This document shows, piece after piece, positions 1 to 64,000 of a stretch of 64,000 bases of DNA (positions are counted from its first letter, which is position 1; each line of letters opens with the position of its first letter). The notes below the pieces were generated by a model. It did no database searches and was not told the origin of the DNA. It saw nothing but the letters and a program-made list of their open reading frames with translations. Both the position numbers and the translations under genes were made by a program. Location: NCBI RefSeq assembly GCF_019402665.1, contig NZ_VSST01000079.1:1-64000 (forward strand), in the 5' to 3' direction. Source of the stretch: Bradyrhizobium canariense. GTDB taxonomy: Bacteria > Pseudomonadota > Alphaproteobacteria > Rhizobiales > Xanthobacteraceae.

Positions 1-21
1 CTTTTTTGGGGGAAGATCAAT

Positions 22-60
22 TCTGGATTGCTTCGTCGCAAGCGCTCCTCGCAATGACGG
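22..60. repeat. Intergenic palindromic repeat fragment
   Basis: A short imperfect hairpin in which TTGC-TTCG on the left pairs loosely with CGCTCCTCGCAA on the right. It resembles an interspersed repeat often seen between genes in Bradyrhizobium-type genomes. Only part of the element may be present, because the window starts just before it. No coding potential was seen in bases 1-118. Confidence 0.4.
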
Positions 61-118
61 GGGCGAGAGTCGGAAATCGGGTGGTAGAGGACGGGGCGGT
101 CCTGCGAAGATCAGAGCC

Positions 119-865
119 ATGACAGCTACAGCACGCAAATCGCGTCAATCTGCGGCAGCCGACCCCGCCGCCCATGTCGATACCCTCGACTGGCCCCAGA
201 TCACCGCCGAACTCGACACGCACGGCTGCGCTGTCCTGAAGGGCCTGCTCACGCCGGACCAATGCCGCGCCGTCGCCGCGCTCTATCCCGACGACGCCAA
301 CTTCCGCAGCCGCATCGTCATGGGCCGCCACGGCTTTGGCCGCGGCGAGTACAAATATTTCTCCTACCCGCTGCCCGACCTGATCGCGCAATTGCGCCCG
401 GCCCTCTATGCGCATCTCCAGGGCGTCGCCAACCGCTGGAACGAGGCGATGGGGATCGACATCCGCTATCCCGCCGAACACGCGGCGTTCCTGAAGCGCT
501 GCCACCAGGCAGGGCAGGCGCGGCCCACGCCGCTGCTGTTGCAATATGAAGCCGGCGATTTCAACTGCCTGCATCAGGATCTCTATGGCGAGCACGTGTT
601 CCCGCTGCAGGTCGCGATCCTCTTGTCCGAGCCCGGCCGCGATTTTGCCGGCGGCGAGTTCGTGCTGACCGAGCAGCGCCCGCGTATGCAGTCCCGCGCC
701 GAGGTGGTTCCGCTCGCGCAGGGCGACGCCGTGGCCTTCGCTGTGCATCATCGCCCGGTGCAGGGGACACGCGGCACCTACCGCGTTAATCTCCGCCATG
801 GCGTCAGCCGGATTCGCTCTGGCCAGCGCCACACGCTGGGTGTGATCTTTCACGATGCCAAATAA
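119..865 (+). CDS. 2-oxoglutarate/Fe(II)-dependent oxygenase, Oxygenase-NA-like family
   Basis: 248 aa cytoplasmic protein with the double-stranded beta-helix signature of 2OG/Fe(II) dioxygenases. The metal-binding H-x-D is H152-Q-D154, inside CLHQDLYGEH. A distal histidine (H210 or H211) lies in FAVHHRPVQG, and the conserved arginine-rich end follows (YRVNLRHGVSRIRSG, then RRHTLG-type residues and IFHD). The tail matches what I remember of PF09859, a family annotated as acting on damaged DNA; that annotation is itself a prediction. The stop is only 12 nt upstream of alkB on the same strand, so the two are probably co-transcribed, which agrees with a nucleic-acid repair or modification role. 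Substrate unknown. A prolyl-hydroxylase-like protein modification role cannot be excluded. Confidence 0.8.
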   Translation: MTATARKSRQSAAADPAAHVDTLDWPQITAELDTHGCAVLKGLLTPDQCRAVAALYPDDANFRSRIVMGRHGFGRGEYKYFSYPLPDLIAQLRPALYAHLQGVANRWNEAMGIDIRYPAEHAAFLKRCHQAGQARPTPLLLQYEAGDFNCLHQDLYGEHVFPLQVAILLSEPGRDFAGGEFVLTEQRPRMQSRAEVVPLAQGDAVAFAVHHRPVQGTRGTYRVNLRHGVSRIRSGQRHTLGVIFHDAK

Positions 866-877
866 GCGCTGCCGCTG

Positions 878-1528
878 ATGGCGGATTTGTTCGATAGCGT
901 CGCCGAAGCCCAGCCGTCGCGCGAGGAGATCGCAGACGGCGCCGTGCTGTTGCGCGGCTTCGTCAAGCCGATCGAAAGCGAACTGATCGAAGCGGTGCGC
1001 GCCATCGTGGCGCAGTCGCCGTTCCGGCGCATGACCACGCCCGGCGGTCATTTGATGTCGGTCGCCATGACCAATTGCGGCGAGCGCGGCTGGATCACCG
1101 ATCATACCGGTTACCGCTATGATCCGATCGACCCGCGGACCGGGGCGCCATGGCCGGCGATGCCACCCGTGCTCCGCGATCTCGCCTGCCGCGCAGCGGA
1201 GCAGGGCGGCTTCGAGGGCTTTGCGCCCGACGCGTGCCTCGTCAACCGCTACGAGCCCGGCACGCGGCTGTCATTGCATCAGGACAAGGACGAACTGGAT
1301 TATTCGGCGCCGATCGTCTCGGTCTCGCTCGGCCTGCCTGCGACCTTCCTGTTCGGCGGCATGGAGCGGAGCGACAAGCCGCGCCGCTTCCGGCTCGTCC
1401 ATGGCGATGTCGTGGTCTGGGGCGGACCGTCACGGCTTGCCTATCACGGCGTAGCGCCGCTCGCCGATGGCGAGCATGCGCTGCTCGGGCGGACGCGGGT
1501 CAATTTGACCTTTCGCAGGACGCGCTAG
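878..1528 (+). CDS. alkB: Alpha-ketoglutarate-dependent DNA dealkylase AlkB
   Basis: 216 aa, the same length as E. coli AlkB. The iron-binding triad is visible as H134-Q-D136 (in SLHQDKDELDY) and H190 (in RLAYHGVAPL). The C-terminal arginines that bind 2-oxoglutarate are in GRTRVNLTFRRTR, and the substrate-lid region NRYEPGTRLSLHQD is present. The family oxidatively removes 1-methyladenine and 3-methylcytosine lesions from DNA and RNA. The gene follows another 2OG oxygenase by 12 nt. No Ada gene or Ada box is visible, so control by the adaptive response is not shown. The ATG at 878 is chosen because it gives the standard AlkB N-terminus. Confidence 0.93.
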   Translation: MADLFDSVAEAQPSREEIADGAVLLRGFVKPIESELIEAVRAIVAQSPFRRMTTPGGHLMSVAMTNCGERGWITDHTGYRYDPIDPRTGAPWPAMPPVLRDLACRAAEQGGFEGFAPDACLVNRYEPGTRLSLHQDKDELDYSAPIVSVSLGLPATFLFGGMERSDKPRRFRLVHGDVVVWGGPSRLAYHGVAPLADGEHALLGRTRVNLTFRRTR

Positions 1529-1530
1529 TC

Positions 1531-1651
1531 GATCTCCTCATCCTGAGGAGCGCGCCTGTTGGCGCGCGTCTCGAAGGATGAAGGCCGAGCTGCAGCAGCG
1601 GGGCCTTCATGGTTCGAGACGGCGCTCACGCGCCTCCTCACCATGAGGATC
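1531..1651. repeat. Long imperfect inverted repeat (intergenic palindromic element)
   Basis: Left arm GATCTCCTCATCCTGAGGAG onward is the near reverse complement of the right arm ending in CTCACCATGAGGATC, with a shared GCGCG/CTCGAA/GGATGAAGGCC core. It fills the space between the convergent alkB and ThDP-enzyme genes. Such elements are common in Bradyrhizobium genomes. It may also act as a transcription barrier between converging genes. Confidence 0.8.
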
Positions 1652-1655
1652 GTCA

Positions 1656-3284
1656 TCACGGCTTCGGCGGGTGAATGAACGCCCACGGGCTGACTTCCGA
1701 ATCCCGCGTTACTTCCACCGAGATCAGATACGGCCCGCCATGGGCCAGCGCCGTCTCCATCGCCGCCTTGAACTGGTCCGGCGCGGTGACGCGTGCAGCC
1801 GCGACGCCAAAGGACTCCGCGAGCTTGACGAAATCCGGGTTGACCAGATCGGACGCCACCACGCGGCCGTCAAAACGTTCGCGCTGGTCGCGGCGGACAT
1901 TGCCGTAGGCGTTGTTGTTGAACACCAGCGTCACCACGCCGATGTCGAACTGCACGGCGGTGGCAAGCTCCTGCACGCCGAACATGAAGCCGCCGTCGCC
2001 GGTGATCGCCACCACCGGCTTGTCGGGATTGGCGATCTTGGCGCCGAGCGCGGTCGGGAAGCCCGAGCCGAGCGTGCCCTGATAGCCTGACGTGATGAAG
2101 GTGCGCGGCTCGTAGATCGGAAAACCGTACCAGGAGGCGAAACCGAACTGCGACAATTCATCAGTCACGATCGCGTTCGCCGGCAGCACCTCGCGCAGGA
2201 TGTTGAGATATGCCATCTGCGGCTGGATGCGCTGGATCTCGGCTTGCGCCGTCGCAGTGGCCTCGCGGATTTGTCCCCGCCGGCCGCTCGTCCTGGCATA
2301 GCCGGCCTTCTTCACGGCCGCGACGAGGTCGTCCGTGCCGGCTTTGGCGTCGGCGACGATAGCGACATCGGAGGCGAGCCGCCGCATCTCTGCCGGATCG
2401 ATATCGACCCGAATGGATTTCAGCCCCTTCGGCTGATACGGCCAGCGGAAGCCCGATGCCGGCAGTTCGGCGCGCGTGCCGATGGCGATCATCAAATCTG
2501 TTGTCGGCCACAGCTTGTAGGCCGCCGCCATGGTCAGTCCGAGCTCATGCGCATTGGAGACGATGCCGCGGCCGCTGCGGAAGGCGACGACGGGCGCGTC
2601 GATCATCTCGGCGAGTTCGAGAATCTCCTCGCGCGCTTCGATCGCGCCGCTGCCGACGAAGATCATCGGCGCCTTGCTGTTCCTGATCAGCGCGGCCGCC
2701 TGCTTGATCATATCAGGATCGGGCCGCGGCGCGGGCAAGGGATCCAGCACCTGTGCGGCGGCCGTGTCCGCGCGCTGGGTGAAGACGTCCCAGGGCATCT
2801 CGACCGAGGCGGGGCCGCGCCGTCCGGACGTCATCTCCTGGAAGGCGCGCGCAACCGTGGTTGGCGCGTTGCCGGGATATTCGATGCGGTCCGCCCATTT
2901 CACATAGGTGCGCAAGGTCGCGAGCTGGTCCGGCATCTCGTGCAGATGGCCGCGGCCCTTGCCGAGAAATTGCGTCGGCACCTGGCCGGTGACGCATAGC
3001 ACCGGCTCGTTGCAGCCGAAGGCGGTGAGCAGCGCGGCGCTGGCGTTGAGCACGCCGGGACCCGGCACCACGCTGAACACGCCGGGCCTGCCGCTGGAGC
3101 GGGCATAGCCGAATGCCATGTAGCCGCAGGCCTGCTCGTGCCGCGCGCCAATCACCTTGAGCTGCGCCTGGTGGAAGGCGTCGAACAGGCCGTAGACCTG
3201 CGCGCCGGGCAGTCCGAACACGGTGTCGACGCCGTGGGCGACAAGGCCGCTTACGATCGCTTCGCCGCCGGTGAGGGTGGTCAT
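1656..3284 (-). CDS. Thiamine-diphosphate-dependent enzyme, acetolactate synthase-like
   Basis: 542 aa with the three-domain layout of the ThDP decarboxylase/acetolactate synthase family. The N-terminal Pyr domain has the catalytic glutamate in GARHEQACGYMAFGYAR. A central Rossmann-type domain runs from about residues 190 to 330. The C-terminal PP domain has the GDGG...NN cofactor motif (GDGGFMFGVQEL ... FNNNAYGN). It is the last gene of the leftward hpa operon, 25 nt after the FAH hydrolase gene. The substrate is not evident; a 2-oxoacid decarboxylase or carboligase acting on a hpa intermediate or on the pyruvate product is possible. An upstream ATG (3302) exists, but the ATG at 3284 gives the usual N-terminus (MTTLTGGEAIV). 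Confidence 0.85.
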   Translation of the reverse strand: MTTLTGGEAIVSGLVAHGVDTVFGLPGAQVYGLFDAFHQAQLKVIGARHEQACGYMAFGYARSSGRPGVFSVVPGPGVLNASAALLTAFGCNEPVLCVTGQVPTQFLGKGRGHLHEMPDQLATLRTYVKWADRIEYPGNAPTTVARAFQEMTSGRRGPASVEMPWDVFTQRADTAAAQVLDPLPAPRPDPDMIKQAAALIRNSKAPMIFVGSGAIEAREEILELAEMIDAPVVAFRSGRGIVSNAHELGLTMAAAYKLWPTTDLMIAIGTRAELPASGFRWPYQPKGLKSIRVDIDPAEMRRLASDVAIVADAKAGTDDLVAAVKKAGYARTSGRRGQIREATATAQAEIQRIQPQMAYLNILREVLPANAIVTDELSQFGFASWYGFPIYEPRTFITSGYQGTLGSGFPTALGAKIANPDKPVVAITGDGGFMFGVQELATAVQFDIGVVTLVFNNNAYGNVRRDQRERFDGRVVASDLVNPDFVKLAESFGVAAARVTAPDQFKAAMETALAHGGPYLISVEVTRDSEVSPWAFIHPPKP

Positions 3285-3309
3285 GGCACTATTCCATTTC
3301 AATCATTGT

Positions 3310-4179
3310 TCAGGCTTCGTCGACGACGCCGTTGCGTAATTTTCCAATGCCCTCGGCTTCGACCTCGACGACATCGCCGGGCTTTAGATAACGCGGCGGA
3401 TCGAACCGTGCGCCGGCGCCGGTCGGCGTGCCCGTGACGATGATGTCGCCGGGAACGAGCGTTGCGAAGGTCGAGATATAGCTGATGAGATAGCGGAACG
3501 GAAACATCAGCCTGCTGGTGCGGTCGTCCTGCCGCAGCTCGCCGTTGACATGCGTGGTGAGGCGGATGTCGGCGATCTGCGATTCCTGCGTGTAGGGCAC
3601 CAGCCACGGGCCGAGGCTGCCGCTGGAATCGAAGTTCTTGCCCTGCGTGACATTGAACTTGGCATGGCGCAGCCAGTCGCGCACCGAGCCTTCGTTGCAG
3701 AGCGTCAGTGCGGCGATGTAGTCGAGCGCAGAACTTTCAGCAATGTGCCGGCCCGCCTTGCCGATCACCAGCACGATCTCGCCCTCATAGTCGAGCTGCG
3801 CTGAGGCGCGCGGGCGCACCAGCGGCGTGTCATGGCCGACGAAGGAGCGCGGCGAGCGCATGAACATGCTCGGATATTTCGGCGCGTCCTGGCCGTCCTT
3901 GTACTCGGCATTGCGATCGGGATAGTTGACGCCGATGCAGATGATCTTTTCCGGCGCGGGCACCGGCGGCAGCCAGATGATGTCACCGAGCGCGTGATCG
4001 GGGGTGCGGCTGGCGGCCTCCTCGGCGAGGCTCGCGAGCTTTCCTGCGGCGATCACCTCGCGCAGCGTGGGATAGTCTTTGCCGTGGCGCGCCGAGAGAT
4101 CGACGATGCCGCCGTCGACGACGGCGCCGTAGCGGATTGCACCCTTGACGGAATAGGTGGAGAGGTGAGGGAGGGTCAT
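3310..4179 (-). CDS. Fumarylacetoacetate hydrolase-family protein (candidate HpaG-type decarboxylase)
   Basis: 289 aa with the classic FAH fold signature. A short N-terminal cap is followed by IICIGVNYPDRNAEYK, the metal-binding LDYEGEIVLVIGK, and the C-terminal GDIIVTGTPTGAG. It lies 3 nt downstream of hpaD within the operon. In the homoprotocatechuate pathway the OPET decarboxylase (HpaG) belongs to this family. No fused two-domain HpaG is present here, so this single-domain protein is the best local candidate for decarboxylation of 5-oxopent-3-ene-1,2,5-tricarboxylate. That assignment is inference from context; a general acylpyruvase or oxaloacetate decarboxylase role is the alternative. 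Confidence 0.85.
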   Translation of the reverse strand: MTLPHLSTYSVKGAIRYGAVVDGGIVDLSARHGKDYPTLREVIAAGKLASLAEEAASRTPDHALGDIIWLPPVPAPEKIICIGVNYPDRNAEYKDGQDAPKYPSMFMRSPRSFVGHDTPLVRPRASAQLDYEGEIVLVIGKAGRHIAESSALDYIAALTLCNEGSVRDWLRHAKFNVTQGKNFDSSGSLGPWLVPYTQESQIADIRLTTHVNGELRQDDRTSRLMFPFRYLISYISTFATLVPGDIIVTGTPTGAGARFDPPRYLKPGDVVEVEAEGIGKLRNGVVDEA

Positions 4180-4182
4180 TGC

Positions 4183-5166
4183 TTAATCCGCCACCAGCAC
4201 GTCGGCCACGAACTTCGGCTCACGCAGGGCTTGCCCGGAGAACGGCGAGCCCTGCTCGAACCAGGAGCGCGGGGCGGGCGCACCCCACAACGTCTGGCGG
4301 CGCGGATCGCGCAGCGACCAGCGCAGCGGCTCGTGGTCGTGATCGCCGGTGAAGTAATCGCTGGTGTAGAGCTCCAGACGGTGCCCATCGGGATCACGGA
4401 CGTAGAGGAAGAACGCATTCGAGATGCCATGGCGGCCGGGACCACGCTCGATGTTCTTCACGAAGCCCTGCGAGGCCATGACGTCGCAGAGATGGATGAT
4501 GTTCATCGCCGTCGGCGTCCAGTACGCGAAGTGGTGCAGCCGCGGGCCCTTGCCGTTGGTGATCGCAAAATCGTGGACATTGCCCTTGCGATGCATCCAG
4601 GCCGCGGCGATGCGCCCGTTCGGTCCGTCCTCCTCGGCGTATTCGGTGAGGCGAAAGCCGAGCCGGGCATAGAATTCAACGGTGTCCTGCACTTCGGCGG
4701 CGAAAACGTTGAAATGGTCGAGCCGCTGCGGATGGCAGCCCCTGTAGAGGTCGTAGCGGCGCAGCAGATGCGGCCGCCGCTCCATCGATGCATACAGCTC
4801 GATCTGGAAGCCGAAGGGATCGGTGAACTGCAGCGTCCGGCCCTGGAAGGGCTGATCGGCGAAGGCGTAGCCCAGGCCGTTCTCGGACAGGAACTTTGCG
4901 GCCTTGTCCAGATCCCCGTCATTGCCGACCTTGAAACCGAGCCGGTTGCAGGCAGGCGCCGCCGCCTTGCGCAACACCAGTGAGTGATGCTGATGTTCCT
5001 CAGCGGCGCGCAAATAGACGACCCTGTCGTCGGCGTCCTCGACATGCAGGCCGACAACGCTTTCATAGAACTCGCGGCTGAGCTTCAGATCGGTCACGTC
5101 CAGCACGGCGTGGCTGGAGCGGATGATGTTGAACGGCGGCTCGAAGATATGTTGCGGTACGGGCAT
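4183..5166 (-). CDS. hpaD: 3,4-dihydroxyphenylacetate 2,3-dioxygenase (extradiol, VOC superfamily)
   Basis: 327 aa type I extradiol dioxygenase with two vicinal-oxygen-chelate modules. In the C-terminal module the metal triad is visible as the histidines in RLDHFNVF and PRLHHFAYW and the glutamate in DGHRLELYTSDY. The sequence resembles the Mn/Fe homoprotocatechuate 2,3-dioxygenases of the Brevibacterium/Arthrobacter type rather than the E. coli LigB-type HpaD. It opens the ring to 5-carboxymethyl-2-hydroxymuconate semialdehyde. The ATG at 5166 is preceded on its strand by GAGGGGAA, so I prefer it to the upstream in-frame start at 5193. A repeat element separates it from hpaE upstream. Confidence 0.9.
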   Translation of the reverse strand: MPVPQHIFEPPFNIIRSSHAVLDVTDLKLSREFYESVVGLHVEDADDRVVYLRAAEEHQHHSLVLRKAAAPACNRLGFKVGNDGDLDKAAKFLSENGLGYAFADQPFQGRTLQFTDPFGFQIELYASMERRPHLLRRYDLYRGCHPQRLDHFNVFAAEVQDTVEFYARLGFRLTEYAEEDGPNGRIAAAWMHRKGNVHDFAITNGKGPRLHHFAYWTPTAMNIIHLCDVMASQGFVKNIERGPGRHGISNAFFLYVRDPDGHRLELYTSDYFTGDHDHEPLRWSLRDPRRQTLWGAPAPRSWFEQGSPFSGQALREPKFVADVLVAD

Positions 5167-5190
5167 TGCGTTTCCCCTCTCGGCCCTTGT

Positions 5191-5287
5191 CATTCCGGGG
5201 CGCGGAGCGCGAGCCCGGAATCCATTCTTCCACTAACTCTGCTGCGCGATGGATTCCGGGTTCGGCTCTTCGAGCCGCCCCGGAATG
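5191..5287. repeat. Palindromic repeat between hpaE and hpaD
   Basis: Left arm CATTCCGGGGCGCGGAGCGC plus GAGCCCGGAATCCAT is the near reverse complement of ATGGATTCCGGG...CGAGCCGCCCCGGAATG on the right. The loop is about 23 nt. It is an interspersed repeat lying inside the hpa operon, where its RNA hairpin could affect read-through or transcript stability between hpaE and hpaD. Confidence 0.8.
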
Positions 5288-5291
5288 GCAG

Positions 5292-6830
5292 TTAAATTCC
5301 CAGCTTCTGAATCTTATGCGTGCCCCGCGCCAGCGAGACGTGCTTGGTTTCCATGTAGAAGTCGAACGAATAGTCGCCGCCGTCGCGGCCGATGCCTGAA
5401 GCCTTCATGCCGCCGAACGGCGTCGGCAAATGGCGGACGTTTTCCGAGTTCAGCCAGATCATGCCGGCCTCCAGCGCATCCGCGACACGCAACGCGCGGC
5501 CGACATCGTTGGTCCAGACATAGCCGGTCAGGCCGTAGCGAATGTCGTTGGCGATCTCGATCGCGTCTGCTTCGTCCTTGAAGGGCAGCACGGTGAGGAA
5601 GGGGCCGAACACCTCTTCCTGCGCCACGCGCATCTTGCCGTGTGCGCCGGTCACCAAAGTCGGCTCGACATAATGTCCGCCGCCCGGGCCGTCATAGGCC
5701 TTGCCGCCCACGGCAATCGTCGCGCCGTCCTGGCGTGCGACGTCGAAATAGGAGCAGACCTTCGCCAGATGCCGCTCATGAATCAGCGGGCCGATCTCGG
5801 TGGCGGGATCGAGGGGATGGCCGACCTTCAGGGCTCTTACCCGCGCGGTCAGCTTCTCGATGAACTTTTCGGCGATGCCGGCCTGGATCAGCAGGCGGCT
5901 CGACGACGTGCAGCGCTCGCCGTTGAGCGAGTAGATCATGAACACGACGGCATCGAGCGCGCGGTCGAGGTCGGCGTCGTCGAACACGATCACGGGGTTC
6001 TTGCCGCCGAGCTCGAAATGCACGCGCTTCAAGGTCGGCGCGCCCTGAATCATGATCGCGGATCCCGTCGAGCTTTCGCCGACGAAGCCGATCGCCTTGA
6101 TGGCAGGATGCTCGGTCAGCGCCTTGCCGGCCTCTTCGCCAAAACCGTGGACGGTGTTGAGCACGCCGTCGGGCACGCCGGCTTCCTTGACGAGCTTCGC
6201 GAGAATAGCCGCCGTGATCGGCGACCACTCCGCCGGCTTGTGCACGACGGTGCATCCCGCCGCGAGGGCAGGCGCGATCTTCCAGGTCGAGAGCATGAAC
6301 GGCGTATTCCACGGCGTGATGACGCCGACCGGCCCAATCGGCACGCGGGTCGAGACGTTCCAATGCTCGTCGCTCGGCGTGTTCTGGCCGTCGCGCGCCT
6401 CGCCGCATCGATCGGCAAAGAAGCGGAAGTTCTCGGCGGCGCGGATCGCAGCCTTGGCCATGAAGCGATAGGCCTGGCCGGTGTCGATGCATTCGAGCAC
6501 CGCGATGTCCTCGGCATTGTCCTCGATGGCGTCGGCGACGCGATGCAGCAGCTTCTTCCGCATCGCTGGGCCCATGTCGCGCCAGGATTTGAAGGCGAGG
6601 GCGGCAGCGGTGGCGGCGCGATCGACGTCCTCGGCATTGCCGCGGGCGACGCTCGCGAGCGTGGCGCCGTCGACCGGCGATTTCGTCTCGAAGGTCTCGC
6701 CCGAGATCGACGGCACGATCTTGCCGTCGATCATGTGGCCGATACCGTCGGCACGCAGCGACTTCAGCAGCGGCGCGACCCGGTCGCGGTTGGCCTGGAA
6801 TACATCGGCTTTCGGCGTGGTCTTATCCAT
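5292..6830 (-). CDS. hpaE: 5-carboxymethyl-2-hydroxymuconate semialdehyde dehydrogenase
   Basis: 512 aa NAD-dependent aldehyde dehydrogenase. Catalytic residues are visible: N175 in ITPWNTPF, E273 in FELGGKNP and the nucleophile C307 in LNGERCTSS. It oxidises the semialdehyde made by HpaD to 5-carboxymethyl-2-hydroxymuconate. Its start overlaps the end of hpaF by 8 nt, which implies translational coupling. The hpa-specific assignment comes from the flanking hpaF and hpaD genes together with family resemblance. Confidence 0.92.
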   Translation of the reverse strand: MDKTTPKADVFQANRDRVAPLLKSLRADGIGHMIDGKIVPSISGETFETKSPVDGATLASVARGNAEDVDRAATAAALAFKSWRDMGPAMRKKLLHRVADAIEDNAEDIAVLECIDTGQAYRFMAKAAIRAAENFRFFADRCGEARDGQNTPSDEHWNVSTRVPIGPVGVITPWNTPFMLSTWKIAPALAAGCTVVHKPAEWSPITAAILAKLVKEAGVPDGVLNTVHGFGEEAGKALTEHPAIKAIGFVGESSTGSAIMIQGAPTLKRVHFELGGKNPVIVFDDADLDRALDAVVFMIYSLNGERCTSSSRLLIQAGIAEKFIEKLTARVRALKVGHPLDPATEIGPLIHERHLAKVCSYFDVARQDGATIAVGGKAYDGPGGGHYVEPTLVTGAHGKMRVAQEEVFGPFLTVLPFKDEADAIEIANDIRYGLTGYVWTNDVGRALRVADALEAGMIWLNSENVRHLPTPFGGMKASGIGRDGGDYSFDFYMETKHVSLARGTHKIQKLGI

Positions 6831-7221
6831 GGGCGGCCTCCGCTTTCAGGGCGTCGTGGATGTTGTTGCGCTTCCAGCTCGTGTCCTTGTCGTTGATCTG
6901 CATGTCGAACGAGAGCGCGAATTTCGAGCTTGCGAAGACGGAATCGAGATGGCGGGAGAGCGCCTGGAAGATTTGTTCGCCGGCCTCCTTGCGGGTCTTG
7001 AGGTCACGGCCTTCGCCGATGCGCAGCACCATGTCGAGAAAGCCGTAGTCCTGCCGCGCGTCCGCAATCGCATAATGCTCGCATCTGACGGCGCGGACGC
7101 GGATGCCCCCGAGCGGGAAGATGCCGGTCTCGACCGCCGCCTTGCGCACCACCTCGCACGCCGCGCCGATGTCGAGGCGGTCGTCGAGATTGGCCGAATA
7201 TTCGATCGTGAAATGCGGCAT
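6823..7221 (-). CDS. hpaF: 5-carboxymethyl-2-hydroxymuconate delta-isomerase
   Basis: 132 aa tautomerase-superfamily protein. It begins MPHFTIEYSANL, so removal of Met exposes the catalytic Pro1 typical of the CHMI family. Conserved downstream features include RVRAVRCEHYAIAD and the C-terminal FDMQINDKDTSWKRNN. It converts 5-carboxymethyl-2-hydroxymuconate to 5-oxopent-3-ene-1,2,5-tricarboxylate. It lies 31 nt after hpaH and overlaps hpaE by 8 nt. Confidence 0.93.
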   Translation of the reverse strand: MPHFTIEYSANLDDRLDIGAACEVVRKAAVETGIFPLGGIRVRAVRCEHYAIADARQDYGFLDMVLRIGEGRDLKTRKEAGEQIFQALSRHLDSVFASSKFALSFDMQINDKDTSWKRNNIHDALKAEAAHG

Positions 7222-7252
7222 CGCGGTTTCACTCCCTGTCTTTACTTGTTCG

Positions 7253-8059
7253 TCAGGCGAAGTAGCAGCTCACCGAGCCGTAGGCGCCATAATCGGCCTG
7301 AATTGTGTCGCCCTTGCGGGTCTCGATCGGACGGATGAAGGAGCCCGCGAGCACGATTTGTCCGGGCTCGAGCGCAAGGCCGAGCGGTGCGATCTTGTTG
7401 GCGAGCCAGGCAACGGCCGTTGCGGGATGATTGAGCACGCCGGCGGCAAGGCCAGTCTCTTCGAGCTGACCATTCTTGAAACAGAGCGCGCCGATCCAGC
7501 GCAGATCAGCATCCAGCGGGCGGATCGGCCGTCCGCCGAGCACGATGCCGGCGTTCGCCGCGTTGTCGGCGATGGTGTCGAAGATCTTTCGCGTCGCCTT
7601 GGTCTGAGGATCGACGCGCTCGATCCGCGTGTCCAGAATCTCCAGCGCCGGCACCACGAAGTCGGTGGCGTTGAGCACGTCAAATAGCGTGCAGTCGGGG
7701 CCCGCGAGGCGCTTGCTCATGACGAAGGCGAGCTCGGCTTCCACGCGCGTCGCGATGAAGCGCTCCGTCGGGACGAGGCCACCATCGGCAAAGAACATGT
7801 CGTCGAGCAACACGCCGGAATCCGGCTCGTTGATCCCAAGCGCGCTCTGCATCGCCTTCGAGGTCAGGCCGATCTTGTGTCCCCTGACGATGCGCCTCTC
7901 GGCGATCTTGATATCGACCCAAGCCTTCTGAATCGCGTAGGCGTCAGCGATGCTGATGTCGGGGAAGTCCTGCGAGAGCTGCCGGATCTGCGTACGGGTC
8001 TTCTCCGCCTGGTGCAGACGGTTCGCGCAAGCTCGGATATCGTCGTTTGAAAGCGCCAT
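7253..8059 (-). CDS. hpaH: 2-oxo-hept-4-ene-1,7-dioate hydratase
   Basis: 268 aa, the usual length for HpaH/MhpD-type hydratases of the FAH superfamily. Recognisable segments are the N-terminal AYAIQKAWVDIKIAERRIVRGHKIGLTS, the metal-site stretch ATRVEAELAFVMSKRL and the C-terminal GQIVLAGSFIRPIETRKGDTI. It hydrates the decarboxylated intermediate before aldol cleavage by HpaI. It is the first gene of the leftward hpa operon, directly facing hpaR across the palindromic operator. Confidence 0.92.
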   Translation of the reverse strand: MALSNDDIRACANRLHQAEKTRTQIRQLSQDFPDISIADAYAIQKAWVDIKIAERRIVRGHKIGLTSKAMQSALGINEPDSGVLLDDMFFADGGLVPTERFIATRVEAELAFVMSKRLAGPDCTLFDVLNATDFVVPALEILDTRIERVDPQTKATRKIFDTIADNAANAGIVLGGRPIRPLDADLRWIGALCFKNGQLEETGLAAGVLNHPATAVAWLANKIAPLGLALEPGQIVLAGSFIRPIETRKGDTIQADYGAYGSVSCYFA

Positions 8060-8091
8060 GTGTAATCTTACAGATCGTAGTGCCGGAAGAT

Positions 8092-8107
8092 ACTTAACAT
8101 GTTAAGT
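8092..8107. promoter_or_regulatory. Perfect 16-bp palindrome, probable HpaR operator
   Basis: ACTTAACATGTTAAGT is identical to its reverse complement. It lies in the 110-nt gap between the divergent hpaH and hpaR start codons, 33 nt from the hpaH start. MarR-family repressors bind palindromes of this size, so it is the likely binding site through which HpaR controls both directions. Confidence 0.8.
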
Positions 8108-8169
8108 GAATGCGTCAAACACAATTTGGCTTGCTGCACTGCAAACGTTTCGCGGCTTGAAAGGGCGTC

Positions 8170-8688
8170 ATGACGAAGAGACCGGCTGATCCCGCGAACG
8201 GAAGCGAGCCCGCCGTGCGGCAGGTGCCGATGCGCGACTTCTCGCGCTCGCTGCCGATGTCGTTGCTGCGGGCACGCGAAGCGGTGATGCGGCAATTCCG
8301 TCCCTCGTTGCGTGAGCATGGCCTGACCGAGCAGCAATGGCGCATTCTGCGCGCGCTCGCGGCACTCGACACGGTCGAGGTCACGGAACTCGCGCGCACG
8401 GCGTTCCTGCTCGGACCGAGCCTGTCGCGCATCCTGCGCGATCTGGAGGCGCGCAGCCTGATCGAGCGCAAGACTCCGAAGGCGGACCAGCGCCGCAGCA
8501 TGGTTTCGATCTCGGAAAAAGGCGTGAAGCTGATGGCCTCGGTGGCGCCGTCCTCCGAAGCGATCTATGCGGAGATCACGCGACGCTTCGGCGCAAGCAA
8601 GCTCGTCGAGTTGCAGGAGATGCTCGGCGAACTCGAACTGAGTCTCGCAGGGCTCGGCGCAAGCGAAGAGGCAAGTGCCGAGGAGTGA
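8170..8688 (+). CDS. hpaR: Homoprotocatechuate operon regulator, MarR family
   Basis: 172 aa with the winged-helix MarR fold. The recognition region is EQQWRILRALAALDTVEVTELA followed by the wing KADQRRSMVSISEKG. The segment RDFSRSLPMSLLRAREAVMR matches the N-terminus typical of HpaR. It is divergent from hpaH with a perfect palindrome between them, the usual arrangement for a repressor released by an aromatic substrate. The ligand (probably 4-hydroxyphenylacetate or homoprotocatechuate) is inferred from other HpaR proteins. Confidence 0.92.
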   Translation: MTKRPADPANGSEPAVRQVPMRDFSRSLPMSLLRAREAVMRQFRPSLREHGLTEQQWRILRALAALDTVEVTELARTAFLLGPSLSRILRDLEARSLIERKTPKADQRRSMVSISEKGVKLMASVAPSSEAIYAEITRRFGASKLVELQEMLGELELSLAGLGASEEASAEE

Positions 8689-8928
8689 AAGCAGATATGC
8701 GCAAGCGCGCGGCAACAATCATGGACATCGCCGCATTTTTTCGCTCAAGTGCCGCTCAAGCCGATCGCTGCAAAATCGGCGCGCCGGAACGGATTGCGCC
8801 GCCTTTGCCAGTGACACCTTGCGTCATCGCGAGCGTAGCGCGGCGGTCGGGATCGCGCTATTAACGGCATCGTGCTGTCGCGGCGCTCGTCATGGTGACG
8901 AAAGTCCAAAACAAAGAAGGAAGGCAAC

Positions 8929-9705
8929 GTGGCGAACAAGGTCAAGGAAATCTGGAAGTCGGGCAAGGCCGTGGTCAACGCGTGGCTCGCGATTCCGTCC
9001 GGCTTCTCGGCCGAGATGATCGCGCAATGCGGCTTCGACAGCGTCACCGTCGACATGCAGCACGGCGTGCAGGATTATCTGTCGATGGTGCAGTGCTTCC
9101 AGGCGATGGACAAGCATCCGATCACGCCGATGGTCCGAGTGCCCTGGAACGAGCCCGGCATCATCGGCAAGGTGCTCGATGGCGGCGCCTACGGCGTGAT
9201 CTGCCCGATGGTCAACACGCCGCAGGAAGCCAGGAACCTCGTCTCCTATTCCAAGTACCCGCCGAAGGGCGTGCGCTCCAACGGTCCGATCCGCGCCGGC
9301 ATGTACGGCACCGCGGGCTCCTACCAGAAGACGGCGAACGACGACATCGTGCTGCTGCCGATGATGGAGACCAGGACCGCGGTCGAGAACATGGAAGCGA
9401 TCTTCGACGTCGAAGGCATCGACGGCGTCTATATCGGCCCGTCCGACCTCGGCTTCTCCTACGGCCTCGAACCGAAGCTCGATCGCACCGAGCCCGAAAT
9501 CCTCGCGATCTACGAGAAGATCGTCAAGGAGTGCGGCAAGCGCGGCCTCAACCCCGGCATCCATTGCAGCGGCGCCGAAGGTGCCGCGCGCGCCATCAAC
9601 ATGGGCTTCAAGCTGGTGACGCTGTCGAACGAGGTCGGTCTGATGACGACCTACGCCAAGATGCAGGTCAACGCCACCCGGAAGGATTCCGGCGGCAAGG
9701 CCTGA
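8929..9705 (+). CDS. hpaI: 4-hydroxy-2-oxo-heptane-1,7-dioate aldolase
   Basis: 258 aa class II pyruvate aldolase. Catalytic and metal residues align with E. coli HpaI: H45 (VDMQHGVQDY), R70 (PMVRVPW), E147 (MMETRT) and D173 (GPSDLG). It splits the hydrated intermediate into pyruvate and succinate semialdehyde, the last step of the hpa pathway. The GTG start at 8929 is preceded by the strong site AGAAGGAAGG. It lies 240 nt after hpaR on the opposite strand from the rest of the catabolic operon, so it has its own promoter or is co-transcribed with hpaR. Confidence 0.93.
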   Translation: MANKVKEIWKSGKAVVNAWLAIPSGFSAEMIAQCGFDSVTVDMQHGVQDYLSMVQCFQAMDKHPITPMVRVPWNEPGIIGKVLDGGAYGVICPMVNTPQEARNLVSYSKYPPKGVRSNGPIRAGMYGTAGSYQKTANDDIVLLPMMETRTAVENMEAIFDVEGIDGVYIGPSDLGFSYGLEPKLDRTEPEILAIYEKIVKECGKRGLNPGIHCSGAEGAARAINMGFKLVTLSNEVGLMTTYAKMQVNATRKDSGGKA

Positions 9706-9716
9706 TCTCTCTCTGT

Positions 9717-9849
9717 GTCCCGGACGCGGTGCGGCGCGTAGCGCCGCTCCGCAGAGCCGGGACCCAGGAGCCAGTGAAGCACATTACGTAAACAACTGGG
9801 GCCCCGGCTCAGCAGCGCACCGTTTCACGCTGCGCTGCGTCCGGGGCAT
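9717..9849. repeat. Palindromic intergenic repeat
   Basis: The left arm starting GTCCCGGACGCGGTGCGGCG and ending GAGCCGGGACCCA pairs imperfectly with the right arm ACTGGGGCCCCGGCTC...GCTGCGTCCGGGGCATG. It fills the gap between hpaI and the dehydratase gene. Confidence 0.75.
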
Positions 9850-9875
9850 GATAGTTTCGATACAGGAGACATCCC

Positions 9876-11399
9876 ATGACCATCAGCCCCGTCATTCGCC
9901 TGCATCCCGATGATGGCGTGCTGATCGCGCGCGCAAGCCTGCCGCTGGGAACATCGGTGGCCGACGGCGTGACCACGGTCGAGCGCATTCCTTCCGGCCA
10001 CAAGGTCGCGATCAAGCCGATCGCAGTCGGCGAGCCGGTGATACGGTATGGCCAGATCATCGGGTTTGCGACGGTGCCGATCGCGCCGGGCCAGCACGTG
10101 CACGTGCAGAATTGCGGCATGGGCGATTTTGCCAAGGACTATGCCTATTGCGCCGACGTCAAGCCGACGCCGAATTTCGATCTGCCGGCGAGCTTCGAAG
10201 GCATCCGCCGTCCGGACGGCCGCGTCGCCACGCGCAACTATATCGGCATCCTCACATCGGTGAATTGCAGCGCGCATGTCGCAAGCCTCGTCGCCGACGT
10301 GTTCAAGAAAAATCCGTTCACCGGCGACAATCCGCTGGCCGACTTCCCGAATGTCGACGGCGTGGTCGCGCTGACCCACAAGACCGGCTGCGGCATGACG
10401 CAGAACGAGCCGCTAGCGCTGCTCCGCCGTACGCTCGGCGGCTATGCGCGGCACGTGAACTTCTCCCACGTCATCGTGCTCGGCCTCGGCTGCGAGGTGA
10501 ACCAGATCGGCGGCCTGATGGAAGAGCAGAAGCTCGCCGGCCGTCTGCGCGCGATGGACATCCAGGAGGTCGGCGGCACCCGCAAGACGGTGGAGGCGGG
10601 CATCGCGTTCGTGCGCGAGGCGCTCGCGGAGTCCAACAAGGTCAAGCGCGAATCCGTACCGGTGAGCGAATTGACCGTGGCGCTGCAATGCGGCGGATCG
10701 GATGGCTATTCCGGTGTCTCCGCCAATCCGGCGCTGGGCGCGGCCAGCGATCTCATCGTGCGTCACGGCGGCACCGTGATCCTGTCGGAGACGCCGGAGA
10801 CCTATGGTGCCGAGCATCTGCTGACGCGCCGCGCCGTCAGCCGCGAGGTCGGCGAGAAGCTGGTCGATCTCATGCGCTGGTGGGACGAATACACGACGCG
10901 CGAAGGCGCCGAGATGAACGCCAATCCAAGCCCGGGCAACAAGGCCGGCGGTCTCACCACCATTTTGGAGAAGTCGCTCGGCGCGATGGCGAAGGCCGGC
11001 ACCACCAATCTCGTCGAAGTGCTGCGCTACGCCGAACCCATCACCAAGAAGGGGTTCGTGTTCATGGACACGCCCGGCTACGATCCCGTTGCCGCGACCG
11101 GGCAGGTCGCCGGCGGCGCCAATCTGGTCTGCTTCACCACGGGCCGCGGCAGCGTGTTCGGCTGCAAGCCGGCGCCCTCGATCAAGCTCGCTACCAACAC
11201 GCCCATGTACAAGCGCATGGAAGAGGACATGGACGTCAATTGCGGCACCATCCTCGAAGGCGAGGAGAGCGTCCAGCAGTGCGGCCAGCGCATTTTCGAT
11301 CTCATCCTCAAGACCGCGTCCGGACAGCCGACCAAGAGCGAGAGTTTTGATTTCGGCGGCGCCGAGTTCGCGCCATGGGTGCTGGGCGCGACGATGTAA
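9876..11399 (+). CDS. UxaA/GarD-family dehydratase (altronate or galactarate dehydratase-like)
   Basis: 507 aa with the N-terminal SAF-like domain (about residues 1-95, including GHKVAIKPIAVGEPVIRYG) followed by the D-galactarate/altronate dehydratase domain. Typical motifs are RPDGRVATRNYIGI, THKTGCGM and LQCGGSDGYSGVSANPALG, plus FMDTPGYDPVAATGQVAGGAN near the C-terminus. The family dehydrates hexonates or hexarates using iron. No other uronate genes are nearby, so the exact substrate cannot be assigned. A clear CAGGAGA ribosome site precedes the ATG. Confidence 0.88.
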   Translation: MTISPVIRLHPDDGVLIARASLPLGTSVADGVTTVERIPSGHKVAIKPIAVGEPVIRYGQIIGFATVPIAPGQHVHVQNCGMGDFAKDYAYCADVKPTPNFDLPASFEGIRRPDGRVATRNYIGILTSVNCSAHVASLVADVFKKNPFTGDNPLADFPNVDGVVALTHKTGCGMTQNEPLALLRRTLGGYARHVNFSHVIVLGLGCEVNQIGGLMEEQKLAGRLRAMDIQEVGGTRKTVEAGIAFVREALAESNKVKRESVPVSELTVALQCGGSDGYSGVSANPALGAASDLIVRHGGTVILSETPETYGAEHLLTRRAVSREVGEKLVDLMRWWDEYTTREGAEMNANPSPGNKAGGLTTILEKSLGAMAKAGTTNLVEVLRYAEPITKKGFVFMDTPGYDPVAATGQVAGGANLVCFTTGRGSVFGCKPAPSIKLATNTPMYKRMEEDMDVNCGTILEGEESVQQCGQRIFDLILKTASGQPTKSESFDFGGAEFAPWVLGATM

Positions 11400-11585
11400 C
11401 CTCGTTGTTGCGCGCCGGCGGTAGCCCGACACTACAAGCGATGCTCCTAAGTAATGATACGGAGCCGTCAAGTGATCACGGGGGGTCCCGCGGTCACACC
11501 TGATTAACATCTTCTGCCGTAATCCCTGGGAGGATGCGAGCTCCACTCGTTTGGAGCGTTCGCCCTTCGTGAGGATTCGTCAACG

Positions 11586-12107
11586 ATGACGCGTGCGATA
11601 CGGCCGACCGGCGTGGAAAATCTCCTCGGTGAGGAGGAGCTGATCGTGTCGAAGACCGATCTCAAGGGCCGCATCACCTACGCCAACGATGTCTTCATCC
11701 GGATGGCGAAGTATTCCTGGAAGGAGCTGATGGGCGCCCCCCACAGCCTGATCCGCCACCCTGAGATGCCACGCTCCGTCTTCAAGCTGCTGTGGGAAAC
11801 GCTTCAGTCCAGGCAGGAGATCTTCGCCTACGTCGTCAACCTCGCCAAGGACGGCAGCCATTACTGGGTGTTCGCCCACGTCACGCCGACATTCGACGAG
11901 CGTGGCAATATCGTCGGCTATCACTCCAACCGTCGCAGGCCCGATCCTGCGCAGATCGAGCGTATCAAGCCGATCTACAAGACGCTGTGCGCGGAAGAGG
12001 CGCGGCATGCCAATGCCAAGGACGGCATGCATGCGAGCTTCGAGGCGATGGTCGGGCTGCTCAAGCAACAGGGTGTCGGTTACGATGAATTTGTGCTCTC
12101 TCTCTAA
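11586..12107 (+). CDS. PAS-domain sensor, Aer-like N-terminal half
   Basis: 173 aa single PAS domain of the Aer/aerotaxis type. It begins [28 protein letters not shown], then [31 protein letters not shown] and [21 protein letters not shown], with the HSNRRRPDP motif typical of Aer PAS modules. Aer-family PAS domains bind FAD and sense redox or energy state. There is no membrane segment or signalling domain in this protein. Its stop overlaps the start of the adjacent transducer gene by 23 nt, so the pair looks like an Aer receptor encoded as two polypeptides. Confidence 0.85.
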
Positions 12108-13389
12108 GGCGCAGGGAGCGACCGCCCTCGCATCCGTTCTTGCCGTCGTCGCGTTCGTGCTCTCGCTCGCCGGTACGACCGGAGTTTCCGGCGCGGCGTT
12201 GCTTGGCGTTACGGTCGTGCTGCTCGTCTATGCCGTCTGGTGCCAGCACCGCACGGCGGTGGCCGTCGACGAGGTGGCAGACGTGTGCCGCAAGGCCGCA
12301 GGTGGCGACCTCGAGGCGCGCATCCTCAGCATCCGCCAGGCCGGACGGATCGGCGCCATTCAGAAGTCGGTCAACGACATGCTCGACATCACCGATGCCT
12401 ATTTGCGGGAAGCTTCGGCGTCGATGGACTATGCAAGCCGCGGTAAATATTTCCGCAAGATCCTCGCGCGCGGATTACCCGGCTCGTTTCGCCGTTCAGC
12501 CACCGTCATCAATTCCGGCACCGACAGCCTCGGCCGTCGCGTGGTCGAGATCGCGGACCTCGCAAAGCAGTTCGGCACCCATCTCGACCAGGTCGCCGGC
12601 ACTCTGATGGGCGCGGCAACCGATCTCGAATCCGACGCCGGCCAGATGGCGGCGGCGGCCGAGAAGACCAGCCGACAGACGTCCGGCGTGCTCAGTGCGT
12701 CCGACCAGGCCTCGCGCAACGTCGCCACCGTCGCCAGCGCCGCAGAGCAGCTCGCATCATCGATCGCCGAGATCAGCCGGCAGGTGGCCGGTTCGACCAC
12801 GAGCACGGGGCGGGCGGTGAACGAAGCCAATCGTGCCGGCAGCGAGATTCGCATGCTTGCGGATGCAGCGATGCGGATTGGCGACGTGGTCAAGCTGATC
12901 AGCGAGATCGCCGAGCAGACCAATCTCTTGGCGCTCAACGCCACCATCGAGGCCGCGCGGGCAGGCGAGGCCGGCCGCGGCTTCGCCGTGGTCGCATCCG
13001 AGGTCAAGAGCCTCGCCAACCAGACCGCGAAGGCGACCGAGGAGATCAGCGCCAAGGTCGGCGAGATGCAGCAATCGACCACCAATTCGGTCGCCGCCGT
13101 CGAGGCGATCGCGCAGACCATCACCGAGATCAACGGCATCACCGCCTCGATCGCGACCTCGATCGAGCAGCAGGGTCTCGCCACCCGTGAGATCGCCCGC
13201 AACGTCCAGGAAGCCTCGGCCGGTACCTCGCAAATGTCCTCCAACGTCACCGGCATCAGCGAAGCCGCCGCCGACACGGGCCGTGTGGCGAGCCGCGTCA
13301 ACAGCGCCTCCGAACGCGTCCATGGCGAGGTCGAGACGCTCCGGCGCGAGGTGACGCAATTCCTGCAACGGCTGACGTCAGCGGCGTAG
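12085..13389 (+). CDS. Methyl-accepting chemotaxis transducer, Aer-like C-terminal half
   Basis: 434 aa. Residues about 10-50 form a hydrophobic hairpin ([17 protein letters not shown], then [16 protein letters not shown]), followed by a HAMP-like region and a long coiled-coil MCP domain. The hairpin tip has the conserved [20 protein letters not shown] core. No periplasmic ligand domain is present, as in Aer. The ATG at 12085 lies inside the end of the PAS gene in a different frame. The frame is open further upstream, but that part is the PAS gene read out of frame. A real frameshift of a single ancestral gene is the alternative reading. Confidence 0.88.
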
Positions 13390-13414
13390 GGCCTTCGATG
13401 CAGATGCACTCTGC

Positions 13415-13565
13415 TAACCCTCTCCCTTGTGGGAGAGGGTGGCTCGCCGCTCAGCAGCGAGACGGGCGAGGGGTCTCTCTCCGCGCGCACCTCTCACGCC
13501 GGAATTCGCGGAGACGTACCCCTCATCCGGCGCTTCGCGCCACCTTCTCCCACAAGGGGAGAAGG
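13415..13565. repeat. Long inverted repeat downstream of the chemoreceptor gene
   Basis: The left end contains a strong hairpin (CCCTCTCCC-TTGT-GGGAGAGGG). The right end (CACCTTCTCCCACAAGGGGA) pairs with it at long range, with ACGGGCGAGGGG and CCCCTCATCCGG as inner arms. It is a familiar interspersed palindromic element of Rhizobiales. The left hairpin could double as a transcription stop for the receptor operon. Confidence 0.75.
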
Positions 13566-13675
13566 AAGAAAGCGACCGCCCGCACCTTGCGTAGGCACCC
13601 TTTGCCCGTTGTTAGTGCTTGATCGAGGTCACCAGCGGTGTTCTGCTCAAAAAAGCTGCTGGAGTACCGCACCCC

Positions 13676-16945
<3,270 letters not shown>

Positions 16946-16972
16946 GTATGATGCGGGGGCAGGGAGAGGCGC

Positions 16973-19498
16973 ATGGCCGAGGGCGCAGCCGAAGAGGACG
17001 ACAAGGCGGATAAGGCGCAAGGTCAACGTGAAGGCCAGCGCCGTTTTGCGCAATGGGTCCGCGACTATAAGCGCCTTCCCGGCATCCCCGACGAGTTTCT
17101 CGGCCCGGACGGCAAGCCCCGCGCCGTCTGGAGCCGCTTCTTCGATGCCTTCGGCGGGCTCGCGCCCGACGAGGTCGAGCGGCGGTTTGGCATGGCCGAC
17201 CGTCATCTCCGCGAGGCCGGCGTCACCTATCGCGCGCCCGGCGAGAGCGCCGACCGGCCCTGGTCGATCAGCCATCTGCCGCTGCTGATCGACGAGGCCG
17301 ACTGGAAGCAGCTGTCCGACGGCATCACCCAGCGCGCCGAGCTGCTCGAGCTCGTGCTGCGCGACATCTATGGCGAGGGCCGTCTCGTCGCCGAAGGCGC
17401 GCTGCCTGCCGCCGCGATCGCCGGCAGCCCCGAATATCTCCGTCCCGTCTGCGGCGTGCCGCCGCCGGGCGGGCGCTATCTCTCGCTCTATGCCGCCGAT
17501 GTCGGCCGCGGGCCCGACGGCCGCTGGTGGGTGCTCGGCGACCGCACGCAGGCACCGTCGGGCGCGGGCTATGCGCTGGAGAATCGCCTGGTGCTCTCGC
17601 GCGCCTTCTCGGATCTCTACAAGTCGATGAACGTGCCGCGCGTCGCGCCGTTCTTCGAGGCCTTTCGCGACAGTCTTCGGGCGCGCGCCGACCGCGACGA
17701 GCCGCGGATCGGCGTGCTGACGCCGGGCAGTTTCAGCGAGACCTATTTCGAGCACGCGACGCTGGCGCGCTATCTCGGCTTCCTGCTGGTCGAGGGCGAC
17801 GATCTCGCCGTCAGCGACAACCATATCCACATCCGCACGGTTGCGGGCCTCAAGCGCCTCGACGTGCTGCTGCGCCGCGTCGATTCCAACTCGCTCGATC
17901 CGCTCGAACTCGATGCCTCCTCGCGGCTCGGCGTGCCCGGCCTGATCGACGTGCTGCGCAAGGACGGCGTCGTCGTCGCCAACATGCCGGGCTCGGGCGT
18001 CCTGGAGGCGCGCGCGATGCTCGGCTTCCTGCCGGCGCTCAGCCGCCGCCTGCTCGGTGAGGAGCTGAAGATGCCGCACATCGCGACCTGGTGGTGCGGC
18101 CAGCGCTCGGCGCGCGACGAGGTGTTGTCGCGGCTCGACCGGGTCGCGATCGAGGGGGCCTATCGCCGCGGCGTTCCCGGCTTCGACAGCAATGGCCCCG
18201 TGCTCGCGAGCGAGCTCGATGCGGCCGAACGCCAGCGCCTGATCGACGCAATCAGCGCGCGCGGCATGGACTATGTCGGCCAGGAGGTGGTGCGGCTCTC
18301 GACCATGCCGGTGTGGGAGCAGGGGCAGATCACCCCGCGCCCCTTCGTGCTGCGCGTGTTCGCGGCCGCAACTCCCGACGGCTGGGCCATCATGCCCGGC
18401 GGCTTCTGCCGGATCGCCGAGCAGCCGGATGCGCGCGCGGTGTCGATGGGCGACGGCGCGCGTTCCGCCGACGTCTGGGTGGTCTCGGACAAGCAGGTCT
18501 CGACCGCGACGCTGCTGCCTGCGGTCGACAAGGTGCGCATCCGCCGTATCGCCGGCGTGCTGCCGAGTCGCGCCGCCGACAATCTGTTCTGGCTCGGCCG
18601 CTATCTCGAACGCGCCGAGGCGACGCTGCGGCTGGTGCGGGCGCTGGGCTCGCCGAGCGGGCCCAACAAGGGCACCGCGGCGTCGCTGCAATCGGCCGAG
18701 CGTATCCAGCGCCTGCTGGTGACCTGGGGCGCGATCTCGCAGACCTCGCGCGCGGCGCCCGGCCGCATCGTCGCCGAAGCGCTGCAGAGCCCGGAGCGTT
18801 TCGGCTCGGCACTGTCGCTGGTCCGCGCGGCCCAGCGCACGGCGACCTCCTTGCGCGAGCGGCTGTCGCCCGATGCCTGGCAGGTCATCACCGAGATGAC
18901 CGAGCGGCTGGCCTTTGAGGTCGAGGATGACGACAGCGTGCTGAGCGCGGCCGAGCTGACCCTGCAGGAGCTCGCGAGCTTTGCCGGCCTTGCGCATGAG
19001 AACATGAACCGCGCCGCCGGCTGGCGCTTCCTCGATATCGGCCGCCGCACCGAGCGCGCCATCAACACCACGCGTTTTGCCCGGCAGTTTGCCTATGACG
19101 AAGCCGGCGACGAGGATCTCGATATCCTGCTCACGCTGGTGGATTGCCAGATCACCTACCGCTCGCGCTATCTGCTGGCGCCGATCCTGGCGCCGGTGCG
19201 GGACCTCGCCGTGCTCGACAGCTACAATCCGCGTTCGGTGGCGTTCCAGGTGACGGCGCTGAACGAGCACATCGCCGCACTGCCGAGCCTGAAGGAGCAT
19301 GGCCTGATCGAGAAGCCGCAGCGGCTTGCGGTCGCGATGCAGGCGATGCTCGCGACCGCGGAGGCCGAGAAGCTCGAGGTCAAGACGCTGTTCGCACTGG
19401 AGCAGGATCTGCTCAGCCTCGCCGAGGCAGTCGGGCAGCACTATTTCCCGCACGGCCCCAATGCCAGCCGCCCGGAAAAACTGACGGGGCTGGCGTGA
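16973..19498 (+). CDS. Circularly permuted ATP-grasp and alpha-E domain fusion protein
   Basis: 841 aa fusion. Residues about 60-500 resemble the circularly permuted ATP-grasp (DUF404/DUF407) family, with GVLTPGSFSETYFEHATLAR, LVEGDDLAVSDNHIHIRTV, the NMPGSGVLEARAMLGFLP stretch and RPFVLRVFAA. Residues about 525-830 form the helical alpha-E domain (LPSRAADNLFWLGRYLERAE ... FLDIGRRTERAINTTRFA). The two domains are separate adjacent genes in many genomes; here they are fused. The family is predicted to ligate amino acids or peptides through acyl phosphates. The gene starts 27 nt after the DUF2126 gene, and its TGA overlaps the GTG of the next gene. Confidence 0.88.
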   Translation: MAEGAAEEDDKADKAQGQREGQRRFAQWVRDYKRLPGIPDEFLGPDGKPRAVWSRFFDAFGGLAPDEVERRFGMADRHLREAGVTYRAPGESADRPWSISHLPLLIDEADWKQLSDGITQRAELLELVLRDIYGEGRLVAEGALPAAAIAGSPEYLRPVCGVPPPGGRYLSLYAADVGRGPDGRWWVLGDRTQAPSGAGYALENRLVLSRAFSDLYKSMNVPRVAPFFEAFRDSLRARADRDEPRIGVLTPGSFSETYFEHATLARYLGFLLVEGDDLAVSDNHIHIRTVAGLKRLDVLLRRVDSNSLDPLELDASSRLGVPGLIDVLRKDGVVVANMPGSGVLEARAMLGFLPALSRRLLGEELKMPHIATWWCGQRSARDEVLSRLDRVAIEGAYRRGVPGFDSNGPVLASELDAAERQRLIDAISARGMDYVGQEVVRLSTMPVWEQGQITPRPFVLRVFAAATPDGWAIMPGGFCRIAEQPDARAVSMGDGARSADVWVVSDKQVSTATLLPAVDKVRIRRIAGVLPSRAADNLFWLGRYLERAEATLRLVRALGSPSGPNKGTAASLQSAERIQRLLVTWGAISQTSRAAPGRIVAEALQSPERFGSALSLVRAAQRTATSLRERLSPDAWQVITEMTERLAFEVEDDDSVLSAAELTLQELASFAGLAHENMNRAAGWRFLDIGRRTERAINTTRFARQFAYDEAGDEDLDILLTLVDCQITYRSRYLLAPILAPVRDLAVLDSYNPRSVAFQVTALNEHIAALPSLKEHGLIEKPQRLAVAMQAMLATAEAEKLEVKTLFALEQDLLSLAEAVGQHYFPHGPNASRPEKLTGLA

Positions 19499-20373
19499 TC
19501 TACGATATCCGCCACGTCACCACCTACGAATACGAGAGTCCGGTCAGCTTCGCCCGCTGCACGCTGCGGTTGGAGCCGGGGAGCGGCCATGGCCAGGAGC
19601 TGATCTCGCATAAGGTCGAGATTCGTCCGCGCCCCGCGGAGCGTAGCGTCCGGCGCGATTTCTTCGGCACCCTGACCGAGAGCGTCGTGATCGAGGCCGC
19701 GCATCGCACTTTGCGTATCGATTCCCGCTCTCGCGTGAAGGTGTCGCGCCAGCCGCCGGCGCGCGCCGCTGCCAGCCCGACCTGGGAGAACATTCGCGAC
19801 ATCGCCTTCGAGGCGACGAGCCTCGGGCCGTCATCGCCGGTCGGCTATGTCTTTGCGAGCCCGCTGGTCCCGGTGCTGGGATCGGTCAGCGCCTATGCGG
19901 CGGAAAGCTTCGCGCCCGGCGCAGCCATCCTCGCCGGGGCGGTCGATCTGATGCATCGCATCCGCACCGAATTTCGCTACGACCCCAAAGCGACGGTGAT
20001 CTCGACGCCGCTTGACGAGGTCTTCGTCAAGCGCCATGGCGTCTGTCAGGATTTTGCCCATGTGATGATTGCGGGCTTGCGCGGGCTGGGCCTGCCCGCG
20101 GCCTATGTCAGCGGATATCTGCGCACCATTCCGCCGGCGGGCCAGCCGCGCCTGCAGGGCGCCGACGCTACCCATGCCTGGGTGTCGCTGTGGTGCGGGG
20201 AGGAGCTTGGCTGGGTCGATTTCGATCCGACCAACGATCTTATGGTTGCTGGCGATCATATCGTGCTCGCGGTCGGCCGCGACTTTTCCGACGTTTCGCC
20301 GGTCGACGGCATCATCGTCGGCTCGCCGAAGCAGAAGCTCGACGTCGCCGTCGACGTGCTTCTGGTGGAATGA
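19495..20373 (+). CDS. Transglutaminase-like cysteine protease family protein
   Basis: 292 aa. The N-terminal beta domain opens IYDIRHVTTYEYESPVSFARC, followed by the transglutaminase core. The catalytic triad is visible as C in RHGVCQDFAHVMI, H in GADATHAWVSLWC and D in VDFDPTNDLM. The GTG at 19495 overlaps the TGA of the ATP-grasp gene in a GTGA, implying translational coupling. In this gene neighbourhood the two transglutaminase-fold proteins are thought to act as peptidases or amidases that reverse or process the ATP-grasp product. Function is predicted, not shown. Confidence 0.9.
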   Translation: MIYDIRHVTTYEYESPVSFARCTLRLEPGSGHGQELISHKVEIRPRPAERSVRRDFFGTLTESVVIEAAHRTLRIDSRSRVKVSRQPPARAAASPTWENIRDIAFEATSLGPSSPVGYVFASPLVPVLGSVSAYAAESFAPGAAILAGAVDLMHRIRTEFRYDPKATVISTPLDEVFVKRHGVCQDFAHVMIAGLRGLGLPAAYVSGYLRTIPPAGQPRLQGADATHAWVSLWCGEELGWVDFDPTNDLMVAGDHIVLAVGRDFSDVSPVDGIIVGSPKQKLDVAVDVLLVE

Positions 20374-20589
20374 TTACGGGTCCTGCCGTGCCCGCGACGC
20401 CCAGCCCGGGTGTGTCGGGCCGGCACCGCAATCGCGATATCGCGGGGCACAACCGCAACATATTTCCGTATTTTCGTTCCCGGGTTTGGCCAGTCGGCCC
20501 AAGTTGGGCTAAGCTGGCCTTTGCGTCGAGGACATGAATGAGACGTCGGGAGTTGGCGTGGAACACCACCGACAAGCGGGGCTGCATCC

Positions 20590-21417
20590 ATGATCACGTT
20601 ACCGAAACTGGCGGCGGAGACCCTGGAGAAGTTGCTGGGATCGTTCATGCGTCGTCGGTACGACGAGTCCTACGCCAGAGTGCTGGAAGGCTCGACTCGG
20701 ACGGCGATGGAATGCATCGGCAACAGCGACGCACTCTATCACAACATCGAGCACACGATGTTGGTGACGCTGGCCGCTCAGGCGATCCTGATGGGACGTA
20801 ATCTCCACACGCATCTTGCGGCTGAGGACTACATCAACGTTCTGATCGCATGCCTTGCGCACGACATCGGCTATGTCCGCGGTCTGTTTCCGGAGGATGA
20901 TGAAGACGGTTTCATCATCGATGATTCCGGCACCAAGGTGGCGCTGCCGCGTGGCGCTTCGGATGCCAGCCTGATGATGTATCACGTCGATCGCTCGAAG
21001 CTTTTTGTACGGCGGCGGCTGCCGCAAGTTCGGGGCGTGGACAGCGAGCGCGTCGCCCGCGCCATCGAGGGAACCCGCTTCCCGGCCCGCGAAGGGCAGG
21101 AATACGACGACGACGCCTCGATCCTGCGCGCTGCCGATTTCATCGGGCAACTCGGCGACCCCAACTATCTGCGCAAGGCCAACGCGCTCTATTACGAATT
21201 CGAAGAAGTCGGCATGAACCGCCAGCTCGGTTACGATTCGCCGGCCGATATCGTGAACCGCTATCCGCAGTTCTATTGGAATAGCGTCGCACCGCACATT
21301 CAGACCGAGATCGGCTACCTCAACAAGACCGAGATCGGTCGGCAGTGGATCGCCAACCTCTACAGCAACGTGTTCCGCGCCGAACGCGACATCACGTTGT
21401 CCGGGCCGCAGAAGTAG
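20590..21417 (+). CDS. HD-domain phosphohydrolase-like protein
   Basis: 275 aa. The HD-type metal motif is visible: H in YHNIEHTMLV, HD in LIACLAHDIGYVRG, and a later D in ASILRAADFIGQLGD. HD proteins hydrolyse phosphodiesters or nucleotides, but nothing in the sequence shows the substrate. No GYP motif or GGDEF partner is present, so a cyclic-di-GMP role is not supported. The gene has its own 216-nt upstream region and does not clearly belong to the preceding operon. Confidence 0.8.
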   Translation: MITLPKLAAETLEKLLGSFMRRRYDESYARVLEGSTRTAMECIGNSDALYHNIEHTMLVTLAAQAILMGRNLHTHLAAEDYINVLIACLAHDIGYVRGLFPEDDEDGFIIDDSGTKVALPRGASDASLMMYHVDRSKLFVRRRLPQVRGVDSERVARAIEGTRFPAREGQEYDDDASILRAADFIGQLGDPNYLRKANALYYEFEEVGMNRQLGYDSPADIVNRYPQFYWNSVAPHIQTEIGYLNKTEIGRQWIANLYSNVFRAERDITLSGPQK

Positions 21418-21428
21418 GGCGGACTCTC

Positions 21429-21516
21429 GTAGCCCGGATGGAGCGAAGCGCAATCCGGGAAACCTGTCGCTGCGGACGCACCGCCCCGCATTCCGCTTCG
21501 CTGCATGCGGGCTACG
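21429..21516. repeat. Palindromic repeat, GTAGCCCGGATGGAGCG family (copy 1)
   Basis: Left arm GTAGCCCGGATGGAGCGAAG then CGCAATCCGGG pairs imperfectly with right arm CCCGCATTCCGCTTCGCTGC then ATGCGGGCTAC. Related copies lie at 51414-51497 and 62431-62514. It sits between the HD-protein gene and the hydrolase gene. Confidence 0.8.
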
Positions 21517-21540
21517 ACATTGCAAATCGGTCAGTCGATC

Positions 21541-22431
21541 ATGCAACAAAAAACAATCGCCACCGATATCCTCGACATTGCCTATCGTGAATACGGCGCG
21601 CCGGACGGCTGGCCCTGCATCATGGGTCACGGCTTTCCCTACGACGTGAACGCCTATGCCGAGACCGCGCCGATCATCGCGCAAGCGGGCGCGCGGGTGC
21701 TGGTGCCCTGGCTCCGCGGCTACGGGCCGACGCGGTTCCGCTCCGCTGCGACGTTGCGCTCCGGCGAGCAGGCGGCGCTTGGCGCCGATCTGCTGGCCTT
21801 CATGGATGCGCTTGGAATCTCGCGCGCGGTCGTCGGCGGTTACGACTGGGGCGGGCGCGCAGCCTGCGTGATCTCGGTGCTGTATCCGGAGCGCGTGATC
21901 GGCCTCGTCTCGGGCAATTCCTACAACATCCAGAACATCGCGCGTTCGATGGAGCCGGCTTCGCCACCGGAGGAGGCGGCGCTCTGGTATCAATATCTCT
22001 TCCACAATGAGCGCGGCCGCCGCGCGCTGGAGCGCAACCGGCGTGGTTTCGCGCGCCAGCTCTGGTCGATGTGGTCGCCGACATGGGCCTTCGACGATGC
22101 GACGTTCGAGACCAGCGCAATGTCGTTCGACAATCCTGATTTCGTCGATGTCGTGATCCACTCCTATCGACATCGTTACGCGCTGGTCGCGGGCGATCCC
22201 GCCTATGCCGCGATCGAGGCGAAGCTCGCCGCCCAGCCGCCGGTCCGGGTGCCGACCATCGCGATCGATGGCGACAGCGACGGCGTCAATTCCGGCACGG
22301 CGCACCATGCAGGCAAATTCGAGGGCTTTTTCGAGCGGCGCGTCTTTGCAGGGGCTGGCCACAATTTGCCGCAGGAGCGGCCGGCCGAATGGGCGCAGGC
22401 CGTGCTCGATGTGCGGAAAGCGGCCTCATAG
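21541..22431 (+). CDS. Alpha/beta hydrolase, epoxide-hydrolase/dehalogenase-like
   Basis: 296 aa alpha/beta-hydrolase. The oxyanion segment is MGHGFPYDVNAY. The nucleophile elbow reads GGYDWGGRAA, so the nucleophile is aspartate as in epoxide hydrolases and haloalkane dehalogenases rather than serine. The acid and base residues are likely in TIAIDGDSDG and the histidine of GAGHNLPQERP. The cap region lies at about residues 130-210. The substrate is unknown. The start at 21541 (MQQKTIATDILD) is preferred to the ATG 36 nt upstream, which lies against the repeat. Confidence 0.85.
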   Translation: MQQKTIATDILDIAYREYGAPDGWPCIMGHGFPYDVNAYAETAPIIAQAGARVLVPWLRGYGPTRFRSAATLRSGEQAALGADLLAFMDALGISRAVVGGYDWGGRAACVISVLYPERVIGLVSGNSYNIQNIARSMEPASPPEEAALWYQYLFHNERGRRALERNRRGFARQLWSMWSPTWAFDDATFETSAMSFDNPDFVDVVIHSYRHRYALVAGDPAYAAIEAKLAAQPPVRVPTIAIDGDSDGVNSGTAHHAGKFEGFFERRVFAGAGHNLPQERPAEWAQAVLDVRKAAS

Positions 22432-22493
22432 AGCCGGGTTTCTCGTCCCCACTGTCTTGCCGCTCTCGCAGCTTCCGATTTTTCCTGATCCCG

Positions 22494-22519
22494 GGAACCT
22501 TTTCCAATCGCAGCCGTCC
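22494..22519 (+). promoter_or_regulatory. Possible EcfG-type (general stress) promoter upstream of folE
   Basis: GGAAC at 22494-22498 and CGTC at 22516-22519 are separated by 17 nt. The EcfG consensus in alphaproteobacteria is GGAAC, 16-18 nt, CGTT, so one base of the -10 element differs. It lies 50 nt before the folE ATG. This is a visual match only. Confidence 0.3.
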
Positions 22520-22569
22520 AAGCTGTGGGGCCGCCTTCTGTATGCGGTTCGTTGCAGGGGAGGTTTTCG

Positions 22570-23196
22570 ATGAAGACGCAAACGCGCAGGCTGGAACGTG
22601 TCGCGGTCGCGCAGGCGCCGAGCGAGCGGCCTGAGAGGGCGGAGGTCGAGCAGGCGATCCGGACCATGATCCGCTGGGCCGGCGATGATCCCGCGCGCGA
22701 CGGTCTGCGCGATACGCCGGGCCGGGTCGCCCGCGCCTTCGAGGAGTATTTCTCCGGCTATGCGCAGGATCCGACCGAAATCCTGCAAAAGACGTTTGAG
22801 GAGATCGAAGGCTATGACGAGATGATCGTTCTGCGCGGTGTTCGCTTCGAAAGCCATTGCGAGCACCACATGGCACCGATCGTCGGCCGCGCCTGGGTCG
22901 CTTATATCCCGCAAGGGCGCGTCGTCGGCATCTCCAAGCTCGCGCGTCTCGTCGACATCTACGCCAAGCGGCTTCAGATCCAGGAGAAGATGACCGCACA
23001 GATCGCCAACACCATCAACGATGTGCTGAGGCCCGAAGGCGTCGGGGTCATCATCAAGGCAACGCATCACTGCATGACCACGCGCGGCGCGCACAAGCCC
23101 GGGACCGATCTCGTCACCAGCCGCATGCTCGGCGTGTTCCGCGACAATGCGTTGACACGCCAGGAGCTGCTGGGGCTGGCCAATTCGGACGATTGA
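22570..23196 (+). CDS. folE: GTP cyclohydrolase I
   Basis: 208 aa. The zinc and catalytic motifs of type I enzymes are present: [20 protein letters not shown], the [19 protein letters not shown] stretch, and [11 protein letters not shown]. It makes 7,8-dihydroneopterin triphosphate from GTP, the first step of folate and pterin synthesis. The ATG at 22570 is chosen; an in-frame start 45 nt upstream has no conserved sequence. The Rieske-FAD gene follows after 27 nt. Confidence 0.95.
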
Positions 23197-23223
23197 TCCG
23201 CGGCGACCCAAGGAGGCAACGCC

Positions 23224-24747
23224 ATGACTGAGGACAAGAAGCCAAGCGGGCCCGACCTGAGCAGGGGCGTGACGCTCGCCGCGTTCAAGGGCGGCAAATT
23301 GCTCGGCCATGTCGGCGAGGAAGACGTCCTGCTGGTGCAGGCCGGCAGCGAGATCTTTGCGATCGAGCCGGCCTGCAGCCACTATCACGGCCCGCTCGCC
23401 GAAGGACTGGTGGTTGGCGACACCATCCGCTGTCCCTGGCACCACGCCTGCTTCTCCTTGCGGTCAGGCGAGGCGACCCGTCCGCCGGCGCTGAATGCGC
23501 TGGCGGTGTGGGAGGTCTCGCGCGATCAGGACAAGATCATCGTTGAGCGCAAGCGCGAGATGCCGAAGCCTCCGGCGCCTCATCGGACAGCGCCAACGCC
23601 GGAAAAATTCGTTATCATCGGCGGCGGCGCGGCGGGTTTCGCGGCGGCGGAGACGCTCCGTCGCGAGGGCTTTGCCGGCGCCATCACCATGCTTAGCAAT
23701 GACAGCGCGATGCCGGTGGACCGGCCCAATCTCTCCAAGGATTACCTCGCGGGCAACGCGCCGGAGGATTGGCTGCCGCTGCGGGGCGAGGACTACTATC
23801 GGGACGCCGGCATCGATCTCAGGCTCAACACGAATGTCGCCGCGATCGAGGCGAAGACGCGCAGCGTGACGCTGGGCAACGGCGACAGGCTGCCGTTCGA
23901 TCGGCTGCTGCTCGCGACCGGCGCCGAGCCGGTCAGATTGCAGATTCCGGGTGCCGACCAGCCTCATGTCTACACGGTGCGCTCCGTCGCCGACAGCCGC
24001 GCCATCATCAAGGCGGCCGCCAGCGCCAAGCGCGCGCTGGTAATCGGCGCCAGCTTCATCGGCCTCGAAGTTGCGGCCTCCTTGCGGGCACGCAAGATCG
24101 AGGTGCACGTGGTCGCGCCGGACGAACGGCCGATGCAGAAGGTGCTCGGTCCCGAGATGGGCGACTTCGTGCGCGCGCTGCATGAGGAGAACGGCGTCAA
24201 CTTCCATCTCAAGGAGACGGTGGAGAAGCTGGACGGCACGCGCGCCACGTTGAATAGCGGCGGCGTGATCGAGGCCGACCTGGTCGTGGTCGGCATCGGC
24301 GTCAAGCCGCGCCTCGCGCTCGCCGAGCAAGCGGGACTTGCGGCCGACCGGGGCGTCAGCGTCAGCGAATATCTGGAGACCAGCATAGCCGGTATCTTCG
24401 CGGCCGGCGACATCGCGCGCTGGCCCGATCCGCATTCGCGGCAAACCATCCGGGTCGAGCACTGGGTCGTGGCGGAGCGGCAGGGCCAGACCGCGGCACG
24501 CAACATGCTCGGCAAGCGCGAGCGCTTCGAAGCCGTGCCGTTCTTCTGGTCTCAGCACTATGACGTACCGATCAACTATGTCGGCCATGCCGAGAGCTTC
24601 GACGACATCGCGATCGACGGCAGCATTTCCGGCAAGGACTGCCTGCTGAAGTATCGCAAGGGCGGCCGCGTCCTCGCGGTTGCTTCAATTTATAGGGATC
24701 TCGACAATCTCAAGGCCGAGCTGGAGATGGAGCGAACACGCGGCTGA
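23224..24747 (+). CDS. Rieske domain-FAD/NAD(P)-dependent oxidoreductase fusion
   Basis: 507 aa. Residues about 10-105 are a Rieske [2Fe-2S] domain with C-x-H in ACSHYHGPLAEG and C-x2-H in CPWHHACF. The rest is a class I pyridine-nucleotide disulfide-type reductase: the FAD site is IIGGGAAGFAAAETLR, the NAD site is LVIGASFIGLEVAASLR, and the second FAD motif is GIFAAGDIARW. The layout resembles AIFM3/ferredoxin-reductase-like proteins. It probably passes electrons from NAD(P)H to a partner that is not identified. It is preceded by GGAGG and lies 27 nt after folE, so the two may be co-transcribed. Confidence 0.88.
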   Translation: MTEDKKPSGPDLSRGVTLAAFKGGKLLGHVGEEDVLLVQAGSEIFAIEPACSHYHGPLAEGLVVGDTIRCPWHHACFSLRSGEATRPPALNALAVWEVSRDQDKIIVERKREMPKPPAPHRTAPTPEKFVIIGGGAAGFAAAETLRREGFAGAITMLSNDSAMPVDRPNLSKDYLAGNAPEDWLPLRGEDYYRDAGIDLRLNTNVAAIEAKTRSVTLGNGDRLPFDRLLLATGAEPVRLQIPGADQPHVYTVRSVADSRAIIKAAASAKRALVIGASFIGLEVAASLRARKIEVHVVAPDERPMQKVLGPEMGDFVRALHEENGVNFHLKETVEKLDGTRATLNSGGVIEADLVVVGIGVKPRLALAEQAGLAADRGVSVSEYLETSIAGIFAAGDIARWPDPHSRQTIRVEHWVVAERQGQTAARNMLGKRERFEAVPFFWSQHYDVPINYVGHAESFDDIAIDGSISGKDCLLKYRKGGRVLAVASIYRDLDNLKAELEMERTRG

Positions 24748-24874
24748 GGCGCGCATCCGGTCTTGATTTGCGTCAATGTTGCTGGCCGCGAGGGCTGCTG
24801 TGCTGGCTGTTGTCCCGGTGCGGCGCGCGCTATACTGGCCTGTGCTCGCGGGCTTCCATGCAGGAGTCACCGTC

Positions 24875-25450
24875 ATGACAAGTGCCTCGGATACCTCCCA
24901 TCCTTCCGGCCTGGGCTCCGGGATCTCGGCCCTGCATGCCAAATGGGGCTGGATCGTAGCCTTGGGAGTCGTCTACCTCGTCGCCGGCTTCGTCGCACTT
25001 GGCAGCGTGGTAATGGCGACGGTGGCGAGCGTCATCGTGGTTGGCGCCATGATGATCGTCGCGGGCGCGGCCGAAATCATCGGCGCGTTCCAGATGAAAA
25101 GCTGGGGCAAGTTTGTGATCTGGGCCTTGCTCGGCGTACTCTATGTTATCGCGGGCTTTCTCACCTTCGAGAACCCGCTGTTTGCTGCAGTGTTGCTGAC
25201 TCTGTTCCTGGGCGCATCGCTGCTCGCCTCAGGCGCCGTCCGGCTCTTTCTCGCCTTCAGCATGAAGCGTGAAAGTCCATGGGTCTGGGTGGCGCTCTCG
25301 GGCGCCATCACGCTGCTGCTGGGGCTGTTGATCCTGGCACGTTGGCCGGTGAACAGCGTCTACATCCTCGGCCTGTTTCTCGGCATCGACCTGATCATGG
25401 CGGGCGCGGGGTGGGTGAGCCTGGGCTTCAGCCTGAAGCGGCGCCACTGA
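24875..25450 (+). CDS. HdeD-like DUF308 membrane protein
   Basis: 191 aa with six hydrophobic segments starting near residue 18 (WIVALGVVYLVAGFVALGSV, then VIVVGAMMIVAGAAEIIGAF, and so on). The repeated short-helix pattern is that of the HdeD/DUF308 family, linked in enterics to acid resistance. No catalytic motif is visible. The ATG at 24875 with CAGGAG upstream is preferred over an earlier in-frame start. Confidence 0.8.
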   Translation: MTSASDTSHPSGLGSGISALHAKWGWIVALGVVYLVAGFVALGSVVMATVASVIVVGAMMIVAGAAEIIGAFQMKSWGKFVIWALLGVLYVIAGFLTFENPLFAAVLLTLFLGASLLASGAVRLFLAFSMKRESPWVWVALSGAITLLLGLLILARWPVNSVYILGLFLGIDLIMAGAGWVSLGFSLKRRH

Positions 25451-25562
25451 TCAGCAACTCGACGCAAGACCCTCTCACGGAACTCCGCTGATCTGGCGTG
25501 CTGGCAAAAAGCAGCACGCCGCGCCTTCCGACCAGCGCGGCGATCATCACCGGGGAGAAACC

Positions 25563-26771
25563 ATGAAAGCCGCTTTGGTCCTGGCTGCAGCCTTGGCTGC
25601 CTGCTTGTCCACGCCTGTCTCCGCGCAGAAATCTTACGGTCCCGGCATCAGCGACACCGAGATCAAGATCGGCAACACCATGCCCTACAGCGGCCCCGCA
25701 TCGCCGCTCGGCATCACCGGCAGGGTGATCTCGGCCTATTTCGACGAGGTCAACGAGAAGGGCGGGATCAACGGCCGCAAGCTCAATCTCCTGTCGCTCG
25801 ACGACGCCTTCTCGCCGCCGAAGACCATGGAAGCGGCGCGGCGGCTGGTCGAAGGCGACGGCGTCGCCTTCATCTTCGCGACCATGGGCACCGCGCCGAG
25901 CTCGGCGATCGCGAAATATCTCAACAGCAACAAGGTGCCGCAGCTGTTTCTGATCAGCTCGGCCTCGAAGTGGAACGACCCTGCCAACATGCCCTGGTCG
26001 ATGGCGCTGCCATGGGCACCGAACTACACCAGCGAGGCCGCCATCGACGTCGCCTATGCCCGTGCCAAGAACCCGAACGCGCGCTTCGCGGTGCTCTATC
26101 AGAATGACGATGCCGGCAAGGAATATCTGCGCGGCGTCAAGGAAGCGCTTGGTGCCGACGCCGACAAGGCGATCGCGATGGCGTCGAGCTTCGAGGTCGC
26201 CGACCCCACCGTCGATTCCCAGGTGCTGACGCTCGCCAACACCAAGGCCGACGTGTTCATGATCTATTCGGTGACGCCGCGTGCCTGCGCCCAGGCGATC
26301 CGGAAAGCGCATGAGGTCGGCTGGCAGGCGACGCGTTTCCTCGCCTCGGGCTGCGCCAACAAGGCCACCGTGATGGTTCCGGCTGGCCTCGATGCCGGCA
26401 AGGGCGTGCTCTCGCTCGGCTCGCTCAAGCCGTTCGTCGAGGTGCCGAAGGACGATCCGGCGATGACGGCCTATATCGACTTCATGAAGAAGCGCCTGCC
26501 CAATGCCGACGTCAACAACGTCGCGGGTCTCTACGGCTACACCGTTGCCGAGGCATTGGTGGTCTTGCTGAAGCAGTGCAAGGACAATCTGACGCGCGAG
26601 AACATCATGGCGCAGGCGGCCAATTTGAAGAACGTGCCGCTGTCGCTGCTGATGCCCGGCATCACGCTCAACACCACGCCGCAGGATTTCCGCCCGATCA
26701 AGGACGGCTATATGCTCCAGTTCAACGGCAATGACTGGATCGTCGCGAGCGAGCTATTGCGCGGCACGTGA
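25563..26771 (+). CDS. ABC transporter periplasmic branched-chain amino acid-type binding protein
   Basis: 402 aa. A Sec signal peptide (residues about 1-21, KAALVLAAALAACLSTPVSA) is followed by the type I periplasmic-binding fold of the LivK family (GISDTEIKIGNTMPYSGPAS, EVNEKGGINGRKLNLLSLDD, YQNDDAGKEYLRGVKEALG). No permease or ATPase genes are adjacent, so it is an orphan binding protein whose ligand cannot be told. It starts after a GGGGAGAAACC ribosome site. A repeat follows it. Confidence 0.9.
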   Translation: MKAALVLAAALAACLSTPVSAQKSYGPGISDTEIKIGNTMPYSGPASPLGITGRVISAYFDEVNEKGGINGRKLNLLSLDDAFSPPKTMEAARRLVEGDGVAFIFATMGTAPSSAIAKYLNSNKVPQLFLISSASKWNDPANMPWSMALPWAPNYTSEAAIDVAYARAKNPNARFAVLYQNDDAGKEYLRGVKEALGADADKAIAMASSFEVADPTVDSQVLTLANTKADVFMIYSVTPRACAQAIRKAHEVGWQATRFLASGCANKATVMVPAGLDAGKGVLSLGSLKPFVEVPKDDPAMTAYIDFMKKRLPNADVNNVAGLYGYTVAEALVVLLKQCKDNLTRENIMAQAANLKNVPLSLLMPGITLNTTPQDFRPIKDGYMLQFNGNDWIVASELLRGT

Positions 26772-26828
26772 GGGGACTGCGCGAGGTCGACGAACGGGTT
26801 GAGGGAGCTCTCTCCGCGAGTTCGGAAT

Positions 26829-26921
26829 CGTAGGGTGGGCAAAGGCGCACTTGCGCCGTGCCCACCACCTATCAATGCTTCGAGAGAAGCGGTGGGCACG
26901 CTTCGCTTTGCCCACCCTACG
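26829..26921. repeat. Palindromic repeat, GTAGGGTGGGCAAAG family
   Basis: Left arm CGTAGGGTGGGCAAAGGCGC ... CCGTGCCCACC pairs with right arm GGTGGGCACGCTTCGCTTTG then CCCACCCTACG. The outer arms form a near-perfect inverted repeat. It lies between the binding-protein gene and the acyl-CoA dehydrogenase gene, and an in-frame extension of the latter passes through it. Confidence 0.85.
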
Positions 26922-26958
26922 ATACTGGCGCGAAGGTCGGCGAACGGGAGGATCAAGA

Positions 26959-28191
26959 ATGGATTTTCAACACTCCGCCCGCTCGATGGAATTGCAAGAG
27001 CGCGTGCGCCGGTTCATGCGGACGCATGTCGAGCCGGTCGAGGAGCTCTATTACGAGCAGGTGAAGCCGGAAGCGACACGCTACAAGACGCCGCAGGTCC
27101 TTCAGGACCTGAAGCGGCTGGCGCGCGAGCAGGGGCTCTGGAACCTGTTCCTCTCCGGCGAGCACGGCCAAGACCTTAACAACACTGGCTTGACCAATCT
27201 CGAATATGCGCCCGTGAAGGAGATCATGGGCCGCATCCTTTGGGCGCCCGAGGTCTTCAATTGCTCGGCGCCCGATGTCGGCAACATGGAGGTGCTGGCC
27301 AATTACGGCACGCCGGCACAGCAGGAGCGCTGGCTGAAGCCGCTTTTGGAGGGGCGCATCCGCTCCGGCTTCTCGATGACGGAGCCGCAGGTCGCCTCCA
27401 GCGATGCCACCAACATCCAGTGCGAGATCAGGCGCGACGGCGGCGACTACGTCATCAACGGCCGCAAATGGTTCACCTCCGGCGCGATGAACGAGGATTG
27501 CGAGATCCTGATCGTGATGGGCAAGACCGCGCCTGACGATCCCGACCGCCACCGTCAGCAATCCATGATCCTGGTGCCGAAAGCGACGCCCGGCGTGCGC
27601 ATCGTGCGCGACATGCTGACCTACGGCTATGACGACGCGCCGGTCGGCCATCCCGAGATCGTCTACGAGAACGTTCGCGTGCCCGCAGAGAACATCCTGC
27701 TCGGCGAGGGCCGCGGCTTCGAGATCGCGCAAGGCCGGCTCGGCCCCGGCCGTATCCATCATTGTATGCGGCTGATCGGCTGCGCCCAGCGTGCGCTCGA
27801 ATTGATGTGCCAGCGCGCGGTCTCCCGCACGGCGTTCGGCAAGCCGCTCGCAGAGCAGGGCTCGGTGCGCGAGGACATCGCACATTCATTCTGCGAGATC
27901 GCGCAGGCGCGGCTCTTGACGCTGCAAGCCGCCGACAGGATGGACCGCGAGGGCAACAAGATGGCGCGCGACCTGATTGCGGCCGCCAAGATCGTGGTGC
28001 CCAGCATGGCCGCCCGCGTTATCGACCGCGCCATCCAGATCCACGGCGCCGCCGGCGTCTCGCAGGACACGTTCCTCGCCCGCGCCTATGTCTACGCCCG
28101 CTTCATCCGCATCGGCGACGGGCCGGATCAGGTGCATCTGGCTGCGGTGGGGAAGGAGCTGATCAAGCGGGGCGGGGTGATGGAGGGGTAG
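26959..28191 (+). CDS. Acyl-CoA dehydrogenase family protein
   Basis: 410 aa flavoprotein with the three-part acyl-CoA dehydrogenase fold. The helical N-domain is followed by [20 protein letters not shown] (FAD/substrate loop) and [20 protein letters not shown], then the C-terminal helical domain with [20 protein letters not shown] and [16 protein letters not shown]. It resembles the long-chain, ACAD10/11-like branch. Start at 26959, after GGGAGGATC; longer frames run into the upstream repeat. The substrate is unknown. Confidence 0.9.
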
Positions 28192-28314
28192 GTGGTTGCT
28201 CTTAGCCAGGGCGTGCAGTCATAGACGGCGGATGCCCGCTCATGGGGGTGAAGCAGATTGCGGCAACGCCGACACTTTGATTTTTGCTCCTGAATTGCCG
28301 TCGATCACCCGCCG

Positions 28315-29757
28315 CTATGCAGCCGGTTTCTCATCCATAAGCCAATAGACGATGGCTGTCAGAGCAAGGGTCGATGCGCCTGCAACGATAAACGGGGCGA
28401 GATAGTCGCCATTCGAACTGAACTGCAGGGCCGCGCCCAAAAGTGCGATCCCGAAGCTGAAACCGATTTGGCGCATCGTGACGCAAATGGCAGATGCGGT
28501 CGCCGCACAATCGCTTGGAACCGCCGACACGGCGGCGGCAGTGATCTGCGCGTTGATCACGGCACAGCCTGACCCGCTGACGAGCAACGCAATGACTGTC
28601 ACTACCAGCGTGTCCGGCCCCACGTTTCCGCCGGAGATTGCACCAAGGGCCAGGTCAGCCACCCCGATAAGCGCGAGACCACCACAGAAGAACGAGCGTG
28701 ATGGGATGCGGGTCGTCAAAACCGCTCCATAGCGCGGCAACACCATCATCGGCAATGTGAGCGCGACCAGGAGCCAGCCCGCCTCAAACGGACTGAGACC
28801 CAACGGACCGCGCGCCAATTGCGGCACGTAGACGAGAAGCGACCAGAAGCCGGTCGATCCCGCCATCGGGACGAGGCACATCGCGACGAACTGCCGAGAT
28901 CCGAACAGCTTGAGATCGAACGCCGGGTTGGGATGTCGGCGTTCCACCCAAACGAAAAGGAGGAGCGCAATCCCCGAAGCGGCGAGTCCCGTCAGGAACG
29001 TCGCCGAGGCGACGCCACCAAGCGCAGCTGCTTCCAGCAACATAAACGCCAACGCCGCCGAAATTGTCGCAAGAAGGCCAGCACCGAGCCAATCCACCTT
29101 GGCGCTCGAACGCTGCTGGTCGAGCTCATTGCCAATTCTGTACAGCACCAGGAAGACCAAAACGGCGCAAAGCGGCAAGTTGATCCAGAAAATCCAGCGC
29201 CACCCGATCGTATCAGCCAGGAGCGATCCGAGCGGCGGGCCAGCGACCATCGAGGCACCGACGATCGTGCCCCAAAGTCCAAACGCCCGCGCACGTCGGG
29301 GCCCCTCGTAAGCACCAGCAAGGAGGGCAGACGAGGTGCTGGTGATGCAGGCACCGGCGATACCTTGCAATGTGCGGAATGTCAGCAAAACGTCGAGCGT
29401 GTTGGCGCACGCACACAGCAGAGAGGCCAGGCCAAACAGCCCTGCACCCCAGGTGAACATTTGAACGCGTCCGTATCTGTCAGCAAGGCTACCTGCAATC
29501 GGCAAACAGAAGATCAAGGCAAGGCTGTAGACGTCGATGACCCAGGCCGCTCGTGCGGAGGCGGCACCAAGGTCGTGGCCAATGTCGGGTAAGGCAGCGG
29601 CTAGAGCCGTCAGGTCGACTTGAAACAGAGAGCCGCTCAAGCACGCTGCAAGCAGCGTCGCCGTTTCCAGGGACATGCGATTGCCGCGATGGCCGTCATC
29701 GGCAAGCCAACTGGCGCTCGGCATTTCATCATCGTCGTGCTGAGGTTTGTCGAGCAT
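28315..29757 (-). CDS. MFS transporter, DHA2-like drug:proton antiporter
   Basis: 480 aa with about 14 hydrophobic helices, the DHA2 layout. Family motifs are visible: motif C-like SLFQVDLTALAAALPDIGHD near helix 1, GSLADRYGRVQM (motif A) after helix 2, and GPPLGSLLADTIGWRWIFWI in helix 5-6. It probably exports a toxic small molecule. It is transcribed away from a LysR gene, which likely controls it. The ATG at 29757 has GGAGG upstream; an earlier in-frame ATG at 29796 is possible. Confidence 0.88.
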   Translation of the reverse strand: MLDKPQHDDDEMPSASWLADDGHRGNRMSLETATLLAACLSGSLFQVDLTALAAALPDIGHDLGAASARAAWVIDVYSLALIFCLPIAGSLADRYGRVQMFTWGAGLFGLASLLCACANTLDVLLTFRTLQGIAGACITSTSSALLAGAYEGPRRARAFGLWGTIVGASMVAGPPLGSLLADTIGWRWIFWINLPLCAVLVFLVLYRIGNELDQQRSSAKVDWLGAGLLATISAALAFMLLEAAALGGVASATFLTGLAASGIALLLFVWVERRHPNPAFDLKLFGSRQFVAMCLVPMAGSTGFWSLLVYVPQLARGPLGLSPFEAGWLLVALTLPMMVLPRYGAVLTTRIPSRSFFCGGLALIGVADLALGAISGGNVGPDTLVVTVIALLVSGSGCAVINAQITAAAVSAVPSDCAATASAICVTMRQIGFSFGIALLGAALQFSSNGDYLAPFIVAGASTLALTAIVYWLMDEKPAA

Positions 29758-29863
29758 GGTTGTTTCGGCCTCCATGGAGTATGGATGGCCGGGCAACGGG
29801 CTTTGGTCGAATGATGGTTCCTCAAAACCTCATGAATCTGTATCATGGCGTGAGGAGATCGAG

Positions 29864-30796
29864 ATGCCACGCCGCTTGCCACCCTTCGCGCCCCTTGTCG
29901 CGTTCGACGCGGTCACCCGCCATGGCTCGTTCACGCGCGCCGCGGCGGAGTTGGGCGTCACGCAGAGTGCGGTCAGCCATCAGATCCGAAAACTGGAGGA
30001 CCATTTCGGGGTTGCATTGTTGCAGCGGCAGAATCCAGGGGTCGGGATAACACCTGCCGGCGCGCAGCTTAGGCAAGAGCTTGCCGCAGCACTCGACGCG
30101 CTTGGTGCGCTGGATGCTCAGGTGCGGCGGCGCTCGAACCGAACGACGTTGCGCGTGGGCGCCGGCTCGGCGTTGGCAACCTGGTGGCTCGTCCGCCGCC
30201 TGCCAGATTTTACGGCGCGATATCCGTCGATCAACGTTGATCTCAAACCACTGGAGACGGGTGACAGTTCAAAGCGGCCGCTCGACGTGCGAATTGTCTG
30301 GAACGCCGGCGAAGACGCACGGCGGACGTCTACTCAATTGCCGCTGTTTTGGGAGCGGATTTTTCCCGTCTGTGCGCCGCACCTGTTGCCCCGGCGGCGT
30401 CCCCTGACGGACCCCGACGGCTTGCTGGCCCTGCCGCTCATCCACAAAGGCGACAACGCGACCGGCGACTGGGGTTGGCCCTCCTGGTTTAGACGCCTGG
30501 GATTGCCGAAATCGGGCGCTGCCGCTGGCAGCCTGACGCTGGACGACATGGGAATGTGCATGTCGGCTGCGGCCGAAGGAGCCGGGGTGACACTTGGGCG
30601 CTCACTTCTTGTGGCAGATGCGGTTTCGTCTGGACGCCTCGTGTCCGCACTCGCCGATTACCCCGCAGTCGAGTGCACGAAAATTCAGGTTGCCCAGTGG
30701 CCAGCCGATTTGATCGGCGATCGCAGCGTCGAGTTATTCGTGAATTGGCTCGCCGAGCAGGCCGAGACGACCGTGAGGAATATTTCCGCTGCATAG
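29864..30796 (+). CDS. LysR-family transcriptional regulator (GcvA-like)
   Basis: 310 aa. The N-terminal helix-turn-helix is clear: PLVAFDAVTRHGSFTRAAAE followed by LGVTQSAVSHQIRKLEDHFG. The C-terminal region is the usual LysR effector-binding domain. The sequence style (PRRLPPFAPLVAFDAV) is that of the GcvA subgroup. It is divergent from the MFS gene, with 106 nt between the two start codons, the standard arrangement for a regulator and its target. The ligand is unknown. Confidence 0.9.
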   Translation: MPRRLPPFAPLVAFDAVTRHGSFTRAAAELGVTQSAVSHQIRKLEDHFGVALLQRQNPGVGITPAGAQLRQELAAALDALGALDAQVRRRSNRTTLRVGAGSALATWWLVRRLPDFTARYPSINVDLKPLETGDSSKRPLDVRIVWNAGEDARRTSTQLPLFWERIFPVCAPHLLPRRRPLTDPDGLLALPLIHKGDNATGDWGWPSWFRRLGLPKSGAAAGSLTLDDMGMCMSAAAEGAGVTLGRSLLVADAVSSGRLVSALADYPAVECTKIQVAQWPADLIGDRSVELFVNWLAEQAETTVRNISAA

Positions 30797-30925
30797 TCCT
30801 TTGCCGGCCCTCTGCCGATTTGTTAGGGGCCGGCACTGTCAGTTCGCAGCTATTCGTCGGGGCTCTCGTCGTCATGCTGTTGACGCAATGTCTGTCTTAG
30901 ACGGCGACAACTAAAACGCCGTGCT

Positions 30926-30955
30926 GGAACCGTTGGGGTTCCTACAAACGGTTCC
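30926..30955. promoter_or_regulatory. GGAACC inverted-repeat motif upstream of the RlpA-like gene
   Basis: GGAACCGTT (30926-30934) and AACGGTTCC (30947-30955) form a perfect 9-bp inverted repeat about 80-105 nt before the start codon. The left part, GGAACCGTTGGGGTTCC, closely resembles a motif upstream of the secreted-protein gene at 34771-35085. GGAAC is the -35 element of EcfG promoters, but no CGTT is seen at the right distance. Confidence 0.35.
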
Positions 30956-31031
30956 GGAGCCAGGGGTTGGCTCGACCCGCAAAACGATTTGCGGCATCGG
31001 AACCGAACAATCGAAAATCACAGGAGATATA

Positions 31032-31523
31032 ATGGTGTTTCGATCGAGCGCCGCAATTTGCGGCGCCGTGGTTGCGCTTGCCGTTTCCGTTTCTATTGCG
31101 CGATGTGAAGCTGGTGGGGTTCACTCAAGCGCCGCCGACAATGCCGCTTCCGGGGAAGCGATCGTTGGCGCGGCATCCATGTACAATCCGTTCAAGCCCG
31201 GCAAAGAGGAGGGCGGCCCGAAGACGGCTTCCGGCGAGCGCTATGATCCCTCGGTCTGGTCGGCCGCCATCAAGACGAGCTTGCGTAAGAAATTCGGAGG
31301 GGTCCAATTTGGCGCGAAGCCGAAATATGCCCTCGTCGAGGCCGTCGGCAAGAAGGTCATCGTCAGGATAAATGACGTGGGACCGCTAAGGCCGGGCCGC
31401 ATCATCGACTTCAATGAGCGGACGATGCGCCATTTCGATCCGAGCCTGGAGCGCGGGGTCATTCCTGACGTAAAAGTCCGGCCGCTTGCCGGCGGCGATT
31501 GGACACCCGGACCGGTTGGCTGA
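31032..31523 (+). CDS. RlpA-like double-psi beta-barrel secreted protein
   Basis: 163 aa. Signal peptide about 1-25 (SAAICGAVVALAVSVSIARC), then a double-psi beta-barrel domain of the RlpA/expansin type (GAASMYNPFK ... TASGERYDPSVWSAA, followed by VIVRINDVGPLRPGRIIDFN). RlpA proteins act on or bind peptidoglycan glycan strands. The typical catalytic H/D are not both obvious: the N-G/DRGP motif reads NDVGPL, so activity is uncertain. The Cys at the signal end could make it a lipoprotein, but no clear lipobox is seen. CAGGAG precedes the ATG at 31032. Confidence 0.82.
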   Translation: MVFRSSAAICGAVVALAVSVSIARCEAGGVHSSAADNAASGEAIVGAASMYNPFKPGKEEGGPKTASGERYDPSVWSAAIKTSLRKKFGGVQFGAKPKYALVEAVGKKVIVRINDVGPLRPGRIIDFNERTMRHFDPSLERGVIPDVKVRPLAGGDWTPGPVG

Positions 31524-31882
31524 ACCGTCGCACCAGGAGGTCGCGCAACACGCCCTTCCAGACAGTCGAGCGCCTCGATGGATCTTCAGGCGGTCGGCAA
31601 GGAGTTGCCAGCGGCGCGACGGCGGTCGGATATTTCCGGGAAAGCCGACATACCTCCGTGCGCGACCAAAGCCGAATAGCGGGGCGAAATCTGCGCGTCT
31701 AGATTGAAAGACGGAAAGGCAAGTGGGGGGCGGCAGCCGTTGCTCCAGCGGTCCTCATCAACTTGCTTTTTCCGACGGTTTTATCTGCGTTCTACGCCCA
31801 CGCATGTTCGCCAGTATCGATGTCATTGCAAGGCAGCGCCACCGGAGCGGTGTGCGATTGCACGTAACCGCGGAGAACGCAG
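31524..31882. other. Intergenic region without a recognisable gene
   Basis: 359 nt between the RlpA-like and cupin genes. Only short open frames without family resemblance are present. Base composition is mixed, with T-rich stretches near 31770. No terminator hairpin, RNA gene or repeat was recognised. Confidence 0.5.
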
Positions 31883-32641
31883 ATGAGCAGCTTCCGTTGG
31901 CGCTTGTGGCCTTGGCACAAGAACAAATCTCTCGATCATGCAGAGCCTCCCTCGGGCATGGCGGAGCTTTCTTCCGAACCATTTGAAGGCAGGGGTCGGC
32001 GACACATGTTGCAAGCGCTATCCGTCTTCGCCGCCAGCAGTGCGTTGGGTGAGATGTCAAACCCCGCCGAAGCAAAAGATTCCAGCGATTTGCCACCTCC
32101 AAGACGTGCATTGACCGGCCGCGATGAAGCCGGCAAGTCGGTGTTGAAGTCCTTTGAGGTGACGCCAAAGCTGGTGGAAATTGATGCCAATCCGGGACTG
32201 ACTTTCTACGAACTGTATATGACCGAGGGAGTGCCAGGACTTACCGGCCTGGAGCCAGATCCGATGTCGGCAGGAACGAAGGCCTTTCCGGACCCTGCGG
32301 GGACCCTCTTTCGACTGATTTCGTATCCGCCGAAGCGCCCTGAAGGTTGGAAGCCGCCGCCTGGCGTCACCTTCGAGAGTGGGCTTAGAGAAATGTCGGA
32401 AAAGATCCCTGGCATGGGAGATCATTTCGAGCGCGGCGCTCCAGGGATGCACACGTCGGATACCATAGACTACGGAGTCGTGGTTCGCGGCGAGATGACA
32501 CTGGAGCTGGACGACGGCCAGAAGGTCCATTTGCGTCAAGGTGATTGCATCGTGCAAAACGGAACACGCCATCGTTGGCGCAATCCATTGCCCGAACCCT
32601 GTCTCATGGCGTTTGTCTCAATCGGCGGGAAGCGCGCCTGA
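31883..32641 (+). CDS. Cupin-domain protein with Tat-like N-terminus
   Basis: 252 aa. Residues about 35-60 (GRGRRHMLQALSVFAASSAL) look like a twin-arginine-type export signal, though preceded by an unusually long N-region. The C-terminal half is a cupin: MHTSDTIDYGVVVRGEMTLE is motif 1, and LRQGDCIVQNGTRHRWRNP is motif 2 with a metal-binding histidine. The protein has no obvious enzymatic signature. The codon and base composition of the region is less GC-rich than the window average. Confidence 0.75.
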   Translation: MSSFRWRLWPWHKNKSLDHAEPPSGMAELSSEPFEGRGRRHMLQALSVFAASSALGEMSNPAEAKDSSDLPPPRRALTGRDEAGKSVLKSFEVTPKLVEIDANPGLTFYELYMTEGVPGLTGLEPDPMSAGTKAFPDPAGTLFRLISYPPKRPEGWKPPPGVTFESGLREMSEKIPGMGDHFERGAPGMHTSDTIDYGVVVRGEMTLELDDGQKVHLRQGDCIVQNGTRHRWRNPLPEPCLMAFVSIGGKRA

Positions 32642-32698
32642 CATTTGGAGACAGGGCGCATCGTTGGCTGAAGCAGCTATGCCTAGGCCAACAAACTC

Positions 32699-34669
32699 CT
32701 AAGCGGCCGTGATCTTCGAAATCTGGCCTTCAGCGACTGTGCCAAGGGAGTCCACACCCGTGGCCTCTATGCAGAGTTTAAGCGCCCCGCCCAGGGTTGC
32801 AGCAGCCAGATCCGCCTTGGCACCTTCCCGCAGGCTTTCCAGCGCCACTGGGCCGATGTCCTTCATCCAGCAACCCAGAATGATTGTAGCCTTCGGCAAT
32901 TTACGGCGAAGCCGTCGCACCGAGTAACGCATATGGGCAGGACTACTTGCGTCCATATAGACAAGACAGACAATCGCGACCCCGGCGGTCTCCAGCCGGA
33001 AGATATTCGCCGTCGATAGCGCTTCCGCCGCTTCGACTCGCGCGGACAAGCCATGCGCCCCCGTCAGTTGAGCCAGCATGATCGCAGCGGCTTCGTCGAT
33101 CGGATTTCGTCCAGCCAGGCAGAGCACGGGATGATCGCCTTGCCATTCAGAAGGCAAGTCCTCCTTGCGCAGAACCCGCAGACTCTCATAAGGCGCGTCC
33201 TCAGCCACGCCCTCGATGGCAGATGTAGCTTCGACATCTGTGGTCGGGTTGACCTTCTGCGGCGGACGCTCATCCTGCTCCGAAATGTTATTGGCAAATT
33301 CCTGGACCGCATCCCTGATTTTGGTCAGCCGGTCGGGATCCAGAGCGCCGCGCTCGGCATCCGCTTGAGCCAGCTGCAGTCCTCGCAAGGCGACTTCGTC
33401 GTAATAGGAGCTGAGAGATCGCTCCTTCAAGAACTCCTCGGCTTTTGCAGATGCTTCTGTCGGATCGCCGGCGAGCATCCGCTGATAGAATATCTCAGGC
33501 GGAGAGAGCGCTGGTCGGTCTCCAAACATGACGTCCAGGAACTCCAGGCGCTCGACATGGCGGCCCAGCACGACCAGACACACCGTAAGGGGTGTCGCCA
33601 GAACGAGGCCGATCGGCCCCCAAAGCGCCGTCCAGAACGTCGCAGAAGCCACAACGGCTACGGGCGACAGTCCCGTGCTGTGTCCATAGACCATCGGCTC
33701 CAGCACATGGCCGACGACGGGCTCTACCACCACGAACAGCGCGATCGTCCAAAGCAGCATCGTCCAGGTTGGATCGACCGCAACCGCGAGAGCGAGAGGA
33801 AAGGCGGCGGCGATGACCGCCCCGATGTAAGGCACGAAGCGCAGCACTGCTGCCAGAATGCCCCACAGGATCGCGCTTGGAACGCCGATCAGCCAGAGAC
33901 CCATTCCGATGATGATGCCAAAACTCCCGTTCACGAGAAGCTGGATCAGGAAGAGCCGGCTGAGGCGGCTCGCCGCGTCATCAAGGGCAGCCGTGGTGCG
34001 CTGCAGGTCATCCGAACCGGCCAGCCTGATCAGACGATTACGAAGATCCTCGCGCTGAAGCAAAATGAAGATCACGAATATGACGATGATCCCGGTCGTT
34101 GCGAGCGGATGAAGCAATGGTGAAATCAGCGTTTGCAAGCTCTCCAGCGCGCCGGGATCGGGCTGAAGCACTTCCACAGGAACCGGCCTTGGCGCGGCCG
34201 CTTTCGGAGCTGCTATGGTCCCCAACGAATTCGCGGCCTCCTTGGGCTTGTCGAGCTCTTTGCTGAGGTCCTTCAACATGCTGGAAGCCCGCTCGAGCGT
34301 GCCTCGACCGGCGGTGGTCTCACGGAAGGATTGGATCTTCTCGCTGATTGTGGACTGATATCGCGGCAAATCGCCGGCCAGCTGAGCGAGTTGGGTAGCG
34401 AGGAGACTGCCCATCGCAAATATGAATGCGAAGGCGATCACGACCACGCTCACCACAGCCAAACTGCGCGGGATGCGCAGACGCTGAACCAGTCGAACCA
34501 GAGGCGCCAGCACGAAGCTGAGCAAGACGGCCAGCGCTATGGGTATGATGATCTCGCGACCATAATACAGCACCATGACAATGATCGCGGCGAGAATGGC
34601 CATCGCCACGGCGCTCAATAGGGAAATCAGTTCTTCCGGTGTTCGTGCTTTGAATGGCTGCCTGATCAC
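32699..34669 (-). CDS. AI-2E-family permease with extra C-terminal domain
   Basis: 656 aa. Residues 1-380 are an AI-2E/PerM-type permease with paired N-terminal helices, a middle amphipathic region, and the C-terminal helices LIQLLVNGSFGIIIGMGLWL to PIGLVLATPLTVCLVVLGRH. Residues about 385-480 are soluble and charged. Residues about 500-656 form a separate alpha/beta domain (VLCLAGRNPIDEAAAIMLAQ ... AGVAIVCLVYMDASSPAHM ... KATIILGCWM) that looks like a Rossmann or B12-binding-type fold, a module not found in short PerM proteins. What is transported is unknown. Confidence 0.85.
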   Translation of the reverse strand: MIRQPFKARTPEELISLLSAVAMAILAAIIVMVLYYGREIIIPIALAVLLSFVLAPLVRLVQRLRIPRSLAVVSVVVIAFAFIFAMGSLLATQLAQLAGDLPRYQSTISEKIQSFRETTAGRGTLERASSMLKDLSKELDKPKEAANSLGTIAAPKAAAPRPVPVEVLQPDPGALESLQTLISPLLHPLATTGIIVIFVIFILLQREDLRNRLIRLAGSDDLQRTTAALDDAASRLSRLFLIQLLVNGSFGIIIGMGLWLIGVPSAILWGILAAVLRFVPYIGAVIAAAFPLALAVAVDPTWTMLLWTIALFVVVEPVVGHVLEPMVYGHSTGLSPVAVVASATFWTALWGPIGLVLATPLTVCLVVLGRHVERLEFLDVMFGDRPALSPPEIFYQRMLAGDPTEASAKAEEFLKERSLSSYYDEVALRGLQLAQADAERGALDPDRLTKIRDAVQEFANNISEQDERPPQKVNPTTDVEATSAIEGVAEDAPYESLRVLRKEDLPSEWQGDHPVLCLAGRNPIDEAAAIMLAQLTGAHGLSARVEAAEALSTANIFRLETAGVAIVCLVYMDASSPAHMRYSVRRLRRKLPKATIILGCWMKDIGPVALESLREGAKADLAAATLGGALKLCIEATGVDSLGTVAEGQISKITAA

Positions 34670-34722
34670 AGCTCCTCGCTAGGCCGCGAAAAGCGGCGAG
34701 TTCGTCGACGTCCAGCGAGTTC

Positions 34723-34751
34723 AAAAAAGCCGCGGATTGCTCCGCGGCTTT
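34723..34751 (-). terminator. Rho-independent terminator of the small secreted-protein gene
   Basis: On the minus strand AAAGCCGCGGA (34751-34741), loop GCAA, TCCGCGGCTTT, then continued T residues to 34723. The perfect 11-bp stem with a T-run lies 20 nt after the stop of the leftward gene. Confidence 0.88.
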
Positions 34752-34770
34752 GGTTCACAGGATTTGTATC

Positions 34771-35085
34771 TCAGTAGCGGTCGGTGCCGATCCCGACGCT
34801 CACGCCGGGAGCGCGGAAGCCGATGCCGCTGCGCTCTTCATAGCCGCGCCGCTCGATGTAGCGCTCGCGAGGCGCATATCCGTAGGAATCGCGCCCTTCG
34901 CGGATGATAACACGGCGTTCGCCGCGCTCGCGCCAGCAACGACCGTCTTCATTGCAGACCATGCGCACGTTTTGAACGTTGCTGTCCGGGGTGGCGGTCA
35001 GGTTGAGGGAAAGCGGAGCTGCAGAAGCAGCGGTCATGAGAAGGGTGCTTGCTGCGGCCACCAGAGTGGCTGTTAGAAATTTCAT
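34771..35085 (-). CDS. Small secreted protein of unknown function
   Basis: 104 aa. A clear Sec signal peptide (FLTATLVAAASTLLMTAASA, cleavage near residue 22) is followed by a short mature protein rich in Arg and aromatic residues. It has one Cys pair (MVCNEDGRCW) that could form a disulfide, and repeated RE/RY segments (RERGERRVIIREGR, RERYIERRGYEER). Such small secreted proteins are common in Bradyrhizobium and lack assigned function. A terminator follows it, and a GGAACC motif lies upstream. Confidence 0.8.
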   Translation of the reverse strand: MKFLTATLVAAASTLLMTAASAAPLSLNLTATPDSNVQNVRMVCNEDGRCWRERGERRVIIREGRDSYGYAPRERYIERRGYEERSGIGFRAPGVSVGIGTDRY

Positions 35086-35630
35086 GGTGTTTCTCCAAAA
35101 TGTGATGCGTCAATGAGGCAATAGACTGGGAACCCAATGGTTCCACGCCGACGAGAATATCGTCAACTGCCGACACGGTGTTTGCAGACGTCCCCGTGCC
35201 CGAAAGACGGATCACCTCGCCATGATTGGCGACTATGACTTGGAAGATGTGGTTGCGGAGAGAGCCATCGCGCGAACTCTGTGAAGATCGGCTGGACGAT
35301 GTCGTGGAGCAGAACGGCGGCAGGCGGATCGGTCACCTCTCGCTCCAACGCCCTGTAGCGCCGGATCCCGACGTCCTGTTCATCAACGGTAAGCGATGAG
35401 AGGCGGCCTCAGCCAACGTTGGGCTTCCCACTATCTGCCGGCCCGGCGCGGAAAGCTCCAACATTGACATCATGCCCCTGTTTTGCCCGACGGAGCAAGG
35501 GGATTCGTAAAATCCGCAGGAGATCTGGTCGGTGGCCAGGCCATTGAAATCGCTGGCCTCGGCTACTGTGCATGGGGTTGTTTCGCTTTTTTTGGTGGAC
35601 GACCGCCGGCGGCGCTCGCGATGGACGTCT
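35086..35630. other. Long intergenic region, possible gene remnants
   Basis: 545 nt between the small secreted-protein gene and the chemoreceptor gene. On the minus strand, GGAACCATTGGGTTCCC (35144-35128) lies about 43-59 nt before the secreted-protein ATG. The 35220-35400 part has short plus-strand frames broken by stops (for example a stretch ending DPDVLFINGKR) that may be a decayed gene. From 35460 onward the sequence CATGCCCCTGTTTTGCCCGA looks like a spacer seen repeatedly in Bradyrhizobium intergenic regions. None of this is certain. Confidence 0.4.
35128..35144 (-). promoter_or_regulatory. GGAACC motif upstream of the small secreted-protein gene
   Basis: GGAACCATTGGGTTCCC on the minus strand is nearly the same as GGAACCGTTGGGGTTCC at 30926-30942, also upstream of a secreted-protein gene. 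It could be an EcfG -35 region or another regulator site; no good -10 partner is visible. Confidence 0.35.
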
Positions 35631-37370
35631 TCATCCGGCCTTGGCGACGCGGCCGTCCGCTGCGCCCGAGCGCAGGTTCTGGAAGAACTTCTCCACCTCG
35701 CGCGACAGCGTCTCCGCCGTCTCGGTCACGCTGCTCGCAGCCGTCAGCACCGAGGAGGCCGCAGTGTCGGTCTCGCCGATGGCGTCGCGGAGCGAGCTGA
35801 TGTTGGCGACGAGGGTCTCGTTGCCTTGGGCCGCCGATTGCGCGTTGGACGAGATCTCGCGCGTGGCGGCGTCCTGCTGGCCGATGGCGCCGGCGATCGC
35901 CGAGGTGACGTCGTTGATCTCGCGCACTGCGCCGCCGATCTCGCGGACGGCGTCGACCGCGTTGCGGGTGGAGGACTGGATCATCGAGACGTTTTCGCTG
36001 ATGTCGGCCGTCGCCTTCGCGGTCTGCCCCGCGAGCGCCTTGACTTCATGCGCGACGACGGCAAAGCCGCGGCCGGCATCGCCCGCGCGCGCGGCCTCGA
36101 TGGTGGCATTGAGCGCGAGCAGATTGGTCTGCTCGGCGATCGCCTGGATCAGGCTGAGCACGCCGTCGATGCGTTGCGTGGCTGCGGCCAGGCTCTCGAT
36201 CTCGGCGATCGATTTCTCGGTGCGCTGGCCGGTCTGCTCGACCGCGCCGGCGGATTGCCGCACCTGCCGGCCGATCTCCACCACCGACGCAGATAGCTCC
36301 TCGGCCGCGCCTGCCACCGCCGTAACGTTGTGCGAGGCCTGTTCGGTGGCGTTCGCCGCCGTGCCGGCGCGGCTGCTCGCGTCCGCGGTGACGCGGGTGA
36401 TGGTCTGCGCCGTCTCGCGCATGACGGAGGCGTTGTCGCTGAGGCCGCGCATGATCGCGCCGATCGCCTCGCGAAACGCGTCGACGGATTGTTCGATGTG
36501 GCGGGCGCGCTCCTCGCGCGCGGCGGAGTCCTGCGAGACCTGCGAGGCGAGATTGCGGTTTCGCTCCATCGCGTCCTGGAAGATCTGGATCGCGCGTGCC
36601 AGTGCGCCGATCTCGTCGGCCCGGTCAGAGTGGGGCACCACGACGTTCTCGGCGCCGTCAGCGACCTGCTTGATGGTCGCGGTGATGGCGGAGAGGGGGC
36701 GTGCGATCGAACGGGCGATGATGACGATGCCGATCACGACGAGGGCGAGCGCCACGCCGGCGAGGCAAGTCAGGACCAAGGACAGGGTGCGATTGGTCTC
36801 GGTCTCGTGCGCGATTTGCCTTGCACGCTCGGCATAGACCTTGGACAGCGCCTCGAGATCCTTGTTCAGCGCCGAGCGCACGGCGCGGTTGGCGTCGTTG
36901 TCGCCCCATTCGCGGCCCGCGGCCGCATTGATCTCGACGCCGCGGCGCACCAGCTCCTTGCGAAACTCGACGAACTGCTCGATGCGCTTCTTGAACGTGG
37001 CGAACTGCTCGGCATCGTCAGCCTTGACGATGGTCTCCCAGCGCTTCACGACGTCAAGGATCTGGGCGTTGAACTTGAGCAGGCCCTCGCCGTACTTCTT
37101 CACCACGGCCGGTTCAGTCGACATGTAGACGCCGCGCGATTCCATCACGACCGCATAGACCAGCGAGTTGACCCGCTCGACGTTCAGCGCGGCGGCGTTC
37201 GCGGTCTCGATCGCGGTGGTCAGCTCGGCGCCGCGGCGGCTGTTGTAGTCGGACAGCATCGCGATCGCCGCCGTGAGAAGCGCGAACAGCGCGAAGATGG
37301 CGTAGAGCTTGTTGGCAAGCGTGAAGCGGCCGGCGAGGCCGGTGGCATTCCCAGGTCGGTCAGTTGTCAT
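35631..37370 (-). CDS. Methyl-accepting chemotaxis protein with periplasmic sensor domain
   Basis: 579 aa transmembrane chemoreceptor. TM1 is near residues 22-40 ([18 protein letters not shown]). A mostly helical periplasmic domain of about 150 residues follows, with conserved [24 protein letters not shown]2 is [20 protein letters not shown], then a HAMP domain and the signalling coiled coil with [20 protein letters not shown] at the tip. The ligand is unknown. The ATG at 37370 is chosen; the frame stays open upstream without conserved sequence. It is divergent from eutB. Confidence 0.92.
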
Positions 37371-37590
37371 GGTTTTCAGGGGCCCGAATGGCCGGGAGCG
37401 GCCGGAGAGCGCGGTCGTGCAAATTATTGCAAAACTATGCAGAATGAAGATGGACGCGGCGTTAACGCCGGGTTTGGCGCCCTTCGCCCTCGGTCGAAGG
37501 AAAGGTAGATATTTCAGCGTCTTGATCTGAAGGTATAGTCTTGGGATCGTGCTGGACTCGGTCACTGGCCGACGAACCCCGGAGAGACCC

Positions 37591-38973
37591 TTGGTCTACC
37601 GCCACACCATCGACGCCACGACCTACACGTTCCCGGATTTGCGCGACCTGCTCGCCAAGGCGACGCCGCCGCGCTCCGGCGACCGCCTGGCCGGGATCGC
37701 CGCCGCCAGTGCCGAACAGATGATCGCGGCGCGGATGGCGCTGGCCGGCGTCCCGCTCGGGCAGTTCTTGCAGGAAGCCGTCATCCCCTATGAGACCGAC
37801 GAGGTCACCCGCCTCGTCATCGACAGCCACGACGCCAAGGCCTTCGCGCCGGTGGCTTCGCTGACGGTCGGCGCCTTTCGCGACTGGCTGCTATCGGACG
37901 CCGCGACACCCGAAATCTTGCGCAAGCTGGCCGGCGGCATCACCCCGGAGATGGCCGCCGCGGTCTCGAAGCTGATGCGCAACCAGGATCTGATCCTGGC
38001 GGCGCGGAAATGCGAGGTCACCACCGCTTTCCGCAACACCATCGGCCTGAAGGGCCGGATGAGCACCCGGCTCCAGCCCAACCATCCCTTCGACGACGCC
38101 AGGGGCATCACCGCCTCCATCCTCGATGGCATCCTGCTCGGCGCCGGCGATGCCTGCATCGGCATCAACCCGGCGAGCGACGACCCGGCCGTGATCGGCC
38201 AATTGCTGCGGCTGCTCGACGAGGTCATCGCGCGGCTGAAGATTCCGACACAGGGCTGCGTGCTGACCCATGTCACCACGACGCTGTCGCTGATCGGGCA
38301 GGGGGCGCCGGTCGACCTCGTGTTCCAGTCGGTCGCCGGCACTGAGGCTGCCAACCGCAGTTTTGGTATCGACCTCGCGCTTCTCAAGGAGGCGCACGAG
38401 GCCGGATTGTCGCAGAGGCGCGGCACGGTCGGGCAGAACGTGATGTATTTCGAGACCGGGCAAGGCTCGGCGCTATCGGCCAACGCCCATCACGGCGTCG
38501 ACCAGCAGACCTGCGAGGCGCGCGCCTATGCGGTGGCCCGCGCCTTTGCGCCCCTCCTGGTCAACAGCGTGGTCGGCTTCATCGGCCCGGAATATCTCTA
38601 CGACGGCAAGGAAATCATCCGGGCCGGGCTGGAGGATCACTTTTGCGGCAAGCTGCTCGGCCTGCCGCTTGGGATTGACATTTGCTACACTAATCACGCC
38701 GAGGCGGACCAGGACGACATGGACAATCTGCTGACGTTGCTCGCTGCCGCCGGCGTCACCTTCATCATGGGTGTCCCCGGCGCCGATGACGTCATGCTGA
38801 ACTATCAGTCCACGTCTTTTCACGACGCGCTCTATGTCCGCGACGTCTTCGGACTGCGCCGCGCGCCGGAATTCGACGACTGGCTGGTGCGGTCCGGCAT
38901 TGCGGGCGCCGATTTCCGTCTTGCCGGCGATGCAGGCCTGCTGCCCGATTTTGCCTCCCGGCTGATCGCGTGA
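37591..38973 (+). CDS. eutB: Ethanolamine ammonia-lyase large subunit
   Basis: 460 aa EutB. Typical stretches are [81 protein letters not shown] and [19 protein letters not shown]. With EutC and adenosylcobalamin it converts ethanolamine to acetaldehyde and ammonia. The TTG at 37591, with GGAGAG upstream, gives the usual [13 protein letters not shown] start; an in-frame start at 37549 is longer. No eut microcompartment or EutA reactivase genes are present, and eutC is separated from it by hpnP. Confidence 0.93.
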
Positions 38974-39125
38974 CGCGGCGGAAGCACCCGGCGGCCCGAG
39001 GAAACCATTGGTGCCCTCGGGAATTATGCTCATGCCACAATATTGAGAAATTCCGGCGGCAGCATTACGCTATGTGGCTGTCTGGCAATTTCCGCAGCTA
39101 AGTCGAGCGTGGCGGGGGAGCTTTG

Positions 39126-40712
39126 ATGCGAGCTGAAAGTAACGGGACGTCCCGGCGGATTCTCTGCGTGTTTCCGCGATACACATCGTCGTTCGGGACG
39201 TTCGAGCATTCCTACCCCCTGACCGATGGCGTCCGCGCCTTCATGCCGCCGCAGGGACTTTTGCTGCTTGCCGCCTATCTGCCGGAGGAGTGGCAGGTCA
39301 AATTCGTCGATGAGAACCTTCGCCGTACGACAAGGGAAGAGTTCGAATGGGCGGAGGCGGTCTTCGTCAGCGGCATGCACATCCAGCGCCAGCAGATGAA
39401 CGACATCTGCCGCCGCGCCCATGAGTTCGACCTGCCGGTCGCGCTTGGCGGTCCCTCCGTCAGCGCCTGCCCGGATTACTATCCGTCGTTCGACTATCTC
39501 CATGTCGGCGAGCTCGGCGACGCCACCAATCAGCTGCTCGAAATACTGTCGCGCGATATCTCGCGTCCCGAGACCCAGGTGGTTCTGACCACCAAAGACC
39601 GCGTGCCGATGACGGAGTTTCCGATCCCGGCCTACGAACTCGCCGACGTGAAGAAATACTTCCTCGGCAGCATCCAGTATTCCAGCGGCTGTCCGTATCA
39701 GTGCGAGTTCTGCGACATCCCCGGGCTGTACGGCCGCAATCCGCGGATCAAATCGCCCGAGCAGATCATCGCCGAACTCGACCGCCTGCGCGAATGCGGC
39801 ATGACCGACACGGTCTATTTCGTCGACGACAATTTCATCGGCAACCGCAAGGCGGCGCTGGACCTCCTGCCGCATCTGATCGAATGGCAGAAGAGGACCG
39901 GCTACGTGGTGCGGCTCGCCTGCGAGGCGACGCTCAACATCGCCAAGCGGCCGGAAATCCTCGAGAAGATGCGCGAGGCCTATTTCGTCACCATCTTCTG
40001 CGGCATCGAGACGCCCGATCCCGATGCGCTGAAGGCGATGCACAAGGACCACAACATGATGGTCCCGATCCTCGAGGGCGTGCAAACCATCAACTCCTAC
40101 GGCATGGAGGTCGTGTCCGGCATCATCATGGGGCTCGACACCGATAAGCCGAACACTTCGGAGGCGCTGCTCGCCTTCGTCGAGGACTCCCGGATTCCGC
40201 TGCTCACGATCAACCTGCTTCAGGCGCTGCCGAAGACGCCGCTATGGGACCGTCTGGAGCGCGAGGGACGCCTGGTCGAGGACGACGGCCGCGATTCCAA
40301 TGTCAACTTCCTGTTGCCCTACGACGACGTCGTCGCATCCTGGAAACACGCCATGGCCGTCGCCTACGAGCCCGAGAAGGTCTACGCGCGCTTCCAGTAT
40401 CAATGCGACCACGTTTACGTGCATCGCCTGAAGATGCCGACGCCGGACGAGATGAAGACCTGGCCCAACATCAGGCGCGGCCTCGTCATGCTGCGAAACA
40501 TCTTCTGGAAGGTCGGCGTGCTCGGCGACTACAAGCGCGTGTTCTGGAAGTTCGCGCTGGGCCGCATCAAGCGCGGCGACCTCGAAGGTCTGATCGGCTG
40601 CACTCTGATCGCGCACCATCTCATCACCTTTGCGCGGGCGGCCTCGACCGGCCAGCAGAACGCCTCGAACTATTCGATCCGGCTACGCGAGGCCTCCGTC
40701 CCCGCCGAATGA
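39126..40712 (+). CDS. hpnP: Hopanoid C-2 methyltransferase, B12-binding radical SAM
   Basis: 528 aa. The N-terminal ~150 residues form a B12-binding-type domain (GLLLLAAYLPEEWQVKFVDE ... FVSGMHIQRQQMNDICRRA). The radical-SAM core has C189-x3-C193-x2-C196 in SSGCPYQCEFCDIPGLYGR. The length and style match HpnP, which methylates hopanoids at C-2. The gene lies between eutB (152 nt upstream) and eutC (6 nt downstream), so it is likely translated from a transcript shared with eutC. In Rhodopseudomonas hpnP is under EcfG stress control; no exact EcfG box was found here. The ATG at 39126 follows GGGGGAG. Confidence 0.9.
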   Translation: MRAESNGTSRRILCVFPRYTSSFGTFEHSYPLTDGVRAFMPPQGLLLLAAYLPEEWQVKFVDENLRRTTREEFEWAEAVFVSGMHIQRQQMNDICRRAHEFDLPVALGGPSVSACPDYYPSFDYLHVGELGDATNQLLEILSRDISRPETQVVLTTKDRVPMTEFPIPAYELADVKKYFLGSIQYSSGCPYQCEFCDIPGLYGRNPRIKSPEQIIAELDRLRECGMTDTVYFVDDNFIGNRKAALDLLPHLIEWQKRTGYVVRLACEATLNIAKRPEILEKMREAYFVTIFCGIETPDPDALKAMHKDHNMMVPILEGVQTINSYGMEVVSGIIMGLDTDKPNTSEALLAFVEDSRIPLLTINLLQALPKTPLWDRLEREGRLVEDDGRDSNVNFLLPYDDVVASWKHAMAVAYEPEKVYARFQYQCDHVYVHRLKMPTPDEMKTWPNIRRGLVMLRNIFWKVGVLGDYKRVFWKFALGRIKRGDLEGLIGCTLIAHHLITFARAASTGQQNASNYSIRLREASVPAE

Positions 40713-40718
40713 CACAAC

Positions 40719-41504
40719 ATGTCTGATCCGGCCATCCCGCGTCGTCCGACCCTCGATCTGCGGTCGCTCACGCCTGCGCGCGTCGCGCTCGGGCGCAGCG
40801 GCGCGAGCCTGCCGACGCGGGCACTGCTCGATTTCACGTTGGACCATGCCCGCGCCCGCGATGCCGTGCATGCCGTGTTCGATGCGCCGCGGCTGGTCGC
40901 GGATCTCCGCGCGCTCGGCCTCGTCGTCACCGAGGCGAACAGCCGGGCGGTCGACCGCAGGGACTATTTGCGGCGGCCCGATCTGGGCAGACGGCTGGAT
41001 GCCGGATCAGTCGAGGCTCTGGCGCGGAGCGCCTCGGAGCCGTGCCAACTCGCGGTCGTGATTGGCGATGGGCTGTCGGCTGCGGCGGTCCACGCCCATG
41101 CGGCCGCGCTGGTGATTCGCCTGCTGCCGTTGCTCGCAGCCGGCGATGGTGTCGCGATCGGCCATGTCGTGGTCGCCTCAGGCGCGCGTGTCGCGCTCGG
41201 CGACGAGATCGGCGCCATTCTCGGCGCGCGCATGGTCGCGACGCTGATCGGCGAGCGGCCGGGCGTGTCGGCGCCCGACAGTCTCGGCGCCTATCTGACT
41301 TTCGCCCCGAAGCCGGGCCGCACCGATGCCGAGCGCAATTGCGTGTCGAACATCCACAAGGCCGGGTTGAGCTATGACGAGGCTGCTTTCAAGATCGCCT
41401 GGCTGGTCCGCGAGGGGCTCGCGCGGGAGGTGACCGGTGTGGCGCTGAAGGACGACAGCGCAGACCGCGCGCCGCGTCGAATTGGCACGGCTTTGCCCGA
41501 ATGA
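40719..41504 (+). CDS. eutC: Ethanolamine ammonia-lyase small subunit
   Basis: 261 aa EutC. Characteristic motifs are [36 protein letters not shown], and the C-terminal [20 protein letters not shown] with [20 protein letters not shown]. It forms the heterodimeric enzyme with EutB and helps bind adenosylcobalamin. The start is 6 nt after the hpnP stop. Confidence 0.93.
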
Positions 41505-41710
41505 AGGGCATTAAGGCAAAATCGCCACATCTTGATCGATTCGGCCACACTCCGCCTGCTTGCGAGAAGGGCGATTGACCTGCTAAACCCCTCGCGGCGA
41601 TTTTCTGCGCATTTTCAAAGGGCAAGCCTCCCATTGGTATGGCATTTTCAAGCCGTTCGCGGGGCGCGACAAGCTCACAGACCCGAGCCGATTTAGGAAC
41701 TGGACAAGGC

Positions 41711-44074
41711 ATGCTCGAAAAGCACAGCGAGAGTGAGGTTCATGTCGACAAGGTCGAGCAGGGACCTGCGTCCTCGATCGCCTTCGGGCTGGAGCGCATC
41801 GGGCTGTTCGCCGTCCGGGCGCCCATCGTCTCCTGCATCGTCCTGCTCGTCCTGATCGTCGGCGCCGTGTTCGGCATCCATCGGATCAAGATCGACGATT
41901 CGCTGTCGCAGCTGTTCCGGTCCAACACGCCGGAATTCCGCCAGTACGAAGCGGTGACTAAAAAGTTCCCGGCCGAAGAATTCGACGTCCTCGTCGTAGT
42001 CGAGGGCAAGACCCTGCTGGCGCGGAACAACCTCGAGAAGCTGCGCGACTTCGTCACCGACATGCAGCTGGTCGAGGGTACGCGCGGACTGGTCTCGCTG
42101 TTCTCCGCGCGTCAGGCGCCGGCGCCGGGCAAGCTTCCCGCCGCGCTGTTCCCGCCCGAGCTGCCCGAGGGCGCGGCCTATGACAAGTTCATCGAGGGCG
42201 TCAAAGCCAACGAGATCATCCGCGGCAAGTTGTTGTCCGAGGACGGCACGCTGGCGCTGATCGTGCTTTCGCTCGATCCGGAGGTGGTCGCCTCCAACAA
42301 GCTGACCAAGACCGTCGCCGACATCCGCGCGCTGATGAAGGAAGACCTCGGCGACACCGGCCTCAACGTGCAGCTTTCCGGCGTGCCGGTGATGCAGCTC
42401 GAGATCCGCAACGCGGTCGAGCGCGACGGGCTCACCTACAACATCCTCGGCATTCTCGCCGGCTGTGTCATCGCCATCATCTTCTTCCGCAAGATCTCGT
42501 TCATGGTGGCGGCGGCGTTCCCGCCGATGATTGCGATCCTGCTGGCGCTCGGCGCGCTCGGCTGGGCCAATTTCAACCTCAACATGTTCCTGAACGTGAT
42601 GACGCCGCTCATCATGGTCATCAGCTTCTCGGACTCGATGCAGCTCACCTTCGCCGCGCGCGACCGGCTGATCGCGGGCCAGGACAAGTTCACCGCGTTC
42701 AAGAACGCGGTGCTGGTGGTGGGACCGGCCTGCGTGCTGACGCACGGCACCGCCGGCATTTCCTTCATCGCGCTCCAGTTCTCCGACTCCGATCTGATCC
42801 GCAAGTTTGGCGAGGCGGGTCTCGCCGCCACCATCATCGCGCTGGTCGCGGTGTTGTCGCTGGTGCCGGTGTTCGGCGTGCTGCTGGTGCGCAACGAGAA
42901 GGTCTTTGCGACCAAGTTCCAGAGCGCGGATGCCGGCGTGCAGGCGCTGCGTAATTTCTGCTACTGGATCGCGGTGCGCATGGTGGGCCGTCCTGGCCTG
43001 TTCAGCCTGATCGCGGTGGTGTTCGTGGCGGGCCTCGGCGTCATCTACGCAAATCTGGAGCCGCGCTACCGGCTCGCCGACCAGGTGCCGGACAAGCGCC
43101 AGGCGGTCGCCGCCAGCGACCGGCTCGACGCCAAGCTCACCGGCGCCAACCCGGTCAACGTTCTGATCCAGTTCCCCAAGGGTGAATCGCTCTATTCGCC
43201 GGAGACGCTGCAGACCATCGCGGATGTGCACGCGACGGTGGAGAAGGCAGCCGGTGTCGGCAATGTCTGGTCGGTCGAGACCCTGCGCCGCTGGCTTGCG
43301 GACAAGGCCGGCAGCGCCGACGTCGCGACGCTGAAAGAATATGTCAGCGTCATTCCGGAGCATCTGGTGCGCCGGTTCATCGATGCCGAGCAGGACGCCG
43401 TCGTGGTCGCAGGTCGCGTGCCGGACAAGGATTCCAGCCAGCTCCTTCCGATCGTCGACAAGCTCGATACCGAGCTCGACGCCGTGCGCAAGAAGCATCC
43501 CGGCTATGAAGTGGCGGTCACGGGTCTTGCCGCGATTGCCGCGCGCAACTCGGCCGGCATGATCGAGAAGCTCAACCGCGGGCTGACCGTCGAATTCGCG
43601 CTGGTCGCGATCTTCATCGGCCTGGCCTTCCGTTCCTGGGTGGTGATGTTCGCCTGCATCCTGCCGGGCATCTTCCCCGTTGTGATGTCGGGAACGGTGC
43701 TGTGGGCGATGGGTGAGGGACTGCAATTCGCCAGCGTCGTGGCTCTGACCGTTTCGTTCGGCCTCGGCTTAAGCGCCACCATCCATTTCCTCAACCGCCT
43801 CAGGCTCGAGAGCAAGCCGGGCGTCGGCTCGGCGCTCGCGGTGGAGCGCGCCACCGTGCTGGTCGGCCCGGCCTTGATCCTGACCACGCTGGTGCTGGCC
43901 TGCGGTCTCGTCGTCACGGTGTTCTCCGACCTGCCGTCGCTACGGCTGTTCGGCTGGCTCAGCGCCTTCTCGATGGTGATGGCGCTCGTCGCCGACCTCT
44001 TCATCCTGCGGCCGACGGCGATGTGGTTGATCAATCTGCACGCCAAGCTTCAGGGCGACAAGCCGGCGATCTGA
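41711..44074 (+). CDS. RND-superfamily (MMPL/HpnN-like) membrane transporter
   Basis: 787 aa with the two-fold RND layout. TM1 is near residue 35 (APIVSCIVLLVLIVGAVFGI), then a large extracytoplasmic domain, helices 2-6 (GILAGCVIAIIFFRKISFMV ... LVAVLSLVPVFGVLLVR). The pattern repeats from about residue 420 (second TM1, LIAVVFVAGLGVIYA) to the end. It resembles HpnN/MMPL lipid exporters rather than tripartite drug pumps. It follows eutC by about 200 nt in the same direction and lies between eutC and the hpnCDE genes. Its cargo is unknown; an envelope lipid is plausible from context. The ATG at 41711 gives a short cytoplasmic lead-in; longer in-frame starts look unlikely. Confidence 0.87.
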   Translation: MLEKHSESEVHVDKVEQGPASSIAFGLERIGLFAVRAPIVSCIVLLVLIVGAVFGIHRIKIDDSLSQLFRSNTPEFRQYEAVTKKFPAEEFDVLVVVEGKTLLARNNLEKLRDFVTDMQLVEGTRGLVSLFSARQAPAPGKLPAALFPPELPEGAAYDKFIEGVKANEIIRGKLLSEDGTLALIVLSLDPEVVASNKLTKTVADIRALMKEDLGDTGLNVQLSGVPVMQLEIRNAVERDGLTYNILGILAGCVIAIIFFRKISFMVAAAFPPMIAILLALGALGWANFNLNMFLNVMTPLIMVISFSDSMQLTFAARDRLIAGQDKFTAFKNAVLVVGPACVLTHGTAGISFIALQFSDSDLIRKFGEAGLAATIIALVAVLSLVPVFGVLLVRNEKVFATKFQSADAGVQALRNFCYWIAVRMVGRPGLFSLIAVVFVAGLGVIYANLEPRYRLADQVPDKRQAVAASDRLDAKLTGANPVNVLIQFPKGESLYSPETLQTIADVHATVEKAAGVGNVWSVETLRRWLADKAGSADVATLKEYVSVIPEHLVRRFIDAEQDAVVVAGRVPDKDSSQLLPIVDKLDTELDAVRKKHPGYEVAVTGLAAIAARNSAGMIEKLNRGLTVEFALVAIFIGLAFRSWVVMFACILPGIFPVVMSGTVLWAMGEGLQFASVVALTVSFGLGLSATIHFLNRLRLESKPGVGSALAVERATVLVGPALILTTLVLACGLVVTVFSDLPSLRLFGWLSAFSMVMALVADLFILRPTAMWLINLHAKLQGDKPAI

Positions 44075-44140
44075 ACGGCTTCGTTCATCAGACACTCGAA
44101 TCGGCGCGGTCCGGGCGATTGCGCCGCGTCTCCCGAAAAC

Positions 44141-44175
44141 AACAAAGCCCCGGTTCGCGAGAACCGGGGCTTGTT
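44141..44175. terminator. Bidirectional terminator between RND gene and secreted-protein gene
   Basis: GCCCCGGTTC (44147-44156), loop GCGA, GAACCGGGGC, flanked by AACAA on the left and TTGTT on the right, gives a strong hairpin with A/T flanks on both sides. It lies between convergent stop codons and can serve both genes. Confidence 0.85.
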
Positions 44176-44197
44176 GCTTTCGAAGCGGTAAGAGCCG

Positions 44198-44695
44198 TCA
44201 GCCCTTCGTCATCGTGATGTTGACGCCGCGAATCTCGCCCTTGGATGAGATCTGCACCGTTTGCTTGGTGCCGTTGGTGCGCAGCGACAAATTGGCGGCA
44301 AAGCCGTTGGCCTCGACGAACACCTCGATCTGGCCGCCACCGGCGGTGCCTTGCAGATTGCCGAAGATGTTGCGGTTGGTCTCGCTCCAATTGCCGGAGA
44401 TCCGCTCGCCCTGGCTGGTCACGTCGCTGGTGAGGTCGAACTTGTAGCTGTCGGACGCGCAGTGCAACGCCTGCTTGAGGCTGAGACCGGTGCCGGCAAC
44501 TTTGTAGTCGGCCTTGCAACGGATGCGCTCGGTGGAGCCGTCGGACAGCGACACCGTACCCGTGCCGGTCCATGCGCCCTCGAAACCTGCAAACGGTCCG
44601 GACGACTGAGCCTGACTTGCCGAAACCGAGAACAGCAGCACAGCGCCGATGCCGGCCGCCTTGATTGCCAGTTCAGATCGCCCAAAAAAATTCAT
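44198..44695 (-). CDS. Secreted protein of unknown function
   Basis: 165 aa. N-terminal signal peptide (SELAIKAAGIGAVLLFSVSASQA), then a beta-rich mature protein (GPFAGFEGAWTGTGTVSLSD, ISGNWSETNRNIFGNLQGTA) with one cysteine pair (RIRCKADYK and ALHCASDSYK). It resembles uncharacterised alphaproteobacterial periplasmic proteins with a lipocalin-like look, but no family can be named with certainty. The ATG at 44695 is preferred to a TTG two codons earlier. Confidence 0.75.
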   Translation of the reverse strand: MNFFGRSELAIKAAGIGAVLLFSVSASQAQSSGPFAGFEGAWTGTGTVSLSDGSTERIRCKADYKVAGTGLSLKQALHCASDSYKFDLTSDVTSQGERISGNWSETNRNIFGNLQGTAGGGQIEVFVEANGFAANLSLRTNGTKQTVQISSKGEIRGVNITMTKG

Positions 44696-45156
44696 CTTCA
44701 AAATATCCCGTTTTGGAACGACGTCCGCTTGTCACCAAGGACGTCTCGCCACATCGAAGGTTTAGTGTTCCGAGCCTGTGTCAGGTTCAATGGCCGGCCG
44801 CCCACATGTCGGCATCGCGAAGCGCACTTGCCATGATTGGCCTCCGGATTCTCTGCGTTTCGGCATGTTTCTGGGGCCCATGGCGGGATGTAGAGATGCA
44901 GCTCTGCAACAGGTGCGCAGCAAAACGCGGCGTACCCGAATTATGACGTAGTATCAGTCTCTTACATTTGTCACAGAAGGCGCAGGGAAGACCTGATCTG
45001 GTGGACGTGGCGCCAATTTGGCCGCATTTGCCAGTGCTTGTGCCTTCTCCGAGGCCGCTACTCCCGCGGCGACTTGCCATCAGAACAATCCGTTCCGGTC
45101 GTCGCCCTGTGCTGTCCGGGATTGGTGCGATTCTGCCGTCAGAATGAAGGAATACA
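44696..45156. other. Intergenic region without a recognisable gene
   Basis: About 460 nt between divergent secreted-protein genes. Only short frames without family resemblance occur. It presumably carries the promoters for both genes; none was clear enough to mark. Confidence 0.5.
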
Positions 45157-45390
45157 ATGCGTAAGCTTCTCGTCGCTCTCACCTTGCTGTCGGCCTCCCT
45201 CTCGACCGCAGCGTTCGCCCAGCAAGGGCGCGGCACGGACGCCGAGCAGAAGGCCTGCTCGCGCGATGTGCAGAAGCTCTGCCGTCCGGTCATCGACCAG
45301 GGCGATTTCACCATCCTGGCCTGCCTCAAGGAGAACCGGGCCAAGATTTCGCAGGCCTGCGATCAGGTCCTGAAGAACCACAACCAGTAA
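45157..45390 (+). CDS. Small secreted cysteine-rich-repeat protein
   Basis: 77 aa. Signal peptide about 1-21 (KLLVALTLLSASLSTAAFAQ) and a mature part with four cysteines in the repeated pattern ACSRDVQKLC and ACLKENRAKISQAC. This matches the short cysteine-rich repeat proteins found in many Rhizobiales, whose role is not known. A strong terminator follows directly, so it is monocistronic, just ahead of the hpn operon. Confidence 0.82.
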   Translation: MRKLLVALTLLSASLSTAAFAQQGRGTDAEQKACSRDVQKLCRPVIDQGDFTILACLKENRAKISQACDQVLKNHNQ

Positions 45391-45408
45391 GCTCGGCCAC
45401 TGGCCCAC

Positions 45409-45435
45409 AAAAGGCGGCCTCCGGGGCCGCCTTTT
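45409..45435 (+). terminator. Rho-independent terminator after the small cysteine-repeat gene
   Basis: AAAAGGCGGCC (45409-45419), loop TCCGG, GGCCGCCTTTT (45425-45435). A perfect 11-bp stem ending in T residues, 19 nt after the stop codon. Confidence 0.9.
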
Positions 45436-45584
45436 CGGGCCTGATCCGCAAAGGGCAGCCATCGAGAGACAGGATTGGTTTTGCGGCCGTATTCCCCTAT
45501 ATGGGGGCCGCGGCGGCATCGCCCGCACGGGCTAGCGCGAGCGAAAAAGCCCTTCCTGTCCAAACGATTGTAGACCAGCCCTCG

Positions 45585-46469
45585 ATGACCTCTGCGAGCG
45601 AATTGCGATCCGGCAAGGGTGAGCGCGACGAGAATTTTCCCGTCGCGTCCTGGATCATTCATCCGCGTCATCGCGCGCTGATCCTGGCGTATTACAATTT
45701 CGTCCGCACCGCCGACGACATCGCCGACCACGCCACGCTGCCGCCGGACGAGAAGCTGGCTTATCTCGACCTGCTCGAGGCGGAATTGCTCGGCAAAGGC
45801 GACACCCAGGCCGAGGCCGTCAGCCTGCGGCACGCACTGGCCGAACGCGGTATGGCGCCGCGCCACGCGCTCGACGTGCTCATCGCGTTCCGCATGGACG
45901 TGACCAAGTTGCGCTACGAGAATTGGGACGAGGTCATCCATTATTGCCGCTACTCGGCGATGCCGGTCGGCCGCTTCATGCTCGACGTCCATGGTGAGAG
46001 CACCTCGACCTGGGCCGCGTCCGATGCGCTCTGTGCAGCGCTGCAGATCAACAACCATCTCCAGGATTGCGGCAAGGATTTCCGCGAGCTCAACCGCGTC
46101 TATCTGCCGCGCGATGCGCTGGCTGCGAGTGGCGCCTCGGTCGAGCAGCTCGGACTGGCGCAATCCCCACCGGCGATGCTGGCCTGCCTTCAGGCTCTCG
46201 CCGTGCGCAACGAAGCGCTGCTCGACGAGGGCAGGTCGCTAGCTGCGGAGATCAGGGATTTCCGCCTCGGCATCGAGGTCTCGGTGATCCAGGCTTATGC
46301 CGACCGCATTGTGCGCCTGTTGAAGGTGCGCGATCCCCTGCGCGAGCGCGTGCACCTGAACAAGCTCGAGCTCCTCACCTTCAGCCTCGCCGGCATGATC
46401 GGCGAAGTCGGCCGCCGCGCGGTCGGACGCAAGGCCATTTCAAGACCGGGGACTGCACATGACGCTTGA
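45585..46469 (+). CDS. hpnC: Squalene synthase family HpnC (hydroxysqualene synthase)
   Basis: 294 aa trans-isoprenyl diphosphate synthase fold. The first aspartate-rich motif is in YNFVRTADDIADHATLPP and the second in LQDCGKDFRELNRVYLPRDA. In the HpnCDE route HpnD makes presqualene diphosphate, HpnC converts it to hydroxysqualene, and HpnE reduces that to squalene. The ATG at 45585 gives the usual SASELRSGKGERDENFPVAS start; an upstream ATG at 45501 adds 28 non-conserved residues. It overlaps hpnD by 11 nt and heads the hpn operon. Confidence 0.92.
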   Translation: MTSASELRSGKGERDENFPVASWIIHPRHRALILAYYNFVRTADDIADHATLPPDEKLAYLDLLEAELLGKGDTQAEAVSLRHALAERGMAPRHALDVLIAFRMDVTKLRYENWDEVIHYCRYSAMPVGRFMLDVHGESTSTWAASDALCAALQINNHLQDCGKDFRELNRVYLPRDALAASGASVEQLGLAQSPPAMLACLQALAVRNEALLDEGRSLAAEIRDFRLGIEVSVIQAYADRIVRLLKVRDPLRERVHLNKLELLTFSLAGMIGEVGRRAVGRKAISRPGTAHDA

Positions 46470-47298
46470 GGCGACCTCGCCCGGCGCCAATTATGGCTCG
46501 ACCGCATCCGGCAGTTCGTTTTACGCCGCGATGCGCATCCTGCCGCATGACCAGCGCGAAGCGATGTTCCAGATCTACAGCTTCTGCCGCCAGGTCGACG
46601 ACATCGCCGATTCCGACGGACCGCGCGACGAGCGGCTCGCCGCCCTTCAGGCGTGGCGCAACGACATCGATGCGCTCTACCAGGGCAATCCGCCGCCACG
46701 GCTGAAGGACTACGTCGCCTCGGTGAAGACCTTCGGCCTCAAGCGCGAGGATTTCCTCGCGATCGTCGACGGCATGGAGATGGACGTGCCGCAGGACATC
46801 CGCGCGCCCGACATGGCGACGCTGGATCTCTACTGCGATCGCGTCGCGAGTGCCGTGGGGCGGCTGTCGGTCCGCGTCTTCGGCCTGCCGGAAGAAGACG
46901 GCATCGAGCTCGCCCATCATCTCGGCCGCGCGCTCCAGCTCACCAACATCCTGCGCGACATCGACGAGGACGCGGGCCTCGGCCGGCTCTATCTGCCGCG
47001 CGAAGCGCTGCTGCATGCCGGCATCACTTCCAACGATCCGGACCGCGTGATCGTCGAGCGCGCGCTGCCGAAGGTCTGCCTGCCGCTGGCGCAGCGCGCA
47101 AAGGTGTATTTCGAGAAGTCGGACGAGATCATGAACCGCAATCGGCGCCGCGCGGTGCGCGCGCCCCGGATGATGTCGAAATACTATCATGCCATTCTGG
47201 ATCTTCTGATCGCGCGCGGGTTCAACGCGCCGCGTGAGCCGGTGCGTGTGTCGAAGATCACACGCATCGCCATCCTGCTCCGATACGCTCTCATCTGA
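46459..47298 (+). CDS. hpnD: Presqualene diphosphate synthase
   Basis: 279 aa. Aspartate motifs are visible as YSFCRQVDDIADSDGPRDER and LTNILRDIDEDAGLGRLYLP. It condenses two farnesyl diphosphates to presqualene diphosphate. It overlaps hpnC by 11 nt, and its TGA shares one base with the hpnE ATG, so the three genes are tightly coupled. Confidence 0.94.
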   Translation: MTLEATSPGANYGSTASGSSFYAAMRILPHDQREAMFQIYSFCRQVDDIADSDGPRDERLAALQAWRNDIDALYQGNPPPRLKDYVASVKTFGLKREDFLAIVDGMEMDVPQDIRAPDMATLDLYCDRVASAVGRLSVRVFGLPEEDGIELAHHLGRALQLTNILRDIDEDAGLGRLYLPREALLHAGITSNDPDRVIVERALPKVCLPLAQRAKVYFEKSDEIMNRNRRRAVRAPRMMSKYYHAILDLLIARGFNAPREPVRVSKITRIAILLRYALI

Positions 47299-48551
47299 TG
47301 CAAAAAACAGCTCACATCATTGGCGCTGGAATTTCCGGCCTCTCCGCCGCCGTGCGGCTTGCCAATGCCGGCTTCAAGGTCGCCGTGCACGAGGCGACCC
47401 AGCAGGCCGGCGGCCGCTGCCGTTCTTATTTCGACGGCGCCACCAATCTCACTATCGACAACGGCAACCATCTGCTGCTGTCCGGCAACAGCCATGCGCG
47501 CGCCTACGCGCGCTCGATCGGCACTGAAGCGGGCCTCGTCGGTCCGGAGCGCGCGCAGTTTCCCTTTGTCGACCTCACGACCGGGCAGCGCTGGCAGATT
47601 GACCTCGGCGACGGCCGGCTCCCGACCTGGGTGCTCGACGAGAGCCGCCGCGTCCCCGACACCGGGTTGACCGATTACCTGAAGCTGGCGCCGCTGATCT
47701 GGGCATCGGAAGAGACGCTGGTCGGCAAGTCCATTCCCTGCGAGGGCGTGCTCTATCAGCGCCTGGTGCAGCCGCTGCTGCTGGCGGCGCTCAACGTCGA
47801 TCCACCCGAAGGCTCAGCTGGGCTTGCCGGCGCGATCGTGCGCGAGACGCTGCTCGCCGGCGGGCAGGCCTGCCGTCCCCTGATCGCGCGCGACGGGCTC
47901 AGCGCGGTGCTGATCGAGCCTGCCGTGACGTTCCTGCAGGAGCGCGGGCACAGCGTTCAGCTCGGCCATGAGCTGCGCTCGTTTGCGACCCATGACGGCA
48001 AGGTCGGCGCGCTGAATTTCGGCGGCGAAGATGTGATCCAGATCGGCGAGGGCGACGTCGTCGTGATGGCGGTACCGCCGCGCGCTGCCTCCAACCTGCT
48101 GCCGGGCCTGAAGACGCCGACCGAATTCCGCGCCATCGTGAATGCGCATTTCCGCGTTGAGCCGCCAGCGGGATCGGCTCCGATCCTCGGCGTGATCGGC
48201 GGCGTCGTGGAATGGCTGTTTGCGTTCCCGAACCGGCTGTCCGTCACCATCAGCAACGGCGACCGTCTGGTCGAGATGCCGCGCGAGGAACTCGCGCAGG
48301 CGATCTGGAACGACGTGTGCAAGGCGGGCGGTGTGTCCGGCGAGCTGCCCCCTTGGCAGATCGTGCGCGAGCGCCGTGCCACATTCGCGGCGACGCCGGC
48401 GCAGAATGCCCTGCGTCCAGGGCCGGTCACTGCGCTGAAAAACCTGTTTCTTGCAGGCGATTGGACTGCTACGGGATTGCCTGCAACCATCGAGGGATCG
48501 GTCCGATCCGGTGATCGCGCCGCCGATCTGGTTCTGGCCGCCAAGGGATAG
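47298..48551 (+). CDS. hpnE: Hydroxysqualene dehydroxylase
   Basis: 417 aa flavin amine-oxidase-fold protein. The N-terminal FAD motif is IIGAGISGLSAAVRLANAG and the C-terminal FAD contact is NLFLAGDWTATGLPATIEGS. It removes the hydroxyl group of hydroxysqualene to give squalene. The ATG overlaps the hpnD stop (TGATG). Confidence 0.93.
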   Translation: MQKTAHIIGAGISGLSAAVRLANAGFKVAVHEATQQAGGRCRSYFDGATNLTIDNGNHLLLSGNSHARAYARSIGTEAGLVGPERAQFPFVDLTTGQRWQIDLGDGRLPTWVLDESRRVPDTGLTDYLKLAPLIWASEETLVGKSIPCEGVLYQRLVQPLLLAALNVDPPEGSAGLAGAIVRETLLAGGQACRPLIARDGLSAVLIEPAVTFLQERGHSVQLGHELRSFATHDGKVGALNFGGEDVIQIGEGDVVVMAVPPRAASNLLPGLKTPTEFRAIVNAHFRVEPPAGSAPILGVIGGVVEWLFAFPNRLSVTISNGDRLVEMPREELAQAIWNDVCKAGGVSGELPPWQIVRERRATFAATPAQNALRPGPVTALKNLFLAGDWTATGLPATIEGSVRSGDRAADLVLAAKG

Positions 48552-48627
48552 TGACAGGCGGCCCTGACGGGTATTTGTCCCGGTCAATTTCGGCCAATTC
48601 AATCGACTATCGGAGCAATCGAGCGAG

Positions 48628-50595
48628 ATGGATTCCGTGAACGCGACCAGCCGCGAAGCCCAAGAATTCGGGAACTTGGAATCGAGCATTGCGTCGGCCA
48701 CCGAAGGGGTCCTCGGCTTCCAGCAATCCGACGGGCATTGGGTGTTCGAGCTCGAGGCCGATTGCACGATTCCGGCCGAATACGTGCTGCTGCGCCATTA
48801 TCTCGCCGAGCCGGTCGATGCCGTGCTCGAAGCCAAGATCGCCAATTATCTTCGCCGCGTTCAGGGCGTCCATGGCGGCTGGCCGCTGGTGCATGATGGC
48901 GAGTTCGACATGAGCGCCAGCGTGAAGGCGTATTTCGCGTTGAAGATGATCGGGGATTCCATCGACGCGCCGCACATGGTGCGTGCGCGCGAGGCGATCC
49001 ATTCCCGCGGCGGCGCCATTCACAGCAACGTCTTCACGCGCTTCATGCTTGCGATGTTTGGCGTCGTGACCTGGCGCGCGGTACCGGTGCTGCCGATCGA
49101 GATCGTGCTGCTGCCGTTCTGGTCGCCGTTCCACATCAACAAGATCTCCTACTGGGCACGCACCACCATGGTGCCGCTGATGGTCATCGCCGCGCTGAAG
49201 CCACGGGCGAAGAATCCCAAGGGTGTCGGCATCGACGAGCTGTTCCTGCAGGATCCGCGCTCGATTGGCATGACGGCCAAGGCGCCGCACCAGAGCATGG
49301 CCTGGTTCGTGCTGTTCCGCGCGCTCGACGGCATTTTGCGCGTGGTCGAGCCGATGTTTCCCAAGAGCCTGCGCAAGCGCGCGATCGATGCCGCGCTCGC
49401 CTTCACCGAGGAGCGGTTGAACGGCGAGGACGGCATGGGCGCGATCTATCCGCCGATGGCCAACATCGTCATGATGTACGACGCGCTCGGCAAGGATGAG
49501 ACCTATCCGCCGCGCGCGATCACGCGCCGGGGTATCGACAAGCTGCTCGTGATCAAGGACGACGAGGCCTATTGCCAGCCCTGCGTCTCGCCGGTGTGGG
49601 ACACGACGCTGACCGCCCACGCGCTGCTCGAAGCCGGCGGTGACAGAGCGGTGCCCGCGGCCAAGCAGGGTCTCGACTGGCTGATCCCGAAGCAGGAGCT
49701 CGAGGTGAAGGGCGACTGGGCGGTGAAGCGGCCCGACGTGCGCCCGGGCGGCTGGGCCTTCCAGTACAACAACGCCCATTATCCCGATCTCGACGACACC
49801 GCGGTGGTGGTGATGTCGATGGACCGGATGCGCCGGGAGCACGGTGCGACCGGCTATGACGCCGCGATTGAGCGTGCCCGGGAGTGGATCGAGGGCATGC
49901 AGAGCGACGACGGCGGCTGGGCCGCCTTCGACGTCAACAACCTCGAATATTATCTGAACAACATCCCGTTCTCCGACCATGGCGCGCTGCTCGACCCGCC
50001 GACCGAGGACGTCACCGCGCGCTGCATCTCGATGCTGGCCCAGCTCGGCGAGACCGCGAACACCAGCAAGCATGTCGCCGAGGGCGTCGCCTACCTCCGC
50101 AAGACCCAGCACCCGGAAGGGTCCTGGTACGGCCGCTGGGGCATGAATTTCATCTATGGAACCTGGTCGGTGCTGTGCGCCCTCAACATGGCCGGCGTCC
50201 GCCATGACGACCCCATGATCCGGAAAGCCGCCGGCTGGCTGGCCTCGATCCAGAATCAGGACGGCGGCTGGGGCGAGGATGCCGTCAGCTACCGGCTGGA
50301 CTACCGAGGCTGGGAAGCCGCCCCCTCGACCGCATCGCAAACGGCATGGGCCTTGCTTGCCTTGATGGCTGCTGGCGAGGTTGATCACCCGGCCGTCGCC
50401 CGCGGGGTGGAGTACCTGATTGCAACACAGAACGAAAAAGGACTGTGGGACGAACAGCGGTACACCGCCACAGGCTTTCCCCGTGTATTCTATCTACGGT
50501 ACCATGGTTACCCGAAGTTCTTCCCGCTGTGGGCGTTGGCGCGGTATCGGAACTTGCGGAACACCAACAGCAGGGTGGTAGGGGTCGGAATGTGA
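48628..50595 (+). CDS. shc: Squalene-hopene cyclase
   Basis: 655 aa, the usual length of class II triterpene cyclases. The protonating motif D387-L-D-D390 lies in YPDLDDTAVV. Several QW repeats are visible (GMQSDDGGWAAFD, THPEGSWYGRWG-type QHPEGSWYGRWG, IQNQDGGWGED). It cyclises squalene to hopene and diplopterol at the inner membrane. It follows hpnE by 76 nt and its TGA overlaps the GTG of hpnG. Also called hpnF. Confidence 0.96.
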   Translation: MDSVNATSREAQEFGNLESSIASATEGVLGFQQSDGHWVFELEADCTIPAEYVLLRHYLAEPVDAVLEAKIANYLRRVQGVHGGWPLVHDGEFDMSASVKAYFALKMIGDSIDAPHMVRAREAIHSRGGAIHSNVFTRFMLAMFGVVTWRAVPVLPIEIVLLPFWSPFHINKISYWARTTMVPLMVIAALKPRAKNPKGVGIDELFLQDPRSIGMTAKAPHQSMAWFVLFRALDGILRVVEPMFPKSLRKRAIDAALAFTEERLNGEDGMGAIYPPMANIVMMYDALGKDETYPPRAITRRGIDKLLVIKDDEAYCQPCVSPVWDTTLTAHALLEAGGDRAVPAAKQGLDWLIPKQELEVKGDWAVKRPDVRPGGWAFQYNNAHYPDLDDTAVVVMSMDRMRREHGATGYDAAIERAREWIEGMQSDDGGWAAFDVNNLEYYLNNIPFSDHGALLDPPTEDVTARCISMLAQLGETANTSKHVAEGVAYLRKTQHPEGSWYGRWGMNFIYGTWSVLCALNMAGVRHDDPMIRKAAGWLASIQNQDGGWGEDAVSYRLDYRGWEAAPSTASQTAWALLALMAAGEVDHPAVARGVEYLIATQNEKGLWDEQRYTATGFPRVFYLRYHGYPKFFPLWALARYRNLRNTNSRVVGVGM

Positions 50596-51341
50596 CTTTG
50601 GGGACGGGGGACTATCTTACCGCGGGTCAAACCGTTGATCCGAGGCCGATATTGATCGTGACTGGATTGGTTCAGGAGGCCCGCATCGCGGCCGGGCCCG
50701 GAATGGCGGTGATCTGTTCGTCGAGCAGCCCGACCCAGTTGCGGGCGCTGTTGACGGTGCTGGATCCCGAGACGATTCGCGGTGTGATCTCGTTCGGCGT
50801 GGCCGGCGGGCTCGACCCGACGCTGCGCTCCGGCGACGTCGTGCTGGCGACCGAGGTGCTCGCGGGCGACACCCGCTGGGCCGCTGGCCTCTCGCTCGGG
50901 GACGACCTGATCGACCGCCTGACGTCGGGGCGTCGCCGCGTGGTGCGCGGCAGCCTCGCCGGTGCCGAGGAAGTGGTCACGAGGCGCTCCTGCAAGGCGG
51001 CGCTGCATTCGGAGACCGGAGCTGCCGCCGTCGACATGGAAAGCCACATCGCGGCCGCCTACGCCGCCGAAGCCGGCTTGCCGTTCGCCGCGGTCCGCGT
51101 CATCAGCGATCCCGCCCATCGCGCGCTGCCGGCGCTCGCCCGCGCCGCCATCAAGCCGAACGGCCAGATCGACGTGCTGGCCGTGCTGCGCGGCATCGTG
51201 CGCAATCCGACCGCGCTGCATGGACTGGTCTCGACCGGCCTCGACTTCAACCGCGCGCTGCGCAGCTTGCGCGGTTGCCGCGACTATTTGATTGGTACCG
51301 AGCTCGTGGAGAGCGAGGCGCTGGTCTCTGAGGCAGCCTGA
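50592..51341 (+). CDS. hpnG: Hopanoid phosphorylase HpnG (adenosylhopane nucleosidase/phosphorylase)
   Basis: 249 aa nucleoside phosphorylase-like fold. Visible pieces are the IVTGLVQEARIAAGPGMAVI start, GVISFGVAGGLDPTLRSGDV and the GAAAVDMESHIAAAYAAEAG substrate-site motif. It removes adenine from adenosylhopane to give ribosylhopane. The GTG at 50592 overlaps the shc stop (GTGA); longer frames start inside shc. A terminator follows at 51366. Confidence 0.92.
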   Translation: MTLGTGDYLTAGQTVDPRPILIVTGLVQEARIAAGPGMAVICSSSSPTQLRALLTVLDPETIRGVISFGVAGGLDPTLRSGDVVLATEVLAGDTRWAAGLSLGDDLIDRLTSGRRRVVRGSLAGAEEVVTRRSCKAALHSETGAAAVDMESHIAAAYAAEAGLPFAAVRVISDPAHRALPALARAAIKPNGQIDVLAVLRGIVRNPTALHGLVSTGLDFNRALRSLRGCRDYLIGTELVESEALVSEAA

Positions 51342-51365
51342 GCGGTTTCTGCGATCACTAAAAAC

Positions 51366-51405
51366 AAAAGGCCCGGTCGCCATTGGCAATCGGGCCTTTT
51401 CTATT
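51366..51405 (+). terminator. Terminator of the hpnC-hpnG operon
   Basis: AAAAGGCCCG (51366-51375) and CGGGCCTTTT (51391-51400) form the stem, followed by CTATTT. The loop contains a smaller GCCA/TGGC hairpin. It lies 25 nt after the hpnG stop. Confidence 0.85.
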
Positions 51406-51413
51406 TCGGTGTG

Positions 51414-51497
51414 CGTAGCTCGGATGGAGCGGAGCGCAATCCGACGTCTTCAAAGCAGAGGGGCCGTCCCGGATTTCGCTTGCGCTCCATCCGGGCG
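51414..51497. repeat. Palindromic repeat, GTAGCCCGGATGGAGCG family (copy 2)
   Basis: GTAGCTCGGATGGAGCGGAG then CGCAATCCG on the left pairs with CCCGGATTTCGCTTGCGCTC then CATCCGGGC on the right. It lies between the convergent hpnG and hpnH genes, beside the hpnG terminator. Confidence 0.8.
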
Positions 51498-51507
51498 GGC
51501 GTCGCGC

Positions 51508-52668
51508 TTACGCGGCGGTGGAAGCCTTCCGCGCCGCCTTCTCCTGCGCGGCGGCGGCCTCGTCCTTGCGGATCTCCGACAGGCGCTTCTGCACTTCCGC
51601 GGAGAAGATGTACTGCGCCGGGCGCTGCTTGCTCATGTCGATCTCCGGGGCCATCGGACCCGTGGTCCTGATCCCGCGCAGCGACACCCACATTGCCTTC
51701 AGCGGATTGTTGATGGCCGCGGTCGCCGCGGTCGGCTCGTAGCCGCAATGGGCCATACAGTCGGCGCACTTCTCGTACTTGCCGGTGCCGTAGGTCTCCC
51801 AGTCGGTGGTGTCCATCAGCTCCTTGAAGGTTTTTGCGTAGCCTTCACCGAGCAAATAGCAGGGCTTCTGCCAGCCGAAGATGTTGCGCGCGGGCATGCC
51901 CCAGGGCGTGCACTCGTATTCCTGGTTGCCGGCGAGGAAGTCCAGGAACAGGCCGGAATGCATGAAATTCCACTTCTTGCCCTTGCCCATCGCAAAGACG
52001 TCGCGGAACAGCTTCTTGGTCTTGGTGCGGTTGAGGAAGTGCTCCTGGTCGGGCGCCCGCTCATAGGCGTAGCCCGGAGACATCGAGACGCCGACGCCGA
52101 GCTCGACGGTGAGATCCAAGAACTTGGCGATCTCCTCGGCCGGATGGCCGTCGAAGATGGTGGCGTTGACGTTGACGGTGAAGCCGCGGGCCTTGGCCGC
52201 CTTGATCGCGGAGACGGCGCGGTCGAACACGCCCTTCTGCGACACCGCCTTGTCGTGGTGCTCCTTCAGACCGTCGAGGTGCACGGAGAAGAACAGGTAG
52301 GGCGAGGGCTCGAACAGATCGAGCTTCTTCTCGAGCAGCAGAGCGTTGGTGCAGAGCGAGACGAACTTCTTGCGCGCCACGAGGCCGCGCACGATCTCGC
52401 CGATCTCCTTGTGGATCAGCGGCTCGCCGCCGGGGATGGCGACCATCGGCGCGCCGCACTCGTCGGCCGCGTCCCAGCACTCCTGTGCGGTCATGCGGCG
52501 GTTGAGGATCGCATCCGGATAGTCGATCTTGCCGCAGCCGACGCAGGCGAGGTTGCAGCGGAACAGCGGCTCCAGCATCAGCACGAGCGGATAGCGCTTG
52601 CGGCCAAGCAGCTTCTGCTTGATCAAATAGCCGCCGATACGCATTTCCTTGAAGAAGGGGATAGCCAT
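51508..52668 (-). CDS. hpnH: Adenosylhopane synthase, radical SAM HpnH
   Basis: 386 aa. The [4Fe-4S] motif is C38-x3-C42-x2-C45 in FRCNLACVGCGKIDYPD, with GGEPLIHKE as the SAM-binding GGE motif. C-terminal SPASM-like cysteines include MPARNIFGWQKPCYLLGEGY and CADCMAHCGYEPTAA. It joins an adenosyl radical to hopene, the first step of side-chain extension. It lies 35 nt downstream of ispH on the minus strand. Confidence 0.94.
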   Translation of the reverse strand: MAIPFFKEMRIGGYLIKQKLLGRKRYPLVLMLEPLFRCNLACVGCGKIDYPDAILNRRMTAQECWDAADECGAPMVAIPGGEPLIHKEIGEIVRGLVARKKFVSLCTNALLLEKKLDLFEPSPYLFFSVHLDGLKEHHDKAVSQKGVFDRAVSAIKAAKARGFTVNVNATIFDGHPAEEIAKFLDLTVELGVGVSMSPGYAYERAPDQEHFLNRTKTKKLFRDVFAMGKGKKWNFMHSGLFLDFLAGNQEYECTPWGMPARNIFGWQKPCYLLGEGYAKTFKELMDTTDWETYGTGKYEKCADCMAHCGYEPTAATAAINNPLKAMWVSLRGIRTTGPMAPEIDMSKQRPAQYIFSAEVQKRLSEIRKDEAAAAQEKAARKASTAA

Positions 52669-52703
52669 TACAAGTTTCTTTCTGGGCTTGAAATTCGGGT
52701 GGG

Positions 52704-53630
52704 TCAGCTCGCAGCCAGTTGGGCCGGAAGCCGGAATTCGATGTTTTCCTCGCGGCCCGGAAGCACCGAGACCTTGACCGGTCCGATCCGCCGCATCGCT
52801 TCGATCACGTCATCCACGAGTACCTCGGGCGCCGAAGCGCCGGCCGTGACACCGACGGTTCTGGCATCTTTCAACCACTCCGGATTGAGCGCGCTGCCGT
52901 CGGCAATCAGATAACTCGCGACACCGGCCTCAGTGCCGATTTCGCGGAGCCGGTTCGAATTCGAGCTATTGGCAGCGCCCACCACCAAGATCACGTCGAC
53001 CAGCTTGCTCAAGTCCCTTACCGCAGATTGGCGGTTCTGTGTCGCATAGCAGATATCCCGGATATCCGGGCCTTGAATATCTGTAAAGCGGGCCTGCAGG
53101 GCCGAAATGATGTCCTTTGTGTCATCCACAGACAGGGTGGTCTGGGTGATGTAGGCCACTGGCGTATCCGCCGGCAGCTCAAGGGCCTTAACCTCTTCAA
53201 CGCTTTGGACCAACAGTACGGGGGCGGGAACCTGGCCCATCGTACCTTCGACCTCGGGGTGGCCGGCATGGCCGATCAGGATCAGGGTGCGGCCCCTGGC
53301 GATGTAGCGCTTCCCCTGATTGTGAACTTTCGTGACCAGGGGGCAGGTGGCATTGAGCACCGGAAGGTCGCGCGCGGCCGCTTCTTCCTCGACGCTGCGG
53401 GCGACGCCATGAGCGCTGAAGACCGTCACAGCCTTCGGCGGCACCTCCGACAGTTCCTCGACGAAGATCGCGCCCTTGTTCTTCAGGCTCTCGACGACGT
53501 ACTTATTGTGCACGATCTCATGGCGCACGTAGACGGGCGGGCCGTACTTCTCCAGCGCCCGTTCCACGATCTCGATCGCACGTACCACCCCCGCGCAAAA
53601 GCCGCGCGGTTGCGCCAGATAAACTTCCAT
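52704..53630 (-). CDS. ispH: 4-hydroxy-3-methylbut-2-enyl diphosphate reductase
   Basis: 308 aa. The iron-sulfur cysteines are visible: C12 in [10 protein letters not shown], one in [14 protein letters not shown], and one in [11 protein letters not shown]. Substrate residues lie in [28 protein letters not shown] and NSSNSNRL. It makes the IPP and DMAPP that feed squalene synthesis. The ATG at 53630 ([11 protein letters not shown]) is the standard start; the frame is open for 71 more codons upstream without conserved sequence. Being upstream of hpnH in one unit ties precursor supply to hopanoid extension. Confidence 0.94.
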
Positions 53631-54092
53631 TGGACGCCCATCACGCAAGTTGCACCAATCCGCTCTCAAGTTCAGGGGACACCCCGATACGAACCAATGA
53701 GTTGCAATATCCGCACCACCGGTTTCGCTCACGCGGTAGCCGCCCACCCCTGTCGGGGGCCCCGTGCATGGAGGCGCAATACTTTGTGTCAAAAAATCGG
53801 CAGCAAGGAAAGGTGGAATGAACTTTGGTTCCTCTGGGATCACTTTTACGGTATTATAGTAGAGGGATGTTTGGTCAGAAAAGCGGTGATATCGGTGTTT
53901 GCGCCTTCGTCACTTTCCCGCCTCAACTCCCCGGCTATACCGACCGCCCCGCATGATTTCGCCATGGTCTTCCGCCGTTTACCTCGAACCTTCTGACGGC
54001 GATAACCACTCAAAACAGCAATAGGTTTCGGCCGGGAACTCCGTTAAACAGCGGGCGTTTCCGGCAAGCTGTTAACCGCAGAAAGAAAAGTA
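53631..54092. other. Divergent intergenic region ispH / hpnN
   Basis: 462 nt between the ispH and hpnN starts. On the minus strand a perfect TATAAT (53858-53853) lies 223 nt before the ispH ATG, with only a weak -35, so ispH may have a long 5' leader. No repeat, RNA gene or other reading frame was convincing. Confidence 0.45.
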
Positions 54093-56681
54093 GTGCTGCA
54101 AAGCGTCGTCGTTGCCATCGTCAGGGCCTGCACCCGGTTTGCCTCCCTCGTCGTCATTCTCGGGCTCCTGCTGGCGGTGGGGGCGGGCTATTACACGTCC
54201 CGGCATTTCGCCATCAACACCGATATCAATTCGCTGATTGCCCAAAATCTGGACTGGCGCCAACGCGACCAGCAGTTCGATCGCGCCTTCGACCGCGATG
54301 CGACGATTACGGCGGTGGTCGAAGCCAAAACGCCGGAGATGGCGACCGCGGCCTCGGACGCGCTCTATGCCAAGCTGAAGGACAACAAGACAGACTTCCA
54401 GTCGGTGCAGCAGCTCGGCACCGGCGAGTTCTTCGAGAAGAATGGCCTGTTGTTCCTGCCGACAGAGGAAGTCGCAAAGGTCACCAGCCAGTTCGAATCC
54501 GCCGCGCCTCTGATCGAGATCATGGCAGGCGATCCCTCGATCCGCGGCCTGACCGGGGCGCTGGAAACGGGACTTGCCGGCGTCAAGCGCGGGCAGGTCA
54601 AGCTCGACAACACCGAGCGGCCCTTCAACCAGATCGCGCAAACGGTCGAGACCGTGCTCAACAAGGGCAATGCGACCTTCTCCTGGCGTGAGCTCGTCAG
54701 TGACGAGCCGCTGACGGATTCGGACAAGCGCGCCTTCATCGAGTTCAAACCGATCCTCGACTACAACGCGCTGGAGCCCGGTAAGGGCGCAACCGACGCG
54801 ATCCGCAAGGCCGCAGCCGATCTGGACTTTGCCACCAAATACCAGGCGCGGGTCCGGCTGACCGGGCCGGTCCCGATCGCCAACGAGGAATACGCAACCG
54901 TCCAGGAAGGCGCCGTCGTCAACGGCATCGGCACGGTTCTCGTCGTGCTGCTCATCCTCTGGCTGGCGCTGCATTCGGCGAAGATCATCTTCGCCGTGTT
55001 CGTCAATCTCTTCGTCGGTCTTGCGCTGACAACCGCCGCCGGCCTGATGATGGTGGGTTCGCTCAATTTGCTGTCGATCGCGTTCGCCGTGCTGTTCGTC
55101 GGTCTCGGCGTCGATTTCGGCATTCAGTACAGCGTCCGCTATCGCTCCGAGCGCTACAAGCACAACGACCTTTCGGGCGCGCTGATCCTGGCTGCCAAGC
55201 GCTCGGCAATTCCGTTGTCGCTGGCGGCAATGGCGACCGCGGCCGGCTTCCTCTGCTTCATCCCCACCGACTACAAGGGTATTGCCGAACTCGGGCAGAT
55301 CGCCGGCGTCGGCATGCTGGTCGCGTTCGTCACCAGCATCACCGTGCTGCCGGCGATGCTGAAGCTGTTGAACCCGCCCGGCGAGAAGGAGCCGGTCGGC
55401 TACGCCTTCCTGGCGCCGCTCGATCACTTCCTGGAGAAGCACCGGGTGCTGGTCGTCGGCGGTACGATGTTTCTGGCGGTCGCCGGCCTGCCGCTGCTCT
55501 ATTACATGAAGTTCGACTTCAACCCGATGAACCTGCGCAACCCGAAGGCAGAGTCGATCGCGACCTTCCTCGATTTGCGCAAGGATCCCAACACTGGCGC
55601 CAATGCCATCAACGTGATGACCACGTCGGAAGAGCAGGCGAGGCAGGTGGAGGCGAAGCTGGAGAAGGTGCCGGAGGTGTTGCGCGTGATGTCGCTCAAC
55701 AGCTTCGTTCCCGAAGACCAGGCGCCGAAGCTGAAGCTGATCGCGCAGGGCGCCAAGGTGCTGAACCCCGCGCTCAATCCCGACCAGATCGACGCCGCGC
55801 CCACGGACAAGGAAAACGTCGATGCGCTGAAATCCTCGGTCGACAATCTGCGCCGGACCGCAGGCGATGCGAAGGGCCCGGGTGCGGTCGCCTCGCGTCG
55901 GCTCGCTGACGCGCTGGAAAAGCTCGCCAATGGCGATGAAGCCACGCGGAACAAGGCGCAGGACGTGTTCGTCGCGCCGATGAAGATCGTGTTCGACCAG
56001 CTCCGGAACGCGATGCAAGCCGAGCCGGTTACCCTGAAGTCATTGCCGGCAGATCTCGTCAGCGCCTGGAAGAGCAAGGACGGCATCATCCGGGTCGAGG
56101 CGCTGCCGAAGGGCGATCCCAACGACAACGACACGCTGCGCAAATTTGCGGCGGCGGTGCTCGTTGCCGAGCCGACCGCGATCGGCGGTCCGGTCTCGAT
56201 CCTGAAATCCGGCGACACCGTGGTGAAGGCGTTCATCCATGCGGGAATCTACGCGCTGCTGGTGATCGGCCTGCTGCTGTGGATCACGCTGCGCCGGTTC
56301 GTCGACGTGTTGATGACGCTGGTGCCGCTGCTGGTGGCCGGCGCGGTGACGCTCGAGATCTGCGTGCTGATCGGCTTGCCGCTCAACTTCGCCAATATCG
56401 TCGCGTTTCCGCTGCTGCTCGGCGTCGGCGTGGCCTTCAAGATCTACTATGTCGTGGCCTGGCGCTCGGGCAGGACAAACCTGCTCCAGACCAGCCTGAC
56501 GCGCGCGATATTTTTCAGCGCGCTGACAACGGCGACCGCGTTCGGCAGCCTTTGGCTGTCGAGCCATCCCGGCACGTCCAGCATGGGCAAGCTGCTCGCG
56601 CTGTCGCTGGTGACGACGCTCGCCGCCGTGCTGCTGTTTCAGCCCGCCCTAATGGGCAAACCCCGCAATCTCAGGGAGTAG
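54093..56681 (+). CDS. hpnN: Hopanoid transporter, RND family
   Basis: 862 aa RND permease. TM1 is near residues 12-35 (FASLVVILGLLLAVGAGYYT), followed by the HFAINTDINSLIAQNLDWRQ start of the first periplasmic loop typical of HpnN. The first helix bundle is VLVVLLILWLALHSAKIIFA to TVLPAMLKLLNPPGE, and a second repeat begins near residue 450. HpnN moves hopanoids to the outer membrane. The GTG at 54093 is preceded by GAAAGAAAAG. Its last 33 nt overlap the tail of the convergent DUF2147 gene. Confidence 0.93.
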   Translation: MLQSVVVAIVRACTRFASLVVILGLLLAVGAGYYTSRHFAINTDINSLIAQNLDWRQRDQQFDRAFDRDATITAVVEAKTPEMATAASDALYAKLKDNKTDFQSVQQLGTGEFFEKNGLLFLPTEEVAKVTSQFESAAPLIEIMAGDPSIRGLTGALETGLAGVKRGQVKLDNTERPFNQIAQTVETVLNKGNATFSWRELVSDEPLTDSDKRAFIEFKPILDYNALEPGKGATDAIRKAAADLDFATKYQARVRLTGPVPIANEEYATVQEGAVVNGIGTVLVVLLILWLALHSAKIIFAVFVNLFVGLALTTAAGLMMVGSLNLLSIAFAVLFVGLGVDFGIQYSVRYRSERYKHNDLSGALILAAKRSAIPLSLAAMATAAGFLCFIPTDYKGIAELGQIAGVGMLVAFVTSITVLPAMLKLLNPPGEKEPVGYAFLAPLDHFLEKHRVLVVGGTMFLAVAGLPLLYYMKFDFNPMNLRNPKAESIATFLDLRKDPNTGANAINVMTTSEEQARQVEAKLEKVPEVLRVMSLNSFVPEDQAPKLKLIAQGAKVLNPALNPDQIDAAPTDKENVDALKSSVDNLRRTAGDAKGPGAVASRRLADALEKLANGDEATRNKAQDVFVAPMKIVFDQLRNAMQAEPVTLKSLPADLVSAWKSKDGIIRVEALPKGDPNDNDTLRKFAAAVLVAEPTAIGGPVSILKSGDTVVKAFIHAGIYALLVIGLLLWITLRRFVDVLMTLVPLLVAGAVTLEICVLIGLPLNFANIVAFPLLLGVGVAFKIYYVVAWRSGRTNLLQTSLTRAIFFSALTTATAFGSLWLSSHPGTSSMGKLLALSLVTTLAAVLLFQPALMGKPRNLRE

Positions 56682-57281
56682 GCAGATGTCGCCGACCTGG
56701 TCGGCGGCGCCCTTCTGACCGGGTTTGGCACTGCCGGCGGCCTTCGGGGCTGCGGGCGCGGGCTGCGCCGCCGTAGCGCCCGTCGTTCCCGGGGCTTTCG
56801 GCGCCGCGCCGGCGGGCTTCGGCGCGCCCTTGGCCATGGCGTTGGCGGAGCTCAAGGGAATCGGGGGGCTGACCCGGGTCCAGGTCTCGCCACCGCACAG
56901 GAACCCCATCACGCAGCCCTTGATCTCGAGCTGGTCGGTGCCAACCGGCGTGATGGTCGCGCTGTAGAGCTGGCCGTCCTTGGCGTTGTAGACCTGACCT
57001 TCCCACTGCTCGGCGCCGGGCTTTTTCTTCATGTCGATCAGGGTCGCCATGCCCAGCGTGGGCCGGGTCTTTTTCGACGCGTCCGGATTGTTCTCGTCGC
57101 GGCCGCCGGGCTGTTTTTCCCAGGAAACCGCGCCCCACATGCTGCCATTGCATTGGGCGACACGAATGTTGGCAACGCCGTCGGCAACCCGCCAGTCGCC
57201 GGTCGGATCGGCGGCGAGCGCCGGGGCCAGGCAGGTGTAACCGCCAGCCAGTATTAGTCCGGTGTAAAGGGCTAAACGCAT
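56649..57281 (-). CDS. DUF2147-family secreted protein
   Basis: 210 aa. Signal peptide about 1-24 (ALYTGLILAGGYTCLAPALA), then a beta-rich DUF2147 domain (PTGDWRVADGVANIRVAQCN ... GQVYNAKDGQLYSATITPVG ... LEIKGCVMGFLCGGETWTRV). A low-complexity Ala/Pro/Gly-rich tail (about 145-195) precedes a short end. The function is unknown. The stop lies inside the hpnN coding end, a 33-nt tail-to-tail overlap. The ATG at 57281 is chosen over an upstream in-frame start at 57305. Confidence 0.85.
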   Translation of the reverse strand: MRLALYTGLILAGGYTCLAPALAADPTGDWRVADGVANIRVAQCNGSMWGAVSWEKQPGGRDENNPDASKKTRPTLGMATLIDMKKKPGAEQWEGQVYNAKDGQLYSATITPVGTDQLEIKGCVMGFLCGGETWTRVSPPIPLSSANAMAKGAPKPAGAAPKAPGTTGATAAQPAPAAPKAAGSAKPGQKGAADQVGDICLLPEIAGFAH

Positions 57282-57422
57282 GATAGTTCCTTGGCAGTGC
57301 AACATGGTCTAAAGCTCTGCTTGCGAAGATGGTCCGAAAAAGGGCAAAAGGCCGCACAGACCGTTTTCAGCGACGTTCCGTTTTCAGTTGACGAGACGGC
57401 CCTCAACCGAAGTATGTAGCGG

Positions 57423-58814
57423 ATGCACAGCCCAAATCCAGACATGTCTCAGCTGTTCGCGGACCGCCAGGCCCAGCGCAGCGCCCTGCATAATCGGCAT
57501 CTGAACGAGCAGTTCGTTCGGGTTCTGAAGACCATCGGCTACGATGTCGGCTTCCAGAAGGGGCAGGGGCAGTACCTCTACGACCGCGACGGGGCGCGCT
57601 ATCTCGACCTCTTGTCCGGTTTTGGCGTGTTTGCGATCGGGCGCAATCATCCTGTCATGCGTGAGGCGCTCAAGAGCGTGCTCGATGCCGACCTGCCGAA
57701 CCTCGTCCAATTCGACGTCTCGGTGCTTGCCGGCGTGCTCGCTGAGCGGCTTTTGAAGTACGTCCCCTATCTCGACAAGGCCTTCTTCGCCAATTCCGGC
57801 GCCGAATGCGTCGAAGCCGCGATCAAGTTCGCCCGCGGCGCCACCGGCCGTCCGGGGATCGTCTATTGTGCCCACGGCTATCACGGCCTGACCTATGGCG
57901 CGCTGTCGCTGACCGGTGATTCGAACTTCCGCACCGGCTTCGAGCCGTTGCTGCCGGGCTGCACCTCGATCCCGTTCAACGATCTCGCCGCTCTTGAAAA
58001 GGCGCTGGCCTCGCGCGAGGTGGCGGCCTTCGTCGTCGAGCCGATCCAGGGCAAGGGCGTCAACATGCCCACCGACGAGTTCCTGCCGGGTGCGGCTGCG
58101 CTCTGCAAGAAATACGGGACGCTGTTCGTCGCCGACGAGATCCAGACCGGCATGGGCCGCACCGGCCGCTTCCTCGCGGTCGAGCACTGGAACGTCGAGC
58201 CCGACATGGTGCTGCTCTCGAAGTCGCTGTCCGGCGGCCACGTGCCGGTCGGCGCGGTGCTGACGCGCAAGAGCATCTTCGACAAGATCTTCAACCAGAT
58301 GGACCGTGCAGTCGTGCACGGCTCAACTTTCTCCAAGAACGACCTGGCGATGGCTGCGGGCATCGCCACGCTTGACATCATGGAGTCCGAGAAGCTGATC
58401 GAGTCCGCCGCCAAGCGCGGTGCCGAGCTGCGCCTCGCGCTCACGCGCATGGTGCCCGGCTACGAGCTGTTGAAGGAAGTCCGCGGCAAGGGCCTGATGA
58501 TCGGCGTCGAGTTCGGCCCGCCCAAATCGCTGCGGCTGCGGGCGTCCTGGAACGTGCTGGAGGCGGCCAATAAGGGCCTGTTCTGCCAGCTCATCACCGT
58601 GCCGCTGTTCAAGGACCACAAGATCCTCACGCAGGTCGCCGGCCATGGCAGCCACACCATCAAGCTTCTGCCGCCGCTCACCATCACCGAAGAAGATTGC
58701 GGCTGGATCGAGCGCGCCTTCGACGACGTCATCGCCGGCAGCCACAAGGTCCCCGGCGCGATCTGGTCGCTCGGCAAGACGCTGGTCGACAACGCGGTGC
58801 GGCGGTCGGCGTAA
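57423..58814 (+). CDS. hpnO: Aminobacteriohopanetriol aminotransferase
   Basis: 463 aa class III PLP aminotransferase. The PLP lysine is K267 in VLLSKSLSGGHVPVGAVL. Other family signs are ANSGAECVEAAIKFARGATG, CAHGYHGLTYGALS and VADEIQTGMGRTG. It aminates the hopanoid side chain to make aminobacteriohopanetriol. It is linked to the hpn genes by position, downstream of hpnN and separated from it by the convergent DUF2147 gene. Confidence 0.92.
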   Translation: MHSPNPDMSQLFADRQAQRSALHNRHLNEQFVRVLKTIGYDVGFQKGQGQYLYDRDGARYLDLLSGFGVFAIGRNHPVMREALKSVLDADLPNLVQFDVSVLAGVLAERLLKYVPYLDKAFFANSGAECVEAAIKFARGATGRPGIVYCAHGYHGLTYGALSLTGDSNFRTGFEPLLPGCTSIPFNDLAALEKALASREVAAFVVEPIQGKGVNMPTDEFLPGAAALCKKYGTLFVADEIQTGMGRTGRFLAVEHWNVEPDMVLLSKSLSGGHVPVGAVLTRKSIFDKIFNQMDRAVVHGSTFSKNDLAMAAGIATLDIMESEKLIESAAKRGAELRLALTRMVPGYELLKEVRGKGLMIGVEFGPPKSLRLRASWNVLEAANKGLFCQLITVPLFKDHKILTQVAGHGSHTIKLLPPLTITEEDCGWIERAFDDVIAGSHKVPGAIWSLGKTLVDNAVRRSA

Positions 58815-58887
58815 GGCCGAGGCGCTCAGGCGGCTTCAATCTTATTCGCCACTTCGATGTGATCGAGGGCCGCGGGAGGTGCCCGCC

Positions 58888-59496
58888 TCAATGGGCAAAC
58901 ACCGTATTGAAGAGCGCCAGGACGTTGCCGTCCTTCTCGACCGCAAGAATGGCGCGGCGTTGCGTCGCGTAGACGATCGGGATGTCCATCCAGGCTCTAC
59001 TTCGGATCAGAAGCGAATTGTTTGCCGCGTCCTGCGGCACAGCGGACAGGCCGATCAGGAAATGCGTGTCGTCGACCTTCACCGACAGCGCGGCAATGGG
59101 CGCTCCCTTGGCCTGCTCGTTGGCCTTCATCAGAAGGCCCATGACCTGTTTGATCCTGCCGGCGGCGAAGTCCGGGGCGAAATCGATCTGCACCGTGTGG
59201 GTGGCTGGCAGTGCGGGGTCGAAATTGCGCCGGATGGAGAGCGTCATCTGCAGGTTCCGCGAAGGCACCTCGACATTCCCGCGTATCGTAACATCGCCTG
59301 ATGGTGCGGAGGCATCGGTCGTCGGTTCTATCCGCCAAGTGATCTTTCCTTCTGCGCGATCACCCTTCGGGTTGCTCACGTCTTCCTCGTAGAGGACGGC
59401 CCGCATCGTGGTGGCGAGTCCGTCGCGGGCTGCTGCCGGCCCGGAAGCGGCGATCGTCCAGGCAAGCGCTGCGGCAAGGAGGAGAGGGCGCATCAT
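58888..59496 (-). CDS. Secreted protein of unknown function
   Basis: 202 aa. Signal peptide about 1-24 (RPLLLAAALAWTIAASGPAA), then a beta-rich mature protein (GDVTIRGNVEVPSRNLQMTL, AVEKDGNVLALFNTVFAH). It carries no cysteine and no recognised motif. It is 71 nt downstream of the anti-sigma gene in the same direction, so it may be the last gene of the ECF operon. The ATG at 59496 (MMRPLLL) is preferred to the more upstream 59532. Confidence 0.75.
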   Translation of the reverse strand: MMRPLLLAAALAWTIAASGPAAARDGLATTMRAVLYEEDVSNPKGDRAEGKITWRIEPTTDASAPSGDVTIRGNVEVPSRNLQMTLSIRRNFDPALPATHTVQIDFAPDFAAGRIKQVMGLLMKANEQAKGAPIAALSVKVDDTHFLIGLSAVPQDAANNSLLIRSRAWMDIPIVYATQRRAILAVEKDGNVLALFNTVFAH

Positions 59497-59567
59497 GGCG
59501 CTTGAATTAGCAGCGCTCTCCCGAGCTCGCAATCAAAAGTTGTGAGTCTGACTTGCGGGATGCGCCG

Positions 59568-60335
59568 CTATCCCTCCACATTGGCCTTCATCGCCGCCTC
59601 GAACTTCTCGACGAACTCGGCGAGCTCGTCGGCGCCGAGATCGCTGATGGCCCAGAAGTTCAGGCCGCGATTGCCCCAGCGCCGGCAGTTGAAGCCCTGC
59701 ATGGTTTCGGTCTTGGGCGCGCGGTATTCCGCGTTCGATGTCTGCGACACGAACAGATTGACCACGTGCTGCCGGCGCTTGTAGACGACCGCGCCGATGG
59801 CACGGGCGTCGATATAGTCGAGCCTGCCGCCGACCAGCGTAAAACCTTGCGCGGTGAGGTCGATCACGGGCGGGGCGACGTCGAGCTTGCCGTTGAACCA
59901 CGGCTTGACCGTGTGCTGGTCGGTGGAGACCACGTCGATGAGGTGGCCGGCCTGGAGCGAGCGCAGATGCGCGGAGACGACCTCCGACAGGATGCGCTGC
60001 TGGTCGTCCTGGCGCAGCACCAATGCGACGACGCCGGAGGCGGCGAGCGCGGAGACTGCCGAGCCCATCGCAAAGCCGCGCAGCACGGAGCGGCGGCTCG
60101 GCTGTTGACGCTGCGGCTGCGGCAGCGAAGCCTCGATACGCGCACGCAGGCTCGCCGGTGCGGTGTAGCGCAAATCGGCATCCGCAAGCACGCGCTGCAT
60201 GTCGCGTTGGGCCGAAAACTCCGCAGCGCAGGCCGGGCAGCTGGCGATATGGGCTTCGACCTCGCGCGCGTGGCCGGCATCGAGCTCATTGTCGAGCAGC
60301 GCGTGAAGCAGGATTCTTGCTTCGTCGCAGGTCAT
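59568..60335 (-). CDS. Zinc-type anti-sigma factor
   Basis: 255 aa. The N-terminal zinc-finger anti-sigma domain has H29-x3-C33-x2-C36 in EAHIASCPACAAEF. A single membrane helix lies near residues 88-107 (GFAMGSAVSALAASGVVALV), preceded by RRS. The C-terminal ~145 residues are predicted to be periplasmic (FTLVGGRLDYIDARAIGAVV, QGFNCRRWGNRGLNFWAISD). It should hold the adjacent sigma factor at the membrane until a periplasmic signal is sensed. Its ATG overlaps the sigma stop in ATGA. Confidence 0.9.
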   Translation of the reverse strand: MTCDEARILLHALLDNELDAGHAREVEAHIASCPACAAEFSAQRDMQRVLADADLRYTAPASLRARIEASLPQPQRQQPSRRSVLRGFAMGSAVSALAASGVVALVLRQDDQQRILSEVVSAHLRSLQAGHLIDVVSTDQHTVKPWFNGKLDVAPPVIDLTAQGFTLVGGRLDYIDARAIGAVVYKRRQHVVNLFVSQTSNAEYRAPKTETMQGFNCRRWGNRGLNFWAISDLGADELAEFVEKFEAAMKANVEG

Positions 60336-60880
60336 CTTGCTTGCTCCTCATCCGCCGTCCAGGCCGCGCGCAGCATGGCGCGGGCGCGGGCGAGGCGGGA
60401 CATCACGGTGCCGACGGGTGCACCGACGGCCTCTGCGATTTCACGATAAGACAGGTTGTTGATCTCCCGCAGCACGAATGTTTCCTTGAACGGTTCGGCG
60501 AGCGCGTCGATCAGCTTGCGGATCGCGCCCGCATCGCGGCTGCGCAGCACTTCGGTTTCCGGGCTTGCCTCGGTCTCTTGCCAGATCGGCGTCTGCTCGG
60601 CAGCGCCGGGGGTATCCTCGATCGCGCTGTGCCTGTGTGCGCGGCGTGCATATTCGGCATTGCAGACGTTACGCAGGATCGCGAACAGCCAGGGCTTCAT
60701 CGCCGGCCCGCGATAGCTATCGAAATGCTTCAGAGCGCGCAGATAGCACTCCTGCACCGCGTCCTCGGCATCGGAGGCGTCACGCAAGAGATAGCGCGCG
60801 AGCGTGTAGACGTCGTCGAGATAGGGCAGCGCCGCCTCGCGGAAGCGTTGCGCCTTCTGCAAATCGTCGTTAGCGGGCAT
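60332..60880 (-). CDS. ECF-type RNA polymerase sigma factor
   Basis: 182 aa. Sigma region 2 is PYLDDVYTLARYLLRDASDA then EDAVQECYLRALKHFDSYRG; region 4 is LREINNLSYREIAEAVGAPV then GTVMSRLARARAML. It is coupled to its anti-sigma gene by a 4-nt overlap, which implies the pair work together. The ATG at 60880 has AGGAGCG just before it; an upstream in-frame start at 61045 adds a non-conserved charged lead. The ECF subgroup was not determined. Confidence 0.9.
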   Translation of the reverse strand: MPANDDLQKAQRFREAALPYLDDVYTLARYLLRDASDAEDAVQECYLRALKHFDSYRGPAMKPWLFAILRNVCNAEYARRAHRHSAIEDTPGAAEQTPIWQETEASPETEVLRSRDAGAIRKLIDALAEPFKETFVLREINNLSYREIAEAVGAPVGTVMSRLARARAMLRAAWTADEEQAR

Positions 60881-61037
60881 CGCTCCTCGCTTTGCCTCTT
60901 GTTCTGCGCGTTGAGTCGTGTCGTCGCTGTTCGTCTCGTCCCTGTTCGTTTTGTCTCTGTGTGTGACCGAAGGCACACGAGCCCGGCCGGCGTGGGACCA
61001 CCGGCCGGGCAAGACGTTGATGCCTTGGTTCGAGATG

Positions 61038-61361
61038 TTACTCAACCTTGATCATCCCCGTCATGTGCGGGTGCAGAGAACAAAAATATTTGTAGTCGCC
61101 CGCATTGGTGAAGGTGAACGAGAACTTGTCGTCAGTGTCCAGGGTCTTGGACCTGAATTTGCCGGCCGACACCAGGGTGTGCGGGATGTCGTCCCGGTTG
61201 GTCCAGGTCACGGTGGTGCCGACCTTGATCTTGAGCTCGGCCGGCTGGAAGACGAAATTGTCGATATGCACCTCCATGTCGTCGGCACGGGCGGTTGTGG
61301 CGGGTAACAGCATGGCCGCGGCCAAAGCGACACCGAAGTCGCGGCGATTGAGTATCTTCAT
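61038..61361 (-). CDS. Cupredoxin (amicyanin-like blue copper protein)
   Basis: 107 aa. A short N-terminal export signal (RRDFGVALAAAMLLPATTARA, Tat-like RR) is followed by a plastocyanin-fold domain. Type 1 copper ligands are H61 (DDIPHTLV), C94, H97 and M100 (YFCSLHPHMTG), spaced as in amicyanin. It should carry electrons or copper in the periplasm. It lies 23 nt after the phosphoesterase gene and 157 nt ahead of the sigma gene. Confidence 0.9.
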   Translation of the reverse strand: MKILNRRDFGVALAAAMLLPATTARADDMEVHIDNFVFQPAELKIKVGTTVTWTNRDDIPHTLVSAGKFRSKTLDTDDKFSFTFTNAGDYKYFCSLHPHMTGMIKVE

Positions 61362-61384
61362 TGTCAGCTTCCGTTAGCCCTGCA

Positions 61385-62329
61385 TCAACCCTGGAGCGGC
61401 GTGTCGATGATCGCGAGCCGCTGCTCGTTCTGCTTGAAGTTGATGCTGGCAACGCCGAGCATCGCGCGGAGCTTTGCGTCCTCGACCTTCATCGGTCCGG
61501 GCGAGGGGGCAGCCCCGGGTGCCGGCTGCGGGAAGGCGGTGGAGCGGGCGGTGTGGAAGGTGACGTTGCCCTCGACCTTCTGCATCACCTGGTGAATATG
61601 CCCGTTCAGCACGGTGACCGAACCGAAGCCTTTCACCTGTTCCAGCGCGCGGGCGCCGTCCTCGGTGCCCCAGCCCCATTCGGGGTAGACCGTCCAGAGC
61701 GGGATGTGGGCGAACAGCACGATCGGCGTCGATTTCGACTTGCCGCGCAGATCGTCCTCGAGCCAGGCGAGCTGCTCGGCGCCGAGATTGCCGAGGCCTC
61801 CGGCCTTGAGGTCGACGACATTGACGAGGCCGATGAAGTGCACGCCGCCAGCGTCGAACGAATACCAGCCTGCGCCCTTTGTGCCGCGGCCGTAGCGCTC
61901 GCGATAGAATTTCACCTCCTCGTCGAGGAAGTCATGCTCGCCGGGCACGTAATGCACGTCGAGCTTGCTCTGCGAGATGATGCGATCGGCATTGTCGAAT
62001 TCGGCGGCCTTCGACAGATGCGTGATGTCGCCAGTGTGGATCATGAACGACGGCTTGACCGGCATCGCGTTGATCTTGTTGATGGCTTCCTCGAGCGTGC
62101 CGAGCGCGTTGGGATTGGCCGGCTTGTCGAAGCCGACATGGCTGTCGCTGATCTGGAGGAAGGTCATTCCGGGCGCGGCCGCGGTCGCAGCTTGCGCGGA
62201 ATCGATGATGCCGAGCGAGCGCGGCACGCCACCGGTGATGGTCCAAAGCACCCCGGTGCCGGCCCAGGTCATGCATTCAAGCACCTTGCGGCGGCTTAAG
62301 CCGTCCTCGCCGTGATCGTGTCCGCTCAT
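61385..62329 (-). CDS. Tat-exported metallophosphoesterase
   Basis: 314 aa. Twin-arginine signal (LSRRKVLECMTWAGTGVLWT). Calcineurin-type metal motifs are in order: D and H in ISDSHVG, GD in HTGDITH, E/H/D in PGEHD (the usual GNHD reads GEHD here), H in LFAHIPLW, and GHIH in LNGHIHQV. The substrate is unknown; the Asn-to-Glu change in the third motif is unusual. It is the first gene of the sigma/cupredoxin operon. Confidence 0.87.
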   Translation of the reverse strand: MSGHDHGEDGLSRRKVLECMTWAGTGVLWTITGGVPRSLGIIDSAQAATAAAPGMTFLQISDSHVGFDKPANPNALGTLEEAINKINAMPVKPSFMIHTGDITHLSKAAEFDNADRIISQSKLDVHYVPGEHDFLDEEVKFYRERYGRGTKGAGWYSFDAGGVHFIGLVNVVDLKAGGLGNLGAEQLAWLEDDLRGKSKSTPIVLFAHIPLWTVYPEWGWGTEDGARALEQVKGFGSVTVLNGHIHQVMQKVEGNVTFHTARSTAFPQPAPGAAPSPGPMKVEDAKLRAMLGVASINFKQNEQRLAIIDTPLQG

Positions 62330-62430
62330 CGCGCAGCTCCACTTCGCCCGGAATTGGGCTTCGGGGAGGTGATTGGGGGAGCGGGGGTCTTATTCCCGGA
62401 CGCGATGACGTTTTCGTGAGGTGGTGGGAC

Positions 62431-62514
62431 GCGTAGCCCGTATGGAGCGCAGCGGAATACGGGTCCAGACTTACGATACTCCCCGGATTTCGCTACGCCC
62501 CATCGGGGCTACGC
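62431..62514. repeat. Palindromic repeat, GTAGCCCGGATGGAGCG family (copy 3)
   Basis: GCGTAGCCCGTATGGAGCGC then AGCGGAATACGGG on the left pairs with CCCCGGATTTCGCTACGCCC then CATCGGGGCTACGC on the right. It lies between the phosphoesterase gene (upstream side) and the end of the GMC oxidoreductase gene. Confidence 0.8.
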
Positions 62515-62516
62515 AT

Positions 62517-64000
62517 TCACTTCGCATCCTCCAAAATCATCGTCGCGCCTTTTTCGGCGATCATCGCGGTCGGCGTGTTGGTGTTGCCCGACGTGATGGT
62601 CGGCATGATCGAGGCATCGACAATGCGAAGGCCGCCGAGACCGTAGAAGCGCAGGCGTTCGTCGACCACCGCCATCGGATCGCTCACCGCGCCCATCTTC
62701 GCGGTGCCGACGGGATGGAAGATGGTGGTGCCGATGTCGCCGGCGGCCTTGGCGAGCGAGGCATCGTCGTCGCCGACGGCGGGGCCGGGCAGATATTCGC
62801 TCGGGCGATATTTTGCCAGCGCCTTCTGCTGCATCAGGCGGCGGGTGGTGCGGATGGCATCGGCGCCGACCTGACGGTCGTCATCCGTTGAAAGATAATT
62901 TGGCGCGATGATCGGCTTCTCGTCCGGCGCCGCCGAACGCAGACGTACGGTGCCGCGCGATGTCGGCTGGAGATTGCAGGCGCTCACCGTGATCGCGGGG
63001 AAGCGGTGCAGGGGATCGCCGAACTTGTCGAGCGATAGCGGCTGCACGTGGAACTGGATGTTGGCGCGTGCGCGCGTCGCATCGGAGCGGGTGAAGATGC
63101 CGAGCTGCGACGGCGCCATGGTCAACGGCCCGCGGCGACGGAACGCGTAATCGAGCCCCATCAGGCCGCGGCGGAGCAGATTGTAATAAGTCTCGTTCAG
63201 TGTGCGCACGCCCTCGACCTTGTAGATCGCGCGCTGCTGGAGATGATCCTGTAAATTGCGGCCGACGCCGGGCTTGTCCATCACGATGTCGATGCCGAGC
63301 GGCGACAGCCAGTCGGCCGGCCCGAGGCCGGAGCGATGCAGCACCTGCACTGAGCCGATCGCGCCTGCCGAGAGGACCACCTCGCGTTTCGCACGCGCCT
63401 CGATGATCTCGCCATTCTGGATGAAGCGCGCGCCGACGGCGCGGCCCTGTTCGATGATCAGCCGATCAACCAGCACATGCTTTTCGAGCCGCAGATTGGG
63501 GCGGTTCAGTGCCGGCTTGAGGAAGCCGCGCGCCGACGACCAGCGCCGGCCGCGCTTCTGATTGACGTGGAAATAGCTGGTGCCTTCGTTGTCGCCGGTA
63601 TTGAAATCCGGGATGCGCTTGATGCCCATCTCCTCGGCCGCGTCGCCCACGGCATCGAGGATGTCCCAGGACAGCCGCGGCGCCTCGATGCGCCAGCCGC
63701 CGCCGGCGCCGTGGTGCTCGCTCGCGCCGAGGAAGTGATCCTCGAGCCGTTTGAACAGCGGCAGCACGTCGTCATAACCCCAGCCGGTCATGCCGAGCTG
63801 GCGCCAGTGATCGTAATCAGCGGCCTGCCCGCGCATCGAGATCATGGCGTTGATCGCCGAAGAGCCGCCGATCACCTTGCCACGAGGATAGGCGAGCGAG
63901 CGGCCGTTCAGGCCGGGCTCGGCCTCGGTCCTGAACATCCAGTCCGAGCGCGGATTGCCGATGGCGAAGAGATAGCCGACGGGAATGTGGAACCAGATCC
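62517..64000 (-). CDS. GMC-family FAD oxidoreductase (choline dehydrogenase-like), 5' end outside the window
   Basis: Partial: the reading frame continues without a stop to the window edge at 64000. The visible 494 residues include the GMC signature PRGKVIGGSSAINAMISMRG, the second signature VVLSAGAIGSVQVLHRSGLG, and the C-terminal active-site region TTIFHPVGTAKMGAVSDPMA with TSGNTNTPTAMIAEKGA. The FAD-binding GxGxxG start must lie beyond the edge. It is probably an alcohol or choline-type dehydrogenase; the substrate is not known. Confidence 0.9.
   Translation of the reverse strand, partial: IWFHIPVGYLFAIGNPRSDWMFRTEAEPGLNGRSLAYPRGKVIGGSSAINAMISMRGQAADYDHWRQLGMTGWGYDDVLPLFKRLEDHFLGASEHHGAGGGWRIEAPRLSWDILDAVGDAAEEMGIKRIPDFNTGDNEGTSYFHVNQKRGRRWSSARGFLKPALNRPNLRLEKHVLVDRLIIEQGRAVGARFIQNGEIIEARAKREVVLSAGAIGSVQVLHRSGLGPADWLSPLGIDIVMDKPGVGRNLQDHLQQRAIYKVEGVRTLNETYYNLLRRGLMGLDYAFRRRGPLTMAPSQLGIFTRSDATRARANIQFHVQPLSLDKFGDPLHRFPAITVSACNLQPTSRGTVRLRSAAPDEKPIIAPNYLSTDDDRQVGADAIRTTRRLMQQKALAKYRPSEYLPGPAVGDDDASLAKAAGDIGTTIFHPVGTAKMGAVSDPMAVVDERLRFYGLGGLRIVDASIMPTITSGNTNTPTAMIAEKGATMILEDAK

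Follow-up and report, generated by a model that had tools for sequence, protein, structure and literature searches.

Gene content of the locus

The window, that is, the whole stretch of 64,000 nucleotides of Bradyrhizobium canariense DNA that was analysed, carries the genes for both subunits of ethanolamine ammonia-lyase with a hopanoid C-2 methylase gene placed between them. The large subunit gene, eutB (37591–38973, + strand), has a TTG start behind GGAGAG and encodes a protein of 460 amino acids that scores 700 bits against NCBIfam NF011649 (cut-off 554) and 708 bits against Pfam EutB. The product of the small subunit gene, eutC (40719–41504, + strand), scores 306 bits against NF003971 (cut-off 230). 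With both subunits above curated cut-offs and almost full length, EutBC is, as judged from its sequence, ethanolamine ammonia-lyase, an adenosylcobalamin enzyme. Searches of the window genome for the EutA reactivase returned a best, partial match of 22.3 bits (cut-off 27), and for the dedicated ethanolamine permease (TIGR00908) one of 79.6 bits (cut-off 381.75); many genomes that have EutBC lack them.

The intervening gene, hpnP (39126–40712, + strand, ATG start), encodes a predicted B12-binding radical SAM protein of 528 amino acids that would act on hopanoids, the sterol-like lipids of bacteria. The three genes share one strand, with gaps of 152 nt (eutB–hpnP) and 6 nt (hpnP–eutC); the placement of hpnP between the two subunit genes and the 6-nt gap are as the original prediction had described. 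The Pfam domains Radical_SAM and DUF4070 are above cut-off in HpnP, the B12-binding domain is slightly below (29.7 bits, cut-off 32.1), and a CPYQCEFC motif (CxxxCxxC) is found at residue 189. None of the NCBIfam models scored above cut-off against the protein, and the name HpnP is therefore given by orthology. Indeed, a Rhodopseudomonas palustris XCP protein is 76% identical to the window protein, compared with 34–41% for HpnP-like paralogues, and by this measure the hpnP product is an orthologue of Rhodopseudomonas HpnP, distinct from the paralogues. The prediction that the methylase, like EutBC, uses cobalamin agrees with the B12 binding and B12 dependence reported for HpnP (PMC10697835).

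Downstream of eutC lie a gene for an RND/MMPL-family transporter (41711–44074, + strand), which scores below the HpnN cut-off and is retained downstream in other loci, then hpnC (45501–46469, + strand; TIGR03464, 305 bits, cut-off 250), hpnD (46459–47298), hpnE (47298–48551) and shc (48628–50595), the last three also on the + strand and each above its NCBIfam cut-off.

Recurrence and origin of the split gene order

The order eutB–hpnP–eutC was found in 38 of 96 hpnP loci of the window's family (38/81, plus 0/15 more distant loci, two of which are on contigs of only ∼4 kb where the view of the neighbourhood ends). It was also found in 69 of 80 named hpnP loci, these being the 80 top-scoring of 508 hits obtained with an alignment whose first entry is a Rhodopseudomonas-type protein, and sharing several genomes with the family set. 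Recurrence on this scale (38/81 and 69/80) rules out chance juxtaposition in a single genome. In other families, no eut genes were present beside hpnP in any of five loci, viewed over stretches of 12–20 kb each, and a class-wide search found hpnP in seven of 387 genomes, two of the seven being from the window's genus. The split order thus belongs to one clade inside one family. The expectation that it recurs in hpnP-bearing alphaproteobacteria was correct as to recurrence but too wide in scope, and the proposed comparison of gene order across hpnP genomes revealed an order confined to one clade in which eutBC is often missing. No prior description of the arrangement was found in the literature searched, which covered few subscription papers, and one may well exist.

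The order is highly stable in loci that have kept eutBC. Among those chosen because all three genes are present, the eutB–hpnP link holds in 106 of 107 and the hpnP–eutC link in 104 of 104, compared with 96/101 for eutC–RND and 75/89 for RND and the next gene; stability somewhat above that of neighbouring links could mean selection. No more than 80 nt separate hpnP from eutC in 103 of 106 loci (L054, in which a broken eutB lies 1667 nt ahead of hpnP, being left out of the gap statistics). Terminator-like sites are in excess in neither gap, that between eutB and hpnP having them in 5/106 loci against 5.4 in shuffles. These are the observations that would favour a functional coupling, in which hpnP is held inside eutBC so that phospholipid-derived ethanolamine induces 2-methylation via a single transcript. 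We nevertheless consider such coupling improbable, for reasons that emerge from the loci without eutBC and from the sequences ahead of hpnP.

Phylogenetic analysis placed the 38 split EutB proteins in a single clade (support 100/100), apart from those of 40 contiguous eutBC pairs, and the split EutC proteins likewise formed one clade (SH-aLRT 100) apart from the contiguous pairs. The contiguous pairs of the family have the same subunits, order and strand as the window but no hpnP between the genes, with a gap of −16 to 83 nt in 40/40 cases. Since split EutB and split EutC each form one clade, hpnP appears to have entered a eutB–eutC pair once, and several independent insertions are ruled out on the same grounds. 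No EutB with at least 79% identity was found in sampled family genomes without hpnP. The HpnP tree requires six changes between split and unsplit labels, five of them forced by well-supported branches, and nine when the named and distant loci are added; the branch that joins the 69 clade rows in this tree has weak support (84/17).

Probable loss of eutBC from loci that retain hpnP

The clade comprises 69 genomes with hpnP, of which 38 have the split order, another 12 carry eutBC at a different place only, and the remaining 19 gave no EutB match, such that hpnP occurs without split eutBC in 31 of 69. In the second group of 12, EutB belongs to another clade than the split one, and 16 of the 19 EutB-less genomes are at least 90% complete. 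Four Nitrobacter genomes tested, including that of Nitrobacter vulgaris, gave no EutB match, although Nitrobacter supplied with B12 is reported to produce 2-methylhopanoid in quantity (PMC12583986, citing Elling 2020). Two fragmentary hpnP genomes (G162 and G194) are included in the genome counts and absent from the locus set. An obligatory coupling of hpnP to the lyase is ruled out by the 31 genomes and by N. vulgaris, and both also count against the functional coupling set out above. The suggestion that the arrangement ties 2-methylhopanoid production to ethanolamine accordingly fails as a requirement, while read-through from eutB may co-induce hpnP. Several lineages appear to have lost the eut genes yet kept the methylase, and the link therefore looks like one of organisation and not of need.

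The loci without eutBC, in Nitrobacter, Bradyrhizobium BTAi1 and SCN18 Hyphomicrobiales, resemble the window in having the same RND gene after hpnP, and hpnC further on where the contig extends, and differ in lacking eutB and eutC. We infer that both genes were lost repeatedly after the insertion, with hpnP retained. Decay of eutB is visible in two loci, L217, with eutB fragments directly upstream of hpnP, and L054. Remnants at E ≤ 0.01 were found in only one of 42 loci without eutBC, which indicates that most losses would have left no trace. The scarcity of remnants is equally a point for repeated horizontal gain of the split block by hpnP-bearing lineages, as opposed to one gain and many losses, and so is the mixing of split and unsplit loci within groups g20 (2/9) and g25 (1/10). 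However, the deeper order of split EutB is broadly that of the HpnP tree, with g17 and g25 deep and then the rest, and distances among the HpnP, EutB, EutC and RND proteins correlate at 0.82–0.89 (33 loci). Together with the visible decay, these data make repeated gain an unlikely alternative to loss. Across 198 genomes, 55 have both hpnP and eutB, 43 hpnP only, 43 eutB only and 57 neither (p = 0.09, kinship ignored); with split genomes removed the trend is reversed (p = 0.07, kinship ignored).

Control elements, ethanolamine and B12

A conserved box of ∼28 nt, of the type CCACAAT-N-TTGA, lies upstream of hpnP at 39035–39062 (+ strand) and was matched to no factor. It is preceded, at 39000–39025 (+ strand), by GGAAA-N18-ATT, which resembles a degenerate box for sigma-EcfG, the general stress sigma factor, and is a candidate hpnP promoter. 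Of 71 loci with the 28-nt box, 62 have this variant at the corresponding position, against 19 of 2000 random windows, the pattern having been picked after the alignment was seen and 4/75 loci, without the 28-nt box, having been dropped. A sigma-70 scan of 37000–42000 found no site. Published EcfG promoter patterns are GGAAC-N16-CGTT (PMC3892343) and GGAAC-N17-20-GTT (PMC6599016). The strict pattern is absent from the eutB–hpnP gap of the window and from all 11 loci of its genus. Among the named split loci, once Rhodopseudomonas and L204 are set aside, it is present in one of 61. It lies upstream of hpnP in 21/38 split and 29/43 unsplit loci (windows at split loci ending at the end of eutB for these counts; per-genus counts use a 320-nt window). 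Elsewhere it is rare, being found upstream of eutB in 1/77 cases, of eutC in 0/72, of the RND gene in 1/53, and of eutB in contiguous pairs in 0/40. That strict boxes precede hpnP and almost never eutB is a further argument against induction of both by ethanolamine on one transcript.

The elements vary by group. All nine split Rhodopseudomonas (g28) loci have the EcfG box in the eutB–hpnP gap, with the 28-nt box in only two of the nine; both split g17 loci have neither, both elements are missing from the unsplit loci of g10 (five), g43 (three), g35 (one) and g3 (one), and three eutBC-less Bradyrhizobium loci (L182, L186 and L210) are without the 28-nt box. Both boxes also precede hpnP where eutBC is missing. 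EcfG is described as raising hpnP expression in R. palustris TIE-1 in two papers that draw on Kulkarni 2013 (PMC4676935, PMC4337730). The window resembles TIE-1 in having an orthologous hpnP, although its genus has the degenerate box and the likeness, that of the EcfG box in 9/9 split gaps, is drawn from other Rhodopseudomonas loci. The best reading of these sequences is that hpnP carries its own promoter, with eutC at the tail of the hpnP transcript.

The reading that we hold to be probable is accordingly a historical one. hpnP would have entered a compact eutB–eutC pair once, in an ancestor shared by Bradyrhizobium, Rhodopseudomonas, Nitrobacter and their relatives, and would have brought or gained its own upstream control, namely a sigma-EcfG stress box and, in most groups, the ∼28-nt box. 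Both the hpnP promoter and read-through from eutB could serve eutC, which lies directly behind hpnP, and the insertion was presumably tolerated for that reason. The shared operon would then be a by-product of insertion history, with neither the lyase nor ethanolamine needed for 2-methylation, and the lyase genes would later have been lost or replaced while hpnP was retained. With no enrichment of terminator-like sites in the eutB–hpnP gap over shuffled sequence, read-through from eutB may still raise hpnP expression on ethanolamine. A two-input switch, with ethanolamine from phospholipid turnover acting via this read-through, general stress acting on both hpnP and eutC via the internal promoter, and the position of hpnP selected for both inputs, is a doubtful extension.

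The possibility that the genes adjoin on account of a shared need of their enzymes for cobalamin, with its supply as the control, appears very unlikely. B12 is indeed bound by both enzymes, as the domain scan and PMC10697835 indicate. However, no Rfam family matched 30000–60000 at gathering score, which rules out a B12 riboswitch there, a third B12-related gene was not found among the scanned neighbours, and in R. palustris TIE-1 extra B12 gave no increase in 2-methylation (PMC4676935). The original suggestion of coupling to B12 supply, as a requirement, finds no support in the riboswitch search or the TIE-1 result, and obligate coupling through either ethanolamine or B12 is disfavoured by the sequence comparisons. 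The literature searched, with few subscription papers covered, did not pair hpnP, hopanoids or 2-methylhopan- with ethanolamine or its lyase in a relevant sense.

2-Methylhopanes are a molecular fossil in wide use, and the triggers of hpnP bear on what they record. Methylation does not appear to be tied to ethanolamine lyase; instead, hpnP apparently has a stress-type control region, present also in loci without eutBC. Control of hpnP is predicted to vary by genus, the EcfG box being of consensus type in Rhodopseudomonas and Nitrobacter and degenerate in Bradyrhizobium. A potential confounder in mutant work is that eutC expression may fall in hpnP deletions.

Divergent from eutB is a gene for a methyl-accepting chemotaxis protein (35631–37565, − strand), with MCPsignal and HAMP domains above cut-off; the frame is given as listed, and the real start is possibly near 37370. 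A similar protein, in the same orientation, adjoins eutB in 59 of 102 split loci.

Gene content of the eutB-hpnP-eutC locus

The original prediction placed hpnP between eutB and eutC in the window, and these positions were borne out. The genes for the large and small subunits of ethanolamine ammonia-lyase, eutB (37591-38973, +) and eutC (40719-41504, +), have products that pass the respective NCBIfam cut-offs and align with solved ethanolamine ammonia-lyases across almost their full length. Between them lies the hopanoid C-2 methylase gene hpnP (39126-40712, +), the product of which has Radical_SAM and DUF4070 domains over cut-off, a B12-binding domain that scores a little below cut-off in the domain search, a CxxxCxxC motif at residue 189 and 76% identity to the R. 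palustris XCP protein. HpnP scored above the cut-off of no NCBIfam model, so its name is based on orthology.

Upstream, and divergent from eutB, is a chemoreceptor gene (35631-37565, −), possibly encoding a putative ethanolamine receptor; a similar gene neighbours eutB in 59/102 loci with the split (eutB-hpnP-eutC) order. Downstream of eutC is an RND/MMPL-type transporter gene (41711-44074), scoring below the HpnN cut-offs, beyond which lie hpnC, hpnD, hpnE and shc, with a small conserved reading frame (44198-44701, −; no NCBIfam match at 1e-20) between the transporter gene and hpnC. The distance from hpnP to shc is ∼8 kb (39126-50595 in the window), and 53 of 81 hpnP loci (the window plus L004-L083) have hpnC ≤10.5 kb downstream in the same orientation. 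Many loci of the clade comprising Bradyrhizobium, Rhodopseudomonas, Nitrobacter and relatives, including some devoid of eutBC, retain the transporter gene after eutC (or hpnP) and ahead of hpnC; it is a candidate hopanoid-locus gene with no name as yet.

Distribution and origin of the split order

The arrangement had also been predicted to recur in hpnP-bearing alphaproteobacteria, which held within the family of the window, where the split order is present at 38/96 hpnP loci, and in 69/80 loci of a second, named collection made up of the best 80 among 508 matches (several genomes are common to both sets), but not in other families, where eut genes were found at 0/5 hpnP loci within the stretch fetched. 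Class-wide, hpnP is rare (7/387 genomes). The family sample of 198 genomes, drawn rather than exhaustive, includes 98 with hpnP proper (identity ≥52%; matches of 34-41% were excluded as paralogues), two of which are fragmentary, and 98 with eutB. Presence of the two genes showed no clear association (p = 0.09), and the trend reversed on removal of the split genomes (p = 0.07), kinship being ignored in both cases. Eighty hpnP loci were fetched, making 81 with the window; 38 have the split order, including L054 and also L022, which lies at the edge of a contig, compared with 0/15 further, more distant family loci. The 11 unsplit loci among the named 80 of 508 comprise four from Nitrobacter, three from SCN18 Hyphomicrobiales and four from Bradyrhizobium (B. 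aeschynomenes, BTAi1, SSBR45G and S69). An HpnP-like paralogue, L002 (G000:C84:206157-207653; 38% identical), judged by reading frames only, adjoins a putative aldehyde-oxidase-type pair and a putative MFS transporter; many family genomes have comparable matches to HpnP at 34-41%.

Phylogenetic analysis revealed that the 38 EutB proteins from split loci form one clade (support 100/100), separate from 40 encoded in contiguous pairs, and the EutC tree agrees (split clade SH-aLRT 100). Because all 40 of 40 contiguous pairs have a eutB-eutC gap of −16 to 83 nt, contiguity is likely to be ancestral and hpnP the gene that was inserted. Mapped onto the HpnP tree, the split label requires six changes, five forced by well-supported branches, or nine when named and distant loci are added (FastTree, 167 rows); the branch joining the 69 clade genomes is weakly supported (84/17). 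Since EutB points to a single gain, we interpret the remaining changes as loss of eutB and eutC, of which direct traces are few: in Bradyrhizobium S69 (L217), a genome with no EutB match, eutB pieces lie upstream of hpnP (best E 1.3e-4), and in L054 eutB is broken, while the other 41 eutBC-less loci contain no eutB pieces at E ≤ 0.01. The clade genomes divide into 38 with the split order, 12 with eutBC elsewhere only, whose EutB falls outside the split clade, and 19 with no EutB match, 16 of these being at least 90% complete. EutB of ≥79% identity was not found in sampled family genomes lacking hpnP. Over 33 loci, the distances for HpnP, EutB, EutC and the RND protein show correlations of 0.82-0.89, the pattern expected if the block was inherited as a unit. 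BTAi1 (L186), B. aeschynomenes (L182) and SSBR45G (L210) have no eutBC at the hpnP locus, but their genomes each contain two further EutB matches (64-67% identity) at other sites.

Sequence elements upstream of hpnP

The eutB-hpnP gap (median 157 nt, range 85-273, 106 loci) is not filler. A strict box for the general-stress sigma factor EcfG (GGAAC-N15..19-GTT, after published forms excerpted from PMC3892343 and PMC6599016) occupies this gap at 21/38 split loci and precedes hpnP at 29/43 unsplit loci, compared with 1/37 and 0/40 upstream of eutB, 0/38 and 0/34 upstream of eutC, and 0/34 and 1/19 upstream of the RND gene. By group within the family, it occurs in 9/9 split Rhodopseudomonas loci (g28), 8/10 of g26, 9/9 of Nitrobacter (g20), 8/8 of g40 and, outside the clade, 3/5 of g12; it is absent from the loci of Bradyrhizobium (g1; 11), g17 (2), g46 (1), g10 (5), g43 (3), g35 (1) and g3 (1). 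In the window's genus, which lacks the strict box, a variant (GCAAC...GTT or GGAAA...ATT; 39000-39025 in the window) lies a short way 5′ of a ∼28-nt element in 62/71 loci, against 19/2000 random windows, although this pattern was chosen after the alignment had been seen and is weaker evidence for that reason.

The ∼28-nt element itself (39035-39062; called at a score of ≥18 of 27, reached by 3/1000 random 320-nt windows) is present in g1 (11/11), g26 (10/10), g20 (7/9), g6 (2/2), g46 (1/1), the eutBC-less g40 (8/8) and 60/61 named split loci outside Rhodopseudomonas and L204; by contrast, 2/9 split g28 and 0/2 g17 loci have it. Both elements also precede hpnP where eutB is missing (g20, g40) and hence track hpnP, not eutB. 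In S69 the short eutB pieces adjoin an intact 28-nt box (25/27), and in many loci a CGTG-N-TTA type block follows ∼10 nt past the box.

Transcription and cobalamin

The hpnP-eutC gap has a median of 6 nt and is ≤80 nt in 103/106 loci, and terminator-like sites in the two gaps show no excess over shuffles (5/106 versus 5.4, and 1/106 versus 1.0). From these sequence features we infer that hpnP is transcribed from a predicted promoter in its own upstream region, that eutC forms the last part of the same transcript, and that read-through from eutB may be a further source. An hpnP transcript of this kind would explain why splitting of the lyase subunit genes was tolerated, and also why hpnP has outlived eutBC. 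The eutB-hpnP and hpnP-eutC links were kept in 106/107 and 104/104 loci, counts biased by selection of loci having all three genes; other links, likewise counted over related loci, were eutC-RND (96/101), RND-next gene (75/89), that gene to hpnC (29/29) and chemoreceptor-eutB (61/65). Such stable order is compatible with a shared transcript but is no proof of selection.

In the literature collection searched, no paper made a relevant connection between ethanolamine (lyase) and hpnP, hopanoids or 2-methylhopan-, and eutB and ethanolamine do not occur in a study of B. diazoefficiens hopanoid mutants (PMC11005386). HpnP is described as B12-dependent in an excerpt of PMC10697835. According to sections of PMC4676935, in R. 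palustris TIE-1 EcfG raises hpnP expression, and 2-methylation is not raised by added B12. Whereas a search of N. vulgaris Ab1 at E ≤ 1e-20 gave no match to EutB in the genome, Nitrobacter given B12 is reported to make much 2-methylhopanoid (extract of PMC12583986, citing Elling 2020).
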